In this document: positions 1 through 64,000 of the stretch, in pieces
How the letters are laid out: the number at the start of each line of letters is the position of its first letter
Position numbering within the stretch: the first letter of the stretch is position 1
From: Nitrosovibrio tenuis
GTDB lineage: Bacteria > Pseudomonadota > Gammaproteobacteria > Burkholderiales > Nitrosomonadaceae
Reading direction: 5' to 3'
Assembly (NCBI RefSeq): GCF_900109785.1
Contig: NZ_FOBH01000003.1
Coordinates: 186,001 to 250,000 of the forward strand
Length of the DNA stretch: 64,000 bases
Made by a program: the position numbers and the translations under genes
Notes under the pieces: generated by a model
Told to the model about the DNA's origin: nothing
The model's input: only the letters and a program-made list of their open reading frames with translations
Database searches by the model: none

Positions 1-143
1 ACGGTGGATTTGCCGGAGCCGTTCAGACCCAGCAGACCAATCTTCGCGCCGGGAAAAAAGCTGATGGAAATATCCTTGAGAATTGTTCGCCTGGGCGGGA
101 CGATCTTGCCCACGCGATTCATGGTGAGAACATATTGAGCCAT
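1..143 (-). CDS. ettA: EttA, ABC-F translational throttle ATPase (5' part only)
   Basis: The minus-strand frame opening with ATG at 143 runs off the left edge of the window and encodes the N-terminal 47 residues of an ABC-F protein. It begins MAQYVLTMNRVGK and reaches the first Walker A motif GLNGSGKST, which matches the start of EttA closely. EttA binds the ribosomal E site and gates entry into elongation according to the ATP/ADP ratio; it is cytoplasmic and has two ABC domains and no membrane part. Only the start of the first domain is visible. Family assignment rests on the distinctive N-terminus and is secure; completeness of the gene cannot be judged here. Confidence 0.9.
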   Translation of the reverse strand, partial: MAQYVLTMNRVGKIVPPRRTILKDISISFFPGAKIGLLGLNGSGKST

Positions 144-232
144 AGGAAGATGCCAGCGTAAGAGAATGGTCCAAGTTTAACGCATTAGGGCCCGCTTCCG
201 GAATTTTATAGTTGAGGCAAGCGCAGCGGCCT

Positions 233-280
233 AAGTTGACTTACGGCGACCCAAGTTGACCTACGTCCCTAGGTCGACTT
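233..280. repeat. 20-bp spaced direct repeats plus inverted copy forming a hairpin
   Basis: The word AAGTTGACYTACG occurs at 233-245 and 253-265, exactly 20 bp apart. The second copy is followed by its near-perfect inverse: AAGTTGACCTA (253-263) and TAGGTCGACTT (270-280) pair 10 of 11 positions around a 6-nt loop. It lies between the lipoprotein-like gene (stop near 351) and the ettA start (143), both on the minus strand. No U-tract follows on either strand, so it is a poor intrinsic terminator; it could be a protein-binding site or an RNA element in the ettA leader. Confidence 0.5.
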
Positions 281-350
281 AAGCAGACTTTGAGCTGACC
301 TTGAGGATGGAGATACCGAAAAAATGGCGGTCGAGTTGTCTTTGAGGATT

Positions 351-764
351 TTATTTCAATTTCAGAACCGTTACCTGATCCACGACATCGTCCTTATCAT
401 AAGTGACGTCGTAAGCCATCTCGTCTCCGCTAAAAATTGCTTCGGTAGGGGTGCCGACCACCTCCCATAACCCGAGCGTGGCCACATCCGCGACACCGTG
501 AAGAAGCGCTCTGCCACTTCTCGCTGCCGTGCTGTACCCTTGAACAAACCTGAATACTTCATGCTGCCTGCCGTTCCTGACTTCAGTCACAGCGGGCGCA
601 CCGAACTCAGCGAGTAGCGCGTTTCGAGATGTTCCGACCCTGAACAACTCAGTGTTCTTGGCGCTTGGCTGTGTTGCAGCCATGTAGGGAGCGCAGCCAA
701 AATGGGGCATGCTCAACAATGCCGACAGAGACCCAAAAAGCATGAATCTTTTGAAAGATGTCAT
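351..764 (-). CDS. small exported (possible lipoprotein) protein of unknown function
   Basis: This encodes 137 residues with a basic N-terminus, a hydrophobic stretch (residues 7-20) and Cys24 in the context HFGC, so it is either a lipoprotein with a non-standard lipobox or a secreted protein. The middle part (about 42-75, GTSRNALLAEFGAPAVTEVR) resembles the SmpA/OmlA-type fold used by small outer-membrane lipoproteins, followed by a glycine/alanine-containing hydrophobic stretch and a beta-rich C-terminus. The start is ATG 764, preceded by GAGGAGG only a few bases away. It precedes ettA on the same strand but is separated from it by 200 bp with a hairpin. Function is not known; the OmlA-like resemblance is weak. 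Confidence 0.65.
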   Translation of the reverse strand: MTSFKRFMLFGSLSALLSMPHFGCAPYMAATQPSAKNTELFRVGTSRNALLAEFGAPAVTEVRNGRQHEVFRFVQGYSTAARSGRALLHGVADVATLGLWEVVGTPTEAIFSGDEMAYDVTYDKDDVVDQVTVLKLK

Positions 765-894
765 AGCCTCCTCATCCGTTTATTCACTGGGGATGCTTAT
801 CGTATTCCGGTGTACGCTCTTTTCATATGCTCCAAAATTAAAACAAAACAGCTTGCCCTGGCAATACTAATGGCAGACATACAACAGTAAGTTC

Positions 895-914
895 GGCAGG
901 CTGCGGCAGGCTGC
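895..914. repeat. 10-bp perfect tandem repeat (GGCAGGCTGC x2)
   Basis: Two adjacent perfect copies of GGCAGGCTGC lie in the gap between the small exported protein gene and the papain-like protease gene. They are followed on the plus strand by TTTTCTTAG, but only short stems can form, so a terminator role is doubtful. Confidence 0.4.
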
Positions 915-987
915 TTTTCTTAGATAACATTTTTCAAAAGTTGTTCACTCACGTTGAAGAGTATGAGGCCCCGACAGGCTCCAACGC

Positions 988-2157
988 TCAGGCTCCCATC
1001 GTGTCATCCATATTCGTCAGTGGCCGCGCTGCCTCGCGCAAAGCGCTCAGCGCGTCCTGCAAGGGTACGGCTCTGAATTGTGGCAACTGGCCGACGGTAT
1101 GCAGCGGGATGAGCATATCCTTACCTTCGGTCTCGCCTTCGTGATGAATCCATAATGCCTCGAAATTGAGGGCCGGGACGCGGAACAGTCTCAGTTCGCT
1201 CGACTGTTCATTCTCGCCCGCGGCGGCAAGCGCTGCCGCCAAGCCGCGCGTGAACAGAGATAACTGGGACTCTGACGCGGACATTTGCAGCAGACGCGGT
1301 TGTTCCTCCTCGCTGACATCAAAAAAGGCTCGGGGCGTATCCGCGGCTGTTTCAAAAACTCGAAGGCCAACGGGCTGGGGTGTTCCCGCCTGTCTTCCGG
1401 TTAGCGCATCCAGGCCAAGGGTATAGACGCGCTGGGCCATTCCAAGAGCCGCACGGCCTTCATCAGCGGCATCACGTTCGGGCGTTGAGATGGCATCCTG
1501 TTTCAACCTCAGTAGTGGGCGAGCCTCGCGGATAAGCTGGAGTACCGGTTCGGCCGGGATCAGGTATTTAATGGGCATTTTGAAATAGCTCTTCGTAAAA
1601 TAAGTATGGGTCCAGGTGCCGCTTCCCTGATAATTACTCGCAAAATCCGATACGGCAAGGTGCGTTTTTCCATATATCGGGTCATCGATATCGAAATACT
1701 CCATGCCAAAAAATCGGCTGTACCCGTAGATCACCATGAAGTGGCCGCCGCCGCCGTTCCAGCCGATTCGGGCGCCTACCGGACGACCGGCATTGATTTC
1801 ATCGCGTACCTGCTGAAAGCTCACTTGTCCGGTAATGCTTACAAAATTATTTGTGCGCGTTAAAGCCTTATCAAGATACCACGGGACATTGCATGCCGAA
1901 GGAACCGGACTGTTGCAGCAATCGCTATGCCCGAGTTCCCCATTCGCCATGCGGCATTGCGACCATGTGCTCCAGAACCAGTAAAAATGCGATACGCTTG
2001 TGGATGTGGCGGCCCAGCACCAGTTGGATTGGGTCTGCATCTGCATATTGAAAGCCAACCGCTTCGATACGAAAAGCTTCCCGGATATGTTGATTTCCTG
2101 CAACAGGGAGCCATAGGGGCGGCTGGTTACAGAAATGTATTCGGACAGATTCATCAT
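988..2157 (-). CDS. papain-like cysteine protease (C39_2 / AvrRpt2-like fold) with unknown C-terminal domain
   Basis: The 389-residue product has an N-terminal papain-like domain. The nucleophile region is QSNWCWAA (Cys47), the His motif is GGGGHFMVIYGY (about residues 155-165) and the third catalytic position is DIDDPIYG, the typical C-H-D order of the papain-like cysteine protease family that includes the AvrRpt2 (C70) peptidases. Extra cysteines (CRMANGELGHSDCCN) may form disulfides. Residues about 205-389 form a separate, alpha-rich domain I do not recognise. No signal peptide is visible. The start at ATG 2157 (or 2154) has GGGAGAT just upstream. Family is confident; substrate and cellular location are unknown, and a toxin or effector role is possible but unproven. 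Confidence 0.75.
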   Translation of the reverse strand: MMNLSEYISVTSRPYGSLLQEINISGKLFVSKRLAFNMQMQTQSNWCWAATSTSVSHFYWFWSTWSQCRMANGELGHSDCCNSPVPSACNVPWYLDKALTRTNNFVSITGQVSFQQVRDEINAGRPVGARIGWNGGGGHFMVIYGYSRFFGMEYFDIDDPIYGKTHLAVSDFASNYQGSGTWTHTYFTKSYFKMPIKYLIPAEPVLQLIREARPLLRLKQDAISTPERDAADEGRAALGMAQRVYTLGLDALTGRQAGTPQPVGLRVFETAADTPRAFFDVSEEEQPRLLQMSASESQLSLFTRGLAAALAAAGENEQSSELRLFRVPALNFEALWIHHEGETEGKDMLIPLHTVGQLPQFRAVPLQDALSALREAARPLTNMDDTMGA

Positions 2158-2303
2158 TTATCTCCCATGTTAGCTGGCATTGACGAGCTTCCTGCTGGGC
2201 AGGCAGACACAACAGGATACCATCGGTCCTGATCGTCCTGCCATTGAGTGAAGCTCATGAATTGTTATAGTTCAGGCCATACAAAAAGCAAATTCATTGG
2301 GTT

Positions 2304-2317
2304 CGGGCTATCGCCCG
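2304..2317 (-). terminator. short GC hairpin just after the glutathione transferase stop codon
   Basis: CGGGC-TATC-GCCCG forms a 5-bp stem with a 4-nt loop about 10 bp beyond the stop of the minus-strand GST gene. On the minus strand it is not followed by a T-run; on the plus strand CTTTT follows. Position suggests 3'-end function but the element is weak. Confidence 0.3.
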
Positions 2318-2325
2318 CTTTTCAT

Positions 2326-3045
2326 CTAGCGCGACGTGGCACGGGCAAGGCGCTGGGAATTATCCTTCGTATCGTAGATGTCGATTGCCTGGCGCCCTTC
2401 CGCCGCCTTATCCATGCGCGCGCGAATCTCGGCTGCCAATTCGTTGTTGCGTTGCACTGAGGGCCGCGCTTCCATGGCTTCGAACCAGCGCATGAAATGG
2501 GGAAAAGTAGCCCTGTTCACGCCTCGATCCGCGTGCCCTTTGCACCATGGATAGGTGGCAATGTCAGCAATGGTATATTCATCACCAGCTATCCATGCGC
2601 ACCCGCGCAAACGATTATCCAGCACCTGGTACAGGCGCAGCGACTCATTGTTGTACCGGTCTCTGGCGTATTCATTATTCCTGGCCTGCCTGTTGAAGTG
2701 ATTGGCCTGGCCAAACATCGGCCCGATGTGCGCCACCTGAAAAAATAGCCATTGCAGCGTGTCATAGCGCTTGCGCGCGTCCCTGGGCAGAAACTTCCCG
2801 GTTTTTTCCGCGAGATAGAAAAGGATAGCGCCCGACTCCATCACGACGTACGGCCCGCCACCAGGGCCATCCGTATCCACAATCGCGGGAATCTTGTTAT
2901 TGGGGTTGAGTTTCAAGTGGTCAGGCTGAAATTGTTCGCCAAGCGCGATATTGACATCGATGTGTCTCCACTCGAGACCGGTTTCCTCGAGCATGATCAT
3001 CACTTTTTGACCGTTGGGCGTAGGGCTGGAATGCAACTCAATCAT
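2326..3045 (-). CDS. glutathione S-transferase, YfcG/YghU (Nu) class
   Basis: The 239-residue cytoplasmic protein begins MIELHSSPTPNGQKVMIML and continues with NPNNKIPAIVD, the thioredoxin-fold N-terminal signature of Nu-class transferases such as E. coli YfcG, which have disulfide-bond reductase activity with glutathione. The GQANHFNRQA segment and IADIATYPW in the helical C-terminal domain also match that class. I chose ATG 3045 because AAAGGAGAG stands 5-6 bases upstream; the frame stays open for 36 more codons upstream but those look non-coding. It is a monocistronic gene between the protease gene and djlA. Likely role is thiol/peroxide stress defence; the class assignment is by motif similarity. 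Confidence 0.88.
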   Translation of the reverse strand: MIELHSSPTPNGQKVMIMLEETGLEWRHIDVNIALGEQFQPDHLKLNPNNKIPAIVDTDGPGGGPYVVMESGAILFYLAEKTGKFLPRDARKRYDTLQWLFFQVAHIGPMFGQANHFNRQARNNEYARDRYNNESLRLYQVLDNRLRGCAWIAGDEYTIADIATYPWCKGHADRGVNRATFPHFMRWFEAMEARPSVQRNNELAAEIRARMDKAAEGRQAIDIYDTKDNSQRLARATSR

Positions 3046-3201
3046 GGTTCTCTCCTTTAATGGATATTTCGCATGCACTGAATTGTGTGGCGGCGGATCG
3101 TTTACCCCATCATATCCTGATATTATTTTGCTGCGCCATTGCATGATAATCACGTGAACTCATGATTGCATCTTTTTACATCTAATCGCAGGAATATTCC
3201 C

Positions 3202-3975
3202 TTGTTCAAAATAATAGGCGCCTTGTTAGGCTATTACTTCCTCGGTATTTTTGGTGCATTGCTCGGCTATATCGTCGGGAGTTTTATCGACCGCTACATT
3301 GCATACGGCGCCGGCGCGATTAACCCACTCACGAACGCTCATCGGCAAACCGTTTTTATCCAAACGGTTTTTATCCTGATGGGAAAACTTGCCAAGGCGG
3401 ATGGGCATATTTCCCAGACTGAAATTTCGCATGTGGAGGATTTCATACAAAAGCTGGGGATGACCCCGGAGCATCGGCAACAGGCCATCGCGCTGTTCAA
3501 GCAGGGCGCGGCGGCGGACTTTGATTTTGAACCGCAACTGAACGAATTCATGGCCGTTTGCGGACATACGAACAGCCTGAAGCAAATGCTGCTGGTTTAT
3601 CTCATCGTCATGGCTGTATCGGATGCGCGCCTGGACCCGGCCGAGGAGAGCTTGTTGAAGAGTTTTGCCCTTCGCCTGGGTTATGATCAGCTTGCGTTCA
3701 GGCAACTGCTGGATATGATTCTAAACCAGTCGCACTTTGCGGGCGGGCAGCCTACTTCCGCCAGTGCTTTGGATGATGCTTACAAGGCATTGGGCGTAAC
3801 CAAGGAAAGCAGCGATCAGGAAATCAAACGCGCCTATCGGAAACTGATGAGCCAGTATCACCCTGACAAATTGATGGGCCAAGGTCTTCCCGAAGATATG
3901 ATTAAGGTGGCTACCGCCCAGGCGCAGGAGGTGCAAGCCGCTTATGACCTGATTAAAAAGAGTCGAAATATATAG
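3202..3975 (+). CDS. djlA: DjlA-like membrane-anchored DnaJ co-chaperone
   Basis: The protein (257 residues from TTG 3202; an upstream TTG at 3166 is also in frame) has one N-terminal membrane segment rich in small residues (LLGYYFLGIFGALLGYIVG), a central TerB-like helical domain (about residues 50-165) and a C-terminal J domain with the essential HPD motif (YHPDKL, His about 220). This order is that of DjlA, an inner-membrane co-chaperone that stimulates DnaK and modulates envelope signalling. GGA at 3191 spaced 8 bases before TTG 3202 favours that start and aligns the N-terminus with DjlA (FKIIG). It is transcribed divergently from the GST gene, leaving about 150 bp for two promoters. Confidence 0.88.
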   Translation: MFKIIGALLGYYFLGIFGALLGYIVGSFIDRYIAYGAGAINPLTNAHRQTVFIQTVFILMGKLAKADGHISQTEISHVEDFIQKLGMTPEHRQQAIALFKQGAAADFDFEPQLNEFMAVCGHTNSLKQMLLVYLIVMAVSDARLDPAEESLLKSFALRLGYDQLAFRQLLDMILNQSHFAGGQPTSASALDDAYKALGVTKESSDQEIKRAYRKLMSQYHPDKLMGQGLPEDMIKVATAQAQEVQAAYDLIKKSRNI

Positions 3976-4195
3976 ATGGGATAGACAAGCACAATTTTTC
4001 CCGGTTTTGGTTCAAGGAAGTGAATCTGAATATGTACCAGTAGGTGCCGAGTGTGCGCTTGATGTAGGGCTTCCCTGAGGCAACTTCCGTGTTTCGCGCA
4101 ATGGCGCGGGTTTATGAGTAGGCAAACTTCATGGAAAGGTATATTCCATGAACGGAATCGAAGATGGGTATTTCGCACTTAACTTAAGGGTGATT

Positions 4196-4906
4196 ATGAT
4201 GATGACTCCTGTTCTCGGTGAATTGATTGGGACCTGCCTGTTAGTCTTATTGGGCAATGGTGTAGTAGCCAATGTGGTATTGAGTAAAGCAAAAGGCAAC
4301 AATAGCGGCTGGCTGACGATTGCAGCGGGTTGGGGTGTTGCGCTATTCGTTGGCGTTTATGCAGTCGCGACGAGCAGTGGCGCGCACTTGAACCCCGCAG
4401 TAAGCATTGGTTTAGCTGCCGCTGGCAAATTTTCATGGGGCGAAGTACCGGTTGATGCTGTGGGGCAATTGTTGGGCGCCATGCTGGGCGCACTTATCGT
4501 ATGGATTACATACCGCCAACATTTCGATCAAACAACGGATTCAGACGCGCAACTGGCTGCGTTTTGTACGGGGCCAGCGATAAGAAGCCCGATTGACAAT
4601 CTTGTTGCAGAAGCTGTTGGCACATTCGTACTGGTATTCGGCATTATGAGCATTGCTTCGCCACAGGCTAGTCTCGGCGCATTGGATGCATTGCCTGTGG
4701 CTTTGCTGCTTTTCGGTATTGGCTTGTCGCTGGGTGGACCAACAGGTTTTGCCGTGAACCCTGCGCGCGATCTGGGGCCGCGCATTATGCATGCCATACT
4801 GCCAATATCCAACAAAAGGGATAGTGATTGGGGTTACGCGTACGTTCCAGTAATCGGTCCCATCATTGGCGGGCTTGTGGCTGCTTTTGTTTTTACACTG
4901 TTGTGA
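4196..4906 (+). CDS. MIP-family channel (aquaporin / glycerol facilitator)
   Basis: The 236-residue inner-membrane protein shows the two half-repeats of the major intrinsic protein family. The first NPA loop is SGAHLNPAVSIG and the second is GFAVNPARDLGPR, each followed by a hydrophobic helix; about six transmembrane segments are present. An Asp directly after the second NPAR (NPARD) is typical of the glycerol-facilitator branch rather than strict water channels. The start at ATG 4196 has AAGGG five bases upstream; the frame is open for 16 codons before it. It stands alone, and an insertion sequence begins 24 bp after its stop. Transport substrate (water, glycerol or another small neutral solute) cannot be fixed from sequence alone. 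Confidence 0.88.
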   Translation: MMMTPVLGELIGTCLLVLLGNGVVANVVLSKAKGNNSGWLTIAAGWGVALFVGVYAVATSSGAHLNPAVSIGLAAAGKFSWGEVPVDAVGQLLGAMLGALIVWITYRQHFDQTTDSDAQLAAFCTGPAIRSPIDNLVAEAVGTFVLVFGIMSIASPQASLGALDALPVALLLFGIGLSLGGPTGFAVNPARDLGPRIMHAILPISNKRDSDWGYAYVPVIGPIIGGLVAAFVFTLL

Positions 4907-5011
4907 AGTGCGACACACAATAAATAATAGTGACGTTCTCCCGGAAAATTGATACAGGTTAAAACTGGAGGTAGGATTGCTTCCCGAGGCCCGAAGGGGC
5001 AAGGAGAAGCG

Positions 5012-5278
5012 ATGAAGAAGTCGAGATTCACGGAGGAGCAGATTGCCTACGCACTGCGGCTGGCCGACAGCGGCAGTGCGGTGGTTGATGTGTGCCGGCA
5101 GCTCGGTGTGTCGGAGGCCACGTTCTATACGTGGAAGAAGAAGTACGCCGACTTGGGGGTGAGCGAGTTGCGCAGGCTCAAGCAGCTCGAGGATGAGAAT
5201 GCAAGGCTGCGGCGCATTGTGTCCGACCTGACGCTGGACAAGCAGATCCTGCAGGAGGTGGTGCGAAAAAAACTCTGA
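5012..5278 (+). CDS. IS3-family transposase OrfA (DNA-binding subunit)
   Basis: The 88-residue protein starts MKKSRFTEEQIAYALR and has a helix-turn-helix (about residues 15-45, with VCRQLGVSEATFYTWKKKY) followed by a leucine-zipper-like coil (LRRLKQLEDENARLRRIV), the standard OrfA layout of the IS407-type branch of IS3. It recognises the terminal repeats and supplies the N-terminal part of the OrfAB transposase by frameshifting. The start at ATG 5012 has AAGGAG upstream. The stop at 5276-5278 lies 3 bases after an A7 run used for slippage. Confidence 0.93.
   Translation: MKKSRFTEEQIAYALRLADSGSAVVDVCRQLGVSEATFYTWKKKYADLGVSELRRLKQLEDENARLRRIVSDLTLDKQILQEVVRKKL
5266..5272 (+). other. programmed -1 ribosomal frameshift heptamer (A AAA AAA)
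   Basis: Seven consecutive A residues are phased in orfA as cgA-AAA-AAA-ctc, the canonical X-XXY-YYZ slippery heptamer. A -1 shift here moves ribosomes from orfA into the orfB frame (ACT CTG AAG...), bypassing the orfA stop at 5276 and yielding the OrfAB transposase. Confidence 0.8.
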
Positions 5279-5298
5279 AGGCTGCCAAACGGCGCGAG

Positions 5299-6123
5299 TT
5301 GGCAGCCTGGATGCAGGAGCGCTTCAAGATCAGTGTGCAGCGATCATGTGGCCTGGCGCTACTGCGGCGCTCGGTGTGGTATGCCAGGAGCACGGCGCGT
5401 GATCAAAGCGCGCTGTGCCAGCGTATTCGCGACATCGCGATGAGTCGTCCCAGGTTCGGCTACCTGCGGGTGCTGGTGATGCTCAAGCGCGAAGGCTGGC
5501 AGGTGGGGAAGAAGCGCGTGTATCGGCTGTACCGCCAGCAGGGGCTGCAACTGCGCATGAAGGTCAAACGCCGCAAGCGCATCGCGCTACTGCGCGGCAA
5601 GCCTCAGGCACCCACCGGCCCGAATCAGCATTGGAGCATGGATTTTGTCCACGACCAGATGCTCGACGGCCGGGCATTTCGCATCCTCACCGTCATTGAT
5701 CAGTGGAGTCGCGAGAGTGTGTGCCTGGAGGCCAACTTCAGGCTGTCTGGGCGATGCGTTGGCCAAGCCCTGGACCGGCTTGCAGCACAGCGTGGATGGC
5801 CCAAGGCAATTACCGTGGACAACGGCACGGAGTTCACGTCCAAGGCTCTAGATGAGTGGGCATATCGCCGGGGCGTCAAGTTCGATTACACGCGGCCGGG
5901 TAAACCCACGGATAATGGGTTGATCGAGTCGTTCAACGGGCGGCTGCGCGATGAGTTCCTTAACGTCCACGAATTCATCACGCTGTACGATGCCCGTGAG
6001 AAACTGAAGGCCTGGCAGGACGACTATAATCATCACCGCCCTCATGGCTCACTCGGCCACCTGACCCCGAGCGAGTTCGTCAAAAAAAGGTCAGTGCAAA
6101 CCAACGAAGCGGTCCGCCTGTAG
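5299..6123 (+). CDS. IS3-family transposase OrfB (DDE catalytic subunit)
   Basis: This reading frame encodes the rve-type integrase core of an IS3-family transposase. The DDE residues are visible in SMDFVHD, TVDNGTEF and GLIESFNGRLRDEFLN, and the C-terminal DDYNHHRPHGSLGHLTP is the conserved family tail. An N-terminal HTH_21 region (RPRFGYLRVLVMLKREGW) precedes the core. The first start codon in frame is TTG 5299, but the frame extends upstream to 5272 and is probably expressed mainly as an OrfAB fusion by -1 frameshifting. The stop TAG (6121-6123) lies inside the first copy of a 50-bp duplicated right end. The gene appears intact. Confidence 0.92.
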   Translation: MAAWMQERFKISVQRSCGLALLRRSVWYARSTARDQSALCQRIRDIAMSRPRFGYLRVLVMLKREGWQVGKKRVYRLYRQQGLQLRMKVKRRKRIALLRGKPQAPTGPNQHWSMDFVHDQMLDGRAFRILTVIDQWSRESVCLEANFRLSGRCVGQALDRLAAQRGWPKAITVDNGTEFTSKALDEWAYRRGVKFDYTRPGKPTDNGLIESFNGRLRDEFLNVHEFITLYDAREKLKAWQDDYNHHRPHGSLGHLTPSEFVKKRSVQTNEAVRL

Positions 6124-6205
6124 TTTGGAACTGTCCAGTTTCCGGGGAAACGTCAGAAGCGGTCCGCCTGTAGTTTGGAACTGTCCAGTTTCCGGGGAAA
6201 CGTCA
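6106..6205. repeat. perfect 50-bp tandem duplication of the IS right end
   Basis: Positions 6106-6155 and 6156-6205 are identical. Each copy contains the last five sense codons and the stop of orfB plus the complete right terminal inverted repeat ending CGTCA. The second copy therefore supplies a second, non-coding-linked IS end. Confidence 0.95.
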
Positions 6206-6429
6206 ATATAAATTCTCACTTGATTCATTGATGACCATACTCGTGGAAACACAGATATGGTTAAGCCTCCAATGTCATGTTGACTTCATGGGCAACGACG
6301 GCACTTGTTTGCCATCATTGGGTCGAGATCAACCGGTGCTATGGGAAACACAAGCGGTGCATAGGGGCGGTGGAAGTATCGGCGGGGAGCACAACTGTCA
6401 ACCTGACTCTTATGCTCGATTACCAGAGA

Positions 6430-6801
6430 TCAGCAAGTAACATGAAAGAGTCCGATGGTTGAGCCTTTGGCCTTGTTCCACTCGTGGATGGCATCGGGAG
6501 TGGGTGAGAGATCAACCCGGACCTCCTCTTTCCTGAAGTACTGGGACGCCTCTTTAGAGAGCGTTACATTGCCACTATGGCCTGAGCCAATGATAAGCCG
6601 TTCAGCCCCCTTTTCGAATATATGCTCAGCCTCTTCAAGTGAGATGATGTGAGATGTCCCGAACACTGCCTTGGATAGCTTTTTCTTTCTCTTCTTGATC
6701 TCACCTGAAAGCGGGATGAGAACATCATGTTCGATATCAGACCCATCTATGGTGATGGAGCCAAATTTGGTACCGTCAATTGTGGGTTTCAATGATGGCA
6801 C
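6430..6801 (-). CDS. Mth938-like (DUF498) domain protein
   Basis: The 123-residue protein consists of a single Mth938-like domain: MPSLKPTIDGTKFGSITIDG at the start, then the glycine-containing core AERLIIGSGHSGNVTLSKEA and an HEWNK segment near the C-terminus. Members of this family include bacterial proteins of unknown biochemical function and the mitochondrial complex I assembly factor NDUFAF3. The presence of a complete nuo operon 3 kb away makes an assembly role tempting, but the gene is on the opposite strand and separated by the P450 gene, so this is only inference. The start ATG 6801 is the first in frame. Confidence 0.75.
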   Translation of the reverse strand: MPSLKPTIDGTKFGSITIDGSDIEHDVLIPLSGEIKKRKKKLSKAVFGTSHIISLEEAEHIFEKGAERLIIGSGHSGNVTLSKEASQYFRKEEVRVDLSPTPDAIHEWNKAKGSTIGLFHVTC

Positions 6802-7077
6802 TCCTGAGGATGCTCTGTATTCTGGGGCGGCTCATGTGCGCGGCTCATGTGTGCGGCAGACCTACATATTTCGGGCATAGGTGACGCCCGAATCTCGCCT
6901 GAGTTCCCAAGTTTTCGAGCGTTTTGTATCTCGGCATTTCTATCTACGTAGCGGGAAATCTGGAAGAACTTCGGCATGTCGTGCTACCCAGCTACTCAAT
7001 ATAGCATACGGACGACGGAGGTTTTGACAGTGTGGACTCTACGGTCTCCGATGGCGGCTTTGGGTCATATGGTGTCC

Positions 7078-7275
7078 ATGACTTACCGAGACTTGATGGC
7101 TTTGAATGTCGGCTATACTCATTTGCCGCTAGAAGCAACAAATTGGAAAACTGAACAAGAACAGACAGTGAGTTTACTTTTGTTTGGCTTATTGCATCTG
7201 ATTGATGCATACGCTGAATTGAATGCTAATGAAACCGTCATCAAAATTTATAACTGCATTGACGATGCCGCATAA
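7078..7275 (+). CDS. small unknown ORF overlapping the P450 start
   Basis: A 65-residue frame (MTYRDLMALNVGYTHLPLEA...) ends at 7275 and overlaps the presumed P450 start in ATGCCGCATAA, an 11-bp overlap typical of translational coupling. In-frame ATGs farther upstream (7069, 7051, 6976) are possible starts; none has a strong ribosome binding site. The product is soluble, mildly acidic and has no motif I recognise. The overlap is the main reason to take it as real. Confidence 0.4.
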   Translation: MTYRDLMALNVGYTHLPLEATNWKTEQEQTVSLLLFGLLHLIDAYAELNANETVIKIYNCIDDAA

Positions 7276-8608
7276 CAAAACAATTCCACAGGTCAAAGGC
7301 GATTATCTGCTGGGCAATTTAAGCCAGATGATTGCGAATCCGTTTCAAGCCCTTTGTGACTGGCAGCGAGACTATGGCGACCTGGTCAGCTTCAGATTGG
7401 CTACCCGCCAATTTTATCTATTCAGTCACCCAAAGCTGATTGAGCAAGCCTTGATCAAACAAGGCGATGTTTTTATAAAAAACTACCATCCTAAAAAACC
7501 AATTGGTCTGGCATTGGTTTTAGGTCAGGGATTAGTAACAAGCCAGGGGGATGTATGGCAAAGACAGCGGCGATTAATGCAGCCGGTTTTTCAGAGAAGC
7601 AACATAACCGCGCTGTTGCCACAAATCGCCATCGCCGGCAGCAATATGCTGGATAGATGGCGGAAGTTGGGTGACGGCGCCGAGATTAACCTCGCAGAGG
7701 AAATGACGCGGCTGACATTGGAGGTGATCACCCAGACCATGTTCAGCACCAGTGTTCTGGACAGAATAGAGCATATCGCTCCATCTTTGGAAACTTTACT
7801 AAAGTATGCCTCTAAAACCCTCCTGAATCCTTTGACTCTCCCGTTGTATGTACCCACCCCCGCCAATCAAAAATTCAAACAGGCATTGGGAATAATTGAT
7901 GATGTCACTTACGGAATCATCGATCAACGCCGCACCGCATCATCTGCGCAGAACGACTTGCTGGATATGTTGTTAAAAGCACATGACAACACTGGTGAAA
8001 AAATGACTGACAGGCAGATTCGTGATGAAGTCATTACCATTTTTAGTGCAGGCCATGAAACCACCGCGAATTTATTGAGCTGGACCTTATATTTACTCGC
8101 CCGGCATCCAGACGTACTCGCTAAACTGCATCAGGAGCTTGACGGTTTGCTGCAAGGAAGAATACCGAACGCCGAAGATTTGCAGCAGTTTGTTTATACC
8201 AGAGCCGTATTAAATGAATCGATGCGTTTTCGTCCGCCTGCTGGCATTCTGCTGCGTAAAGTTAAGAAAGATACCGAGGTTGATGGCTATTTTTTAAAGG
8301 CTGGCAGACTTGTAATATTCAGCATTTTCAATCTTCATCATCATCCTGATTTTTGGCGACGACCGGAGCAGTTTGACCCTGAACGTTTTTTAATACCCGA
8401 AAATCGGAGGTTTTCGTTTATGCCTTTCGGGACAGGGGAGCGCATCTGTATCGGTAGTCATTTTGCATTACTGGAAAGCCAACTTTTGCTAAGCATGATA
8501 GTTCAGCACTGTGATTTACAGTTGCTTGACACTGATGAAGTCGAGATTGAAATGGCGGTCACCCTTCGGCCCAAAGGTGGAATTCCAGTCCGGATAACGT
8601 GGCGATAA
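7265..8608 (+). CDS. cytochrome P450 monooxygenase
   Basis: The protein (447 residues from ATG 7265) has every hallmark of a class I/II bacterial P450: the I-helix oxygen-activation motif AGHETT, the K-helix ExxR (ESMR), the FDPERF segment, and the heme-thiolate loop FMPFGTGERICIGSHFA with the proximal cysteine at about residue 395. It resembles the CYP102/CYP110-like group of soluble bacterial enzymes; no reductase domain is fused and no ferredoxin gene is adjacent, so electrons must come from elsewhere. In-frame ATGs at 7223 and 7229 are alternatives; 7265 best fits the family start and overlaps the upstream small ORF. The gene is visibly more AT-rich than the nuo genes, consistent with transfer. 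Substrate unknown. Confidence 0.92.
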   Translation: MPHNKTIPQVKGDYLLGNLSQMIANPFQALCDWQRDYGDLVSFRLATRQFYLFSHPKLIEQALIKQGDVFIKNYHPKKPIGLALVLGQGLVTSQGDVWQRQRRLMQPVFQRSNITALLPQIAIAGSNMLDRWRKLGDGAEINLAEEMTRLTLEVITQTMFSTSVLDRIEHIAPSLETLLKYASKTLLNPLTLPLYVPTPANQKFKQALGIIDDVTYGIIDQRRTASSAQNDLLDMLLKAHDNTGEKMTDRQIRDEVITIFSAGHETTANLLSWTLYLLARHPDVLAKLHQELDGLLQGRIPNAEDLQQFVYTRAVLNESMRFRPPAGILLRKVKKDTEVDGYFLKAGRLVIFSIFNLHHHPDFWRRPEQFDPERFLIPENRRFSFMPFGTGERICIGSHFALLESQLLLSMIVQHCDLQLLDTDEVEIEMAVTLRPKGGIPVRITWR

Positions 8609-8880
8609 AATCAATCTTCAGTTCTGCTCTGTTATCTACCCAAGCTGGGGCTTGGCGCCGAGCCAGATGCACTGGCTCTAAAGTACCCTTTCAAGTACCC
8701 CTTCGCCTCATTTGCCGGGGTTGGATGGAACGCTTTCGCTATACAAAATCAGACAGTCGCCCGGTTATGAGCGAAGGTCCGAAACTGGCACATTTCGTCC
8801 CGCGGCGAAAGTTGCAATCGGCACTTAGCGGCAATTCGAATCTGAATTGTTTGTCGGATGAGGTCTCAAAGGGTGGAATA

Positions 8881-9600
8881 TCATGAGCCATTAGCGCTCG
8901 GGGGACAGGTGCGCAGGCGCTGCGTTACGCGCTGGTAGGCAGCCGGTGAGTCGATCGCGCGTTGAGCAGCTGCGGCGCCATTCATCAACTGTTTTTGAAA
9001 AGGCTGAAGCACGCCTTCCACCCAGGGTTTCAGATCGGCTTGCGCCTGAGTTTGGGATGGGTAATAACGCGGTTGAGAAAAGGCCGTGCGCAACGGGTCT
9101 TCCAGCATTTTAGCCGCGATCCGGAAATGCGACCTCCACGTCGACACATGCTCCAATTCATGTTCGCGCACGATATTTTTCCTGCAGCTATCCTGAAGCT
9201 CCCGGGCGAGGTATACGCGCATTGCCGAAAACCCCAGTTTGACCGAAACATCGGCAACCATGCAGGTTTGACCTTCCGGGCTGATCCGCCATCTCGTGTT
9301 GATTTCGTATCTGAAGGCCGGTTCGGCATGCGTCAAACCATACACACTGTGATACGCATCATTGGCCTTTCCCGACATTGATTGAAGCGATTTGATCGTA
9401 TGCGAACTGTCCTCGGCCGGAACGATATCCGTATATGTAACCACCACCTTGCCGGCCCCGATCAGTTTTTCGCAATCGGCCTTAAACCGGTCATCGTTTG
9501 CCGAAGCCACCCGGCCCGGCATCAAAAACAGCAATAGCGACCAGACGAAAAGTCTGTTCGTCCAATCTTTCCGGTTCTGATCGCCCTTGATGGGTCTCAA
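8881..9600 (-). CDS. secreted protein with HExxH motif (putative Zn-dependent protease)
   Basis: The 239-residue product has a signal peptide (LFVWSLLLFLMPGRVASA, cleavage near residue 35) and a mature domain containing REHELEHVSTW, that is an HExxH motif at residues 147-151, which usually binds catalytic zinc. The general arrangement resembles small secreted DUF922-type predicted proteases: a beta-rich N-terminal part with YEINTRWRISPEG, then the metal helix and a helical tail with paired cysteines. No third zinc ligand can be assigned by eye. It is divergent from nuoA, with 235 bp between. Function as a peptidase is inferred from the motif alone. Confidence 0.6.
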   Translation of the reverse strand: MRPIKGDQNRKDWTNRLFVWSLLLFLMPGRVASANDDRFKADCEKLIGAGKVVVTYTDIVPAEDSSHTIKSLQSMSGKANDAYHSVYGLTHAEPAFRYEINTRWRISPEGQTCMVADVSVKLGFSAMRVYLARELQDSCRKNIVREHELEHVSTWRSHFRIAAKMLEDPLRTAFSQPRYYPSQTQAQADLKPWVEGVLQPFQKQLMNGAAAAQRAIDSPAAYQRVTQRLRTCPPSANGS

Positions 9601-9692
9601 CTGATTAAAGGATAAGTAGAGAATAAGGTAGAAAGTGCAGGCTCGCGAAACCCGGGATCTTCACATCGGGGAATCGAGCGACGTAACGGGCG

Positions 9693-9710
9693 GCCAACTT
9701 TTTTGTTGGC
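9693..9710. promoter_or_regulatory. perfect inverted repeat in the nuo leader
   Basis: GCCAAC-TTTTTT-GTTGGC is a perfect 6-bp inverted repeat with an all-T loop, about 125 bp upstream of nuoA. It lies in the intergenic region shared by the divergent nuoA and HExxH-protein genes and could be an operator or an RNA hairpin; no clear -35/-10 pair could be assigned next to it. Confidence 0.3.
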
Positions 9711-9835
9711 TATCGTACAGAAGTTTGCTGCGTGATCGTAAATACTGAGCTTCACTCTGAAGTCTCGCCTCCTCCCCGGCTCCCCTGCCGGTCCGTGCGA
9801 TCAATCAAAGGACCAAGCCCAAAGGAGCCTAATCC

Positions 9836-10279
9836 TTGAATGCTTCCGCAACACAAGCAACAGAAATCTGGCCCCTGGTTGCATACTTCTTCCTCGTCGT
9901 CACGCTGGTTGCGGGAATCATGGCGCTTTCGTATGTCATTGGGGAACGCCATAAGGCAGGCGCAGCGGATGAGCCCTTTGAAAGCGGTATTGTCACTGTT
10001 GGTCTTGCGCGCTTGCGCCTGTCCGCCAAATTCTATCTGATCGCGGTGTTTTTTGTGATTTTCGATGTGGAAGCCGTGTTCCTTTTTGCCTGGGCCATCG
10101 CTTTTCGTGAGTTGGGCTGGGCCGGTTATATCGAGGCTGTCATTTTCATAGCTGTTCTGGGAGCGGCCCTCGCTTATTTATGGCGGCTGGGTGCCCTGGA
10201 TTGGGGTCCCGCCAGACATTCAACCCGCAGGTCTGCCAAAGATGCAAGGAGCCCAAACCATGCGATGGTCTCTAAGTAA
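9836..10279 (+). CDS. nuoA: NADH-quinone oxidoreductase subunit A
   Basis: The 147-residue membrane subunit of complex I has three transmembrane segments and the family signature [19 protein letters not shown] in the second, including the conserved acidic pair near the quinone channel. It starts with TTG 9836, eight bases after AAGGAG. As first gene of the nuoA-N operon its leader carries the likely promoter. NuoA sits beside NuoH and NuoJ in the membrane arm. The last 20 bp overlap the nuoB start, implying coupled translation. Confidence 0.96.
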
Positions 10280-10925
10280 GCCTTCGGACAAGCCGGCTGA
10301 GGCAGTCCCTGGGTCGTCAGGGTCTTCAATAATCCGTGATAACGGTTTCGAAGAAGATGGCCGCCGCAGCGTGTTGCTGACGCGATTGCAAGACCTTGTC
10401 GCATGGGGCCGCAAGAATTCCGTCTGGCCTTACAACTTTGGCCTGTCGTGTTGTTATGTGGAAATGGCGACCAGCTTCACCAGCAAGTATGACCTTGCCC
10501 GGTTCGGTGCCGAAGTTATCCGCGCCTCTCCCCGTCAGGCTGATCTCATCGTTATTTCCGGCACGGTGTTTATCAAGATGGCGCCTGTGCTCCAGCGGCT
10601 TTACGATCAGATGCTTGAACCGCGTTGGGTGATTTCGATGGGTTCGTGCGCGAATTCGGGCGGAATGTATGACATTTACAGTGTGGTGCAGGGCGTAGAC
10701 AGATTCCTTCCCGTGGATGTTTATGTTCCCGGTTGCCCGCCCCGGCCCGACGCATTCATGCAGGGGCTCAATCTGCTTCAGGATGCAATCGGCAAGGAAA
10801 AGCGCCCGTTGAGCTGGGTGATCGGTCCGCAGGGGATCGAGCGGCCGGCCGGGGGATCGCAGCGGGATCTCAAGCGGGCCAGCCGAATGCGGGTCACCAC
10901 GCTGCGCAGTCCGGACGAAGTATAA
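10260..10925 (+). CDS. nuoB: NADH-quinone oxidoreductase subunit B (N2 cluster)
   Basis: The 221-residue peripheral-arm subunit carries the ligands of the terminal iron-sulfur cluster N2: Cys64-Cys65 (GLSCCYVEM), Cys130 (MGSCANSGG) and Cys159 (VPGCPPRP). N2 passes electrons to quinone. I place the start at ATG 10260 because AAGGAG at 10246-10251 is spaced eight bases before it and the resulting length is that of E. coli NuoB (220). The gene overlaps nuoA by 20 bp and is followed by nuoCD. Confidence 0.97.
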
Positions 10926-10930
10926 AAGAA

Positions 10931-12757
10931 GTGAGCGCAGCCTCCAACGTTGCTTTAAAGCGGGATATGCCGAATATGCCCAATGTACGAGGCGCTTCAG
11001 ATGTGCTGGAGGAACTGAAGGACCGCTTCGGTGCCCCAAGCACCGGCAATCCGGGCGGGCCGATGGGTTTGGTGCAAAAGACCGGAGATGGCCTTCCCAC
11101 ACAATGGGTTTCCAGGAACAGGGTACGCGACGTGCTGCGCTACCTGAAGCTGGAAGCGGAACGGCCTTACCGCATGCTGTACGATCTGACGGCGATCGAC
11201 GAGCGTACGCGAGCGTATCGCGACGACCAGCCAGCAAGCCAGTTCACAGTCATCTATCACCTGCTGTCGTTCGAGCGTAATGCGGACATCCGTCTCAAGG
11301 TTGCGCTCGTCGAACCGGACTTGGCAATGCCCACGATTACCGATATCTGGCCCGCCGCTAATTGGTACGAGCGTGAGATATGGGACATGTTCGGGATCGT
11401 CTTTGACGGACACCCGCATTTGCGTCGAATTCTGCTACCCCCCTGGTGGCAGGGACACGCCCTGCGCAAGGACCATCCGGCTCGTGCGACTGAGATGGAA
11501 CCATTCCATTTGTCCGAGGGGAAGGAAGAAGCCGAGCAGGAGACGCTGCGTTTTCACCCTGAAGAATGGGGAATGCGCCGGGTTCACGACGGCACCGATT
11601 TCATGTTCCTCAACCTGGGGCCGAACCATCCCGCGGTGCACGGCGTATTTCGTATTGTGCTGCAGCTCGACGGTGAGGAAATTATTGACGCTGTGCCAGA
11701 AATTGGCTTCCACCATCGCGGAGCGGAAAAGATGGGCGAACGCCAATCCTGGCATACCTACATCCCCTACACCGACCGCGTGGATTACCTAGGAGGGGTG
11801 ATGAACAACCTTCCCTACGTGCTGGCGGTGGAAAAATTGGCGGGCATTGAAGTGCCTGACCGGGTAAAGGTGATGCGCGTGATGATGGCCGAATTTTTTC
11901 GCGTTGCAAGCCATCTGGTGTTCTACGGTACTTTTGCCCAGGATCTGGGAGCGCTGTCGCCGGTATTTTTTATGTTCACCGATCGCGAGCGAGTATTCGA
12001 TGTCGTCGAGGCTATCTGTGGAGGGCGCATGCACCCGAGCTGGTATCGCATCGGCGGCGTGGCTCAGGATTTGCCGCAAGGATGGGATCGTCTGGTGCGG
12101 GACTTCCTGGACTATATGCCGTCGAGGCTTGATGAGTATGACAAGATCGCCCTGGGGAACCGCATCCTGAAAGCCCGAACGCGCGGCGTCGGCAGCTACT
12201 CGGCGGATGAGGCGATCGAATGGGGAGTAACAGGCCCCAACCTGCGCGCCTGCGGCTTCGAATGGGATTTCAGGAAGACACGGCCGTATTCAGGATACGA
12301 CCAGTTCGAGTTCGACATACCCACCGGCCAGCATGGCGATTGCTACGACCGCTGTGCCGTTCGCGCTGAGGAGATTCGCCAGAGCCTGCGCATTATCGAG
12401 CAGTGCCTGGAGAACATGCCGGCTGGCGCGCATAAAGCGGACCATCCGCTCACCACACCGCCGCTCAGGAAGCAAACCTTGCATGACATCGAAACGCTCA
12501 TCGACCATTTCCTGGGTGTGAGCTGGGGGCCAGTCATTCCTCCCGGGGAAGCATTCGTGGGCATCGAAGCGACCAAGGGGAACAATGGCTATTACCTGGT
12601 TAGCGACGGCAATACCATGGCTTACCGCGTGCGGATTCGCACGCCCTCCTTTCCACATCTGCAGATGATCCCTTTGATCAGCCGCGGGCTGATGATTTCC
12701 GATTTGATCGCCATTCTGGGCAGCATCGATTTTGTCATGGCCGACGTGGACCGCTGA
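10931..12757 (+). CDS. nuoCD: fused NADH-quinone oxidoreductase subunits C and D
   Basis: One continuous frame of about 608 residues joins a 30-kDa NuoC domain (residues about 20-190, with [11 protein letters not shown] and LRKDHPA) to a 49-kDa NuoD domain (about 215-608, starting [15 protein letters not shown], then [14 protein letters not shown] and ending MADVDR). Together they form the quinone-binding interface with NuoB. GTG 10931 is the first plausible start after nuoB; ATG 10967 or 10976 are alternatives because no good ribosome binding site is visible. Fusion is the enterobacterial arrangement; most betaproteobacterial operons known to me keep nuoC and nuoD separate. No frameshift is seen at the junction. 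Confidence 0.95.
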
Positions 12758-12791
12758 GGTGGATCGTTAATATGGACGCTGAGGGGAACAA

Positions 12792-13298
12792 ATGCTGAGT
12801 GCACAGGAGAGGAGAGAAATAGAGGCGCACGCGCGGCACTACCCTAATAATCGGGCGGCATGCATCGAGGCGCTCAAGGTCGTACAGCAGCATCGCGGCT
12901 GGGTATCGGATGAGGGCATTGCGGACGTGGCCGAGGCGTTACAGATAACGCCGGCTGAGCTGGAGAGTGTTGCTACCTTCTACAACATGATTTTCCGCAA
13001 GCCAGTGGGCAAGCACGTCATTCTGCTATGCGATAGCGTCAGTTGCTGGATCATGGGTTACGAACGCCTGCGCCAGCATCTGACGAATCGGCTGGGCATC
13101 GGGCTGGGCCAGACCACTGCCGATGGCCGCTTTACCCTGTTGCCGAATGTGTGCCTCGGCGCTTGTGACCATGCTCCTGTCATGATGGTGGATGACGCGC
13201 ATTACCAGGACCTGGATCCCGCCAGGCTCGATGAAATTCTTGCCAGTTATCAACAGGAAGAAAAAAAATCAACCGATGGAAACACCGCTGACCCGTAA
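12792..13298 (+). CDS. nuoE: NADH-quinone oxidoreductase subunit E (N1a cluster)
   Basis: The 168-residue thioredoxin-fold subunit of the NADH dehydrogenase module has the four cysteine ligands of the [2Fe-2S] cluster N1a in CDSVSC and CLGAC, plus the family segment ESVATFYNMIF. Length equals that of E. coli NuoE (166). It starts at ATG 12792, 34 bp after nuoCD, and its end overlaps the nuoF start by 23 bp. Confidence 0.96.
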   Translation: MLSAQERREIEAHARHYPNNRAACIEALKVVQQHRGWVSDEGIADVAEALQITPAELESVATFYNMIFRKPVGKHVILLCDSVSCWIMGYERLRQHLTNRLGIGLGQTTADGRFTLLPNVCLGACDHAPVMMVDDAHYQDLDPARLDEILASYQQEEKKSTDGNTADP

Positions 13299-14571
13299 CA
13301 TTTCACCGGGCAAGGAGCCGCCTGATCTCGTACAGTACGAGAAGACCGGCGGTTATGCCGCGCTGCGCAAGGCTCTGCGTATGTCTCCCGCGGAAGTTCA
13401 GGCAATGGTGAAGGAATCAAACCTGCGCGGCCGCGGTGGGGCAGGGTTTCCAACCGCGCAGAAGTGGAGTTTCGTACCGATGGGCGACGATGCGCCGCGC
13501 CCGAAGTATCTTGTTTGCAATGCCGACGAGATGGAGCCGGGCACATTCAAGGACCGCCTGCTGCTTGAAGGCGATCCTCACCAGTTGATCGAAGGCATCA
13601 TTATCAGCGCCTATGCGATCCAGGCCGATGTGGCCTACGTATTTCTGCGCTGGGCATACAAGCTGCCCGCCCGGAGGATGGAGCGGGCGATTGCGGAAGC
13701 GTACCGCCACGGCTACGTGGGTAAAAACATCCTGGGCTCGGCATACAGCCTGGAGATGCACCTTCACGTCAGTGCCGGGCGTTACATGTGCGGAGAGGAG
13801 ACTGCGTTGCTCAATGCTCTCGAAGGCAAGCGCGCCAATCCACGCGCCAAGCCCCCGTATCCCCAGGTGAGCGGCCTGTGGGGCAAGCCCACCATTGTCA
13901 ATAACGTGGAAACCTTATGCAACCTTCCGCATATCTTGAATCACGGCGCCGCATGGTTCAAGAGCTTGAGCCGCAGCGGCGATGGCGGCACCAAGCTGTA
14001 CGGGGCAAGCGGGAGAGTGAAGAATCCGGGGTTATGGGAATTGCCCATGGGCACCCCTCTGCGGGAGATTCTGGAAGAACACGCGGGGGGCATGCGCGAT
14101 GGATACCAGTTTCGCGGGTTGCTTCCGGGCGGCGCCTCGACCGACTTTGTCCTCACCGAGCACCTCGACGCGGTAATGGATTTCGACTCGATGCAGGCAG
14201 TGGGAAGCCGTCTCGGCACCGGCACCATGATTGTCCTTGATGACAAGACTTGCCCGGTTGGCATGCTGCTCAATCTAGAGCATTTCTTCGCCCAGGAATC
14301 ATGCGGCTGGTGCACCCCCTGCTGGTCGGGGCTTTCCTGGATCGAACAGATATTACAGGACATGGAGGAGGGCCGCGGCAAGACTTCCGACCTTGAACTG
14401 CTGGAATCCCATACGCATCTCCTGGGTCCCGGCCATACCTTCTGCGCCCTGGCACCGGGCGCAGCCGAGCCCCTGCAAAGCGGTCTCAAGTATTTCCGCG
14501 ATGATTTTCAGCGCCATATCCATGAAAAGCGCTGTCCCTGGCGTGAACACGGCCACGGTATGCAAATGTGA
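13276..14571 (+). CDS. nuoF: NADH-quinone oxidoreductase subunit F (NADH/FMN site)
   Basis: The 431-residue catalytic subunit oxidises NADH through FMN and cluster N3. The NADH/FMN-binding glycine loop GRGGAGFPTAQKWSF and the segment CGEETALLNALEGKR are intact, and N3 ligands appear as ESCGWCTPC plus the later HTFCAL cysteine. The start at ATG 13276 gives METPLTRN, inside the end of nuoE; the preceding A8 run and lack of a strong ribosome binding site suggest translational coupling. It is followed 7 bp later by nuoG. Confidence 0.96.
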   Translation: METPLTRNISPGKEPPDLVQYEKTGGYAALRKALRMSPAEVQAMVKESNLRGRGGAGFPTAQKWSFVPMGDDAPRPKYLVCNADEMEPGTFKDRLLLEGDPHQLIEGIIISAYAIQADVAYVFLRWAYKLPARRMERAIAEAYRHGYVGKNILGSAYSLEMHLHVSAGRYMCGEETALLNALEGKRANPRAKPPYPQVSGLWGKPTIVNNVETLCNLPHILNHGAAWFKSLSRSGDGGTKLYGASGRVKNPGLWELPMGTPLREILEEHAGGMRDGYQFRGLLPGGASTDFVLTEHLDAVMDFDSMQAVGSRLGTGTMIVLDDKTCPVGMLLNLEHFFAQESCGWCTPCWSGLSWIEQILQDMEEGRGKTSDLELLESHTHLLGPGHTFCALAPGAAEPLQSGLKYFRDDFQRHIHEKRCPWREHGHGMQM

Positions 14572-14578
14572 GGCGAAG

Positions 14579-17413
14579 GTGACGACTATCCATATCGACG
14601 ACCGTCCCTATCCCGCGAAAGATGGCGAGAACTTGTTGCAGGAGTGCCTTTCGCTGGGATTCAACCTGCCTTATTTCTGCTGGCATCCCGCGCTCGGGTC
14701 GGTAGGCGCATGCCGCCAGTGCGCAATCAAGCAGTTCAAGAATGAGGAAGACAAGCGTGGCAAGGTTGTCATGGCGTGCATGACTGCCGCCAAAGACGGG
14801 ATTCGGATTTCCATTGATGATTCCGAGGCGCGAGAGTTTCGCGCCAGCGTTGTGGAATGGCTGATGGTGGATCACCCGCATGATTGCCCGGTGTGCGACG
14901 AAGGCGGCGAATGCCATTTGCAGGACATGACCGTGATGAACGGCCATGTTTATCGCCGCTACCATGGCCGCAAGCGCACGTTCCATAATCAGGACCTCGG
15001 GCCTCTCGTTAACCACGAGATGAATCGCTGCATTCAATGCTATCGCTGTACGCGGTTCTACCGGGACTATGCGGGCGGACGCGACTTTGACGCGTTAGTG
15101 CTGCGCAACCAGGTTTATTTCGGTCGCTATCAGGATGGGGTTCTCGAAAGCGAATTCAGCGGTAACCTAGTGGAGGTTTGCCCTACAGGCGTTTTTACCG
15201 ACAAGACATTGAAGCGGCACTATACGCGCAAGTGGGATTTGCAAACGGCGCCATCGGTGTGTGTGCACTGCGGACTCGGTTGCAACACGATTCCGGGCGA
15301 GCGTTACGGCACGCTGCGCCGTATCCGCAACCGCTTCAACGGCGCGGTAAATGGTTACTTCCTGTGCGACCGCGGCCGCTACGGTTATGACTTCGTCAAC
15401 AGCAGGCGCCGGATCAGGCAACCCTTGCTGCGAAAACATGGAATCGCACCGCTGCAACTTGCCAGCAAACGCGACGCGCTCCAGCTTTTAGGCGAAATCC
15501 TGTCCAGCGGAGCCCGGGCGATCGGCATCGGTTCTCCCCGGGCTTCGATCGAAGCCAATTTTGCGCTGCGCACTCTCGTTGGACGCGACCAGTTTTATCT
15601 CGGACTATCTGAAAGGGATTCCCGCCTGCTTGCTTCCATTCTGGATATTTTAAAAAAAGGTCCTGCTCGCACGCCATCATTGCATGAAGTGGAATTGGCG
15701 GATGCGGTGCTGGTATTGGGTGAGGATGTGGCCAATACCGCACCGCGGCTCGGGCTGGCTCTGCGCCAGGCGGTGCGCCGGCAACCGGAAAAGATGGCGA
15801 AAAAAATGGGTATTCCGCTCTGGAATGATCATGCGGTGCGCGAGGCGGTGCAGGAAGAGCGCGGGCCATTGTTTATCGCCACCGTGGCGGATACCCGAAT
15901 CGATGATATCGCCACCCGGACCTTCCGCGGTCCCCCTGAGGAGCTCGCCCGTCTGGGTTTTGCAGTAGCGCACGCACTCGATCCATCCGCGCCGCAAGTA
16001 TCGGACGTATCCAATACGACCCAGGCACTCGCCGACGCAATTGCTCAAAAGCTGAAGGCGGCTGAGCGTCCGCTGATCATTTCCGGCATGGGTTGCGGGG
16101 ATAGAGCTGTTGTTGAGGCGGCAGCCAATGTGGCATGGGCGCTTTGCAGCACCGGCCACGCTGCCGGGCTCTGCTACGCGGTTCCCGAATGCAACAGCCT
16201 GGGCGCCGTGATGCTCGGAGGTGGCAGTCTCGAAAACGCACTGGAAGCGTTGGACGACGGCGCGGTGGACACGCTCATCATTCTGGAAAATGATCTTTAC
16301 CGGCGAACGGATGCCGCCATGGTCGATCGGCTTCTCGCCGCGGCCCGAAATGTTGTGGTCGTGGATCATATCGAGCATGCGACCAGCGCGAAGGCTGACG
16401 TGGTGGTACCGGCAGCAACCTTTGCCGAGGCGGATGGCACACTTTTGAATAACGAAGGCCGGGCGCAGCGCTTTTTTCAGGTATTCGTACCTGGGAATGA
16501 TATCAAGGATGATATTTGGGGCGGCATTGCGGGCGATATCCAGGAGAGCTGGCGCTGGCTGCGCGACATTATGGTTTCAGTCGGCCGCGGGGATGAAGCG
16601 CGATGGCCAAGCCTGGATGACGTCACTGCCGCGTGTGCCGCGGCAATTCCGAACCTCGAACCCATTTTGCGCGCTGCTCCCCCGGCGGCTTTCCGTATAG
16701 AGGGACAGAAGATTCCACGCGAGCCTCATCGGTATAGCGGGCGCACCGCCATGCATGCCAACGTAAGCATCCAGGAACCCGAACAGCCGGGTGATCCGGA
16801 TAGCCCTCTGTCATTTTCCATGGAAGGCTATCCGGGCCATCCACCGCCGTCGCTTATTCCCCGGTTCTGGGCGCCCGGCTGGAATTCAGTGCAGGCGTTA
16901 AACAAGTTCCAGGACGAAGTGGGCGGCCCGCTCAAGGGCGGCGACCCGGGCGAGCGCCTGATCGAGCCGCTGCAAGGAAAAAAAGTCGCCTATTTTCAAA
17001 ATGTACCGGCTGGCTTCAAGCTGCGCGCGGGCGAATGGCTGCTGTTGCCGCTGCACCACATCTTTGGTTCGGAGGAGTTGAGTATCCTGGCGCCTCCTAT
17101 CGCCGAGCTCAGTACTGAACCGTATCTGGCGCTCAACCCCGACGATGCGGTCGATCTTCGCCTGGCTGCGGGGGATGACGCGCAGTTGCTGTTTGGGCCC
17201 GAGCTTATGGAAATTTCACCCGGCTTCCCCGAGGAAATTCCGCGAGCGTACTGGCTGCCGGTGCGGTTGAAACCAGAATTGCAACGCGGCACTGCTGGGC
17301 TGCCCGTCGGTCTGCCAAGTCCGGGCGGTCTTGCGGGCATCGGATTGCCGGCATTCGGCAAGATAAGAAGGGCGAGGAAGGAGAACCGGATAGAAGAGGG
17401 ACGCCATGAGTGA
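14579..17413 (+). CDS. nuoG: NADH-quinone oxidoreductase subunit G (iron-sulfur subunit)
   Basis: The protein has about 944 residues. The N-terminal plant-type [2Fe-2S] ferredoxin domain ([15 protein letters not shown]) is followed by the [14 protein letters not shown] motif with its His ligand, the N4 motif CIQCYRC, and CVHCGLGC plus a downstream Cys, which together match the optional cluster N7 found in enterobacterial-type enzymes. A long molybdopterin-oxidoreductase-like but catalytically empty domain makes up the rest. GTG 14579 is the only sensible start after the nuoF stop (TGA at 14569-14571). The last 8 bp overlap nuoH. The sequence is continuous without frameshift. Confidence 0.94.
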
Positions 17414-18359
17414 ATCGGCGCGTATCTGGGCGAACCTGATCTTGATTCTCGCTGCCGTGTTTGCTTTCTCGGCGCTGCTGTCCTGGATCGAACGCCGTTT
17501 GCTCGGCGTCTGGCAGGACCGCTACGGCCCGAACCGGGTGGGGCCGTTCGGTATTCTGCAAATTGTTGCCGATTCGATCAAGCTCCTTACCAAGGAGGAC
17601 TGGGTGCCGCCATTCGCCGACAAGGCGGTGTTCGTGCTGGCGCCGACAATAGTTGCCGTCACTGCGCTGCTTGCATTTGCCGTGGTGCCGATCGCGCCGG
17701 ACATCGGTGTGGTCGACCTGAACATCGGGTTACTGTTTTTTCTCGCCATGTCTTCGCTTGGCGTTTACAGCGTCGTACTGGGCGGATGGGCGTCCAACAA
17801 CAAATATTCGCTGCTCGGCGGTTTTCGCGCGGCGGCACAGATGTTGAGCTACGAGGTTTTCATGGGCCTGGCGCTGATGGGCGTTGTCATGCTCGCCGGT
17901 TCGTTCAACCTGCGCGATATCGTCGCCGCGCAGGAAAATCTCTGGTTCTGCGTACCCCAGATCCTTGGCCTGGCAACTTTTACCGTAGCGGGCATCGCCG
18001 AAGCGCGCCGGCTACCTTTCGATCTGCCCGAGTCGGAGAACGAGCTGGTGGCTGGCTTTCACACCGAATACTCCAGCATGAAGTTCGGCCTGTTTTTCAT
18101 TGGTGAATACGTCGGCATCACCCTTATCTCGGCAATGATCGTCACCTTATTCTTCGGTGGGTGGCTGGGACCGCTACTGCCTCCATTGGTCTGGTTTCTG
18201 CTCAAGACTTTTATCGTCATCGCCTGCTTCGTCCTGCTGCGGGCGGCATTGCCACGGCCCCGCTATGATCAACTGATGGCCTACGGCTGGAAAGTCATGC
18301 TACCGCTCACGCTTGTCAATTTGTTGATCACCGGCGCGGTCGTATTGTCTGCGGCATAA
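17406..18359 (+). CDS. nuoH: NADH-quinone oxidoreductase subunit H
   Basis: This 317-residue, eight-helix membrane subunit lines the quinone chamber. Diagnostic stretches are [19 protein letters not shown] in the first cytoplasmic loop, [19 protein letters not shown] (the charged quinone-cavity loop) and [13 protein letters not shown] near the end. Start ATG 17406 overlaps nuoG by 8 bp. All conserved acidic residues of the cavity loop appear present. Confidence 0.96.
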
Positions 18360-18388
18360 CCTGTTCAGGTAGCTCGGGAGAAGATTGC

Positions 18389-18904
18389 ATGTGGAATTCC
18401 CTGAAGACAATGTGGATCATCTTTCTGCACATGTTCCACCGCCGGGTGACCATTCAGTATCCGGACGAGAAGCCCAAGATTCCGCCGCGCTGGCGCGGAC
18501 GCATCATCCTGAGCCGCGATCCGGATGGGGAGGAACGATGCGTTGCATGCTACCTCTGCGCGGCGGCCTGTCCGGTGGATTGCATCGCACTGCAGGCAAC
18601 CGAGGATGAGCATGGGCGGCGCTACCCTGAATTCTTCCGGATCAATTTTTCGCGTTGCATTTTCTGCGGGTATTGCGAGGAAGCATGCCCTACCGATGCG
18701 ATCCAGCTTACACCCGACTTCGAAATGGGCGAATACAACCGGAAAAACCTGGTGTACGAAAAAGAGGACCTTTTAATCGATGGCACCGGCAAATACCCTG
18801 GCTATAACTTCTACCGGGTAGCCGGGGTTGGAATCGGCGGCAAGCACAAGGGTGATGCCGAGAACGAGGCGCCGCCCGTAGACCCACGTTCGCTGTTGCC
18901 TTGA
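18389..18904 (+). CDS. nuoI: NADH-quinone oxidoreductase subunit I (2x[4Fe-4S])
   Basis: The 171-residue peripheral subunit carries two complete [4Fe-4S] motifs, [12 protein letters not shown] and [12 protein letters not shown], for clusters N6a and N6b that hand electrons to N2 in NuoB. The N-terminal amphipathic helix ([19 protein letters not shown]) docks it to the membrane arm. The start at ATG 18389 lies 30 bp after the nuoH stop with CGGGAGAAG upstream. Confidence 0.96.
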
Positions 18905-18950
18905 TCCCGTACCTTAATGAGTATCTTGATTCCTGATTGGGAGGGAGGCC

Positions 18951-19502
18951 ATGGAAGCGACATTCTACTTATCCGCAGCAGTTGCCGTTGCAGCCACGCT
19001 GATGGTCGTTACACGGGCGAGTGCCGTGCATGCGCTGCTCTACCTGATCGTGTCCCTGCTCGCCGTTGCGGTGGTTTTTTTTGTGCTGGGGGCGCCGTTT
19101 GTCGCTGCACTGGAGGTCATCATTTACGCAGGCGCCATCATGGTGCTGTTCGTGTTCGTGATAATGATGCTTAACCTCGGCAATGCCGCAGCGGTTAAGG
19201 AGCGCGAATGGTTGAGGCCCGGCATGTGGATGGGCCCCGCCATACTGTCGGCGTTACTGCTGGCTGAACTGATTTATATCCTTGTGGGGAACGAAGGCGC
19301 CGCAATCGCCGGCAGGGCAGCGGTCGACTCCCGGGAAGTAGGTATTACGCTCTTCGGACCCTATCTCCTCGGTGTCGAGCTGGCTTCGCTGCTGTTACTG
19401 GCGGGGTTGGTCGGCGCATGTCATCTCGGCTGGCACACCGAGTCAGCTTGGAGTTCACATTCTGAGTCCCTTTCGGACAGCCACGGCCATGAGCACGGCT
19501 GA
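18951..19502 (+). CDS. nuoJ: NADH-quinone oxidoreductase subunit J
   Basis: The 183-residue product has five transmembrane helices and the conserved third helix with [19 protein letters not shown], the pi-bulge segment of NuoJ that couples quinone chemistry to the proton channels. It starts at ATG 18951 after GGGAGG and ends in a His/Ser-rich hydrophilic tail. The nuoK start lies inside its 3' end. Confidence 0.95.
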
Positions 19503-19839
19503 GGCTGTCGCGTCCGCCGCTACCACTGTTGCGGCCGCTATTCCCATGCATCACGGCCTGCTGCTCGCCGCAATCCTTTTCGTGCTGGGAATGGTCGGCA
19601 TCCTGGTCAGACGCAACCTGATCTTCATCCTGATGTCGATCGAGATCATGCTGAACGCCGCCGGGCTTGCCTTCGTGGTCGCCGGTTCGCACTGGGCGCA
19701 GGCCGACGGTCAGGTAATGTTCATCTTTATCCTGTCTGTGGCGGCGGCTGAAGTCTCTGTCGGCCTGGCATTGCTGCTGCTGTTGCATCGCCGCTTCCAG
19801 ACGCTCGATGCAGACGCGGTGAGCAAGATGCGGGGATAA
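19489..19839 (+). CDS. nuoK: NADH-quinone oxidoreductase subunit K
   Basis: The protein has three transmembrane helices with the essential glutamates in [13 protein letters not shown] and [13 protein letters not shown]; the tail [11 protein letters not shown] matches the conserved C-terminus. From ATG 19489 it is 116 residues, about 16 longer at the N-terminus than the usual 100, with [15 protein letters not shown] (ATG 19546) aligning to the common start. ATG 19489 overlaps nuoJ by 14 bp and is plausible by coupling; the shorter start is a real alternative. Confidence 0.93.
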
Positions 19840-19840
19840 C

Positions 19841-21814
19841 GTGTTACCCCTGCTCTGGCTTATTCCCACGCTGCCTCTGGCCGGTTTCCTGATGCTGGCA
19901 CTGGGCGGAAGCCACTTGAGCCGGCGCAGTGTCGCGGTAATTGGAACTGGCTCCGTGGCTCTCTCGGCACTCATCGCCATTCTGATCGCGATCGACTTCA
20001 TCGCTGCAAGACCGCCGGGTCTCGCTTTTCAGCAGGAAGCATGGGTCTGGATCGCCACAGCCGATTTCTCACCGAAGATTGGCTTTTACCTCGATGCGTT
20101 ATCGCTAGTGATGGTGCTGGTTGTGACTGTCGTCAGCTTTCTGATCCATCTGTATTCCACAGAATTCATGATTAACGATGAAGGCTACGCGCGCTTCTTC
20201 GCCTACATGAATCTCTTTGTCGGCTCGATGTGCATCCTTGTGCTTGCTGACAACCTGCTGTTTCTTTACTTGGGCTGGGAAGGAGTGGGATTGTGCAGCT
20301 ATCTGCTGATCGGATTCTGGTATCGGGACCCTGATAACGGGCGCGCGGCGCGCAAAGCGTTTATCGTGACCCGGATCGGCGATACCGCTATGGCGCTCGG
20401 CCTTTCTCTGCTGTTTACTCATCTGGGAACCCTTGATATCCAGCCGTTGATGCAGCGCGTGACGCAGCAGTGGCCGGAGGGGTCGGAGCTCGCTATTCTC
20501 GCTGCAGCGCTTTTGCTTGCCGGTGCGGTGGGCAAATCTGCCCAGCTCCCGCTACAGACGTGGCTGCCTGACGCAATGGCCGGCCCCACGCCGGTGAGCG
20601 CGCTGATCCATGCTGCGACGATGGTAACGGCAGGTGTATATCTGATCGCCCGCACGCATGCGCTCTTTTCGCTTGCGCCACCCGTACAACTGGCGGTAGC
20701 AGTAATAGGCGCCCTTACCCTGCTGCTGGCAGGGTTCAGTGCACTTGCCCAAAAAGACATCAAGCGCGTGCTCGCGTATTCGACCATCAGCCAGATCGGC
20801 TATATGTTCCTCGCGCTAGGAGTGGGCGCCTGGTCCGCAGCGATCTTTCACCTGATGACGCACGCCTTCTTCAAGGCTTTGCTGTTCCTGAGCGCAGGGG
20901 TGGTCATCAGGAGTCTGCACGAGGAACATAACATTTTCCGGATGGGTGGACTGAGAAAAAAACTGCCCGTCGCATTCTGGACTTTTCTGATTGGCAGCGC
21001 ATCGCTCGCGGCGCTGCCGCTCGTTACTGCGGGCTTCTACAGCAAGGACCTGATCCTGTGGCAAGTCTGGTCATCGGCGCAAGGAAATTCATGGCTATGG
21101 GTGGCGGGTTGGGCGGGCGCGATACTTACCGGCTTCTACATCTTTCGCGTGGTGTTTCTCGTTTTTTTTGGCGAAGCGAGGACTGCCGTGCCTCTCGAAA
21201 CCAAGCGGCCGGGCTTGCGCATAACCATACCGCTCGTAGTCCTTGCAACCCTCTCTCTGACTGGCGGATGGATTGAAACCCCACCTTTTCTCGGCAATTT
21301 AACGCTGTTTTCCGACTTTGTTCAGCATGCCTTGCCGCCGGCTCAGGTCATTCATGACGGTAAAAATGACCAAACCATTCTGGAGCTGCTCGCAATTGCT
21401 GCTTCTCTTGGCAGTATCGCTTTGGCATATCTGCTGTTCCTGCGGTATCCATACTTTATCCATAGCCTGATGCTGATTCCAGTATTGGCAAGAATCAGGA
21501 AGTTTTGGGGATCCGGCTGGGGTTTCGACTGGCTTTATGACAATCTGATCATACGGCCCTATCTCTGGCTTGCGTACGCCGATCGGCATGACGTGATCGA
21601 CAATATCTACAGCATGGCGATTTCATGCACCCTCAGGTGGCTCCAGAAGATCGATCGGCACGACGTGATCGACAATATCTACAGCGGCCTGGCCGAGCTT
21701 TGTCTGTTTCTCTATCGTGCCTTGAGTGCAACGCAAAGCGGACAGGTACGCCGCTACGCGGCGGCGATTGCCGCCGGATCGATCGGTATTATATTCATGG
21801 GGGTATTCGCATGA
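19841..21814 (+). CDS. nuoL: NADH-quinone oxidoreductase subunit L (antiporter-like), with C-terminal duplication
   Basis: The 657-residue distal proton-pumping subunit is longer than typical NuoL (about 613). The antiporter core is intact: LGWEGVGLCSYLLIGFWY, the lysine helix GKSAQLPLQTWLPDAMAGPTP and the HAATMVTAGVYL segment. The long lateral helix region near the C-terminus contains DRHDVIDNIYS twice, 24 residues apart, reflecting a 72-bp period in DNA; this accounts for part of the extra length. The start is GTG 19841, one base after the nuoK stop; the end overlaps nuoM by 4 bp (ATGA). Confidence 0.95.
   Translation: MLPLLWLIPTLPLAGFLMLALGGSHLSRRSVAVIGTGSVALSALIAILIAIDFIAARPPGLAFQQEAWVWIATADFSPKIGFYLDALSLVMVLVVTVVSFLIHLYSTEFMINDEGYARFFAYMNLFVGSMCILVLADNLLFLYLGWEGVGLCSYLLIGFWYRDPDNGRAARKAFIVTRIGDTAMALGLSLLFTHLGTLDIQPLMQRVTQQWPEGSELAILAAALLLAGAVGKSAQLPLQTWLPDAMAGPTPVSALIHAATMVTAGVYLIARTHALFSLAPPVQLAVAVIGALTLLLAGFSALAQKDIKRVLAYSTISQIGYMFLALGVGAWSAAIFHLMTHAFFKALLFLSAGVVIRSLHEEHNIFRMGGLRKKLPVAFWTFLIGSASLAALPLVTAGFYSKDLILWQVWSSAQGNSWLWVAGWAGAILTGFYIFRVVFLVFFGEARTAVPLETKRPGLRITIPLVVLATLSLTGGWIETPPFLGNLTLFSDFVQHALPPAQVIHDGKNDQTILELLAIAASLGSIALAYLLFLRYPYFIHSLMLIPVLARIRKFWGSGWGFDWLYDNLIIRPYLWLAYADRHDVIDNIYSMAISCTLRWLQKIDRHDVIDNIYSGLAELCLFLYRALSATQSGQVRRYAAAIAAGSIGIIFMGVFA
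21581..21685 (+). repeat. 33-bp near-identical repeat, 72-bp period, inside nuoL
   Basis: Positions 21581-21613 and 21653-21685 differ at one base (CATG versus CACG) and encode DRHDVIDNIYS twice in frame. The 72-bp period equals 24 codons, so the reading frame is kept. The intervening and following residues differ (MAISCTLRWLQKI versus GLAELCLFLYRAL), but both are amphipathic helices. Confidence 0.92.
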
Positions 21815-23313
21815 TCCTCACTGCATTAATTTTCATCCTGGTAGCGGGCGGTTTGCTGTCGTGGATGGCGGATCGCTGGCATCCAGGCGCGGCAAAGTGG
21901 CTCGCATTGGCCACGGTGGGGGTCGAGCTCGTATTGGCGATATGGCTTTGGCTGCAGTCTGCCAGCGCTATGGCTCTTCCCGCTCACGTGGGGTGGCTTG
22001 GCGAGATCAGGGCGGAGTGGATTCCGCGTTTCGGAGTGAGCTTTCATCTGGCCATGGATGGAATAAGCCTCATCCTGGTCGTGCTGACCGCTTTTCTGGG
22101 GATGGTATCGGTGGCATGTTCCTGGACGGAAATCCAGGAGCGTGCCGGGTTCTTTTACTTCAACCTGCTATGGACTCTGGCAGGGGCGGTCGGCGTATTC
22201 CTTGCGCTGGACCTATTTCTATTTTTCTTCTTCTGGGAGCTGATGCTGGTGCCGATGTATTTCATGATTGCGATCTGGGGCCATGAGAAGCGGCTGTATG
22301 CATCGATCAAGTTCTTCATTTTCGTCGAGGGGAGCGGTCTGCTCATGCTGGTGGCAATTCTTGCGCTGGTATTCGTCCACTACCGCAGCACTGGAGTCCT
22401 GACATTCGATTATTTCGAGCTGTTGAATACGGCCATGTCTCCCTCCACCGAGCTGTGGATCATGCTCGGCTTTTTCATTGCGTTCGCAGTCAAGACGCCC
22501 ATCGTGCCATTTCACAGCTGGCTGCCGGACGCACATACCGAGGCGCCGACAGCAGGAAGCGTGATTCTTGCAGGGGTGCTGCTGAAAACCGGAGCCTACG
22601 GGCTATTGCGCTTCGTTGTTCCGCTATTTCCCGAGGCGGCGGGGTATTTTGCCCCGGTGGCGATGGCGTTGGGAGCAGCCGGAGTTCTCTATGGCGCTTT
22701 CCTGGCGTTCGCCCAGACGGATTTCAAGCGCCTCGTGGCCTACACCAGCGTGAGTCACCTGGGTTTCGTGGTGCTTGGAATATTCGCCTGGAATCCCTGG
22801 TCGCTTGGAGGCGCGGTAATGCAAATGATCGCGCATGGCATCAGTACGGGGGCACTGTTTGTAATCGCAGGAATTTTGCAGGAGCGGACCCACACACGCG
22901 ATATGCGTCGCTTTGAAGGCCTGTGGAGCGTCATGCCGCGGCTGGCGGCAATGGGATTGTTTTTTGCCATTGCCGCGCTTGGGCTGCCGGGAATGGGTAA
23001 TTTCGTCGGGGAATTCCTGATACTGATGGGATTATACCGCGCCAGCAGCGTGCTGGCGTCCGTCGCGGCCGTGGCATTTGTCGCCAGTGTCGTGTATGCG
23101 CTTGCGCTGGTGCAGAAAACTTTTCATGGCGAGAATACGCATGGTTGGCAACTACATGATCTGTCAGGCCGGGAAATGGCGACCTTGTATTCAATGGCGG
23201 CCATTACCCTATGGCTGGGGTTGTACCCGCAGCCGGTGCTGGATGCCGCGCCAAACACCGCAAATAGTCCGCCTGCGATTGTTGTCAGTCAGCATCAGGC
23301 GAACATGGAATGA
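21811..23313 (+). CDS. nuoM: NADH-quinone oxidoreductase subunit M (antiporter-like)
   Basis: The 500-residue proton-pumping membrane subunit has the conserved glutamate helix FFFFWELMLVPMYFMI and lysine helix AVKTPIVPFHSWLPDAHTEAPT, plus the second-half FKRLVAYTSVSHLGFV. ATG 21811 overlaps the nuoL stop in ATGA, and its own end overlaps nuoN in the same way. Length is normal for the family. Confidence 0.96.
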   Translation: MILTALIFILVAGGLLSWMADRWHPGAAKWLALATVGVELVLAIWLWLQSASAMALPAHVGWLGEIRAEWIPRFGVSFHLAMDGISLILVVLTAFLGMVSVACSWTEIQERAGFFYFNLLWTLAGAVGVFLALDLFLFFFFWELMLVPMYFMIAIWGHEKRLYASIKFFIFVEGSGLLMLVAILALVFVHYRSTGVLTFDYFELLNTAMSPSTELWIMLGFFIAFAVKTPIVPFHSWLPDAHTEAPTAGSVILAGVLLKTGAYGLLRFVVPLFPEAAGYFAPVAMALGAAGVLYGAFLAFAQTDFKRLVAYTSVSHLGFVVLGIFAWNPWSLGGAVMQMIAHGISTGALFVIAGILQERTHTRDMRRFEGLWSVMPRLAAMGLFFAIAALGLPGMGNFVGEFLILMGLYRASSVLASVAAVAFVASVVYALALVQKTFHGENTHGWQLHDLSGREMATLYSMAAITLWLGLYPQPVLDAAPNTANSPPAIVVSQHQANME

Positions 23314-24806
23314 ATTCAATATATCCTGATCTGATAGCCTTGTCGCCGCTCATCCTTCTTGCTGTATCCGCGGTAGTGGTGATGCTGGCCGCGGCATTTT
23401 ATCGCAATCCCCGGCCAGTCATAATGTTGACGCTCCTCGGATTGATTCTGTCATTTACATCATTGTTTCTGCCTCAGAGCATCGCGTCTCGTCAGGTCAC
23501 AGCTCTGCTGGTACTGGATCACTATGCGCTGTTTTTTATCGGGCTCATCGTTGTCGCGACCTTTGTCGTCGCGGTGTTGTGTTACCGCTACTTCGGCGGA
23601 AACGAAAGCCGGCATGAAGCGCTTTACATCCTGTTACTGCTGGCCGCCCTTGGCGGTGGGGTTCTCGTGGCAAGCAGCCATTTTGCTTCGTTTCTCCTGG
23701 GTCTGGAACTGCTCAGCATTTCGTTGTTTGCATTGATCGCCTATCCGCGGTTCACAGAGCGTCCTCTCGAAGCGGGAATCAAGTACCTGATCCTGGCAGG
23801 GTTCTCATCCGGATTGCTTTTGTTCGGCATGGCGCTGGTCTACGCCCAGCTTGGAACGATGCAGTTTGCGAAAATCGGAACAATGCTTACCGCGCCGGAT
23901 CAGGCGTTGGAGCTCTACGGGTTGGCGGGGCTCGCGCTGATTGTGACAGGTGTCGGATTCAAGCTGGCCCTGGTGCCCTTCCATATGTGGACTCCGGATG
24001 TCTATGAAGGTGCACCCGCGCCCATTACCGCATTCATCGCCACTGTTTCAAAGGGCGCCATGCTTGCCCTGCTGCTGCGCTATTTCCTGATGGCGGGAGC
24101 GTACCAGTCGCATCAGATCACATTCGCATTGAGCCTGGTTGCCGTCACGTCGATCCTGGTTGGCAACCTGCTCGCCCTGTTACAGGATAACATCAAGCGG
24201 ATTCTTGCATATTCTTCCATTGCCCAGCTTGGCTATCTGCTGGTCGGGTTTCTGGCTTTTGATCCGCTGGCAATCGAGGCGGTAGCTTATTTTCTTACGG
24301 CCTATTTTGTCACCATGCTGGGTGCGTTCGGCGTGGTAACGGTACGGTCCGGCGGGTTCAATGGCGGGGACAATGATGGGTCCGGTGGCGTAGCGGAACG
24401 GGATAGCGACAGGCTTGCGGATTATGCCGGTCTGTTCTGGCATAGACCGTGGCTGGCGGGGGTTTTTACCGCCATGCTATTATCGCTGGCCGGAATTCCG
24501 CTGACGATGGGCTTTATCGGCAAGTTCTATATATTGGCTGCTGGCGTGGAAGCATCGTTGTGGATACCCGTGATTGCATTGGTTATTGGTAGCACCATCG
24601 GGCTCTTCTATTACCTGCGTATTATCGCAGTGATGTGTGCGCCGGGCTCGCAGGCAATCACTGAACCAACCATGAGGCCCGTTGCATCACCCTCTCTTGT
24701 GGAAAGTGTGATGCTGGCGGCGCTGGCGTTATTACTTATATGGCTGGGCGTCTTTCCGGCTCAGCTTATTGATGTGCTTGAAGGAACGGTTGTTAATTTA
24801 AGTTGA
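23310..24806 (+). CDS. nuoN: NADH-quinone oxidoreductase subunit N (antiporter-like)
   Basis: The 498-residue third antiporter-like subunit is recognisable by FKLALVPFHMWTPDVYEGAP (channel lysine helix) and DNIKRILAYSSIAQLGYLLVG. It carries a hydrophilic insertion around residues 345-370 (GGFNGGDNDGSGGVAERDSD) in the loop after the second half-repeat, slightly longer and more glycine-rich than usual. It is the last nuo gene; no convincing intrinsic terminator follows within 80 bp, so downstream small genes may be co-transcribed. Confidence 0.96.
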   Translation: MNSIYPDLIALSPLILLAVSAVVVMLAAAFYRNPRPVIMLTLLGLILSFTSLFLPQSIASRQVTALLVLDHYALFFIGLIVVATFVVAVLCYRYFGGNESRHEALYILLLLAALGGGVLVASSHFASFLLGLELLSISLFALIAYPRFTERPLEAGIKYLILAGFSSGLLLFGMALVYAQLGTMQFAKIGTMLTAPDQALELYGLAGLALIVTGVGFKLALVPFHMWTPDVYEGAPAPITAFIATVSKGAMLALLLRYFLMAGAYQSHQITFALSLVAVTSILVGNLLALLQDNIKRILAYSSIAQLGYLLVGFLAFDPLAIEAVAYFLTAYFVTMLGAFGVVTVRSGGFNGGDNDGSGGVAERDSDRLADYAGLFWHRPWLAGVFTAMLLSLAGIPLTMGFIGKFYILAAGVEASLWIPVIALVIGSTIGLFYYLRIIAVMCAPGSQAITEPTMRPVASPSLVESVMLAALALLLIWLGVFPAQLIDVLEGTVVNLS

Positions 24807-24887
24807 TTGCCCGTATTCGGTTGCTCTGTTCCAACATAACATGAGGGGCTTTTAGAAGGTAAGGAAAAGGAAAAGGGAAATGTAAAA

Positions 24888-25058
24888 ATGCGTGACCCGG
24901 AAATACCGTCCGACCCCGATACGATTTCATGTGAAGTATGCTTCAAGGAGATCCCTGTATCCGAGGCAGTGAACGAAGAAGCGACCGACTACGTCCTGCA
25001 TTTTTGCGGGCTGGAGTGTTACTCGGAATGGAGGAAGCAAGGAAGAGCTTCGGAATGA
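24888..25058 (+). CDS. DUF3330 domain protein
   Basis: This 56-residue frame, too short for many gene callers, encodes a cysteine pair protein: ISCEVCFKEIP, then YVLHFCGLECYSEWR. The CxxC...CxxxC pattern with SEAVNEEATDY between them is the DUF3330 family, a small probable zinc-binding protein often found near mobile or detoxification genes. It begins at ATG 24888 after purine-rich sequence (AAAAGGGAAATG), 81 bp after nuoN on the same strand. Function unknown. Confidence 0.7.
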   Translation: MRDPEIPSDPDTISCEVCFKEIPVSEAVNEEATDYVLHFCGLECYSEWRKQGRASE

Positions 25059-25157
25059 GGACATCGGGTCAGGACCCACCAGCCCACTTTGCAGGCCGGA
25101 AAATATATAGGTACCGTACATGGACGAGGGATGACGGTCGTGAAAAGGAGGTGGACC

Positions 25158-25436
25158 ATGGCAGCGACGGCGGCTGAAAGAATTGTGGTTCAGGCCACCC
25201 CGAAAAGTGATCTGCTTAAAGCTAAAAAAACTGGGAATTTCTGTTGGGGAATTGATGCGTCTCAGGATCACTCAGATGAGCATGTCAAAGCGGATGAAGC
25301 ATTAGGCATTCTTGACGATAAGGCCAACGCTGCGGCAGGCTGGGAATCTGACTCCATTGGCGACGTGCTGGCGTTTGTGGAAGCCAGCAATAAGCGGATA
25401 GCCGTAATGGAAGCTATAAAGCATCTTAAAATATAG
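25158..25436 (+). CDS. small unknown protein
   Basis: A 92-residue soluble acidic protein starting MAATAAERIVVQATPKSD at ATG 25158, supported by an excellent AGGAGGTG ribosome binding site. The segment FCWGIDASQDHSDEHVKADEALGIL has no motif I recognise; the C-terminal half is predicted helical. It lies 100 bp after the DUF3330 gene on the same strand and may share its transcript. Confidence 0.5.
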   Translation: MAATAAERIVVQATPKSDLLKAKKTGNFCWGIDASQDHSDEHVKADEALGILDDKANAAAGWESDSIGDVLAFVEASNKRIAVMEAIKHLKI

Positions 25437-25488
25437 AGAGGGATGTTTTATAGGCGTTACGGATCGCGTATGAGGTGTCCTGACCTCA

Positions 25489-25623
25489 ATGATAAAGCTG
25501 GAGGATGAAGTGGTCCGCCAAAGTACCATAATCAACACTCAGCAGGGAAAGATTGAAAATCTGACGAAGCGTATCATCAGACTTGAAGCAACGCTCGATC
25601 TGCTTATGCGCGTGAGCGAATAA
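25489..25623 (+). CDS. possible small coiled-coil protein
   Basis: A 44-residue frame (MIKLEDEVVRQSTIINTQQG... to LLMRVSE) shows heptad-like hydrophobic spacing (IINTQQGKIENLTKRIIRL) typical of a short coiled coil. A plausible CTGGAGG lies inside rather than before the start, so translation is uncertain. It shares the strand and spacing of the preceding small genes. The rest of the 25437-25752 gap shows nothing else. Confidence 0.3.
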   Translation: MIKLEDEVVRQSTIINTQQGKIENLTKRIIRLEATLDLLMRVSE

Positions 25624-25752
25624 GAAACTTCGGCCGGCTAGTACACGCGGACGTGTTTCATTGTGAACTGAACGAGCAAATCGCGCCTCAGGCAGAGCGG
25701 AAAGGCACACTGAGAGCCAACGGATGCCAGCGAGAACGCAGCTTTCCCTCGA

Positions 25753-27369
25753 TTACCGGGTAGTCTTGCCGTGCGGGCCGACCGTCAGGAAAGCGCACAG
25801 CGCGCTTGTCAGTGCAAGGCCGGCTGCCACGAGCATCACGACGCGAAAGCTTTGCACGAAGGCTTGTTTCAGCTCCTCTTCGAGCGCCCGTCGCTGCTCT
25901 CCAACGACCTGCGGCGGCACCTTCGCTTCCGCCAGCTTCGGAACCTCGGCATCCAAAGCGACTCGGATTTCCGCAGGCACTTGCATCCGGGTCATGTGTG
26001 CATCCAATGTTGATCCGAAGACGCCGTTGGCGAGCGCGCCGAGGAGCGCGATCGCCAGCATTCCGGCGACACGCGAGACCGCGTTGTTGATGCCCGATGC
26101 TGTGCCCGCATATCGCTCCTCGACGGCGCCCATGATGGTCGTCGTCAGCGGGGCTACGCTGACCGCCATGCCTAATCCGAGCACCGCCATCGCGGGGAAA
26201 AACGTCGTCCAATAGGATGCGTCGCTGCCAGGAACAGCAAAGAGCGCGAAACCAGCTGCCGCAATAATCGGCCCGATCGTCAGCGGTTTTCGCGCGCCAT
26301 AGCGGCCGACGAGGCCGCCCGACCACTGCGACGTCATGCCCATGATCAGAGTGAAGGGCAGAAAGGCGGCGCCGGCGAGCGTCGCTGAATAGCCCTGGAT
26401 TTGGATCAAATTGAAGGGCAGGAAGAACATGGCGCCACCCAGTGCGAAATAGAGCAACAACGTCATCGCGTTGGCGCCGCTGAACACCTCAGACCGGAAC
26501 AGCTCGAGCGGCATTATCGGCAACGGTGTCGCCGCTTCGTGTCGGACGAACAGGGCGATTATCAGCACACCGCCGATGATGCCGCCGAGGACCAACGGGT
26601 CCGTCCAGCCGGAATCGGGTGCGGCGGTGAGACCATAGACCAACCCCGCCAGCCCGAGCGTCACTAGAACACCTCCGACCCAATCGACATCCCTGCCATC
26701 GGAGGTGCCGCGGCTCCCCGGCACATGCCGGAAAGCGAGTGCGAGCGTGAGCAAGGCGATTGGAGCGTTGATGAAGAAGATCGCGCGCCAGGACAGTGCG
26801 TCCACCAGCCAGCCTCCGAGCACCGGCCCGGCAGCCGTGGTGAGGGCCGAAAATCCGGCCCAGGTGCCGATCGCCTTGCCTCGTTCATCGGCCGGAAAGG
26901 CCGCGCTGATGATGGCGAGGCTACCGGGGACGAGAAGCGCGCCGCCAACGCCTTGCACAGCACGCGCCGCAACCAGAGCGCCGATGTTTGGCGCCAATCC
27001 GCAGCTGATGGAAGCAGCCGTAAAGATGGCGATCCCGAGCGCAAACACGCGGCGCCGTCCGAAACGGTCGCCTGCCGAACCGCCGACCAGGATGAGCGAG
27101 CCCAGCATCAGCAGATACGCGTTCGCGACCCACTGCGCTCCCCCGACAGTGATCGCCAGATCGGCTTGAATAGCCGGAAGGGCTACGTTGACTACAGAGC
27201 TATCGATGAAAGCCATGCTCGAGCCCAGAATGGTCGTGGCCAGGACCCAAGGCCGGGCGCGCTCGGCGCAGCCGGTCGTATCCGCCGCACTGCGGATGAC
27301 TCCCTCATCACATGGCCCCCGCGTTAGACTGATCATCGGCATGTCGTGATCGTTGCGCCGACGGGGCAT
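25753..27369 (-). CDS. MFS multidrug exporter, DHA2 (EmrB/QacA) family
   Basis: The roughly 530-residue inner-membrane protein has 14 predicted transmembrane segments. The N-terminal half contains GSSMAFIDSSVVNVALPAIQ (motif D1 of DHA2 carriers), GDRFGRRRVF (motif A) and GPVLGGWLVDALSWRAIFFINAP (motif C, antiporter signature). Such proteins expel hydrophobic toxic compounds using the proton gradient. The start may be ATG 27369 or ATG 27342 (MPMISLTRG); neither has a strong binding site. No TetR/MarR regulator and no membrane-fusion partner is adjacent. Codon use is visibly GC-richer than the neighbours, suggesting acquisition. Substrate unknown. Confidence 0.9.
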   Translation of the reverse strand: MPRRRNDHDMPMISLTRGPCDEGVIRSAADTTGCAERARPWVLATTILGSSMAFIDSSVVNVALPAIQADLAITVGGAQWVANAYLLMLGSLILVGGSAGDRFGRRRVFALGIAIFTAASISCGLAPNIGALVAARAVQGVGGALLVPGSLAIISAAFPADERGKAIGTWAGFSALTTAAGPVLGGWLVDALSWRAIFFINAPIALLTLALAFRHVPGSRGTSDGRDVDWVGGVLVTLGLAGLVYGLTAAPDSGWTDPLVLGGIIGGVLIIALFVRHEAATPLPIMPLELFRSEVFSGANAMTLLLYFALGGAMFFLPFNLIQIQGYSATLAGAAFLPFTLIMGMTSQWSGGLVGRYGARKPLTIGPIIAAAGFALFAVPGSDASYWTTFFPAMAVLGLGMAVSVAPLTTTIMGAVEERYAGTASGINNAVSRVAGMLAIALLGALANGVFGSTLDAHMTRMQVPAEIRVALDAEVPKLAEAKVPPQVVGEQRRALEEELKQAFVQSFRVVMLVAAGLALTSALCAFLTVGPHGKTTR

Positions 27370-27721
27370 TCGGTCCCGACTGCTGTGTCTGTGATCCGCA
27401 TCGGTTGGTTTCAGTACCGGTCTAAAATGGAAAATTCCAGCTCAGTAGGCCTGCCTGGCGAGGCATTTGTTCCTGGCTGGCGAGCGAATTTGGCTGGCTT
27501 CCGCTGCGAATACAGATCGGGGATAAGCTTCATTATTCCATCGGCGACCTGTTTTGCATTCTCCATCCCCACTCACGGTGGCCAAGACTATCGCATGGCT
27601 CGTCGTGGGGCATTTGAAACCTGGCAGGAGCGGACGTGCGCTCATCGGGGACCTGAGGCTCTCACCCAGTACTTTGAGGCAAGCGTTTGTCGATCAGCGA
27701 AGATTTTCGACCCTGTCGCAT
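27370..27721. other. intergenic stretch without recognised gene
   Basis: About 350 bp between the DHA2 exporter (start side) and the 3' end of the CrtC/AttH-like gene. Short open frames on both strands overlap one another and show no recognisable domain or ribosome binding site. It must contain the exporter's promoter; no clear terminator was seen. Confidence 0.4.
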
Positions 27722-28840
27722 TCAAAGCTTCAGGGGTTCCACATATCCGGTCAATTCCAGATAGCCGCGGCCGGCGGGTTGGCCATCGCGTGTGATGGTC
27801 ACCGCGCCTTCCCAATAGACCGCCCCGGTCGATTGTCGGGAGTCGAGTTCCTGGTCATCCATTAATGGAGTGAGCAGCCATGTGGTCGAGCCGGTTTGAA
27901 TCCGCATTGCAACAGGATAGGTTGCATCGGTATGGGGTGATTGCCAGGTGCGCTGCGGTTCGAATTGCACCTGATCCGGCTCGAACCGGGTGAAGCGGCC
28001 GGAAGCATCGCGAATTCCCGCGTATGCCCACACTTTGCCACCATCTTTTCCACGGATTTGAAATGCCATCAGGGCAGAACCATCGTCGAGATTGGCACCG
28101 ACCCAATCCCATCCGGTGGCGCTCGGGTCGAGGTAAGCGGTGGACCACTCGTGATCGAGCCAGGCTATGCCATTGATGGCTGCTTCCTTGCCGTTGCGCG
28201 TAACGGTACCGGTGACCTTTAGCTGAGGTTCACTGTAGTAATAGCTGGCTTGTTCCGGTCGCGGTCCTTTTCGGGAAAAGCCCTGGTAGTCTTGCAGCAT
28301 CGGCGGCTGGGGGGGAGACAGCGTGAAATTCAGCGTAAAGTCCCGTCCTTTTATACTCGTCTGATAGCGCCCATTTTCTTCGCGCAGCATGGTCCAATCG
28401 TCCAGCTTTACATCAGTATTGCCTTGCCTGGTGTAGGCCAAGCCAAAACCCTCGCGCGCGCCCTTTTGATCGTGCAGCAGTTTGCCGAGGGCCGGGTCGG
28501 ACAACGCCGCATGCGCAATGATGAGTTGGTTCGGTGCGAAACGGCTCGGGTTAGCCCGGTCGTGTTCGGTTGCCACGCGGAAAAACGTGATCTGGAAACC
28601 GAGCGGTTTTTTGTCGGGAGTTTCCAGCCAGCCTGTCACATACCACCATTCGTTGCGGAAATCGGGATGGGCGCCGAAGTCTCGGGGAAAAGTGAGCGGT
28701 ATGGTTTGAACCACTGGCGAGAACTGGGGTGGCGCCGCAAAGCCGGCCGTACCAGCCAGGCAGCAAACAATAAAACACATAGTGAACAAATACTGCGGTG
28801 AGGTTGGCATCATTCTGAGATTACGTTTTAAAAATCGCAT
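27722..28840 (-). CDS. secreted CrtC/AttH-like (lipocalin-fold) protein
   Basis: The 372-residue exported protein has a signal peptide (YLFTMCFIVCCLAGTAGFAA) and a carotenoid 1,2-hydratase/AttH-like double lipocalin domain. Diagnostic segments are FRNEWWYVTGWLETPD, LGFQITFFRVATE and INGIAWLDHEWSTAYLDP followed by GWDWVGANLDDGSALMAFQIR. Its start ATG 28840 overlaps the stop of the upstream permease (TAATG), showing they are one operon with the ABC ATPase gene. AttH-type proteins accompany ABC exporters in AttEFGH operons and are thought to handle lipid-like ligands; carotenoid hydration here is unlikely. A frame extension upstream of 28840 is an artefact of overlap with the permease gene. Confidence 0.85.
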   Translation of the reverse strand: MRFLKRNLRMMPTSPQYLFTMCFIVCCLAGTAGFAAPPQFSPVVQTIPLTFPRDFGAHPDFRNEWWYVTGWLETPDKKPLGFQITFFRVATEHDRANPSRFAPNQLIIAHAALSDPALGKLLHDQKGAREGFGLAYTRQGNTDVKLDDWTMLREENGRYQTSIKGRDFTLNFTLSPPQPPMLQDYQGFSRKGPRPEQASYYYSEPQLKVTGTVTRNGKEAAINGIAWLDHEWSTAYLDPSATGWDWVGANLDDGSALMAFQIRGKDGGKVWAYAGIRDASGRFTRFEPDQVQFEPQRTWQSPHTDATYPVAMRIQTGSTTWLLTPLMDDQELDSRQSTGAVYWEGAVTITRDGQPAGRGYLELTGYVEPLKL

Positions 28841-31404
28841 TACCAATCTTCCCGCACCGCTCGTATTGCATTTCCCGATACCGCACGGCGTCCAGACGCC
28901 AACGCGGTCATGGCGGCTGACGCCATTAATATAAAAGCCACGGCCAGCAATTCTTTCCACGGCAGGCTCATCTGCATTGTCCAGTGGAACGACTGCGGAT
29001 TTACGATAAAGACGAGGATCAGGCTGATGCACCAGCCGAGCGTAAAGCCCAGGATGGTTCCCAGCGCGGTCAGAAGGCCGCCTTCGACGGCCAGCATACC
29101 GAGGATCTGACGGCGCGTCATGCCGATGTGGCGCAGCATGCCGAACTCCCTGATGCGTGACAGCGCTTGTGCTGAAAAACTGGTCGCCACACCGAGAAGT
29201 CCTATGATGGTCGCGACACCTTCGAGCAGGTATGTCACAGCAAAGCTGCGGTCGAATATATTCAGGCTTAACGCGCGTATCTGTCCCGGCTCCGAAAACT
29301 CCAGCGCATCGCCAAATGGTAAGTGTTTCATCGATGCAATCACCTGTTCAGGCGTTACACCTTTTTGCAGCCAGAGGGCGGCGTCATTTACCAATGGGTC
29401 GTCCGTAAGCGCCTGATAATCTCCCAGCCGTATCTGTATCGCGCCGAATTGCCGGCCATAATCCCGCCAAACCCCCGCGACAATGAAAGTCGGCGCGGGA
29501 ATGGCTATCGGTAGCGTCACCTGTTTGCCTAGCGTATAACCATATAGATCAACCATTGCTTCGGATACCCAGATAGGTATGGCATTCTTGGGAAGCAGGC
29601 CGGGCGCAATCACCTCACCCGTCAAAGGTAAAATGTTTTCCGGTTCCGCAACATCAATAGGGCGGGCAATCAGTGCGACGTTAGGACGGTCCGGATTGAG
29701 CGTCAGTTGCGACGTGCGAAGAAAGTCGGCGCGGACGATGCCGGGCGTGTGCGCGAGCGCTTCCATTTCGTCGCGAGTGAGGCCGCGCGCGTCCCCGCCC
29801 GTGGCCGTGCGTAAATAGAGATCCGCAGGAAGGATATGCTTCAGCCAATCGTCGACCGATACGCGGAAACTGGCCACCATGATTCCCATTGCAACGATCA
29901 GGGTAAAGCTTGCCAGCACGCCTCCCAGTGCGATCGCTGCCTGATTGGGTGCGTTGGCAAGCCGTGCCAGTGCCACGGTTGTCAGGGTGGGCATGGTCCC
30001 GGACGTGCGCCGGTTCATCATCGAAAATACCGCGGAGAAAATCAATGCGGAAAGGCGGGGCATGAGGGCAATACCCCCTACCAGTAACTGCGCCACTGCC
30101 AGATAGCCAAAAACCGGTAAATCCGAAACCGGCGGCAATTGCGTCAACAGGACCCCAGAGGCCAGGCAGAGCAATCCGGGCCAGGGGCTGCCCAGCTTGG
30201 AGAGCGCCACATTCTCACTTCCCGATTTGAGCGCCGGCGCGGGCTGCGTGCTTGCGGCTTCCCAAGCCGGAACAGCGCTGCCTAGCAATGTAATGCTCAA
30301 TCCCACGATAAAAAAGATCACCGCAGCCAGCGGGTCGAAATGGACGCTCGGTTTCACCCCGGGGAAAAACCCGCCGCCAAGATCTCCGCCAAAATAATGC
30401 AGTGCGGCTGCAGCGGTTGCATAGCCCAAGGCGAGTCCGGCGAGGGAACCGATAACGCCGAGGACGGCTCCCTCGAATAACACCTGCCCCAGAAGTTGAC
30501 CTCGTGTCAGCCCCAGCACTCGCAACAGTGCGAACTGATGACGCCGCCGTACGACCGATAATGCCTGCGTCGAGAATACCAGAAACGTGCCGGTAAACAG
30601 CGCAACCATTGCAAGCATGTTCAGGTTCACGCGGTATGCGCGTGACATGTTGGCGACCCGCGCTTCCTGATCGGCGGTTTCAGTGATCAGATACTGCCCG
30701 CGCGGCTCGAGCTCCTTTTCCAGTGCCGCTTTAAAAGCGCCTCGATCGACACCCGGCATCAGTTTCAGCTCGATACGCGACAATTGCGCCATACGCCGAA
30801 AGCGCCATTGCGCCGCGCCGATATCCATAACGCCGAGGCGCCGGCCCGCCTGGACGCGTCTCAGGCCGCCGGCAATCCGTAGCGTGATAGTTTGGGTTCC
30901 GACGCGCAATTGAAGGGTATCGCCTTGCTTGACCCCCAGCCATTCCATTGCTGCGGCGGAAAGAAAAATGGCGTCATCCCCCAGGACGTCGAACAACTTG
31001 TCTTCACCCGGAATCCCGATCAGATCCGGTGCCATGACTGAAGCGCGAAAAATATCCAGTCCGAGAATTTTCAAAGTGGCGGCTTTTCGTTCGTCCGAAG
31101 CGGCAGGAATAGCAACGTCGAGCTCCAGTACCGGGTTGGCAAGCTCGACACCATCATGCTGTGCAAGAAAGGGATATAGCGATTCATCGAAGGTCGCTCG
31201 CGGGCTGCGCACTTGCAGGTCGGATTGACCTGAAATACTCCTGGCGGCGGCAGAAAATTCGTTGAAGGCGGCTGCGTTGATCAGGTGAATCGCAAAGCCA
31301 AGCGTCACCCCTAGGGCAATCGCAATAATTGCAACAGCGGCCTGTGTCCGATGAGCCTGCCATTCGCCCGACAACAGCCAGCGAGACAGCGTACTCTTAT
31401 TCAT
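28840..31404 (-). CDS. FtsX-type ABC transporter permease (AttF/AttG fused form, YbbP-like)
   Basis: The 854-residue permease has two FtsX/MacB-like halves: an N-terminal helix (AAVAIIAIALGVTLGFAIHL), a large periplasmic region, three helices around residues 260-410, a repeat of the same plan in the second half, and three closing helices ending RREDW. Such permeases extract or move lipid-like substrates across the envelope without classic transport channels. Start ATG 31404 (MNKSTLSRWLL) follows the ATPase stop by 7 bp; the longer upstream frame is overlap with the ATPase gene. It pairs with the ATPase and the AttH-like protein. Confidence 0.9.
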   Translation of the reverse strand: MNKSTLSRWLLSGEWQAHRTQAAVAIIAIALGVTLGFAIHLINAAAFNEFSAAARSISGQSDLQVRSPRATFDESLYPFLAQHDGVELANPVLELDVAIPAASDERKAATLKILGLDIFRASVMAPDLIGIPGEDKLFDVLGDDAIFLSAAAMEWLGVKQGDTLQLRVGTQTITLRIAGGLRRVQAGRRLGVMDIGAAQWRFRRMAQLSRIELKLMPGVDRGAFKAALEKELEPRGQYLITETADQEARVANMSRAYRVNLNMLAMVALFTGTFLVFSTQALSVVRRRHQFALLRVLGLTRGQLLGQVLFEGAVLGVIGSLAGLALGYATAAAALHYFGGDLGGGFFPGVKPSVHFDPLAAVIFFIVGLSITLLGSAVPAWEAASTQPAPALKSGSENVALSKLGSPWPGLLCLASGVLLTQLPPVSDLPVFGYLAVAQLLVGGIALMPRLSALIFSAVFSMMNRRTSGTMPTLTTVALARLANAPNQAAIALGGVLASFTLIVAMGIMVASFRVSVDDWLKHILPADLYLRTATGGDARGLTRDEMEALAHTPGIVRADFLRTSQLTLNPDRPNVALIARPIDVAEPENILPLTGEVIAPGLLPKNAIPIWVSEAMVDLYGYTLGKQVTLPIAIPAPTFIVAGVWRDYGRQFGAIQIRLGDYQALTDDPLVNDAALWLQKGVTPEQVIASMKHLPFGDALEFSEPGQIRALSLNIFDRSFAVTYLLEGVATIIGLLGVATSFSAQALSRIREFGMLRHIGMTRRQILGMLAVEGGLLTALGTILGFTLGWCISLILVFIVNPQSFHWTMQMSLPWKELLAVAFILMASAAMTALASGRRAVSGNAIRAVREDW

Positions 31405-31411
31405 CCCCTGT

Positions 31412-32119
31412 TCACCCGGTGCCTTGCGCGGTACGGTAGGAATCCGCCTGGTCTTCCGATGCCACCGGATGCAGTCCGTCTTTTGCCAGCACCAGAACGC
31501 GGTCCGCCGTGGCAGCGGCCGCATGCGAATGGGTGACCATGATGCCGGACGCACCGTTTGCCTTGATCTCGGCGCGCATCAGCCTGAGGATATCCTGTGC
31601 GGTATCCGGGTCCAGGTTGCCCGTCGGTTCGTCAGCCAGAATCAAGTTGGGACGATGCACCAGCGCCCTCGCGATCGCGACCCGTTGCAGCTCACCGCCC
31701 GACAGCTGGCGGGAAAAATGGTCGCCTCTGCCGTGCAGGCCCACAGCGTCAAGCATTTGTTCGGTGCGTTCCATAGCGCGTTCCACCGGGACGCTATTCA
31801 GCAGCAAGGGCAGGGCGATATTCTGGCTCAGCGTCAGATGCGGCAGGATATGAAATGCCTGAAAAACAAATCCAAATTCCTTGCGCCGGAGGCGGGTGGC
31901 CGCATCGTCATCCAACGAAGCGATCGCGATGCCGTCAATCAATATCTCACCGGTATCAGGCGCATCCAGGCCGGCAATCAGATTCAATAGTGTCGATTTT
32001 CCGACGCCGGACTCGCCCATTATGGCCACATACTCACCCGCGGCAAACGTGTAGGACAAATCTGTCAGCACCTGTCGCCCATTAGCGTAGGCTTTGCCAA
32101 TATGGCGCAGTTCCAGCAT
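31412..32119 (-). CDS. ABC transporter ATP-binding protein (LolD/MacB type)
   Basis: The 235-residue ATPase has Walker A GESGVGKST, Q-loop FVFQAFHILPHLT, signature LSGGELQRVAIARAL, Walker B LILADEPTGNLD and the switch histidine VTHSH. The start at ATG 32119 gives MLELRHIGKAY, the expected start of LolD-like proteins; upstream in-frame sequence is not conserved. It is the first gene of a three-gene minus-strand operon with the fused permease and the AttH-like secreted protein. The 283 bp upstream of it (32120-32402) hold no gene and should contain the promoter. Confidence 0.92.
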   Translation of the reverse strand: MLELRHIGKAYANGRQVLTDLSYTFAAGEYVAIMGESGVGKSTLLNLIAGLDAPDTGEILIDGIAIASLDDDAATRLRRKEFGFVFQAFHILPHLTLSQNIALPLLLNSVPVERAMERTEQMLDAVGLHGRGDHFSRQLSGGELQRVAIARALVHRPNLILADEPTGNLDPDTAQDILRLMRAEIKANGASGIMVTHSHAAAATADRVLVLAKDGLHPVASEDQADSYRTAQGTG

Positions 32120-32402
32120 GGATTTCAGCACCCAGACCGCGCGGCGCGATGCTTGGCCGTTGTGGTTAAGGATAGTTTTGTTGCGTCCGCGCAGCGGACA
32201 TAGCTGACGATGATGGTGAGTTGTCGCATGAGATGGGTGAGCGCCGGAAAGGCTTATTGTACCTCGTTGGCGCTCGAGCGCCCGTATTCCGCTGCGTGGG
32301 TAGCCCGCAGCAGCATAGCCGAGGGTCTGCTCAGAAGCGGAGCGAACAGCGAAGGGTGCCCGAGCGGACTTGCCGAGCTCTACCCATGAAAGCGGCCGCG
32401 GC

Positions 32403-33422
32403 TTAGTTGGACTGAATGATGTTTGCACGTTCCGCTGGTGCGACGAAATCGAAGCCGTGCTGTTCATAAATTGCCGCCGCCGCGTCAGTGCGGATGAATT
32501 CGATAAATGCCTGTGCCGCGGTTTCTCGCTTCGTACCTTTGATCTTGGCAATTCCGAGCGAATCAACGTAATTACTTTCGGGCGGCAACACAACATAATC
32601 AAATAAGTGCGGCATTGTTCTCTTCAAATAGTCGCCAAGGTGAAAATACATCGGCGCCACATCGGCTTTCCCATCGGCGATGAATTGTGGATTTTCTCGA
32701 TGTTGAACTGCACGGGGAGAAATTGTCGTGGATTTTGCCAGCACCTGTCGTGGCAACTCCGTTCCGCCCTGTCCTCGCAACGTCTTGGCATAATTCTCAA
32801 AGGATGCCGGTTCACGCTGAGGCGAGGAAATTGCAACCCGCACGTCATTACGCAGTAGGTCTTTCACTGATGTGATGTTCTTCGGGTTCCCCGCTCTGAC
32901 CAGAAGCACAATGCCTCGATTGCGGGCATAAATCGTATAACTGTCGATGTGGCCATCGTCGAACAGACGTTTCTGCTGGCGCGGTCCAGTCATGAATACG
33001 TCGGGCCACAATCGTCCAGGTCTCACATCGAACCACATATTACCCACCACCAACTGACCCGATGCCATCGCGTCCAGCAATCGGCCTGGCGGTAGCGTTG
33101 CATAAAAGATGTTATCCAGTTTGAGCATTTTGAATGAATCTTGCTGGCGGGCCCATTCACGAAATGCGGCGATTAAATCTGGTACCGCGCGATATTGATT
33201 TCCTGCCATGAAAATCGCCAGGTCCGGCTCGTTCGGATTGCCATGAAAATCTAGTAGATAGTTCGATTTGGCCACTTCATAGTGGGTGGCATTCGGCTTC
33301 AAGGGACCAGGGCGTTCCGCTCGCCACGGAATGGCTTCGGTTGGATCATATGTGTCCGACGCCTCCACATTGCTGATCATGAGTGCGGTAATGATGAACA
33401 GGCAGTGTAATCGGCATGTCAT
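32403..33422 (-). CDS. periplasmic solute-binding protein (ModA/PstS-like type II fold)
   Basis: The 339-residue protein has a signal peptide (LHCLFIITALMISNVEA) and the bilobal type II binding-protein pattern: VVGNMWFDVRPGR, RGIVLLVRAGNPKNITSVKDLL, then FADGKADVAPMYFHL-type hinge sequence and a C-terminal LGIAKIKGTKRE segment. The wording NPKNITSVKDL resembles molybdate/tungstate binding proteins, but no oxyanion-binding serines can be fixed by eye. No ABC permease or ATPase for it is adjacent; the ABC genes downstream belong to a different type. It follows the MFS gene by 77 bp on the same strand. Ligand unknown. Confidence 0.75.
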   Translation of the reverse strand: MTCRLHCLFIITALMISNVEASDTYDPTEAIPWRAERPGPLKPNATHYEVAKSNYLLDFHGNPNEPDLAIFMAGNQYRAVPDLIAAFREWARQQDSFKMLKLDNIFYATLPPGRLLDAMASGQLVVGNMWFDVRPGRLWPDVFMTGPRQQKRLFDDGHIDSYTIYARNRGIVLLVRAGNPKNITSVKDLLRNDVRVAISSPQREPASFENYAKTLRGQGGTELPRQVLAKSTTISPRAVQHRENPQFIADGKADVAPMYFHLGDYLKRTMPHLFDYVVLPPESNYVDSLGIAKIKGTKRETAAQAFIEFIRTDAAAAIYEQHGFDFVAPAERANIIQSN

Positions 33423-33499
33423 TGAATACCCCTCCAGTCGGAGCTGCGCTGCTGACTGAGCTCTTTTGGCGGATCTCGGAGCAGTGACGCGTCCAAATG

Positions 33500-34723
33500 C
33501 TAGTCATGCAAGACGCGTTCCTCGGGTGGACGCACCGTTCGAAACATTCTCAGCAGCAATAAATCATAGGTTATTTTCAAGCCCCCTGCGATCACCAGCG
33601 GCCAGCCAAAAGAGGAAATGGTCAGCAGATATCCAGCCAGAAGGGGACCGGCAGCAGATGCCAGACTGCGCGGAACGGTCGTGATACTCGCTGCAGCCGC
33701 GCGCTCCGACGGAGGCACGATGGCCATGACATATGAGCTTCGCGTTGGCACATCCATTTGAGAAAGAAGGCTTCGTATAAGCAACAATGTGATAGCCCAG
33801 CCCAATGTAGGCATGAAGGGTATGAGAATCAACAGTATATTTGCGGGCAAATGCGTAAAGACCATGGTATTGACCAATCCGAACCGGTCGGCAATGCGAA
33901 CCGCCGCCAGGTAAGAGACGGCAGAGAATAGGCCTGCCCAGAAAAAAATAGTTCCGGCCACCGCGACGGAAAGCTCGAACTTCTGGAACAGCCATAAGGC
34001 CAGCATCGACTGAACGATAAAGCCGCCGCCAAAGGCATCCAGACTGAATAACCCGGCGAGCGTATAGACCAGCTTTCTGGATTTCTGCAATGGAACATGG
34101 TGCGGCTTGCGCGCAGCTTGTGTCTTCGCGGTAACCGCATCGCCCGGCAGGGTCCCGTAAATTGCCATGGATAGCAAGCCGATTACGCCGTAGAGCGCGA
34201 ACATCATTTGCAGCGCAACTGGAGTTTCTACTTTTATAGCGGAGCTCATCACGCCAGGCAACCCGGCTGCTAGCGCCCCGACGGCTGCTACCAATGCGCC
34301 GACCAGGCTATAGCGCGCGAAAACTGCGGTGCGCTGCCGATCTTCGACAAATTGGGAAAGCACCGCATGCTCGAGCGGCAAAAATACACTCACATCCCCA
34401 CTGGAAGGATTCAATGTACCAACGAAAGCGATCAGCAATAAAGGCCAGAAGCTTGATAGTACGGCAAACCCGAACCCGGTTGCAGCCATAAGCATGGCGG
34501 CAATCAGAAGCAAAGTTCGATATGCAAAACGATAGGCCTGAAAACCAGCCAGGAAAGTCAGCAAGCCGGAGCCGATCAATGTTGCGGTCGTGATGACGCC
34601 AACCTGGAACGGGCTCATGCCCAGCTCGATCAGGTAAATTGGCAGAAGCAGGCTGACGTATCCGTCGGCAAATGCCCGTAGGCCCCGGACCCATAAAACA
34701 CGGTTAAGAATTGGTGATTTCAT
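33500..34723 (-). CDS. MFS transporter, 12 transmembrane segments
   Basis: The 407-residue membrane protein has the fold of the major facilitator superfamily: an N-terminal ADGYVSLLLPIYLIELG segment, GSGLLTFLAGFQAYRFAYRT (motif A region, weakly conserved), a central hydrophilic loop with KTQAARKPHHVPLQKSRK, and VRIADRFGLVNTMVFTHLP in the second half. Family-level assignment is secure; substrate is not. The start is ATG 34723. Three 12-13 bp repeats lie just upstream. The binding-protein gene follows on the same strand, which hints at a shared substrate but is not proof. Confidence 0.85.
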   Translation of the reverse strand: MKSPILNRVLWVRGLRAFADGYVSLLLPIYLIELGMSPFQVGVITTATLIGSGLLTFLAGFQAYRFAYRTLLLIAAMLMAATGFGFAVLSSFWPLLLIAFVGTLNPSSGDVSVFLPLEHAVLSQFVEDRQRTAVFARYSLVGALVAAVGALAAGLPGVMSSAIKVETPVALQMMFALYGVIGLLSMAIYGTLPGDAVTAKTQAARKPHHVPLQKSRKLVYTLAGLFSLDAFGGGFIVQSMLALWLFQKFELSVAVAGTIFFWAGLFSAVSYLAAVRIADRFGLVNTMVFTHLPANILLILIPFMPTLGWAITLLLIRSLLSQMDVPTRSSYVMAIVPPSERAAAASITTVPRSLASAAGPLLAGYLLTISSFGWPLVIAGGLKITYDLLLLRMFRTVRPPEERVLHD

Positions 34724-34741
34724 CTATTCAATCTAAATGAG

Positions 34742-34778
34742 CCTTGTAGCGAATCCTGTGGCGAACCCTGTAGCGAAC
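34742..34778. repeat. three near-tandem 12-13 bp repeats upstream of the MFS gene
   Basis: CCTTGTAGCGAAT, CCTGTGGCGAAC and CCTGTAGCGAAC stand head to tail at 34742, 34755 and 34767, ending in CATCAAAAAAG. They are 19 bp upstream of the MFS start on its template side, a position where a regulator could bind. Confidence 0.6.
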
Positions 34779-35364
34779 TCATCAAAAAAGTGAAGGTCGA
34801 GTGTTGCAAAAACTCATTTTGGATCAGAGCGATAATCTGCAAGATAAACAGTCAACTGCTGGATTTGGGTTCGGAGCGGTCACGTGACTGAAATTATCGG
34901 ACATTACGTCAATAACAAAACCTGTCTCACCGTTATCATGAGCATGTTGACCCCTTCTTGCCATCTAAAATGATGTTGTCCACGTTTCTCACCCTGAAAG
35001 TTTCATGGTTGGGATGGCGTACCATCCGGATGGAAACGCGATTTAAGGACCTCTGAACAAGTTCCTCATGGAGCACTCGGTTGGCAAATGAGTGGCAACA
35101 GATTGCCAACCGGCATGGCAGATCAGGAATGGTCGCGCGCGATGCAGGGGCACGCCGGAGGCCTCGCTTGCGTTTCAACGATGATAGCGGTGTCAAGAAA
35201 CGTTACAGTGAATGCGCCCCATTTTTCCGCAGTCGTATGGATAATTTGCTATTCAAAATTCCATAACCTATAAAACAGAAACACCTTACTTTAAACCCAG
35301 AGCGGTCAGCTTGACTGGTTCCACCAAGACCTGTTCCTTTCAATTTTATGCAGTGGAGAATCCT
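34779..35364. other. long intergenic stretch without recognised gene
   Basis: About 590 bp between the divergent MFS gene and the small secreted protein gene. Short overlapping frames of 60-86 codons occur on both strands (for example minus 34936-35196) but none has a convincing start, domain or codon bias. It could be a decayed gene. The part next to 35365 is AT-richer and should hold that gene's promoter. Confidence 0.4.
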
Positions 35365-35775
35365 ATGAGACAGCCCTCTCCCGGATCACTGTTCCCATTC
35401 GCACGCCGCCTTATTTTTTTTGTTTTGTTGCTCATTGGATCGGCATCGCACGTTGCGTTGGCACAAGCGCCATCGTCAGTTGAAACGACGATGAAAAACA
35501 TGCTCTCCGCCATTCAAGATAACTCGTTGACTGACTTTGTGGCATCTGGAGATCCAACGTTCCGAAGCGGAATGACGCAAGAAATGCTCGACAGCGTCCG
35601 CCAGGCACTTGCCTCGCGCCTCAAGCAAGGATACACCAGCAAATTTCTAACCAGCCTCAATCAGCAGGGATTCATAGTCTATTTATGGAAAGTGGAGTTC
35701 AAGGACAACAATGACGACATTCTTGTCACTATAGCCATGAAAGATGGAAAGGTAAGCGGATTCTGGTTGCGATGA
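35365..35775 (+). CDS. small secreted protein of unknown function
   Basis: The 136-residue product has a clear signal peptide (RLIFFVLLLIGSASHVALA, cleavage before QAPSS) and a mature domain of about 100 residues with two helices followed by a beta-hairpin ending KDGKVSGFWLR. The plan is that of small NTF2/DUF3887-like periplasmic proteins, but the resemblance is only structural guesswork. Start ATG 35365; the frame is open 18 codons earlier. Monocistronic as far as can be seen. Confidence 0.6.
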   Translation: MRQPSPGSLFPFARRLIFFVLLLIGSASHVALAQAPSSVETTMKNMLSAIQDNSLTDFVASGDPTFRSGMTQEMLDSVRQALASRLKQGYTSKFLTSLNQQGFIVYLWKVEFKDNNDDILVTIAMKDGKVSGFWLR

Positions 35776-35953
35776 TTTATATGGCGGCTTGCTTAAACTT
35801 CTCGGCTCGTCGCATAACGGACAATACCTAAATACCTATTTTGGCAGCGTGGAAACTCGTATTGACCTGACCTGGTCTAATTGATATTTAAAATTCATTT
35901 ACGGGTTCCTCTTGTTCCTCTTTCTTGTTCCTCTTAACAGACCAGCGCATTTT

Positions 35954-36535
35954 ATGAAAAGTCATGCCAAGAAGATGGGATCGATATGCATTGCCCTGAT
36001 CCTGCTCGCGTGCACCCCCTATGATTCCGTATGGGCGCGTGGTGGTGGCGGTGGTGGCGGTGGTGGCGGCGGCGGGCATGGTGGTGGCGGCGGGCATGGT
36101 GGCGGTGGTGGAGGGGGCGGGCATGGGGGAGGTGGACACTTTGGAGGAGGAGGTCATTGGGGCGGGGGACACCCTGGCGGAGGTCACTGGGGCGGTCACT
36201 GGGGCGGCCATCATCATCGCGGTTTTGGTTTCTTCCCTGGCGTGGGCCTGGGATTGGGCTTGGGGTATGGTTTGGGCTGGCCTTATTATGGTTGGGGTTG
36301 GGGCGGGCCTTATTATGGTTGGGGTGCGTCTTATTATGGTTGGGGTGCACCTTATTATCCGCCCGTGCCTTCCGCGCCGCCAGTGTATGTCCAGCGCCAG
36401 GACTTGGAGCCATCTGCACAGCAACCCAATAATTACTGGTATTACTGTCGAAATCCGGAGGGGTATTATCCCTACGTCAACGAATGCGTCGAAGGCTGGC
36501 TGCAGGTGGCGCCCCGGCCCTCTGATCAACCATAG
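35954..36535 (+). CDS. Gly/His-rich exported protein
   Basis: The 193-residue protein starts MKSHAKKMGSICIALILLAC, which offers both a lipobox (LLAC, Cys20) and a possible signal-peptidase I site before ARGGGG. Residues about 30-85 are almost pure glycine punctuated by His and Trp, ending GGHHHRGFGF; a GLGLGYGLG stretch and four PYYGWG-type repeats follow. The C-terminus (NYWYYCRNPEGYYPYVNEC then GWLQV) is a conserved cysteine/tyrosine motif seen in small exported proteins. The His clusters could bind metal. Next gene, also an exported protein, follows by 7 bp, so they form an operon. Confidence 0.7.
   Translation: MKSHAKKMGSICIALILLACTPYDSVWARGGGGGGGGGGGGHGGGGGHGGGGGGGGHGGGGHFGGGGHWGGGHPGGGHWGGHWGGHHHRGFGFFPGVGLGLGLGYGLGWPYYGWGWGGPYYGWGASYYGWGAPYYPPVPSAPPVYVQRQDLEPSAQQPNNYWYYCRNPEGYYPYVNECVEGWLQVAPRPSDQP
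36040..36220 (+). repeat. low-complexity GGT/GGC glycine-codon repeat
   Basis: The sequence is a degenerate run of GGTGGCGGT units with interspersed CAT/CAC codons, encoding the Gly/His tract. Such tracts vary in length by slippage between strains. Confidence 0.85.
36281..36358 (+). repeat. tandem TTATTATGGTTGGGG repeat (PYYGWG units)
   Basis: CTTATTATGGTTGGGG-like units start near 36282, 36309 and 36329, with a partial one near 36350. They encode successive YYGWG blocks in the Gly/His-rich protein. Confidence 0.8.
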
Positions 36536-36542
36536 GATCCTC

Positions 36543-37097
36543 ATGCGCAAAATGTTCAGATTATCCACTTTGCTGGCAGCATTATCGCTGGGTGCCTGCG
36601 TAAGCATCCCTTCCGGTCCCAGCGTGATGGTTCTGCCAGGTTCCGGTAAAAATTTCGATCAATTCCGCGTCGATGACTTGAGTTGCAAACAGTATGCCAC
36701 CGAACAGGTGAAGGGGATTACGCCGAATGAGGCTTCCATATCCAGCGGGGTAGGAAGCGCCGCTGTAGGCACGGCGCTCGGGGCGGCCGCAGGTGCGGCA
36801 ATTGGAGGAGGAACCGGGGCCGCTATTGGTGCGGGCAGTGGTTTCGCGCTGGGCGGACTGACGGGAAGCAGTAGTGCCAGGGCTTCAGGAGAGATAGGTC
36901 AGCAACGCTATGATATGGGTTATGTGCAGTGCATGTATGCCAAAGGTCATCGTGTGCCCATAGCGGGACAAATTATGGACAACTCTGCCGCCGGTGGCCG
37001 TGGACAAAGTATGAGTTCTCCTCCTCCCCCGCCACCCACAGGCAATCCGCCTCCTCCACCGCCTTCAGGCTACTCACCCCCACCGCCGCCAAGATGA
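36543..37097 (+). CDS. glycine-zipper lipoprotein with proline-rich tail
   Basis: The 184-residue lipoprotein has a classical lipobox (LSLGAC, Cys19). Residues about 65-110 form a glycine-zipper membrane-associating segment (GTALGAAAGAAIGGGTGAA), followed by QQRYDMGYVQCMYAKGH, a conserved motif of YMGG-type glycine-zipper proteins. The C-terminal 30 residues are polyproline blocks, which would extend from the membrane or bind peptidoglycan/partners. It lies 7 bp after the Gly/His-rich protein gene. Outer-membrane location is inferred; function unknown. Confidence 0.75.
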   Translation: MRKMFRLSTLLAALSLGACVSIPSGPSVMVLPGSGKNFDQFRVDDLSCKQYATEQVKGITPNEASISSGVGSAAVGTALGAAAGAAIGGGTGAAIGAGSGFALGGLTGSSSARASGEIGQQRYDMGYVQCMYAKGHRVPIAGQIMDNSAAGGRGQSMSSPPPPPPTGNPPPPPPSGYSPPPPPR

Positions 37098-37160
37098 AGC
37101 GGGACATAGAATGGCAGTGGAATGCCAGTGAGTAGAGTACTTCGGGGCGCGGATTTGCAA

Positions 37161-37661
37161 TTACTCATAGCGTAAAAACTGCTCTGCCAAGGCGTCTTCA
37201 CCGTGGCGCCTGATCAACGCTTCAATCTCTGCAAGCAGGGTTTCATCTTCATCATCTTCCAGATCGCCGTCACCGACCAGCTTAGCGGGCAGACCTGAAG
37301 CGATTGCATCTCTGATAGCTCCGAGAGTGGGCGGATTTTCCCGGTTTTCGTCGCCCAGTACCGCATCGATCACTCGGGATAGCGGTTCGCTTGCGTTACT
37401 CTCCGCGAAATCGATGGCAAGCACATCACCGCCATATTCCGCAATCAGTGCGTCGAGCTCATCAAGTAGGGATTCATCAATGTCGAAGTGATGCAATCTT
37501 TCCGTCTCATCCAATGAAGGGGGCAGCAAGCCCGCTATAAAGGCGCGCACCGAAGCGAGCGTTACGGGTTGCTCGGCATCCGGGTCGGCTACCCGGCTTT
37601 CGATCAGCGATGAAAGATTGGGGCTGACGCGAGCGGACACATCAACAGGATAACGAATCAT
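37161..37661 (-). CDS. acidic protein with tandem-duplicated helical domain
   Basis: The 166-residue cytoplasmic protein contains two copies of an approximately 65-residue unit. PVTLASVRAFIAGLLP...DESLLDELDALIAEYGGDVLA is matched by PPTLGAIRDAIASGLP...DETLLAEIEALIRRHGEDALA. The unit ends in F at LAIDF / LAEQF. I do not recognise the family. ATG 37661 (MIRYPVDVSARVSP) has AGGAG eight bases upstream; an extension of 21 codons lacks support. It follows the phosphoribosyltransferase gene by 22 bp on the same strand, so both are probably one transcript. Confidence 0.65.
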   Translation of the reverse strand: MIRYPVDVSARVSPNLSSLIESRVADPDAEQPVTLASVRAFIAGLLPPSLDETERLHHFDIDESLLDELDALIAEYGGDVLAIDFAESNASEPLSRVIDAVLGDENRENPPTLGAIRDAIASGLPAKLVGDGDLEDDEDETLLAEIEALIRRHGEDALAEQFLRYE

Positions 37662-37683
37662 GGCTTTTCTCCTCGGCGTTAAC

Positions 37684-38328
37684 CTAACGCGTGGATGGGT
37701 GACGTTCAGCGGAAAGCAGAGCAATAACCTCTTCGTCCGTCACCTGCGGAAACTCCCGGTAGAATTGAGCTACTGCCTGAAAATTAAGGGGAGAGGACAG
37801 GCACACGACGCGATCCGCATGGTCGCTCACTTTTTCCACCGTATCGGGCGGCGCTACGGGAACTGCGCAAATCAGCTCAGCCGGATTCTTTGCCCGGAGC
37901 GCATGCAGTGCCGAAATCATGGTGGAACCGGTAGCAAGTCCATCATCCACCACGATCACGATACGCCCCGCTGGGTCGATGGGCGGGCGCACTGGAGTGT
38001 ACTCGTTGCGGCGCTGCCGTATGGTTTCGAGTTGCCGGGCAACTTCTTTTTTTATATATTCTTTGCTCGCTCCTACTCGCTCGGCGTAATCCGCAACGTA
38101 AACCCAGCCGGACTCATCCACTGAACCAACGGCAAACTCAGGATTGCCGGGTGCTCCCAACTTACGCACAAGTACCACATCGAATTCTCCATTCAGCTCA
38201 TCGGCAATGATCTTGGCCATTGGCACCGCGCCCCGGGGAATTGCCAGAACCAGGGGATTTTTACTGCGGTATTCGGAGAGCGCCGTGGCAAGCTGCCTGG
38301 CTGCCGCGGTGCGATTTTCAAATATCAT
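37684..38328 (-). CDS. phosphoribosyltransferase-domain protein
   Basis: The 214-residue protein belongs to the type I phosphoribosyltransferase family. The PRPP-binding motif IVVDDGLATGSTM and the N-terminal AIPRGAVPMAKIIA and VLVRKLGAPGNPEFAVG segments are all present. This subgroup is not a purine salvage enzyme of known specificity; it often lies in stress-related clusters. The start at ATG 38328 has GGAGGTGCCT immediately upstream. It precedes the duplicated-domain protein and lies downstream of polX, all on the minus strand. Confidence 0.85.
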   Translation of the reverse strand: MIFENRTAAARQLATALSEYRSKNPLVLAIPRGAVPMAKIIADELNGEFDVVLVRKLGAPGNPEFAVGSVDESGWVYVADYAERVGASKEYIKKEVARQLETIRQRRNEYTPVRPPIDPAGRIVIVVDDGLATGSTMISALHALRAKNPAELICAVPVAPPDTVEKVSDHADRVVCLSSPLNFQAVAQFYREFPQVTDEEVIALLSAERHPSTR

Positions 38329-38397
38329 AGGCACCTCCAATGTATGTCTGTTCCGCACGGGCCCGCGCCAATGGATTAAGCCTTTGTCCAGCCTAAT

Positions 38398-40179
38398 TCA
38401 TATTTTCTCGTTATAGCGGTAGGTAGATGTCTTCCTGCCTGCTACTGTGCTTTCCTTATGGGTCCGGTTAATGAAGGCATTCAGCTCGCTGAGCGGACGA
38501 GCGTTGAGCACGTGTTGTTTTTCCAGCCAGCCACGCCGCGCCTGGCCGATGCCGAAGCGCAGGTTATCGAACTGAAAAGTGCTGTGCGCATCGGAATTGA
38601 TGCTGACCAGCACGCCTTCCTCCTTCGCCATCTGGCAATAAGTATCAAGCATGTCGAGGCGATCCGGCTGGCTGTTCAGTTCCAGGAAACAGCCGCGGCG
38701 ACCTGCTTCACGAATGATACGGGGCATGTCCACATCGTAAGGTTCGCGCTGTTGGATAAGCCTTCCGGTCGGATGCGCGAGCATGGTGAAATGCGGATGG
38801 TTCATGGCGCGCAGTATTCGGTCAGTCTGTCTCGCTCGCGAGAGCTCGAATTTGCTGTGTACGGCACCCAGAACCAGATCGAGTTTTGCCAGGACATGGT
38901 CGGGCAGGTCGAGGTTGCCATCTTCCAAAATATCCACTTCGATCCCCTTGAGCACCGTAATGCCTTCCAGCTCCTGGTTAAGGGCATCGATTTCAGTACA
39001 CTGCCGTGCCAGCCGCAATGGGTCGAGACCGTGTGCGACGGTAATGCGGCGTGAATGGTCTGTGATGGCAATGTATTCCCAGCCATGCGATCTGGCTGCA
39101 AGCGCCATTTCACGCAGTGTATTGTGGCCGTCAGTCGCTTTGGTATGGACATGCAAATCCCCTCGCAAATCGCTCAGCTCCACCAGGCGGGGTAGGAGCC
39201 CCCCGCGTGCCATCTCGAGTTCGCCGCGGTTTTCCCGCAATTCAGGCGGGATATAAGACAGCCCGACGGCGCGATAGATCGAATCCTCACTTTCGCCCGC
39301 AATACGGGTCGTGCCTCGGTATACGCCGTATTCGTTGATTTTCAGTCCGCGTTTTTGTGCCATGTGCCGGATGGCAATGTTATGTGCCTTGGAGCCGGTG
39401 AAGTAGTGAAGGGCGGCTCCGTAACTTTCATCGGCTACTACGCGCAGATCGACCTGCATGCCGCATTTGAGGATGACGCTGGCGCGCGTGGAGCCGACCG
39501 CCAGCGTTTCGGCGATTTCATCATAGGTTAAAAAACGCTGCATTACAGCGCCAGCAGATGTTGCCGCCGCGACGATATCGAGATCGCCGACTGTCTCGCG
39601 CATGCGCCTGTAACTGCCAGCAATAGTTATCTGCGTGACTCCAGGCACCCCTTCCAGGAAGGCTTTTAACGCTTCGGCATATTGTGCTGCCACCGCCAGC
39701 TTGAAGCGGCGTACCTGATTGCCGTGCGCTTCAATCGCCTGCAGGATTTTGAGTTCCATTTTTTCGCCAAAACCGGGCAATGCGCAAATACGACCGTCTC
39801 GAGCGGCGCAATAGAGTTGCTCAACGGTTTGTACGTCGAGATCGTGATAGAGATGCCTGACGCGCTTGGGGCCCAGACCCGGTATTCTCAGAAGCTCAGC
39901 GACTGCGGGAGGGAATTCCGTGCGCAGACGTTCCAGCAATCCGCACCGATTGGTAGAGATGATTTCTTTTATCTTGTCGGAAAGGTCGCGGCCGATCCCC
40001 GGAAGGGTTGTCAGATCCTCATGCTTTTCCAACAGTACGTATGCTTCGGTGGCAAGCTGGCCAATAGTGCGCGCGGCATTTCGGTAGGCGCGTATGCGGA
40101 ATGGATTTGCTCCCTCGATTTCCAACAGGTCGGCAATTTCCTCGAAGACGGCGGCAATGTCGGCGTTATGGCTCGGCAT
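38398..40179 (-). CDS. polX: PolX-family DNA polymerase / 3'-5' exonuclease
   Basis: The 593-residue protein joins an N-terminal Pol beta-type core (HhH motifs LPGIGRDLSDKI and IPGLGPKRVRHL, nucleotidyltransferase motif AGSYRRMRETVGDLDI) to a C-terminal PHP phosphoesterase domain (RGDLHVHTKATDG, ITDHSRR, INSDAHST). Bacterial PolX fills gaps in base-excision repair, and the PHP domain supplies Mn-dependent 3'-5' exonuclease. Metal-binding histidines of the PHP site appear intact. ATG 40179 starts it; the gene stands at the head of a minus-strand run and is divergent from the HPF-CSD gene. Confidence 0.94.
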   Translation of the reverse strand: MPSHNADIAAVFEEIADLLEIEGANPFRIRAYRNAARTIGQLATEAYVLLEKHEDLTTLPGIGRDLSDKIKEIISTNRCGLLERLRTEFPPAVAELLRIPGLGPKRVRHLYHDLDVQTVEQLYCAARDGRICALPGFGEKMELKILQAIEAHGNQVRRFKLAVAAQYAEALKAFLEGVPGVTQITIAGSYRRMRETVGDLDIVAAATSAGAVMQRFLTYDEIAETLAVGSTRASVILKCGMQVDLRVVADESYGAALHYFTGSKAHNIAIRHMAQKRGLKINEYGVYRGTTRIAGESEDSIYRAVGLSYIPPELRENRGELEMARGGLLPRLVELSDLRGDLHVHTKATDGHNTLREMALAARSHGWEYIAITDHSRRITVAHGLDPLRLARQCTEIDALNQELEGITVLKGIEVDILEDGNLDLPDHVLAKLDLVLGAVHSKFELSRARQTDRILRAMNHPHFTMLAHPTGRLIQQREPYDVDMPRIIREAGRRGCFLELNSQPDRLDMLDTYCQMAKEEGVLVSINSDAHSTFQFDNLRFGIGQARRGWLEKQHVLNARPLSELNAFINRTHKESTVAGRKTSTYRYNEKI

Positions 40180-40430
40180 GGGATATTAACGGGGACTTAA
40201 TACTCGTTTTGACATTTATCAACGGCGCCATACGGTTTTTCATCCCTTTCAGTCTAGTACATTCCAGGGAATCATCCACTTTGACGGGGTGGGCTGGAGG
40301 TGGCTCCTGAAGCTACTATAATGAATTATGGTTGCGCCAATGCGCCGTTTGACATGCAGAAGCCATCCGTCCAGCCTGTTCCATCGGAATAGCCGACAAA
40401 CAGGAGTCATCTCATCCAGAGGAAACACTT

Positions 40431-40991
40431 ATGAATTTCATATTCCAGATTACTGCGCGCGATGTACCTCATTCTGAAGCACTGGAGAGTCACGTCCGGC
40501 AAAAAGCGGAGAAGCTTGCGGCGTTTTACCCGCATATCATGAGTTGCCGGGTAGTGATTGAAGTTCCCCACAAGCACAAACATCAAGGCCGCGCATTCAA
40601 TGTGCGCCTCGATATCACCGTGCCGGGTAAAGAAATGGCGGTGAACCGCGAAGCGGATGAGGACGTGTATGTCGCGCTGCGCGATACCTTCGATGCCGCC
40701 AAGCGTCAACTCGAGGACTACGGGCGTCGCCAGCGCGGCAATATCAAGGCGCATGCGCCCGTGTTGCACGGCAGGGTAAAACGCCTGGTTCCAGGGGAGG
40801 GTTACGGTTTTATCGAAACACCGGCCGGGCAGGAATTATATTTTCACAGCGACAATCTTGCCGGCCATGATTTTGACAAACTGGCGGAAGGCAGCGAGGT
40901 CCAGTTCCTGGAGGATATTGGCGGCGAGGGTTTTCAGGCAAAACGTGTAAGCACCGGCAAACATCACGGTGGAGAAGGAGAGGAGGGATAA
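40431..40991 (+). CDS. ribosome hibernation factor (HPF/RaiA) fused to a cold-shock domain
   Basis: The 186-residue product has an HPF/YfiA domain (residues 1-110; FQITARDVPHSEALESHVRQK and FNVRLDITVPGKEMAV) joined to a cold-shock domain (about 115-175; GRVKRLVPGEGYGFIET with RNP1-like GYGFIET and RNP2-like ELYFHSDNL). HPF domains bind the 30S decoding region and keep ribosomes inactive during starvation; the CSD would add RNA/ssDNA binding. AGAGGAAAC stands before ATG 40431. It is divergent from polX and convergent with the LonB gene. The fused form differs from long HPF, whose second domain is a dimerisation fold. Confidence 0.9.
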   Translation: MNFIFQITARDVPHSEALESHVRQKAEKLAAFYPHIMSCRVVIEVPHKHKHQGRAFNVRLDITVPGKEMAVNREADEDVYVALRDTFDAAKRQLEDYGRRQRGNIKAHAPVLHGRVKRLVPGEGYGFIETPAGQELYFHSDNLAGHDFDKLAEGSEVQFLEDIGGEGFQAKRVSTGKHHGGEGEEG

Positions 40992-41048
40992 TTCTGACGA
41001 CATAAATCGAATTATCTGCTTTTGAATCAGGCAGGGCAGTATCTGGAT

Positions 41049-43484
41049 TTACGCCGGAATACTAAACCCGATTTTCCTCCTCTTCCGATTTTTTTGAGAC
41101 CGTCGCATAAATGACTTGCTGATCTCGGTCAGTTCGCTCAGCCGCGCCGCAACGCTGCGATTGATGCTTCCCTCGGAATATTCGCCGTTTGCGGCGAGCT
41201 CCCCGGCTGGCAAGCCGGTCAAGATCGCAATAGCCTGATCCACGTGTTCAATGGCATATATCCGGAATTGCCCCGCCGTGGCAGCCGCTACCACATCTTG
41301 GCGCAGCATCAAATGCTTGACGTTGGCGGAAGGGATTATCACACCCTGTTCTCCGGTTAATCCGCGTGCCGCGCAGATATCGAAGAATCCCTCGATTTTT
41401 TCGTTCACCGCGCCGATCGCCTGCGCCTGGCCAAGCTGGTTTACCGAGCCGGTCACTGCCAGCGATTGCTTGACCGGCGCATTGGCCAGATCGGAAATCA
41501 GCGCGCACAATTCAGCCATTGAGGCGCTATCGCCTTCCACCGCGCCATATGATTGCTCGAACACCAGGCTGGCGGAGAGCGCCAGCGGCTGGTTCCTAGC
41601 ATAACGTGCTGCGAGAAAAGAGGACAGGATCAGCACGCCCTTGGAATGGATAGGGCCGGAGAGCTTCACTTCCCGTTCGATATTGACGAGTTCGCCTTCA
41701 CCAAATCGCGTCGTGGCGGTAATGCGGGTTGGCTGGGCAAAGGCGAAACTGCCCAGCTCAATTACCGAAAGACCGTTGACCTGTCCCGCTACCGCACCCT
41801 GCGTATCTATCATTAAAGTACCGCGCAGGATCGCTTCATGCAGCCGATCTCTCACGCGGTCCTGGCGGCGAATTTGGGCATCGATTGCTCGTTGCACGTC
41901 GCCGGCGGCCACCGCTTCGTGATCCGCTTCACGGGCCCAGTAATTAGCCTCGCGCAGCAGATCGGCCACGCTGCGCATATGCGTGGATAGCCGCTCAGAA
42001 TCGCCCGCCAGACGCGCACTATGCTCGACGATTCTTGCCACCGCGTCGCGATGGAAGGGCAACAGGGTGTCCTTGCGAGCCAGCGTCGATACCAGGCGGG
42101 CATACATCAGAAGAGTATCTGCATTGCGCTCGATGTGCTCCTCAAAGTCCGCCGCAACCTTGAACAGCTCTGAGAAATCGGGATCGTATTCCTGCAACAG
42201 GTAATAAAAGATGCGATCGCCGAACAGGACTATTTTGACATCCAGGGGAATAGGCTCCGGCTCCAGCGATACAGTGCTGATCAGGCTGTACATCTGCCCT
42301 GGAGATTCAATACGAATTTCGCGCGACTGCAATGCTCGCTTCAGGCCTTCCCAGGCAAATGGTTGCAGCAGCACCCTGCGTACATCCAGCAGCAGGTAGC
42401 CCCCGTTCGCGCGGTGCAGGGCGCCCGGTTTGATCAGCGTGAAATCCGTGACCAGGGCGCCGAGATGGGCGAGATGTTCCACACGCCCAATAAGGTTGGT
42501 GTAGGTGGGGTTTTCCTCGGTTATGATGGGTGCTCCGGATTTTTTGCCATTCGAAACCAGTACGTTCACCTCATAATTGTGGAAACGGTGACCCGCAAAA
42601 GTCATGGCGGAAATGTTCGCGGACTCCTCTTTTTTTCGAAAATTCTCCACATGTTCGACCATGTCCTTTTGCACATCGTCGAAATAGTTCAGCACCTCGG
42701 GCAGATCGGCATAGCTGGCGCGTAATTCATCTATCAGATGCCCGACCGCAGACAGCGCAATTTCCCGGTTGAATTGTTTGATGCGTTCGCTGCGCTCTCG
42801 TCGCCATTGCGGCATGTGGCTTAGAATCTTTTCAAGTCGTTCCTGTAACCCGGCGATGGCGGCCTCTATCCGCTCCTTGTCCTCTTCCTGCAGTTTTTCA
42901 TATTCCTCCGGCGCAATCACTTCATCGTTCCGCGTCGGCGCGAATGCAAACCCCTCTGAAGTGCGCAGCAGGGCTATTCCCTGCTTTTCCGCGTCATCGC
43001 TCAACCCCTTGATTATCTGCTCCTGTTGCTTCTGAAACTCCGCCTGAATTGCTGCAACCTTTGCGCGATACTCATCGCTCTCGAATAGCGTGGGGATCGC
43101 GCTACGCAGATAATCCACCAACTCCTCCATATCCCGGCGCAATTCGGTGCCCCTCCCGAAGGGCAGTCTGAGTGCCCGGGGGCGGTGTGGCTGACTAAAG
43201 TTATGGATATAGCACCAGTCGTCCGGCTTATGCGCATCGCTGGCTTTTTTTTCCAGAAACTGGCGCACGGCGCTGCGTTTGCCCATGCCTGAAGGGCCGA
43301 GCACAAAAAGATTGTAGCCTTCGTGGCGGATGCCGGCGCCAAAGCGCAGCGCATCCATGGCGCGTACCTGTCCGATGATTTCCGTCAGATCTTCCAAATC
43401 TGCCGTGGTGTCAAATTTGAACTGATCCGGATCGCAGGGGTGGTGCAGCAGTTTGGGGTCTAGGGGAGGAAAGATTGTTGGCAA
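41049..43484 (-). CDS. LonB-like ATP-dependent protease (AAA with Lon C-terminal peptidase)
   Basis: The 811-residue protein has an N-terminal AAA domain with Walker A GPSGMGKRS (residues 63-71), a long coiled-coil insertion (about 150-290), the Lon-type ATPase region (PGALHRANGGYLLLDVR; VKIVLFGDRIFYYLL) and a C-terminal Lon peptidase domain. The catalytic dyad is visible as Ser653 in EGDSAS and Lys696 in VNEKIEG. This is the cytoplasmic YcbZ/LonH-like group, involved in removing damaged proteins. The C-terminal tail is strongly basic (RRSQKNRKRRK), unusual and perhaps nucleic-acid binding. ATG 43484 starts it. Confidence 0.92.
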   Translation of the reverse strand: MPTIFPPLDPKLLHHPCDPDQFKFDTTADLEDLTEIIGQVRAMDALRFGAGIRHEGYNLFVLGPSGMGKRSAVRQFLEKKASDAHKPDDWCYIHNFSQPHRPRALRLPFGRGTELRRDMEELVDYLRSAIPTLFESDEYRAKVAAIQAEFQKQQEQIIKGLSDDAEKQGIALLRTSEGFAFAPTRNDEVIAPEEYEKLQEEDKERIEAAIAGLQERLEKILSHMPQWRRERSERIKQFNREIALSAVGHLIDELRASYADLPEVLNYFDDVQKDMVEHVENFRKKEESANISAMTFAGHRFHNYEVNVLVSNGKKSGAPIITEENPTYTNLIGRVEHLAHLGALVTDFTLIKPGALHRANGGYLLLDVRRVLLQPFAWEGLKRALQSREIRIESPGQMYSLISTVSLEPEPIPLDVKIVLFGDRIFYYLLQEYDPDFSELFKVAADFEEHIERNADTLLMYARLVSTLARKDTLLPFHRDAVARIVEHSARLAGDSERLSTHMRSVADLLREANYWAREADHEAVAAGDVQRAIDAQIRRQDRVRDRLHEAILRGTLMIDTQGAVAGQVNGLSVIELGSFAFAQPTRITATTRFGEGELVNIEREVKLSGPIHSKGVLILSSFLAARYARNQPLALSASLVFEQSYGAVEGDSASMAELCALISDLANAPVKQSLAVTGSVNQLGQAQAIGAVNEKIEGFFDICAARGLTGEQGVIIPSANVKHLMLRQDVVAAATAGQFRIYAIEHVDQAIAILTGLPAGELAANGEYSEGSINRSVAARLSELTEISKSFMRRSQKNRKRRKIGFSIPA

Positions 43485-43724
43485 AGGTCGGCTTGGGGCT
43501 AATCTACAGGCGAGGCGTGCTCGATGAACGATTTATTCAGAGGTTTGTTCAATAATAGCTCACGCAATGGCTTCGTGCAGCTTCAAGCATAAATCGTGCT
43601 AAGCGTCTTATTGCACACCGCCCTGAGAACGTGTTTCTGGCTGGCTCCAACTGCTCTCTTTCAATATAAGAGTCGGCCGAAAACCGGTGCAAGTCGGGTA
43701 TTAATCCGTTTTTCCTACCGATGA

Positions 43725-46388
43725 TCAGACTGGTTTGGAGAAACGTCGCAATAACACCTTGCGCAACTCGTCTAGAGCGAGCATGGCAAAGGCAAACGGG
43801 ATAGCATGTAGCCAGACAGCGGCGCTTATAGGCGCAGTACCGAACAAACTGTTGCCCAGGGGCGTGTAAACAATCAACAGGATCAAGGTAATTTCCAATG
43901 CGATACCCAGCAGCAGCAAGCGATTGGCAAACCATGGGAAATGAAAAACGGATTCTCTGGGGTGACGGCAAAGAAATACATTCATCACCTGCATCACGAT
44001 AATGGTTGACAGGCATGCAGTGGTGGCCTGCAGGTACAGCGTACTATCGGAATCCAGTGGTTGCCCGTAGTGCCAGCCGCCCCCGTGTAGCACATAAAAG
44101 AACGCAGCCATCGCCGCCGCCGCTTCCAGCAAGCCCAGAAAAAGATAAGCACGCAACAATAGCGGCCAGCTCAGCAGCCGCTCGCTGCGCGCGCGCGGCG
44201 GCCTGCGCATCACGTCATCGCGAGGCGCCTCGGCCCCCAGCGCCAATGCGGGTAGCATATTAGTGCCGAGATCAACCGCGAGGATTTGCACGACAGTGAG
44301 GGGCAAAGGGATTTTGAACAGAGCGAATGCCAGATACGGAATGAGCTCGGGAACAAGCGAGGTAAAAATATATGTCATGAATTTGCGGATGTTTTCGAAC
44401 ACCGTCCGGCCTTCCTCGATCGCCGCGACAATGCTGGCAAAATTGTCATCGAGCAAGATGATGTCGGCAGATTCCTTGGCAACGTCCGTGCCGGAGATAC
44501 CCATGCTGATTCCGACGTCTGCAGCTTTCAGCGCTGGCGCATCGTTGACGCCGTCGCCGGTTACCGCCACGATTTCGCCCTTGTTCTTCAACGCTTGTAC
44601 GATGCGGATTTTCTGATCCGCACCTACCCTGGCAAAGATGATTTCCTCTGCATCCAATGCCAATTGAAGCTGGATTTGTGACATGCGCCTTAATTCATCG
44701 CCACCGATGACGCGCGGGTTTCGTGCGAGCCCAATTTGGAGGGCAATGGCCTGGGCGGTGCGGGGATGATCTCCCGTTACCATGATCACCTTGATGCCTG
44801 CCCCGCGGCAACGGGCAATTGCTGCGGGGACCTCCGCTCGGGGCGGGTCTTCTATCCCAACCAGCCCACATAGAATCAGCTCTTCCTCCAGATACTCTCG
44901 CGCAGTGTCTGGACCAATTTCGCGATAAGCCAGCGCCAATACACGGAGTCCCTGCTCCGCCATATTTTCCTGGGCCTGGATCAAGCGTTGCCGGTGCGTG
45001 TCATCCAGAGCCTGTATTTCGCTGTTAACATGAATGCCGGTGCATAGCGGCAGCACAGTCTCCAACGCGCCTTTACAATACAGCACAGTGCCGCCGGGTG
45101 TCTGGTATAAAACAGAGAGGCGCTTGCGGTCGGTATCGAACGGGATTTCATCAATACGCTTATAGTCGGGGTTGGCCGTGATTGCCGTACGCGCCAGCTC
45201 AAGCAATGCGATTTCCATCGGGTCGCCGAGCAAGACCTGCTTATTCTGCTGCTCGCCTTGTTTCAGGTTGTGGCAATATATCGCGACGTCAAACAATGGA
45301 CTGCCATGCAATTGCGCGGTATCGGCCGGCAGGTAAAATTCTCCGGACAAGAAAACCTTTTCCACTGTCATGCGGTTCCGTGTCAGGGTTCCTGTTTTAT
45401 CGGTGCAGATTACTGTGGTTGAGCCCAATGTTTCCACTGCGGGAAGGTGGGACACGAGGGTGTTTCGTTTCGCCATGCGCTGGGTTGCCATGGCTAGAGC
45501 CAGAGTCACGGTGGGCAGCAAGCCTTCCGGGACATTGGCGATGATGATCCCGATAGCGAAAATCAGGCTCTGCCAGAAAGGCATATGCAGCCACATGCCA
45601 ACCAGGAAAAATACCGCACCGATGAGCGCGGATAGCATGGCGATGAACCGGCTCAGGCGGATGATCTCGAGTTTCAGCGGTGAGGGTGCTGCGCGTGTCG
45701 TCTGGGTTAAATGTGCCAGCTTGCCGAATTCGCTATGCATGCCAGTAGCGTACACCAGCGCCTTGGCTTCGCCTGACACCATGGTGGTGCCGGCGAGTAA
45801 TACATTGCGGCTGTTCTGCACGTCATCCTCGCTGGAGGGTTCCGAACCGCGTGCTTGAGGCAACGGTTCTCCCGTAATCGTGGCGTTGTTGACACGTACG
45901 CCGAAGGCTTCGACCAGGCGGCAATCCGCCGGAACCGCATCTCCATCCGCAAGCAGGATGACATCTCCCGGCACCAATTCCAACGCCGGTATTTGGTTGA
46001 TTCCCCCGTCGCGCATTGCTTTCACTTGCTGGGGTAGCAGATTACGCAGCGCGGCCACTGCCTCGTGTGCATGGTATTGCTGCCAGAATGAAAACAATCC
46101 GTTGATGACGATCACGCCGACGATGGCATAGCCCAGCGTGGCCATGCCCTGCCCTGGGTCGCTCCATTCCGCGACAAACGCCAGCATGGCCGCAAGCCAC
46201 AGGATCAGCGCAAAAAAATGGGTAAACTCTTTGGCAAAAGTTACCAGCAGCCCCTCTTCGCGAACCTCCTCCACATGATTCGGACCATATTCCTGCAGTC
46301 GTCTGCGGGCCTCATGCTCGGGCAATCCCTTCAGACTGCTGTGCAGACTGGCAAAAGTTTGTTCCACAGTAAGCTGATGGATTTTCAT
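43725..46388 (-). CDS. P-type cation-transporting ATPase (Na/K-ATPase-like, type II)
   Basis: The 887-residue membrane pump has the phosphorylation motif CTDKTGTLT (Asp330), the A-domain loop NATITGEPLP, the fourth-helix motif ANVPEGLLPTVTLALA and the hinge motif TGDGVNDAPALK. PEGLLPT and the overall plan are those of the type II Na/K- and Ca-ATPases; ten transmembrane helices are predicted. The exact ion cannot be read from sequence. ATG 46388 is the start. It follows the APH-kinase gene by 57 bp on the same strand and probably forms an operon with it. Confidence 0.93.
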   Translation of the reverse strand: MKIHQLTVEQTFASLHSSLKGLPEHEARRRLQEYGPNHVEEVREEGLLVTFAKEFTHFFALILWLAAMLAFVAEWSDPGQGMATLGYAIVGVIVINGLFSFWQQYHAHEAVAALRNLLPQQVKAMRDGGINQIPALELVPGDVILLADGDAVPADCRLVEAFGVRVNNATITGEPLPQARGSEPSSEDDVQNSRNVLLAGTTMVSGEAKALVYATGMHSEFGKLAHLTQTTRAAPSPLKLEIIRLSRFIAMLSALIGAVFFLVGMWLHMPFWQSLIFAIGIIIANVPEGLLPTVTLALAMATQRMAKRNTLVSHLPAVETLGSTTVICTDKTGTLTRNRMTVEKVFLSGEFYLPADTAQLHGSPLFDVAIYCHNLKQGEQQNKQVLLGDPMEIALLELARTAITANPDYKRIDEIPFDTDRKRLSVLYQTPGGTVLYCKGALETVLPLCTGIHVNSEIQALDDTHRQRLIQAQENMAEQGLRVLALAYREIGPDTAREYLEEELILCGLVGIEDPPRAEVPAAIARCRGAGIKVIMVTGDHPRTAQAIALQIGLARNPRVIGGDELRRMSQIQLQLALDAEEIIFARVGADQKIRIVQALKNKGEIVAVTGDGVNDAPALKAADVGISMGISGTDVAKESADIILLDDNFASIVAAIEEGRTVFENIRKFMTYIFTSLVPELIPYLAFALFKIPLPLTVVQILAVDLGTNMLPALALGAEAPRDDVMRRPPRARSERLLSWPLLLRAYLFLGLLEAAAAMAAFFYVLHGGGWHYGQPLDSDSTLYLQATTACLSTIIVMQVMNVFLCRHPRESVFHFPWFANRLLLLGIALEITLILLIVYTPLGNSLFGTAPISAAVWLHAIPFAFAMLALDELRKVLLRRFSKPV

Positions 46389-46445
46389 TATCTGGGGCGC
46401 CAGTCCATTTCATCGCTTCGCATTCGGATGAGAATTGCAGTAGAT

Positions 46446-48080
46446 TTATTGCCTTGATAGGGATAGCAATTGATCCAGTCTCTTCCAGGCAAGAAGATCA
46501 TCCGCAATCGGATTTGCGTCATTGATGAACTCCACTGCGCAGGTGCGTTCCCGCGGTGTCAACGTCTGCTGATGCATCTGCAATTTTTCCAGCACGGCAA
46601 GGTCGGCCTCGGATGCGTCATTCGACGCTCCCTGCCGCTCCATGATGCGTGCACGTAAGGTGGCTGGGCTGGCGTGGAGCGATGCAATCACAAACGGCAC
46701 TTTCAGCTCGTATGCGAGTTGGTGGAAATGTTCACGCTCGTCCTCTTTAAGAAAGGCGGCATCCACAATCACCGGCACACCTGCGGCGAGCAGTTCTCGC
46801 GCCAGTTCATGAAGCCGTGCGTAGGTGAGCCGTGTTGCTTCTGCGCTGTAAATGCTTATCGGGTGAGAACGGCTGTCCGCCAGAGGCGATAATCCGAACA
46901 ACCGCTTGCGCTCCACATCCGCGCGAATGCGTATTGCCTGCAGCCGTTCGAGCGCCTTTTGTGCAAAGAAGGTCTTGCCCGACCCCGGCAAGCCGTGTGT
47001 GATAATCAGCGCAGGGCGGTGCTGAGCTAAACATTTCTCTGCCAGCGCAAGAAAATTGCGGCACCTTTCCACCGCCTCTGTCCTGGCTGGAGTTGAAAGG
47101 TTCGTTTGTCCGGCGCGGATGGCGCTGACCATGGCGCGCACCGTGGCCCGATAGGCGATATAGAAACGCAGCAGAGGTATTCCCCGATAATCGCCAGTAG
47201 CTTCCAGATACGCATTCAAAAAACGATAGGCGAGCTCAGGGAGCTTCACGTGCAGGAGGTCCATGACTGTGAAGGCGACTTCGCTCATTACATCGATCCA
47301 GCGCAGCCTGGGATCGAATTCAATGGCATCGAAAGGAGTTGGCTGGTCCCCAATGAGCACTATGTTTCCCAAATGCAGATCGCCATGGCATTCACGCACG
47401 AAGCCCTGCTCATGCCGCCGCTCGAAATGCGCTTTGCGCTGGACGTATTCGCGCTCGCTGGCCTGGTCCAGCGTAGCCACGAGTTCTTTGTATTGCCTGC
47501 CGCCTAACGAAATCCGCAACTGTTCGAAAACCCGCAATACCGCCGAGTGGATGGTAGCAGCCGAACCAAACGTCGAATTTATTTCCGCTGGAGGCAGGTT
47601 GACATGAAAGCGGGCAATGGTCGCGGCCAAGCTGTCGATATGCCGGGGCAGGAGCTTGTCGCGCGCAGCAAGCTTATCCAACTCATTCGAGACTGGAAAA
47701 CGCCGCATCCTGACAGCGTACTCGATAGCGGGCTGCACGCCGAACTCGGGCGTTTGCAGCGTGCCGCCGATAGGAACAACGTCGAGATATATCTTCGGAG
47801 CCAGACGCCGGTTAAGCCGAACCTCTTCCTCACAATAAAAATGGCGCGATTCCAGGCTGACAAAATCCAGGAAGCCCAGATTGACCGCTTTTTTTATTTT
47901 GTAAGCATAGCGCCCCGCCAGAAGGACCCATGAAATATGCGTTTCCATCAGCCCAATTTTTTCCGCCGCGTGAGGATAGCAACGCCCATCCATTAAGGCG
48001 GCGATCAGCCTGCTCTGGGAATATCCATCGGTGTGCGGAGGATCAAGGCGCGGTTCCGGTCGACTGGGGTTTTGGGGCAT
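46446..48080 (-). CDS. bifunctional aminoglycoside-phosphotransferase-like / P-loop kinase protein
   Basis: The 544-residue protein couples two kinase-like domains. The N-terminal APH-like domain (about 1-345) has the catalytic loop HGDLHLGN (residues 232-239) and the metal-binding DAIEFD (251-256). The C-terminal domain is a small AAA/gluconokinase-type kinase with P-loop GLPGSGKTFFA (363-373) and DAAFLKEDER. Such fusions are found in stress clusters and their substrates are unknown; antibiotic resistance is not implied. ATG 48080 is the start. It is the first gene of the pair with the P-type ATPase. Confidence 0.88.
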   Translation of the reverse strand: MPQNPSRPEPRLDPPHTDGYSQSRLIAALMDGRCYPHAAEKIGLMETHISWVLLAGRYAYKIKKAVNLGFLDFVSLESRHFYCEEEVRLNRRLAPKIYLDVVPIGGTLQTPEFGVQPAIEYAVRMRRFPVSNELDKLAARDKLLPRHIDSLAATIARFHVNLPPAEINSTFGSAATIHSAVLRVFEQLRISLGGRQYKELVATLDQASEREYVQRKAHFERRHEQGFVRECHGDLHLGNIVLIGDQPTPFDAIEFDPRLRWIDVMSEVAFTVMDLLHVKLPELAYRFLNAYLEATGDYRGIPLLRFYIAYRATVRAMVSAIRAGQTNLSTPARTEAVERCRNFLALAEKCLAQHRPALIITHGLPGSGKTFFAQKALERLQAIRIRADVERKRLFGLSPLADSRSHPISIYSAEATRLTYARLHELARELLAAGVPVIVDAAFLKEDEREHFHQLAYELKVPFVIASLHASPATLRARIMERQGASNDASEADLAVLEKLQMHQQTLTPRERTCAVEFINDANPIADDLLAWKRLDQLLSLSRQ

Positions 48081-48301
48081 CCTGCTTGAGTCCTGATTAA
48101 TTCCGGCACAACCGAGGGTGATCAGATTATCTTAATCATAGTACCGCCAGCGATAACTCACTGGCATTCCTGAGGTGCGACAATTTGTCGCATCACCTTA
48201 TGTCCCGAAAAGGTTTATTCTTCTGCCACCATAATGGGTATGGCAGCAACCAGCAGAGACGAATGACCTTACTTGTCAAGATCATAGGTTATCGAGACAA
48301 C

Positions 48302-49318
48302 ATGGGACAGCTAAGACTTATTTCGGCAACAATTGTCGCCTCGGTCTTCACTGTTCATGCCGCCACGGCTCTTGCCGATCACGGCTCTCTGGGTTTCGGA
48401 ATAGGCACAGCATCTCCGATCATCACTCAAACCGGCATAACGCTTCCTGTCGGTATGTGGGCAGGTGGTTTGATTACTCAGTTCACCAGTTTTAATCGTG
48501 CCTCGGACGCGACACTTCTCGATTTGAAGAATAACGCGATTGACGACGCACACGGCGATGTTCATAGCGTCAACTCCATGATACAGCCATCGGTATTTGC
48601 GGCCTATGGCGTGACCGACAACCTGACTCTCGGTATCAGGCTTCCCTATGTGCAGCGTTTCGGTGTTCGCTCACCGAACGATAATGGCGATGCGGTCAAC
48701 AACCAGGGCAACCCGGGCGGTTTTGGGGGCGTGTCGGTGTTCAGCCAATATCGGTTTTTTCATACTCTCGATAATCTGAACCATCTCTCTCTGGTTGTAG
48801 CGCTCAAGACTCCCTCAGGCATGAGCCATGTCAAAACCAACCAAGGTGACCGTTTTGAAACGCACCATCAACCTAATAGTGGCGCGTGGAGTCCCTCCGT
48901 TGGATTTTCCTTCACGAGGGCCATGGGGAAATTCTCATTTGATAGCAGCGTCCTGTATACGGTGGCGACTACCGGGTCGCAAAAAACCGATCTCGGCGAT
49001 ACCTTCGATTATAACGTTGCGCTTTCCTATGCTTTTATAGGTGTGGCGAGAAACAATTTATTTGTCGACAGCAACAACGCGCCGTGGACAGCCGTTCTGG
49101 AACTCAACGGCATGTGGCAGGATCGTCAAAAAACTGCCGGTCTGATCGATCCGAACTCGGGCGGAAATACCATTTTCATTTCGCCAGGCATCAGATACGC
49201 TGGCGGCAAGAACTGGAATACCGCATTGTCGATAGGCACACCGATAGTCAAAGATACGAATGGCTATCAGACACCGCCGGATTACCGGATCACTTATCGC
49301 CTGGTATTTTCATTCTAA
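48302..49318 (+). CDS. outer-membrane channel-like protein (phenol-degradation MetA type)
   Basis: The 338-residue exported protein has a signal peptide ending at ALA before DHGSLG, and alternating beta-strand sequence across the whole length (FAAYGVTDNLTLGIRLPYVQ, GVSVFSQYRFFHT, ISPGIRYAGGKNWN), closing with YRLVFSF, a terminal aromatic residue typical of beta barrels. It matches the family named after the meta-pathway of phenol degradation, an outer-membrane channel group whose substrates are mostly unknown. The start at ATG 48302 fits the signal peptide best; ATG 48263 is in frame. The BNR-repeat gene follows on the same strand. Confidence 0.75.
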   Translation: MGQLRLISATIVASVFTVHAATALADHGSLGFGIGTASPIITQTGITLPVGMWAGGLITQFTSFNRASDATLLDLKNNAIDDAHGDVHSVNSMIQPSVFAAYGVTDNLTLGIRLPYVQRFGVRSPNDNGDAVNNQGNPGGFGGVSVFSQYRFFHTLDNLNHLSLVVALKTPSGMSHVKTNQGDRFETHHQPNSGAWSPSVGFSFTRAMGKFSFDSSVLYTVATTGSQKTDLGDTFDYNVALSYAFIGVARNNLFVDSNNAPWTAVLELNGMWQDRQKTAGLIDPNSGGNTIFISPGIRYAGGKNWNTALSIGTPIVKDTNGYQTPPDYRITYRLVFSF

Positions 49319-49383
49319 TGCGAAGCAGACACTGTTGTGGATTTCAACCAAATATAATAAGAGCGTCTGGCTGATTGACACTT

Positions 49384-50667
49384 ATGGAAAGGAGTGCCCT
49401 CATACATCACAAAGTGACCGCAAACAGACTTAGAAGGTGTTTATCGCTGAGTTACCGTCAACTGCTCGGCTGCCTGTTGCTGATCGTCGCAATGGCGTTC
49501 AGCACTGCCAGCTACAGCGATCACGATCGATTAACAGCCGGAAAGGCGGATTACTCGCATTATCCACGAGGCGGTGGTCTCGCCGTCACTGCCGCTTTTG
49601 GTCCTGATGGCCGGTTGTGGCGCATCGTGCCCGAGAAACGGCATGTTTATGTGGATTATTCAACCGATCTGGGGAAGACCTTCAGCGTGCCTGTACGCGT
49701 TAATAATGAGCCACAGCGCATCAAGGTAAGCGGAGAGAATCGGCCCGGCATTACCGTGGATCGTTCGGGCAAAATCTACGTAACTTTTGCCGCGGAGGCC
49801 ACTCAGCCGATCGCCCAATACTTCAGTGTATCCAGCGACGATGGGCAAAGCTTTTCAGCGCCAGTACCCTTGAGCGATCAAGCATCTGGTGCAAATTCCT
49901 TCGAAGGCCGGTTGGCGTTGAGTCCGTCGGGAAAGCTTTATAGTTTCTGGCTGGACGAACGCGACCGCACCGATTGGAGACAGCCGGGCAATGCAATATA
50001 TTTCGCCACCATTGACGGCCAAGGCGGGGTTAATCTCGTCAATCGAAAGCTTTCCGGCACTGTTTGCGAATGCTGCCGTATGGCGGTTTCGTTTGATAAC
50101 GAAGACTTGCCTGTTTTACTTGCACGTTTAATTTATCCGGGCGACATCAGGGATCATGGCCTGATCAGGGTGAGGAATAATGGAGAAGCACCCCTTGCAT
50201 GGCGGGTGACATTTGATCAATGGGAGCTCAAGGGTTGCCCGGAACACGGACCCGCGATTTCCATTAGCACTGACGATCGATATCACATCAGTTGGTTTAC
50301 GCAAGGCAGTGCCCGCCAGGGATTGTTTTATGCCTACTCCTCCGACCGGGGGCAACACTTCTCAAGTCCCGTGCCGTTTGGTATGCCTGGAAGATTACCC
50401 AGTCATCCGGATATCCTGGCCCAGGGAAGACATGTCGTTCTGACCTGGACCGAGTTTGACGGCGATAAGACCTATCTCATTGTCATGCAGTCGAGCGATG
50501 GCGGCCAGACATGGCTTCAACCTCAAACAATTGCTGAAAGCAAAGCCAGCACAGACTTTCCATTTCTGCTGGGTAGTAGCAAAGGCGTTTTCGTGTCCTG
50601 GAACAGCAAGAAAGAGGGCTATCGCCTGATCAGAATAGATCCGATTGTTTTGTCGCAAGCGAACTGA
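49384..50667 (+). CDS. secreted BNR-repeat (sialidase-like fold) protein with CxCC motif
   Basis: The product (427 residues from ATG 49384) has a membrane-spanning signal region (LLGCLLLIVAMAFSTASYS) and a beta-propeller with at least four Asp-box repeats (STDLGKTF, SSDDGQSF, SSDRGQHF, SSDGGQTW). It has a conserved cysteine cluster GTVCECCRMAV (about residues 226-236) and a later GCPEHGPAIS, a pattern I associate with a group of uncharacterised BNR proteins rather than true sialidases; key sialidase arginines are not evident. The cysteines and His could bind metal. It follows the outer-membrane channel gene by 65 bp, so a shared role is likely. Enzymatic activity is not established. Confidence 0.75.
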   Translation: MERSALIHHKVTANRLRRCLSLSYRQLLGCLLLIVAMAFSTASYSDHDRLTAGKADYSHYPRGGGLAVTAAFGPDGRLWRIVPEKRHVYVDYSTDLGKTFSVPVRVNNEPQRIKVSGENRPGITVDRSGKIYVTFAAEATQPIAQYFSVSSDDGQSFSAPVPLSDQASGANSFEGRLALSPSGKLYSFWLDERDRTDWRQPGNAIYFATIDGQGGVNLVNRKLSGTVCECCRMAVSFDNEDLPVLLARLIYPGDIRDHGLIRVRNNGEAPLAWRVTFDQWELKGCPEHGPAISISTDDRYHISWFTQGSARQGLFYAYSSDRGQHFSSPVPFGMPGRLPSHPDILAQGRHVVLTWTEFDGDKTYLIVMQSSDGGQTWLQPQTIAESKASTDFPFLLGSSKGVFVSWNSKKEGYRLIRIDPIVLSQAN

Positions 50668-50724
50668 ATTTCGGGATCAATCTTCGCAGCAAGCGCTGTA
50701 GGATGATCCGCCTGACACCGAGCT

Positions 50725-51828
50725 TTATGATATTTTGGGCTTGGGATCTGATGCTGAATTGCCGACGTTGGAGGCGAGATCCAGGGCGAGGCGTTTGAGT
50801 GTTTCGCCTTCGTCCAGGCCATCGAGGAATCGTTGTGGAATGCCCGATAGCCCGGTTTGAGCGCCGACGAGCGCGCCAGTCAAAGTGGCGCGCGCCTGGT
50901 TTTCGCCGCCGCCATTTACGGCGTGGAGCACAGCCGATGCAAAATCGTTCGGAAAGCGCGCAGCGAGATGGTAGGCTGCGGGAAGCTGATGATAAATGGC
51001 GCAGGTCATGCCGTAAACGATGGAGACTTTCCATGCGGGCTCTATGCGGATATCCGGGTCCACCGCGGCCGCGGCCACATACGAGGGTGTTAGCAGGGCG
51101 TCCGGAGAGACGAAATATCCGCTTTCGCGCGGATGGTCCTCCTGAGGCGGCTGCAGGTCGGTATGCGCCATCGTATGGAAAGGTAGTTTCCCCGCACTTG
51201 CCAATCGCATGAGCTTGCCGGAAAGGCTACTGTTGAGCTTGTGTCCCTGCACCAGGAGACCCAATACCGCCCCGTACGCCACAGTCAGGGCAACCACGGT
51301 ATCGTCGATCTGGGTAAGCCGTGTATTGCTGGAGATGGCGGCTGCCAGTTCCTGCGGCTGGAAGGCGTACCGAACCGCCAGGGCGAGCGTGCGCCCTACC
51401 GCTTCGGTGGTGTCGGCCTGGCCTCCCGTTTGCCCCCAAGGCAGGTTCTGCTGGACACGCTTGCGCCAGGCGTCGCGGATCGACTGCTGGGTGTATCCGC
51501 CCGGTCCGTTCACAGGCATGCCGTTGAGCAAGGGGAATATTTCCTTATCCAGGCGCCGGCAGAAATCCGCTTCATCATAGCCATCGCGCTCGACGAGCGA
51601 GCGCAGCATGAGCCGGAGAATGATGCCTCCCTGGGAGAGCTGGCCCGCCTTGAGTCCACTATGGTAGCGGCCGAGCTTGGGGTCGGCATAGGTCGTGATC
51701 CAGTCGCCGTAGTCGCGGCGGAGCGCCGCAAGGTCGTAGTACCAGTGGGGGCCAAGGCCTAAGGCATCCCCGATAAAGGCGCCCATGATGGCACCGGCGG
51801 CGCGATTCTGGACGGCGGAATCCGACAC
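50725..51828 (-). CDS. ADP-ribosylglycohydrolase family protein
   Basis: The 367-residue all-helical enzyme has the DraG-type motifs: AIMGAFIGDALGLGPHW near the N-terminus, GQADTTEAVGRTLAL and TRLTQIDDTVVALTVAYG, which supply the acidic residues for the binuclear metal site, and the late GGGENQARATLTGALVGAQTG. Members remove ADP-ribose from proteins or cleave related N-glycosides. I chose GTG 51828 (RIVSDSAVQN) because TAGGAGAT stands seven bases before it; an upstream ATG at 51954 lacks support. It is convergent with the BNR gene and divergent from the next. Confidence 0.85.
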   Translation of the reverse strand: MSDSAVQNRAAGAIMGAFIGDALGLGPHWYYDLAALRRDYGDWITTYADPKLGRYHSGLKAGQLSQGGIILRLMLRSLVERDGYDEADFCRRLDKEIFPLLNGMPVNGPGGYTQQSIRDAWRKRVQQNLPWGQTGGQADTTEAVGRTLALAVRYAFQPQELAAAISSNTRLTQIDDTVVALTVAYGAVLGLLVQGHKLNSSLSGKLMRLASAGKLPFHTMAHTDLQPPQEDHPRESGYFVSPDALLTPSYVAAAAVDPDIRIEPAWKVSIVYGMTCAIYHQLPAAYHLAARFPNDFASAVLHAVNGGGENQARATLTGALVGAQTGLSGIPQRFLDGLDEGETLKRLALDLASNVGNSASDPKPKIS

Positions 51829-51996
51829 AATCCGATCTCCTAAATAAAATGGCGCAGACGTGCACGCCTGACTGGCAAAAAAATGGGCGAGTCCATATTC
51901 CCTGCAAATCTGGTCATATACTGATTTAACAATAGTACACTCAAGTAAATTCACAACAGTATAAAATCGAACTGATCACTCACAGGTGGCTCTATC

Positions 51997-52788
51997 ATGA
52001 ACAAATTTGTATTCATCGTCATGTTGTTATTCTTGAGCTCGGGAGCACAGGCAATGGTGCAGGGAAAAGAAGTGACCTATAGCAGTAATGGGCAAACATT
52101 GAAAGGATACATCGCATATGACGATGAAATAAAAGGCAAGCATCCTGGCGTGCTGGTCGTGCACGAGTGGTGGGGGCACAACGAATATGCCCGCAAGCGG
52201 GCGAGGATGCTGGCTGAGTTGGGCTATACCGCTTTGGCGCTGGATATGTACGGAGACGGAAAGCAGGCTCACCATCCGGACGAGGCCGGCAAATTCTCAG
52301 GCGAGGTAGCGAAGAATTTGCCGCTGGCTAAAGCGCGTTTTGAAGCGGCGATGAAATTTCTCAAACAACAGAGGAACGTGGACGCCAACAATATCGCCGC
52401 GCTGGGTTATTGTTTCGGTGGCAGCGTCGTGCTGCAAATGGCCCGCTTGGGCGAGGATTTGAAAGGCGTGGCCAGCTTCCATGGCGGCCTGGCAACACAG
52501 ACCCTCGCCCAGCCAGGCAAGGTAAAGGCCCGCATTATTTCTTTTACCGGAACGGACGATCCGATGATACCGCCCGAGCAGGTAGCGGCTTTCAAGCAGG
52601 AAATGGAACAAGCCGGGGTGGAGTATAAGGTCGTGACATATCCCGGCGTCAAGCACAGCTTCACCAACCCGGCTGCGGACGAAAATGGCCGCAAGTTTAA
52701 TCTTCCGCTTGCCTATGATGCGGCGGCGGATGCCGCGTCCTGGGAAGAGACCAAGCGTTTCCTGGCTGACGTATTCAAGTCAGAGTGA
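51997..52788 (+). CDS. exported dienelactone hydrolase family protein
   Basis: The 263-residue alpha/beta-hydrolase has a signal peptide (IVMLLFLSSGAQAM). The catalytic triad is readable: nucleophile Cys139 in LGYCFGGS, acid Asp188 (or Asp187) in TGTDDPMIP and His220 in GVKHSFTNP. Substitution of Ser by Cys is the hallmark of this family, which hydrolyses dienelactone and related esters; exported members have mostly unknown substrates. ATG 51997 follows AGGTGG. Divergent from the ADP-ribosylglycohydrolase gene with about 170 bp between; nothing else lies in the gap. Confidence 0.88.
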   Translation: MNKFVFIVMLLFLSSGAQAMVQGKEVTYSSNGQTLKGYIAYDDEIKGKHPGVLVVHEWWGHNEYARKRARMLAELGYTALALDMYGDGKQAHHPDEAGKFSGEVAKNLPLAKARFEAAMKFLKQQRNVDANNIAALGYCFGGSVVLQMARLGEDLKGVASFHGGLATQTLAQPGKVKARIISFTGTDDPMIPPEQVAAFKQEMEQAGVEYKVVTYPGVKHSFTNPAADENGRKFNLPLAYDAAADAASWEETKRFLADVFKSE

Positions 52789-52909
52789 AACCGCCATTTA
52801 AAGGCGACGGTCCTTACAGTCCCTTCTTCGCCCGGAAAGCCAGGTCTGGGTACTCGGCCATGGAGAGAGCTCCTGTATTTTCATTACATCTCATTGGTTG
52901 AACCAGCCT

Positions 52910-55876
52910 TCACTGACGAGGCGGCGTTGAAAGAGTTTTTTTTTGCCGCAGAAATTCCTCGACCTTGTCGCTCGTAACGCCGGGACTGAACAGGTATCCC
53001 TGCATGTCATCGCAATTGAGCGCCCGCAAAAGCGAGGCCTGCTCATGGGTTTCAACCCCCTCCGCAATCACTTTCAGGTTCAGGGAATGCGCCAACGATA
53101 TGATGGTGGAAACAATCGTAAAATCATCGTGATTCGTACCCATATTGATAATGAAAGCACGATCTATTTTCAATACGTTGACGGGCAACTTGGCTATATA
53201 GCTGAGTGAGGAATAGCCAGTACCGAAGTCGTCTATCGCGACTTCGATATTCATTTCACGGATGCGCCTGAGCTTTTGGATATTCGCTTCTATATCCTGC
53301 ATGATTACACTTTCGGTAATCTCAAATTCCAGGCCGATCTCCACGTCTTTGGCGGCTTCCACGACGCTTGCTACCATCTCGACGAAATCGTTCTGTCGTA
53401 ATTGAATGGGCGAGACGTTTACGGCAATCTTGGGCGGATTTAACCCCATGGCTTGCCATTTCCTGTAATCCGATATCGCCTTGCCCAGCGCCCAACGACC
53501 CGCCTCAAGAATCATCCTGGTTTCTTCGAGCAAAGGAATGAAACTCAGCGGAGGAATAAGGCCGATTTCCGGATCGCGCCAGCGCATCAGTGCCTCCAGG
53601 CCGCTGATTTGTCCGGTTTTCAGGTTAACTTTCGGCTGGTAGTGCAGTACCAGCTGTTCCTGCTCCAGGGCTTGCCGCAGCTTGGTTTCAAGCTTCAGCT
53701 TTTCCGTGATGCGGGCATTGAACTCAGGTGCATAAAACAGGTGTCTGTCGCCGGAAAGCTTGGCCCTTTTCAGCGCTGTTTCAGCATGCCGCAAAAGTGT
53801 ATCGGTATCTCGGCCGTCGCCAGGATAAGACGACGTGCCTGCTCTGGCGGAAACGTGCAGCTCCTGACCTCCTATCAGGAAAGGCTGGTTCTGGATTTCA
53901 AGCAAAACTGTATCCAAAACATGGGCAATGGTTGTACTTTCTCCTTCGTGCGAGGTGGCGATAGCAAAATGATCTCCCGAAAGATGGGCCAGAATATCTG
54001 TTTCAGCGAGCAACTGTCTCAATCGTTGCGCGAGCTGGCGTAACAGGCTGTCTCCCGCCTGGTGGCCAAGCGACTCGTTTATGCTGCTGAATCGCTCGAG
54101 GTCAAGAATAATTACAGAAAGTACCTCATGGTTGTGTTCACCGGTTCTGATTCGCTGATCGACGCGGTCGAGGAAGAGTGCTCGATTAGGAAGATCCGTT
54201 ACCGCATCAAAGAAAGCCAGGTAATTAATGCGTTCCTCTTTTTTCAAGTGATCCATAGCGAAAGAAATGTCGCCGGCCATCTCAATCAACAGCCTCATTT
54301 CCTCTTCATCGAAGAATCCTGTTTCAGGCGCATAGAGCGCGAACATGCCGATCACCTGCGCATCCAGGGTTAACGGCAACACCACCATGGAGTGATAGCC
54401 TTGCTCTAGCGCTGCGGCATGGGACGCATGCATGCGCTTGTCAGTAAGATCGTTGCAAATCGCTGGCTGGGCCTGCGTTAGCGCCTGCGCTATTAACGAT
54501 GAGTTTCCGGGGGATTCAATCACATTATCCAAGCTGAGCTGTGACAGATAGCCATCGTCCCGACCCGCCTGTGCCATCGGTGTGACATTCCCTGTATGTG
54601 CATCGAACCTCCCGATCCAGCCAAACACAAATCGGCCGTGATCCACCGCGATACGGCATGCGTCGTCGAAAAGCTCCTGGATTTCCCGAACGCGCACGAT
54701 AGTGGTGTTTATACCGCTTAACACGCTGTAAATCCGGTTGAGCCGGACAATTCTGGTCTCATACTCTTTACGCAGCGAGATTTCCGTGGTGAGCGCGGCA
54801 GTACGCTGTGCGACCAGGTGTTCCATCTTTTCATGCAGCCAGGCACGCTCCAGCGCAATGCTTACCTGATGCCCGATCCCGTAGAACATTTCCAGTTCAT
54901 TTTCCTTGAAAGGGTCTTGTTGGGTCCCCATCAGGTTGAGAATGCCTCGGTTCCGATTACGTATCCGCAAGGGGACACTGGCGTGGCTGGTTGACTTGCT
55001 GGCATCTGCTCCCGGTTCCATAAGCTGCTTGCAACCGACAATAGTGGTAACCTGGGCTAACTCCCCTGCGAGAAAACGTCGCTGACATTCGCATACCCCA
55101 TCAGTCGTATTCATAGCCGACAATGTGGAGGGTGCGACGCGCGCCGCAGCCAGTCGAAAAGTGTTGTTGTTTTCCAGGTAGAGCCACCCTGCTTGTAACC
55201 CGGGGAGCTCCATGGCGTACTCAAGTGCTTTTTCACATACCTCACGTTCGGTTACCGCCTGGTTCAAACCCTCGGCGATACGGTAAAGGCCGTTAAGCAA
55301 GTGATTCGAGTGTGCCAGCTCCACCTGCCGTGCATGCAGTTCGTTGTTGAGACGGATCGCATCCTCATAGATTGAGATCAGCAAATCCAATATCTGCTGG
55401 CGTTCGGCGGTTATAAAATGCTTTTGCCCCCCCAGATAAATCTCCATTCCCATCTGCATCTTCTGATTCTTGCGTAATGCCAGATTCATAAGCAGATAGC
55501 TGATGCGGGAAAGGAGATATTCGCCATCATAAGGCTTGCGGATGAAATTATCCGCACCGCATTCCAGCCCTTTCATGATATCCCTGATATCCGAAAGCGA
55601 GGTGAGCAGGATTACGGGTATATCCTTGAGCTGCTCATCATGTTTGATTTGCCCGCATAGCGTGTACCCATCCATCTCGGGCATCATCACATCACTGACA
55701 ATCAATGCGGGTTTTCGCCGCCGAGCCGCTGCGAGGGCTTGCTTACCGTTTGGCACGGCTACGACGGAATAGCCGTGCTCCTCAAGCAGGTATCGCAGTT
55801 TTTCCGCTTGGGTTGGGCTGTCCTCCGCAATCAAAATCTCAGCGTTGCTGGGCTTATTTTGAATGTCGTAAGTCAC
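52910..55876 (-). CDS. response regulator with REC-GAF-GAF-degenerate GGDEF-EAL domains
   Basis: The 988-residue cytoplasmic output protein starts with a CheY-like receiver (residues about 13-135; phosphoacceptor Asp62 in VSDVMMPEMDG, Thr/Lys at LLTSLSD and IRKPYDG). Two GAF-like regions follow (about 195-345, 400-545), then a diguanylate cyclase fold (550-735) whose active loop reads SGDHF (633-637) instead of GGDEF, and an EAL domain with EALMRWR (761), FEITES, IDDFGTGYSSL (882) and AEGVET all intact. It should therefore hydrolyse c-di-GMP. The start lies 23 bp inside cheB, making it the last gene of the chemosensory operon; CheA phosphorelay is the likely input. Confidence 0.92.
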   Translation of the reverse strand: MTYDIQNKPSNAEILIAEDSPTQAEKLRYLLEEHGYSVVAVPNGKQALAAARRRKPALIVSDVMMPEMDGYTLCGQIKHDEQLKDIPVILLTSLSDIRDIMKGLECGADNFIRKPYDGEYLLSRISYLLMNLALRKNQKMQMGMEIYLGGQKHFITAERQQILDLLISIYEDAIRLNNELHARQVELAHSNHLLNGLYRIAEGLNQAVTEREVCEKALEYAMELPGLQAGWLYLENNNTFRLAAARVAPSTLSAMNTTDGVCECQRRFLAGELAQVTTIVGCKQLMEPGADASKSTSHASVPLRIRNRNRGILNLMGTQQDPFKENELEMFYGIGHQVSIALERAWLHEKMEHLVAQRTAALTTEISLRKEYETRIVRLNRIYSVLSGINTTIVRVREIQELFDDACRIAVDHGRFVFGWIGRFDAHTGNVTPMAQAGRDDGYLSQLSLDNVIESPGNSSLIAQALTQAQPAICNDLTDKRMHASHAAALEQGYHSMVVLPLTLDAQVIGMFALYAPETGFFDEEEMRLLIEMAGDISFAMDHLKKEERINYLAFFDAVTDLPNRALFLDRVDQRIRTGEHNHEVLSVIILDLERFSSINESLGHQAGDSLLRQLAQRLRQLLAETDILAHLSGDHFAIATSHEGESTTIAHVLDTVLLEIQNQPFLIGGQELHVSARAGTSSYPGDGRDTDTLLRHAETALKRAKLSGDRHLFYAPEFNARITEKLKLETKLRQALEQEQLVLHYQPKVNLKTGQISGLEALMRWRDPEIGLIPPLSFIPLLEETRMILEAGRWALGKAISDYRKWQAMGLNPPKIAVNVSPIQLRQNDFVEMVASVVEAAKDVEIGLEFEITESVIMQDIEANIQKLRRIREMNIEVAIDDFGTGYSSLSYIAKLPVNVLKIDRAFIINMGTNHDDFTIVSTIISLAHSLNLKVIAEGVETHEQASLLRALNCDDMQGYLFSPGVTSDKVEEFLRQKKTLSTPPRQ

Positions 55877-56963
55877 GCTCTAATTTCTCCCTATGGTTCA
55901 CAAGATTCGTTAGCGCTGCGGCAATCTTCTCCAGCGGTAAGATCAGCATCGCAGCATCCAGCTTGATAGCCTCGCCTGGCATGCCGTGCACCACGGAACT
56001 ATCCTTATCCTGGGCAAACGTAATTGCGCCACGCTCCTTGAGCAGTTTCAGGTCCTTCGCTCCATCGCGTCCCATGCCGGTCAATAAACCGGCCACGGCG
56101 TCGGCGCCATAGACCTCGGCAACAGCACGGAAGAGGTATGAAATTGAAGGCCTTAGCCCATGCTCGGGATCATTTTTTGTCAGGGCGATCTTTCCTTCGC
56201 GTTCTACCTTCATCTGGTATTCGTCGGGTGCGACGTAGACATGCCCGGGCAGGAGTGACTCGCCGTGCGCGGCGACACGGACAGGCAGACGAGATGAATT
56301 CGCCAGCCAGCGGGCGAAACCCCTTATAAACCCCGGAGACATGTGCTGGACGATTAAAATCGGGACCGGGAAGTCTTTTGGAAGTGACGCCAGGATAGTC
56401 TCGAGTGCCGGCGGACCGCCGGTCGAGGCGCCGATGGCGACAATTCTTGGTTTTGCCGATTCGCGTGCCAACCTCGCGTTTTCGGAGAGGGAAGTTTCGG
56501 CGCGGGGAATTTCAGGGCGCGGAGCGGGTGCCGCGGTCCGCATGCCCGGCCACCGTCGTATCACCCTCACCTCCGACATCAGTTTTACGGTCTGTACCAT
56601 ATCTTGAGCCATGGCTTCATGGTCGGGATGGCCGATGCCAGCCGGGCGACGCAGCACCGCCAGCGCGCCGGCATCCATTGCATTAAATGTCGTCGCGACT
56701 TCAGAGGGATCTTCGGTACCGCTTACGATAACAATGGGTGTCGGTTCCGTTTCCATGATGGCGCGTGTAGCGTCAAGCCCGTTCAGTTTGGGCATGTGGA
56801 TGTCCATCGTGATGACGTCCGGTCGTTGGCGACGCACGGCACGGAGGGCTTCCTCACCGTCACATGCTATGCCGACAACCCTGATGTCGGGGTCGGAGTT
56901 GAAAATGTGAACAAGGAATTCACGCACTACCGGCGAGTCATCCACTACCAGGACCTTGATCAT
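55854..56963 (-). CDS. cheB: CheB-type receptor methylesterase with receiver domain (WspF-like)
   Basis: The 369-residue enzyme has an N-terminal receiver ([17 protein letters not shown]; phosphoacceptor Asp54 in TMDIHMP) and a C-terminal methylesterase with the catalytic triad Ser180 (IGASTGGP), His207 (VQHMSPGF) and Asp300 (GMGRDG). It removes methyl groups from receptor glutamates when phosphorylated by the CheA. The start ATG 56963 overlaps the CheA stop by 4 bp, and its end overlaps the REC-EAL gene. By order and context it corresponds to WspF. Confidence 0.95.
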   Translation of the reverse strand: MIKVLVVDDSPVVREFLVHIFNSDPDIRVVGIACDGEEALRAVRRQRPDVITMDIHMPKLNGLDATRAIMETEPTPIVIVSGTEDPSEVATTFNAMDAGALAVLRRPAGIGHPDHEAMAQDMVQTVKLMSEVRVIRRWPGMRTAAPAPRPEIPRAETSLSENARLARESAKPRIVAIGASTGGPPALETILASLPKDFPVPILIVQHMSPGFIRGFARWLANSSRLPVRVAAHGESLLPGHVYVAPDEYQMKVEREGKIALTKNDPEHGLRPSISYLFRAVAEVYGADAVAGLLTGMGRDGAKDLKLLKERGAITFAQDKDSSVVHGMPGEAIKLDAAMLILPLEKIAAALTNLVNHREKLERDLRHSK

Positions 56964-59311
56964 GACTGTTGCGTTGACGATGTGCCAATGAGCCGCTGTA
57001 TGACCTCCAGCAGATTGCTCTGATCGAAGCTGCCTTTTACGATGTAGGCGTTGGCGCCAGCATCGATACCGCGCTCGCGGTGTTCGCGTGACTCCAGTGC
57101 CGTGACCAGCACGACGGGCAGCCCCGAGAATTGCTTCTCGGCGCGTATCTGGGCTGTGAGGCCAAAACCATCCATACGCGGCATTTCCACATCCGAGACA
57201 ACTAAATCGAAGGCGCCTGTCTTGAGCGTCGTATAACCGTCCACTCCATCCACGGCCGTGCTGACACGGTAGCCTGCCGACTCCAGGATGTTTTTGAGCA
57301 ATACGCGCGAAGTGATCGAATCCTCTACTACAAGAATCGATTGTTTTTTTGCTTTTTCTTCCTTTGGGGTCGACAAAGGGCTAGCAAATTCCGGTGCCGA
57401 AGCGGGACGCTTCACAGCCGATTTGAGTAGATCGGCTGTGTTGAGCACGGGCGCTACCCTGCCGGACCCCAGCACGCTGGCGCCCGCGATATTGCGTACC
57501 CTGATCAAAGGCCGAACCAGAGCTTTGACCAGCACCTCTTGCTCACCAATAATCTCTTCCACTAAAAACGCCACGCGAAGGAGACGTGACCCGAGCACTA
57601 CAACCGTTGCGCTGTCCGTGGGTTCGACGGATACCGCACGACGAGGTAATTCAAGTACATCGCTCAACCAGACGAGAGAAACCGGCTGCTCATCCACAAG
57701 GATGGTGGCCCGGTTTTCGACGGTTCGGATTTCTTTATAGGGAATCCGGACCACTCGCTCGACACTCGTGGAAGGAATAACAAATAGCTGCTCGCCCGCA
57801 TGAACAAGGACTCCTCGAAAGTTTGCCAGCGTTCGCGGGAGGGAAATATGGAAAGCGGTTCCCTCAGCAGGTTTTGATTTCACCGCGATACTGCCGCCCA
57901 GGTGCTCGACTTTTTCACGGACAATCGCTAGCCCGAGTCCACGTCCGGATATATCGGTGACGATGGGGCTGGTTGTGACGCCCGATTGAAAGGCGAGTGC
58001 CGCTGCCTCCAGGTCGCCCAGTTGTTCCGCCTCGTCGGTGGAAACAACGCCGAGCTTGCAGGCTGCGGCTTTCACCATGGTGAGGTCCAAGCCGGCTCCA
58101 TCATCGGCAACGAGCACCTCAACCGTACTGCTGTCTTTTTGCGAGCATGCTAATGTAATGGTTCCATGGGGCGGTTTGCCCCCGGCTACGCGCACGGGCG
58201 GTTGCTCAATACCATGATCAATGCAATTACGCACGAGGTGGATAAGCGGATCTTTCATCTCTTCGAGGATGTGCCGATCTATCTCAAGCTCGCTTCCTTG
58301 AATCACCGTTTCCAGGCTTTTACCCTGCTCGCGTGCCAGTTCGCGCGAGAATCGGGGGAGAATCCCCAGCAATGACGCGAATGGCAATAACTGCATCTCC
58401 TTGACATCCTGTCGCAGGGTGTCGGTCATGCCGACAAGCATGCGCTGATCCTGCTCGGCTGCATGCTGAAGCCGCGCCAGCTGATCCTCAAGCATCTTCA
58501 TCTGGACTTGCTCGGCATCAAGATACTTAAGGAGCTTGGGGAGCTCATGTATTGGAAGGGAGCGATTGGCATCCGTGCCACTGCTCGTCAGCTCGCGATC
58601 AACAACACGCAATACCGGTTGAATTTGAAGCCGCTGTTTCTTCCATGTTGCAAGTGTTGTAGTTGCGTGGCCGAGCTCCTGCGCTCGGTGACCGACCGCC
58701 ATGCACGGCAGCAAAAGCTCCTCAACCTGGCGCATCACCATGTCGAGTTTTTCGGCGGAAACCCGTACAGTGGTTGATGCCCGGCTGGGAGGAGAGCTTG
58801 ATGCCGCACGCGCGCCGGGCTGGGTTGGCGTATTGTCGGTCGGTAGCCCAACCTGAGGTGGCGATACGGGCGTCGAAGATACGGGCAGGGAAGGTTCGGG
58901 CGACGGCCTTCTCAACGCGTCGTCGAGCTGCCGAATGAGTGGGGCTACCGCAGGTTTGCGTGCGCTGGCCTCGCCGTCGTCACTGGCAAGAAGCCCCTCT
59001 AGCGCGTTGGTTGCCTGGAGCAGCAGGTCGATCAACTCCGATGAGATGACCAGGCGCTTGTCTTTCGTTGCTGAAAATATGTTTTCCAGAGACCGGCAGA
59101 CTGCTTCGACATGCGTGAGATTCACGGCTCGGGCAGCGCCTTTCAGACTGTGGGCGGCCCGAAAAATGGCTTCAATAAGAGCAGATTGCTCAGCCACAGG
59201 TGTTTTTTCCAGCGCAAGCAGCCCCGAAGCCATAGTCTGAAGATGCGCATCCGCTTCAACACGAAACGTTACGAGCAGCTTTTTCAGAAGCTCATCATTC
59301 TTGTTTTTCAT
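56960..59311 (-). CDS. cheA: hybrid chemosensory histidine kinase CheA-REC (WspE-like)
   Basis: The 783-residue protein has an N-terminal Hpt domain (phosphorylatable His54 in [12 protein letters not shown]), a short linker without a CheY-binding P2 domain, a dimerisation/HATPase region ([28 protein letters not shown]), a CheW-like P5 domain and a C-terminal receiver with [12 protein letters not shown]. The fused receiver is the distinctive feature of WspE and related alternative-function kinases. It should phosphorylate CheB and the REC-EAL protein. Start ATG 59311 overlaps the receptor stop by 4 bp, its end overlaps cheB by 4 bp. Confidence 0.95.
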
Positions 59312-60792
59312 GGACGTCGCACAGGCTCGGTATCGAAATCCTTGCCGCCTACCAAAGTCTTCAGCCTGATCCCCATCTCGTAGAGCCCCTGCGCTGCCAG
59401 TTCCGCCTGCCTCGTACCCGCTACGTTCTGTTCGCTCGCCTCCTTGATGTTGTTCATTGCCACTACTACCTGATCCATGCCAACCATTTGCTGGTGGCTG
59501 GACGCCGCAATCTGGGTGGCCGCCTGTGACGCCTCATTGATACTTGTCGATAGCAGCCTGATTGCTTCATCGGTCGCTGCGGATTGTTTCACGCCCGCTT
59601 CTACTGCTTTGTTGCCCTGTTCGGTAGCGAGAACCGCGATATTGGTCGCCTTCTGGATGTCGCCAAGGATCGTCCGCACCTGTCCGGTGGCCTGCTTCGA
59701 TTGCTCGGCAAGGCTTCTGATCTCGTGCGCCACCACGCCGAAACTCTTGCCTTGTTCTCCGGCCCGGGCAGCCTCAATGGCCGCATTAACCGCGAGGAGA
59801 TTCGACTGCTCAGCCAAGTCATTGACGGTGGCAATGATCTGGCCGATGGCATGGCTCTGCTCGGATAGTTGGACGATGCTTTCGGCGATAGACCCCATCT
59901 GTTCCCGGATACGGTGCATCCCATGAATAGCTTCTTCTACCGATTTGCGTCCCGCCTGGGAGACATTCGAAGCTTTCTGCGCGCTGTCGGAAACATACTT
60001 GGCCTTCTGGCTTGCATGCTGTGCGGTTTGCTTGACCTCTTCCACCGTGGCGGTCGTCTCGCTCACCGCGGCTGCGGTTTCAGCTGCGCCTGAGGCTACC
60101 TGCGTGGTAGTGGCAAGAATCTCGGCCGAGGACGCCGACAGTTGAGCGATACTTTCCCGAAGTTCGCGGGTAATGACACGGCTTAGATGAAATCCAATCG
60201 TTAACCCGACAATAACGGCAAACAGGGCGGCCATTATCAGTGTCAGCGTATAAAAACTCACTTTCTCGTCAAGTTCGGCCCTTGCTTTTTCCAGCAGCTT
60301 CGCCTGTCGTTCATAGAAACGCGTCGCCTTCTCGATGAGTGCCATGCTTCGAGGACGAAACTCCTTGATAGTATAGGCGAGTGCCTCTTCATCCTTTTTT
60401 TCCAGTGCCAGCCGTACGGAATTTTGCTGAGCCTGCTGCAGTTGCTGCTGAAGCGTTTCGAGATTATCCACCAGGGTGCTTCCTTCCCCGGTATTCATCA
60501 GGCTGCGCATTTTCTCAAAGGTCTGCTTGAACTTGCGGTCATTCTCGGCCAGAAAAATTTGATTCGGCTGCTGTAGTTCCGGATAGAGCAAAATACCGCG
60601 GACATACGTCTGCTGGGCAAAGGTAGTGGCCCGCAGTTCATTGGCGGCCTCCAGGAGCCGCTCATCTACATTGAGAAAATGGTCGTACGTTGCCTGTGTC
60701 TGTTTAAGCGCAAAAAAAGCAACGCTGGTTACGAGCACGAGCAGTGACAGTATGGCTACGTAGCCCCCGATTATCTTCTTGCTAATGGTCAT
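59308..60792 (-). CDS. methyl-accepting chemotaxis protein without recognisable HAMP domain
   Basis: The 494-residue receptor has TM1 (about residues 8-28), a helical periplasmic domain (29-180, four-helix-bundle type with a glutamine-rich coil), TM2 (181-203) and then runs directly into the signalling coil: only about 15 residues ([15 protein letters not shown]) precede it, so a usual 50-residue HAMP is absent. The hairpin tip [19 protein letters not shown] is intact. It ends FDTEPVRRP, lacking the pentapeptide that tethers CheR. ATG 60792 with AAGGAAAAA upstream is the start; ATG 60825 is in frame but unsupported. It overlaps the CheA gene by 4 bp. Position corresponds to WspA moved downstream of cheW/cheR. 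Confidence 0.93.
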
Positions 60793-60862
60793 TATTTTTC
60801 CTTCGAAGCTTGGATCTTGTCGCAAGGATTGTCATGGTAGTTATGGTTGAGCCTCGTGGTCT

Positions 60863-60914
60863 GCTCAATTCGTTCGCTCAATTGGTCCGCTTAATTCGTC
60901 CGCTCAATTCATTC
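60863..60914. repeat. four 13-bp tandem repeats between cheW and the receptor gene
   Basis: GCTCAATTCGTTC, GCTCAATTGGTCC, GCTTAATTCGTCC and GCTCAATTCATTC run head to tail without gaps at 60863, 60876, 60889 and 60902. They fill most of the 128-bp gap between the cheW stop (60921) and the receptor start (60792), the only real gap inside the operon, and could be an internal promoter/operator or simply a minisatellite. Confidence 0.9.
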
Positions 60915-60920
60915 AGATTT

Positions 60921-61571
60921 CTACTCGGTTACGTGTTCCCGCACGATAATGTTTTCTGATGCCAAAAATTTTTCTGCATCAAGGAGCGCCACTCTCTCAG
61001 GCGTGACACCCTTCAGATAATCCTTTCGCACGCCTGTAAGCGTGGGTAGCGAGGGTTGGATGTGCCCCAGCGCGATATTGCGTACGCCGACTATCTCATC
61101 CGCTAAAATACAGAAGAGCATTTTTTCCCATTTCAGCACGATAATCTTGTTGAGATCGGTTAAACCCTTTACCGGTAATTCGAAAAAACGCTTGAGATCG
61201 AGGACAGGCAATATCGCGCCGCGCAAATTAACGATACCGAGCACAAAAGCCGGCGTGCACGGCAGCGGTACAAGATGCTCCAGCATGGCAACCTGGCGCA
61301 CATAATGCGTTTCAACCGCGTATCTCTCATAGGCAAGCGTGAATTCGAGGACCTCGATGACGTCGTCCGTGCTCTCGTGTCCTGATGGTTCGTGCGCGAG
61401 TGTTAGCGCCCTTTCCTGAAGAATTCTCTGCGTCTCTTCGGCCGACGGCGCCCAGACACTTTCAAGGGCTGTGCGCATAGTATCGAGACGCGGATCGAGT
61501 TCGCTGCCGCTGTATTTGGCGACTCCCGGTTTCGCGTCTTTTTGAGGAGAAGTGTCTGGAGTGTCGGTCAC
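60921..61571 (-). CDS. cheW: CheW-like coupling protein with N-terminal extension (WspD-like)
   Basis: The 216-residue protein has a CheW domain (about residues 70-210; VLEFTLAYERYAVETHYVRQV, FVLGIVNLRGAILPVLDLKRFF) preceded by about 65 extra residues with a conserved ILQERALTLA helix, as in WspD. It links the receptor to the CheA kinase. ATG 61571 overlaps the CheR stop by 4 bp. Its 3' end is followed by the four 13-bp repeats. Confidence 0.92.
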   Translation of the reverse strand: MTDTPDTSPQKDAKPGVAKYSGSELDPRLDTMRTALESVWAPSAEETQRILQERALTLAHEPSGHESTDDVIEVLEFTLAYERYAVETHYVRQVAMLEHLVPLPCTPAFVLGIVNLRGAILPVLDLKRFFELPVKGLTDLNKIIVLKWEKMLFCILADEIVGVRNIALGHIQPSLPTLTGVRKDYLKGVTPERVALLDAEKFLASENIIVREHVTE

Positions 61572-63067
61572 TGTGCTTCGCTTTCTTGGGGTACGAGCAG
61601 GATGCTCGAGCGCACGGATGTGATAATGTCGCTAAGCCGTCCGGCAGTCAGCCCGTTCGATTCCGGTACAAGCTCATCGTATGGGTGCGGGGAAAGCAGC
61701 GCCAATGCATTGCCGAAATGGCGGTTCGCCTCGCGGTACCGATTGAGAGACATACACAGGTTGCCTAGCGCGAAGTGGGCGAGCACAAAGTCGGGATCGA
61801 GATAAAGCGTATGCCTCAGGGACTGTATTGCCGTTGTGCTTTGTCCCAGCTCTTGACATATTGTCGCAAGAAGATAATGAGCTGCCGGGTTCAGTTTGTT
61901 GACCGCGATTGCTTTTTCACACCAGCTGACGGCTTCGGTGAGCTTCCCGAGATTGGCATAAGAACGCGCTGTATGGCAGAGCGTCTCGAATTTCTCATCG
62001 TCCTTAGGGCTTTCAGCATTGCCCATCTCTGCTGTTTGAGCGGGCATAGCCGCTGCTGCTTCTATCAGCCATTCCATCCCTGAGTCTTTAAATGAAAGTA
62101 GCGTCTTTTCATCCTTAACATGCAGAGGTGGCGTCAGAGCTTGCACAGACATGCTTCCGCAGTCCGGTTGCATATCCGGCATTGGGGCGTTGTGTTTGCC
62201 CGTGTTTTCCCATGGCTCGGTGATTGTTGGCTTGTGATAGAGAATCGCTGTGGGAAAGGTAGTCTGTTTGAACTGCGGAAATAAGTTGTGTGACATCTCT
62301 ACGGGGCTCAGAATGAGCCAGCCCCCATGGGTGAGTGACCGATGGAGGTTTCGTCCAATCCTCATTACCCTGTCAGGGCTGAAATACATCAGCACATTGC
62401 GACAGAAAATAATGTCCATCGCATCGGCACCGTTGGTGATGCCGGGATAACTTTCCTCGGCGAGATTGAGGTAGGAAAAAGTTACCCGCTTTCGAATATG
62501 AGGCAAAAGCTCGAATTGCCCGTTTTTTCTGCGTTTAAAATATAGCTCTTTGACCCAGGCAGGCGTGCCGCGAAATGACCATTCGCCGTATAGACCCGTG
62601 GCCGCTTTTTCGAGGAATACGGGGTTGATATCGGTGGCCATTATTGTTGCGGTATCCGGGGCATATTGGCCCAGGCGATCAAGGAGTATAGCGATCGAGT
62701 AGGGCTCTTCTCCGGTGCAGCAGCCAGCGCTCCAGATGCGCAACTGCCGATGCGAATGTGCGCATGCGCGCAACAATTGCGGGAAAATATGCTCCTCAAG
62801 CACATCAAAATATCCTTTCTCACGAAAAAAGTAGGTCTCGCCCACCGTTAGATGACGAGCGAGTATCTCGATCTGCCGTCGCGTCAGGGAAGCGGAAAGG
62901 AGTTGACGGATACAGGATCCCACGTCCATCATCCCAAGCGCAGGCGCAGCGGCGGCAATACGGCGCTCGAGATCACCCCAGCTCGTTGTCGGATAGTACA
63001 AGCCCATCTCCATCTCAAGTAATTGGCTGAGCTGGGGAAGCAGTGGATGGGGGAGAGCGCTTTTCAT
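61568..63067 (-). CDS. cheR: CheR-type methyltransferase with C-terminal TPR repeats (WspC-like)
   Basis: The 499-residue protein has an N-terminal all-helical CheR domain, the SAM-binding methyltransferase core (RIWSAGCCTGEEPYSIAILL; DIIFCRNVLMYF) and, after a low-conservation linker (about 280-355), TPR-like repeats (ARSYANLGKLTEAVSWCEKAI; LATICQELGQSTTAIQSLRHT; ALGNLCMSLNRYREANRHFG). It methylates receptor glutamates using S-adenosylmethionine. TPR-bearing CheR is characteristic of WspC and FrzF-type systems; the TPRs may replace the missing receptor tether. Start ATG 63067 is 8 bp after the first cheW. Confidence 0.94.
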   Translation of the reverse strand: MKSALPHPLLPQLSQLLEMEMGLYYPTTSWGDLERRIAAAAPALGMMDVGSCIRQLLSASLTRRQIEILARHLTVGETYFFREKGYFDVLEEHIFPQLLRACAHSHRQLRIWSAGCCTGEEPYSIAILLDRLGQYAPDTATIMATDINPVFLEKAATGLYGEWSFRGTPAWVKELYFKRRKNGQFELLPHIRKRVTFSYLNLAEESYPGITNGADAMDIIFCRNVLMYFSPDRVMRIGRNLHRSLTHGGWLILSPVEMSHNLFPQFKQTTFPTAILYHKPTITEPWENTGKHNAPMPDMQPDCGSMSVQALTPPLHVKDEKTLLSFKDSGMEWLIEAAAAMPAQTAEMGNAESPKDDEKFETLCHTARSYANLGKLTEAVSWCEKAIAVNKLNPAAHYLLATICQELGQSTTAIQSLRHTLYLDPDFVLAHFALGNLCMSLNRYREANRHFGNALALLSPHPYDELVPESNGLTAGRLSDIITSVRSSILLVPQESEAQ

Positions 63068-63075
63068 ACGTGGTC

Positions 63076-63528
63076 TCAGATGGCCGAAAGGGCCAAATCC
63101 AGGGAAGCCTCTTCTTCAAGAGAAAGAAATTTGTCGAGATTGTGGATGAGTATCAATCCATCTTCAAACTTGATAATGCCTTCGACGTGCCCGAGGCCCG
63201 GAAGGACATGCTCTGCGGAGATCATGTTCCACTCCGAACATTCGATAACGTCATCTACTGCGTCTGCCACCAGCGCTACGGAACGCCGTTTCGTGCGTGC
63301 GAAAATAAGCCGGTCGGACAGGGAGATTGCCCGTTTCGGCATATTGAAACGCTGACGGACATTAATGGCTGGTATGACCCGGCCCTCTATATTGACTATG
63401 CCGAGCACAATGTCTGGCGCACTTGATACCGGAGTGATGTGGACCATGCGCACCACCCGGTCTACCGTAGACAGATGCAGGGCATAACGTTGGTTATCCA
63501 GAATAAAAACGAGATATTGATTAACCAT
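63076..63528 (-). CDS. cheW: CheW-like coupling protein (WspB-like)
   Basis: The 150-residue protein is a single CheW domain (YLVFILDNQRYALHLSTVDRV; IVLGIVNIEGRVIPAINVRQR; GIIKFEDGLILIHNLDKFL). It is the first gene of the operon, so the 308-bp region 63529-63836 upstream should hold the promoter; I could not assign a convincing sigma70, sigma54 or FliA site there. A second, longer CheW follows after cheR. Confidence 0.93.
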   Translation of the reverse strand: MVNQYLVFILDNQRYALHLSTVDRVVRMVHITPVSSAPDIVLGIVNIEGRVIPAINVRQRFNMPKRAISLSDRLIFARTKRRSVALVADAVDDVIECSEWNMISAEHVLPGLGHVEGIIKFEDGLILIHNLDKFLSLEEEASLDLALSAI

Positions 63529-63836
63529 TCTTAGCCGGAAGAAAACGTCTTCAACTTTTTTACGTCAGCTAACTGGCGCGCTGATGATGTGATATGGCAA
63601 TGGGAATGCCCCTTATGCCAACTGTGCTATTCGATTATTTTGTTTGAACAGAGTAGCGTAACTATGAGACAAGAAAAGCATAACCTTGAATAGCTGTAGA
63701 ATCTTACAGGTCATTATGAGATGCCCTGGCCGGGTTTTATGATCCGGTGCTTCCCTCAAACGCTGGGAATACTCCTTAATGCGAGAGCTGACCCTAAAAC
63801 AGGATAAAACCGCCTGGCGCAAGCGCATCCATCAGG

Positions 63837-64000
63837 TCAGGAGGGAAACAGCTTTCGTTGTTTTTTTATTGGGTCCCGGTTTTTCCTGGTCAGGCCGCGC
63901 ACATGGGCTTGATCGAAAAAGAACGCGCTTCTGAAATCATCGATGATGTCGGGCCAGAGGTCTTCCGAAAAGAATATCCCTAGGGCAGGAGCTGGCCGTA
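63837..64000 (-). CDS. possible 3' end of an unidentified gene (partial)
   Basis: A minus-strand frame open from the right edge to a TGA at 63837-63839 gives 53 residues (EDLWPDIIDDFRSAFFFDQA then VRGLTRKNRDPIKKQRKLF). A plus-strand frame over the same DNA, ending at a TAG near 63984 with GLIEKERASEIIDDVGPEVF, is equally open, so coding direction is uncertain. No family recognised. Confidence 0.3.
   Translation of the reverse strand, partial: RPAPALGIFFSEDLWPDIIDDFRSAFFFDQAHVRGLTRKNRDPIKKQRKLFPS

Follow-up and report, generated by a model that had tools for sequence, protein, structure and literature searches.

Within a window of 64,000 nucleotides of Nitrosovibrio tenuis (contig NZ_FOBH01000003.1, positions 186,001 to 250,000), ORFs and Pfam domains define a minus-strand run of seven genes for a CheW, a CheR-TPR, an extended CheW, an MCP, a CheA-REC, a CheB and an output protein of 988 aa. 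A sequence-only reading had proposed this complement, and it was borne out, as all the ORFs lie at the following coordinates and on this strand and their domains were confirmed by Pfam:

63076..63528, minus strand: CheW 1, 150 aa, the first gene of the operon (Pfam CheW, E=1.6e-26)
61568..63067, minus strand: CheR methyltransferase of 499 aa, TPR at the C-terminus (Pfam CheR, E=3.3e-45; more than one TPR model)
60921..61571, minus strand: CheW 2, 216 aa, with an N-terminal extension of about 70 aa (Pfam CheW, residues 73-205)
59308..60792, minus strand: MCP with a 4HB sensor and 2 TM helices, HAMP-less (Pfam, hydropathy)
56960..59311, minus strand: CheA-type hybrid kinase Hpt-HATPase-CheW-REC, 783 aa (Pfam, CheA tree)
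55854..56963, minus strand: CheB REC-methylesterase, 369 aa (Pfam; NCBIfam PRK12555 and PRK00742 above their cut-offs)
52910..55876, minus strand: output REC-linker-GAF-GAF-GGDEF(SGDHF)-EAL, 988 aa (Pfam, motifs, PDB sequence matches)
55277..55486, minus strand: linker of 70 residues that follows REC, at 131-200 of the output (63-70% identity in 3 inner-clade relatives with kinase outputs)
54797..55291, minus strand: GAF1, output residues 196-360 (conserved C262, C264, C282 and H298)

The genes overlap or are nearly in contact throughout (the output gene and cheB share 23 bp), save for a gap of about 128 bp ahead of the MCP gene, whose start was placed at ATG 60792 in preference to TTG 60825, the full end of the ORF. 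By Pfam the MCP has MCPsignal and 4HB_MCP_1 domains. The cluster joins a multidomain response regulator to a CheR-TPR, the combination that defines the ACF class in the available part of a published survey (PMC3447774). No RNA family reached the gathering threshold in the 64-kb window, which thus has no curated c-di-GMP riboswitch, and promoter-like sites (7 versus 7.8 expected) and terminator-like sites (12 versus 12.1 expected) occurred there at the chance level. The upstream 14 kb contain CRISPR-Cas-like genes, and no connection between these and the operon was seen.

Pfam matched EAL (E=5e-72), GGDEF (E=6e-36) and REC (E=4e-27) domains and two GAF stretches in the output protein, whose GGDEF signature is SGDHF. 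The position of RxxD, which we take to be the inhibitory site of GGDEF domains, reads AETD, and E761, N820, E855, D882, D883, K903, E939 and Q959, which we take to be the catalytic and metal-binding set of the EAL domain, are all present, so the domain order and motifs first read from the letters stand. Active A-site variants have been listed as GGDEF, GGEEF, SGDEF and AGDEF (PMC9239204), and SGDHF matches none of them. Residues 549-966 (GGDEF-EAL) align to PDB 4rnh ('Motility regulator', E=2.6e-101) and the EAL part to PDB 5m1t ('MucR Phosphodiesterase').

The same features recur in the GGDEF-EAL outputs of the inner clade, which consists of 39 rows including the window: 33 with GGDEF-EAL outputs, 3 with kinase outputs and 3 with the output cut off or missing. 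Alignment of residues, a check suggested by the sequence-only reading, agreed with it here: the catalytic Glu of the GGDEF domain is missing from 33/33 GGDEF-EAL outputs (Y in 12, H in 9, S in 6, C in 3, and A, N and R in 1 each), and the eight EAL residues are kept in every inner-clade output row complete at those positions; the second Glu of EGVE is D in one row. Chance or single-strain damage to the GGDEF domain was rejected because the loss is common to all 33. Moreover, within Nitrosospira (17 rows) the mean identity to the window is 79.3% for GGDEF and 80.7% for EAL, and since the two are about equally conserved, the degenerate domain has been retained. Judged by these residues, the output is not expected to synthesize c-di-GMP and is probably an enzyme of its degradation. 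Intact EAL motifs do not guarantee catalysis, as some proteins that bear them are inactive or serve as sensors. In receptors of the FimX and LapD types, the EAL catalytic residues have been lost. An EAL domain that is only a c-di-GMP sensor or regulatory element, with the output acting by protein contact as in FimX or LapD and the array reading c-di-GMP, would agree with the existence of tandem GGDEF-EAL receptors and with lower-scoring matches to LapD (NCBIfam, 122 bits, cut-off 1020) and to FimX entries in PDB, but we judge it unlikely, as the eight checked residues are intact and phosphodiesterases rank highest among the NCBIfam matches (DibA at 412 bits, under its cut-off of 980). The phosphodiesterase that we prefer may act only locally, since 14 further EAL loci lie elsewhere in the genome.

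GAF1 carries a Cys3-His pattern (C262, C264, C282, H298) that is conserved in alignment A4, which took 36 of the 41 available rows (the window plus 40), and its cysteines were conserved in 38/43, 40/43 and 38/40. A4 left out the near-copies L148 and L160 and the outer-clade kinase rows L210, L213 and L216, from which the Cys pattern is absent. A GAF1 profile search against PDB returned GAF domains of a general type, none of which was seen to account for the pattern, and a literature search on conserved-cysteine GAF domains gave nothing useful. The phosphorylation residues of the receiver are conserved in 29/29 aligned rows, some genomes being counted twice. Behind the same receiver, a histidine kinase replaces EAL in three inner-clade relatives, and a separate REC-EAL gene adjoins the kinase output in two of these three; in L009, which has a kinase output, the 8-kb contig carries no EAL gene. 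The sequence is compatible with either sign of control, and two GAF domains and the degenerate GGDEF lie between receiver and EAL, so that phosphorylation might inhibit the phosphodiesterase and an active kinase would raise c-di-GMP, with the same net sign as in Wsp. We regard this as possible but doubtful, as the long receiver linker is also kept with the kinase outputs (63-70% identity), which fits one shared activation mechanism and is no proof of activation. Activation by phosphorylation is the reading that we carry forward.

The sequence-only reading had matched the seven genes to Wsp one for one and proposed an inverted output for this Wsp-like locus. The protein types do agree, as Wsp (WspABCDEF-R) has the same ACF-type set with 4HB MCP, two CheW, CheR-TPR, CheA-REC and CheB, and 5/7 Wsp-type loci have a c-di-GMP-acting response regulator. 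However, the gene order and HAMP do not: the MCP is ahead of the other Che genes in 7/7 Wsp-type loci (in L165 by domain position) and directly precedes CheA in the window, and HAMP, absent from the window MCP in spite of its 4HB domain, is present in 7/7 Wsp-type MCPs, 16/17 in the outer clade and 5/34 in the inner clade. We considered 129 loci (5 without a suitable CheA frame, 5 duplicates) and delimited a CheA clade of 54 loci plus the window by a BLAST score of at least 440 bits; the tree omitted 44 of 119 retained rows and included 14 further hand-picked rows. The seven Wsp-type rows, which are plasmid or second-chromosome records without Pseudomonas WspE (the first found with the window CheA as query, the others with Cupriavidus CheA), and the 55-row clade of the window fall on separate branches. 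This separation has a support of 100 SH-aLRT (in the drawn tree, 99 for the clade) in a quick tree with long rows, 24/73 inner branches open and long-branch warnings, one of them for contact of the Wsp branch with the long row L025. Further, the window CheA shares about 31% identity with Cupriavidus WspE, compared with 50-54% among Wsp-type rows, and the identity of the window receiver to each of five WspR-type receivers is 25-30%. No Wsp match was obtained with the sensor region of the window MCP; this result weighs little, because many MCPs of its own clade were missed as well and, in the consulted portion of a 2022 review, WspA tolerates exchange of sensor domains (PMC8846402).

Exchange of output domains in a Wsp-like array has a precedent in the Burkholderia WspH system, as described in the excerpted report, and such WspR/WspH exchange could favor a true Wsp system in which a phosphodiesterase has replaced WspR (PMC8552884). 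By that same partial text WspH is a hybrid kinase (PMC8552884). The two Burkholderia loci read group with Wsp in our CheA tree, whereas the inner clade of the window usually has an EAL output. The window output is a degenerate GGDEF-EAL protein, neither of the WspR type (REC-GGDEF) nor of the WspH type (REC-kinase). Despite the equal set of protein types, we therefore rejected membership of Wsp, on CheA tree, gene order, HAMP and receiver, and hold it to be highly improbable. Because CheA, receiver, MCP and gene order differ, the sign and surface stimulus of Wsp are not transferable, and a surface or adhesion switch of inverted sign is just one of several possible readings.

The order CheW-CheR-CheW-MCP-CheA occurs in the window and in 41 of the 54 clade loci; the remaining 13 are truncated, incomplete or differ. 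The output gene comes after cheB in 20 regions or loci from Nitrosospira, 17 of them distinct. A survey of output domains, which had also been proposed, found mostly degenerate GGDEF-EAL in the inner clade (33/39) but other outputs too in the wider clade. There, L020 and L021 retain GGDEF, L018 has only REC-GGDEF (GGEEF), and kinases occur in several rows, so c-di-GMP degradation is no general rule of the wider clade. Several relatives of the clade have cyclase genes, their signatures intact, embedded in the same operon.

We consider it probable, from sequence comparison, that the locus encodes an ACF-type array, on a lineage of its own apart from Wsp, with a c-di-GMP phosphodiesterase as output. 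The membrane receptor (4HB, no HAMP) and the two CheW proteins would control the hybrid kinase CheA-REC, CheR-TPR and CheB would set receptor methylation, and CheA would phosphorylate CheB and presumably the receiver of the output. The output would then hydrolyze c-di-GMP at its intact EAL site, its degenerate GGDEF probably serving as a regulatory module, and phosphorylation would activate rather than inhibit it, so that c-di-GMP, the messenger that governs attachment as against motility, would fall and swimming or detachment might increase.

In PdeA, a degenerate GGDEF domain linked to GTP regulates EAL. To our knowledge, FimX- and PdeA-type proteins are not chemosensory response regulators. 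FimX likewise has a degenerate GGDEF that is tied to GTP and regulates EAL, according to the portion of the review consulted (PMC8846402), and the window output, known from its sequence, resembles both in its degenerate GGDEF-EAL. Pch of P. aeruginosa is presumably the same protein as DipA. In the excerpted study of Pch, CheA phosphorylation promotes this phosphodiesterase and lowers c-di-GMP; like the window output, Pch has GAF, degenerate GGDEF and EAL under a chemosensory kinase, but it also has PAS and lacks a receiver, an adaptor being proposed, whereas the window phosphodiesterase has its own receiver, in the same operon as an ACF-type kinase (PMC3861689). Among surveyed ACF clusters with CheR-TPR, the multidomain response regulators had GGDEF in about 20, EAL in 1 and both in 2, and the available part of that survey gives neither a lineage nor a signature analysis and does not mention ammonia oxidizers (PMC3447774). 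The survey and the Pch/CheA pathway are broad precedents for the window array. The 2022 review, in the part consulted, assigns Wsp to type ACF, and the surface-sensing outputs in its Table 2 are all cyclases (PMC8846402). In literature searches on Nitrosospira c-di-GMP, chemotaxis and Wsp, N. multiformis flagella and chemosensory phosphodiesterase outputs, with thin coverage of subscription journals, the operon was undescribed. If the array is hard-wired to a phosphodiesterase, chemosensory arrays can lower the messenger and not only raise it, the direction being chosen by swapping the domain that follows a conserved receiver at the C-terminus.

The genome of this soil ammonia-oxidizing bacterium is flagellated, and neither PilZ nor MshEN was found in it, so that matches to these families identify no c-di-GMP receptor. 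The NCBIfam CheY model gave 25 matches in the genome, 0 above its cut-off, which is weak evidence by itself because only 1/14 control genomes passed that cut-off. The two matches in short frames are stand-alone receivers (137 and 147 aa); both adjoin a histidine-kinase-like frame, and they share 27% and 31% identity, respectively, with the CheY-like protein beside the other CheA of genome G018. By the model and by reading of the short-frame matches, no recognizable CheY is present in the genome, which may have a divergent one. We tentatively suggest, while doubting that every part will hold, that this is the only chemosensory system in most Nitrosospira, steering a flagellated cell without CheY through a receiver-bearing phosphodiesterase and turnover of the messenger rather than through a diffusible phospho-regulator acting at the motor, with the GAF1 Cys3-His adding an intracellular (metal, redox or NO) input and the same-operon cyclases of several relatives forming a push-pull unit.

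The cell seems to have no second array of this kind, as the genome has one MCP (that of the operon, the sole PF00015 match) and three CheW domains, all inside the operon. Nitrosospira are organisms important for nitrification, and the operon MCP is the only MCP found in 17/18 of their operon-bearing genomes; by MCP count there is a seemingly single array in 17 of the 23 Nitrosospira genomes examined, so that its function could be studied free of redundancy.

The window is C13:186001-250000 (C13 being contig NZ_FOBH01000003.1) in a genome of 3.10 Mb and 32 contigs. The seven minus-strand chemosensory genes at 52910..63528 (CheW, CheR-TPR, extended CheW, MCP, CheA-REC, CheB and the output) and their domain content were confirmed as the sequence-only reading had described them, and ATG 60792 is the more likely start of the MCP. 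The output gene has the following features:

52910..55876 (-): output of 988 residues; REC 14-125, two GAF domains, GGDEF 554-710 (signature SGDHF), EAL 732-965
54797-55291 (-): GAF1 of the output; conserved Cys-x-Cys...Cys...His at residues 262, 264, 282 and 298

Close to the operon, past a dienelactone hydrolase family gene (51997-52788 +), lies an ADP-ribosylglycohydrolase family gene (50725-51954 -).

We aligned 29 outputs, namely that of the window, 11 from CheA-search relatives and 17 from the genus, with three genomes present twice. Glu at position four of GGDEF was gone in 27 of them, the exceptions with intact GGDEF being the loci L020 and L021 (Pseudomonas tumuqii and Stutzerimonas stutzeri records), and the EAL residues were retained in all 29. 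The inner clade of the CheA tree counts 39 rows with that of the window; 33 had this type of output, three a histidine kinase output and three an output cut off or missing; the Glu was replaced in 33/33, and the checked EAL residues were present barring one E-to-D substitution (second Glu of EGVE, one row) and gaps in two incomplete rows, which match the split frame of L208 and the contig end of L220. The active signatures in the excerpted part of PMC9239204 are GGDEF, GGEEF, SGDEF and AGDEF, and SGDHF is absent from that list. In the own genome, GG[DE]EF was kept at 10 of 15 GGDEF places. Asn600 and Asp609, the guanine-binding positions of active cyclases, were conserved in 29/29 outputs, so the degenerate domain may still bind GTP. 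Elsewhere in this genome (L098 637-3063, C13 near 62008) lies a receiver-less GAF-GGDEF-EAL protein with the signature SADCF, a paralogue of the GAF2-GGDEF-EAL part (47% identity to the window's output over 630 residues). L012, titled a Klebsiella pneumoniae MAG, pairs a REC-GAF-GAF-GGDEF(GADAF)-EAL output with a CheA that shares 54% identity with that of the window; the label looks doubtful, its relatives being betaproteobacterial.

Whether the operon, called Wsp-like in the sequence-only reading, belongs to Wsp was examined with seven Wsp-type loci found by tblastn on plasmid or second-chromosome records, five of which end in REC-GGDEF, while the two Burkholderia loci have no REC-GGDEF after cheB. 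In a 76-row CheA tree these loci formed one branch, separate from the 55-row clade of the window. The window's CheA was 31% identical to Cupriavidus WspE (other Wsp-type rows, 50-54%). Its MCP showed 29-33% similarity to WspA-type MCPs, located in the signalling part, and its receiver was 25-30% identical to five WspR-type receivers; the sensor part of the MCP had no Wsp match, a weak negative because the same search also fails to pick up many MCPs from the window's clade. HAMP occurred in 7/7 Wsp-type, 16/17 outer-clade and 5/34 inner-clade MCPs. The Wsp label was therefore abandoned, and we read the operon as part of a different ACF lineage whose inner members mostly have no HAMP.

In GAF1, C262 was conserved in 38/43 rows, C264 in 40/43 and C282 in 38/40, and H298 was invariant across the 36 rows of the GAF1 alignment, which omits three outer-clade rows that do not show the Cys pattern; all three Cys were absent from L162 (Nitrosospira). 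These residues may form a site for metal, redox or NO sensing. The Cys pattern is shared with the three inner-clade relatives that have kinase outputs:

L009: Polaromonas sp. UBA5171
L011: Methyloversatilis sp.
L206: third kinase-output locus

The 70-residue linker behind the receiver is 63-70% identical even in these three; the input module has thus been conserved while the C-terminal effector was swapped. In L011 and L206 a co-directional REC-EAL gene with intact EAL residues in the alignment adjoins the kinase. Five related operons carry one or two cyclase-like genes (signatures GGDEF, GGEEF, GGDEI or GGEEI) between cheA and cheB; none was found there in the window or in 17 Nitrosospira regions:

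L005 11393-14361: cyclase-like, intact signature(s)
L010 2867-4198: cyclase-like, intact signature(s)
L200 2499-3938: cyclase-like, intact signature(s)
L201 2502-3836: cyclase-like, intact signature(s)
L204 4938-8780: cyclase-like, intact signature(s)

In the best-supported model the receptor would control CheA, CheA would phosphorylate CheB and the output, and the output would lower c-di-GMP. As far as the excerpted texts go, CheR-TPR clusters include response regulators with EAL (1) or GGDEF plus EAL (2) (PMC3447774), phosphorylated CheA promotes the phosphodiesterase Pch, which has no receiver (PMC3861689), WspR and WspH are described as outputs (PMC8552884), and a table of surface-sensing systems gives cyclases only (PMC8846402).

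The own genome has a single MCP match and three CheW domains, every one within the operon, together with a flagellar cluster (FliG, FliM, FliF, flagellin, MotA, MotB, FlgI). Inspection of the 60 kb around this cluster turned up no CheY- or CheA-like frames and just a LuxR-type regulator accompanied by a kinase-like frame. The CheY model had 25 matches, all below its cut-off and with the receiver of CheA scoring highest, a weak negative since just 1/14 control genomes reached that cut-off; the two matches in short frames were single receivers beside histidine-kinase-like frames (27-31% identity to the CheY-like protein of genome G018). FliM keeps an N-terminal LSQEEVNILLKG stretch resembling the CheY-binding motif, which speaks for caution over the CheY result.

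A full CheA orthologue (at least 59% identity) was present in 18 of 23 genus genomes; of these 18, 17 had exactly one MCP match, each beside the operon's CheA, and one (G017) had two. FliG was found in 22/23; the remaining genome, G019, carries the operon. Five genomes lacked the operon: three had one other MCP, two had none, and one of the five (G016) is only 80% complete. A different MCP (762-776 aa frame) and a distant CheA occur without the operon in G001, G016 and G018; in the genus search G017 alone had both systems. In one Nitrosospira locus cheB apparently lies in two frames, a methylesterase part and a REC part (L151 6918-7523 and 7357-8058). In a 399-genome sample of the order, 25 matched the CheA at E<=1e-90, counting the window's genome and one congener, and none of the 11 family members listed outside the genus did so. 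The nearest named relative of the CheA in the relatives search was Nitrosospira sp. Nsp14 (81%), and on this basis the organism was treated as a Nitrosospira, a betaproteobacterial ammonia oxidiser. Directly upstream of the window (C13:250001-264000, L084 2036-13811) we observed a type I CRISPR-Cas-like gene run, judged by eye from ORF sequences only (a cas3-like helicase, other cas-like ORFs, a cas1-like ORF), followed by repeat-rich stretches.
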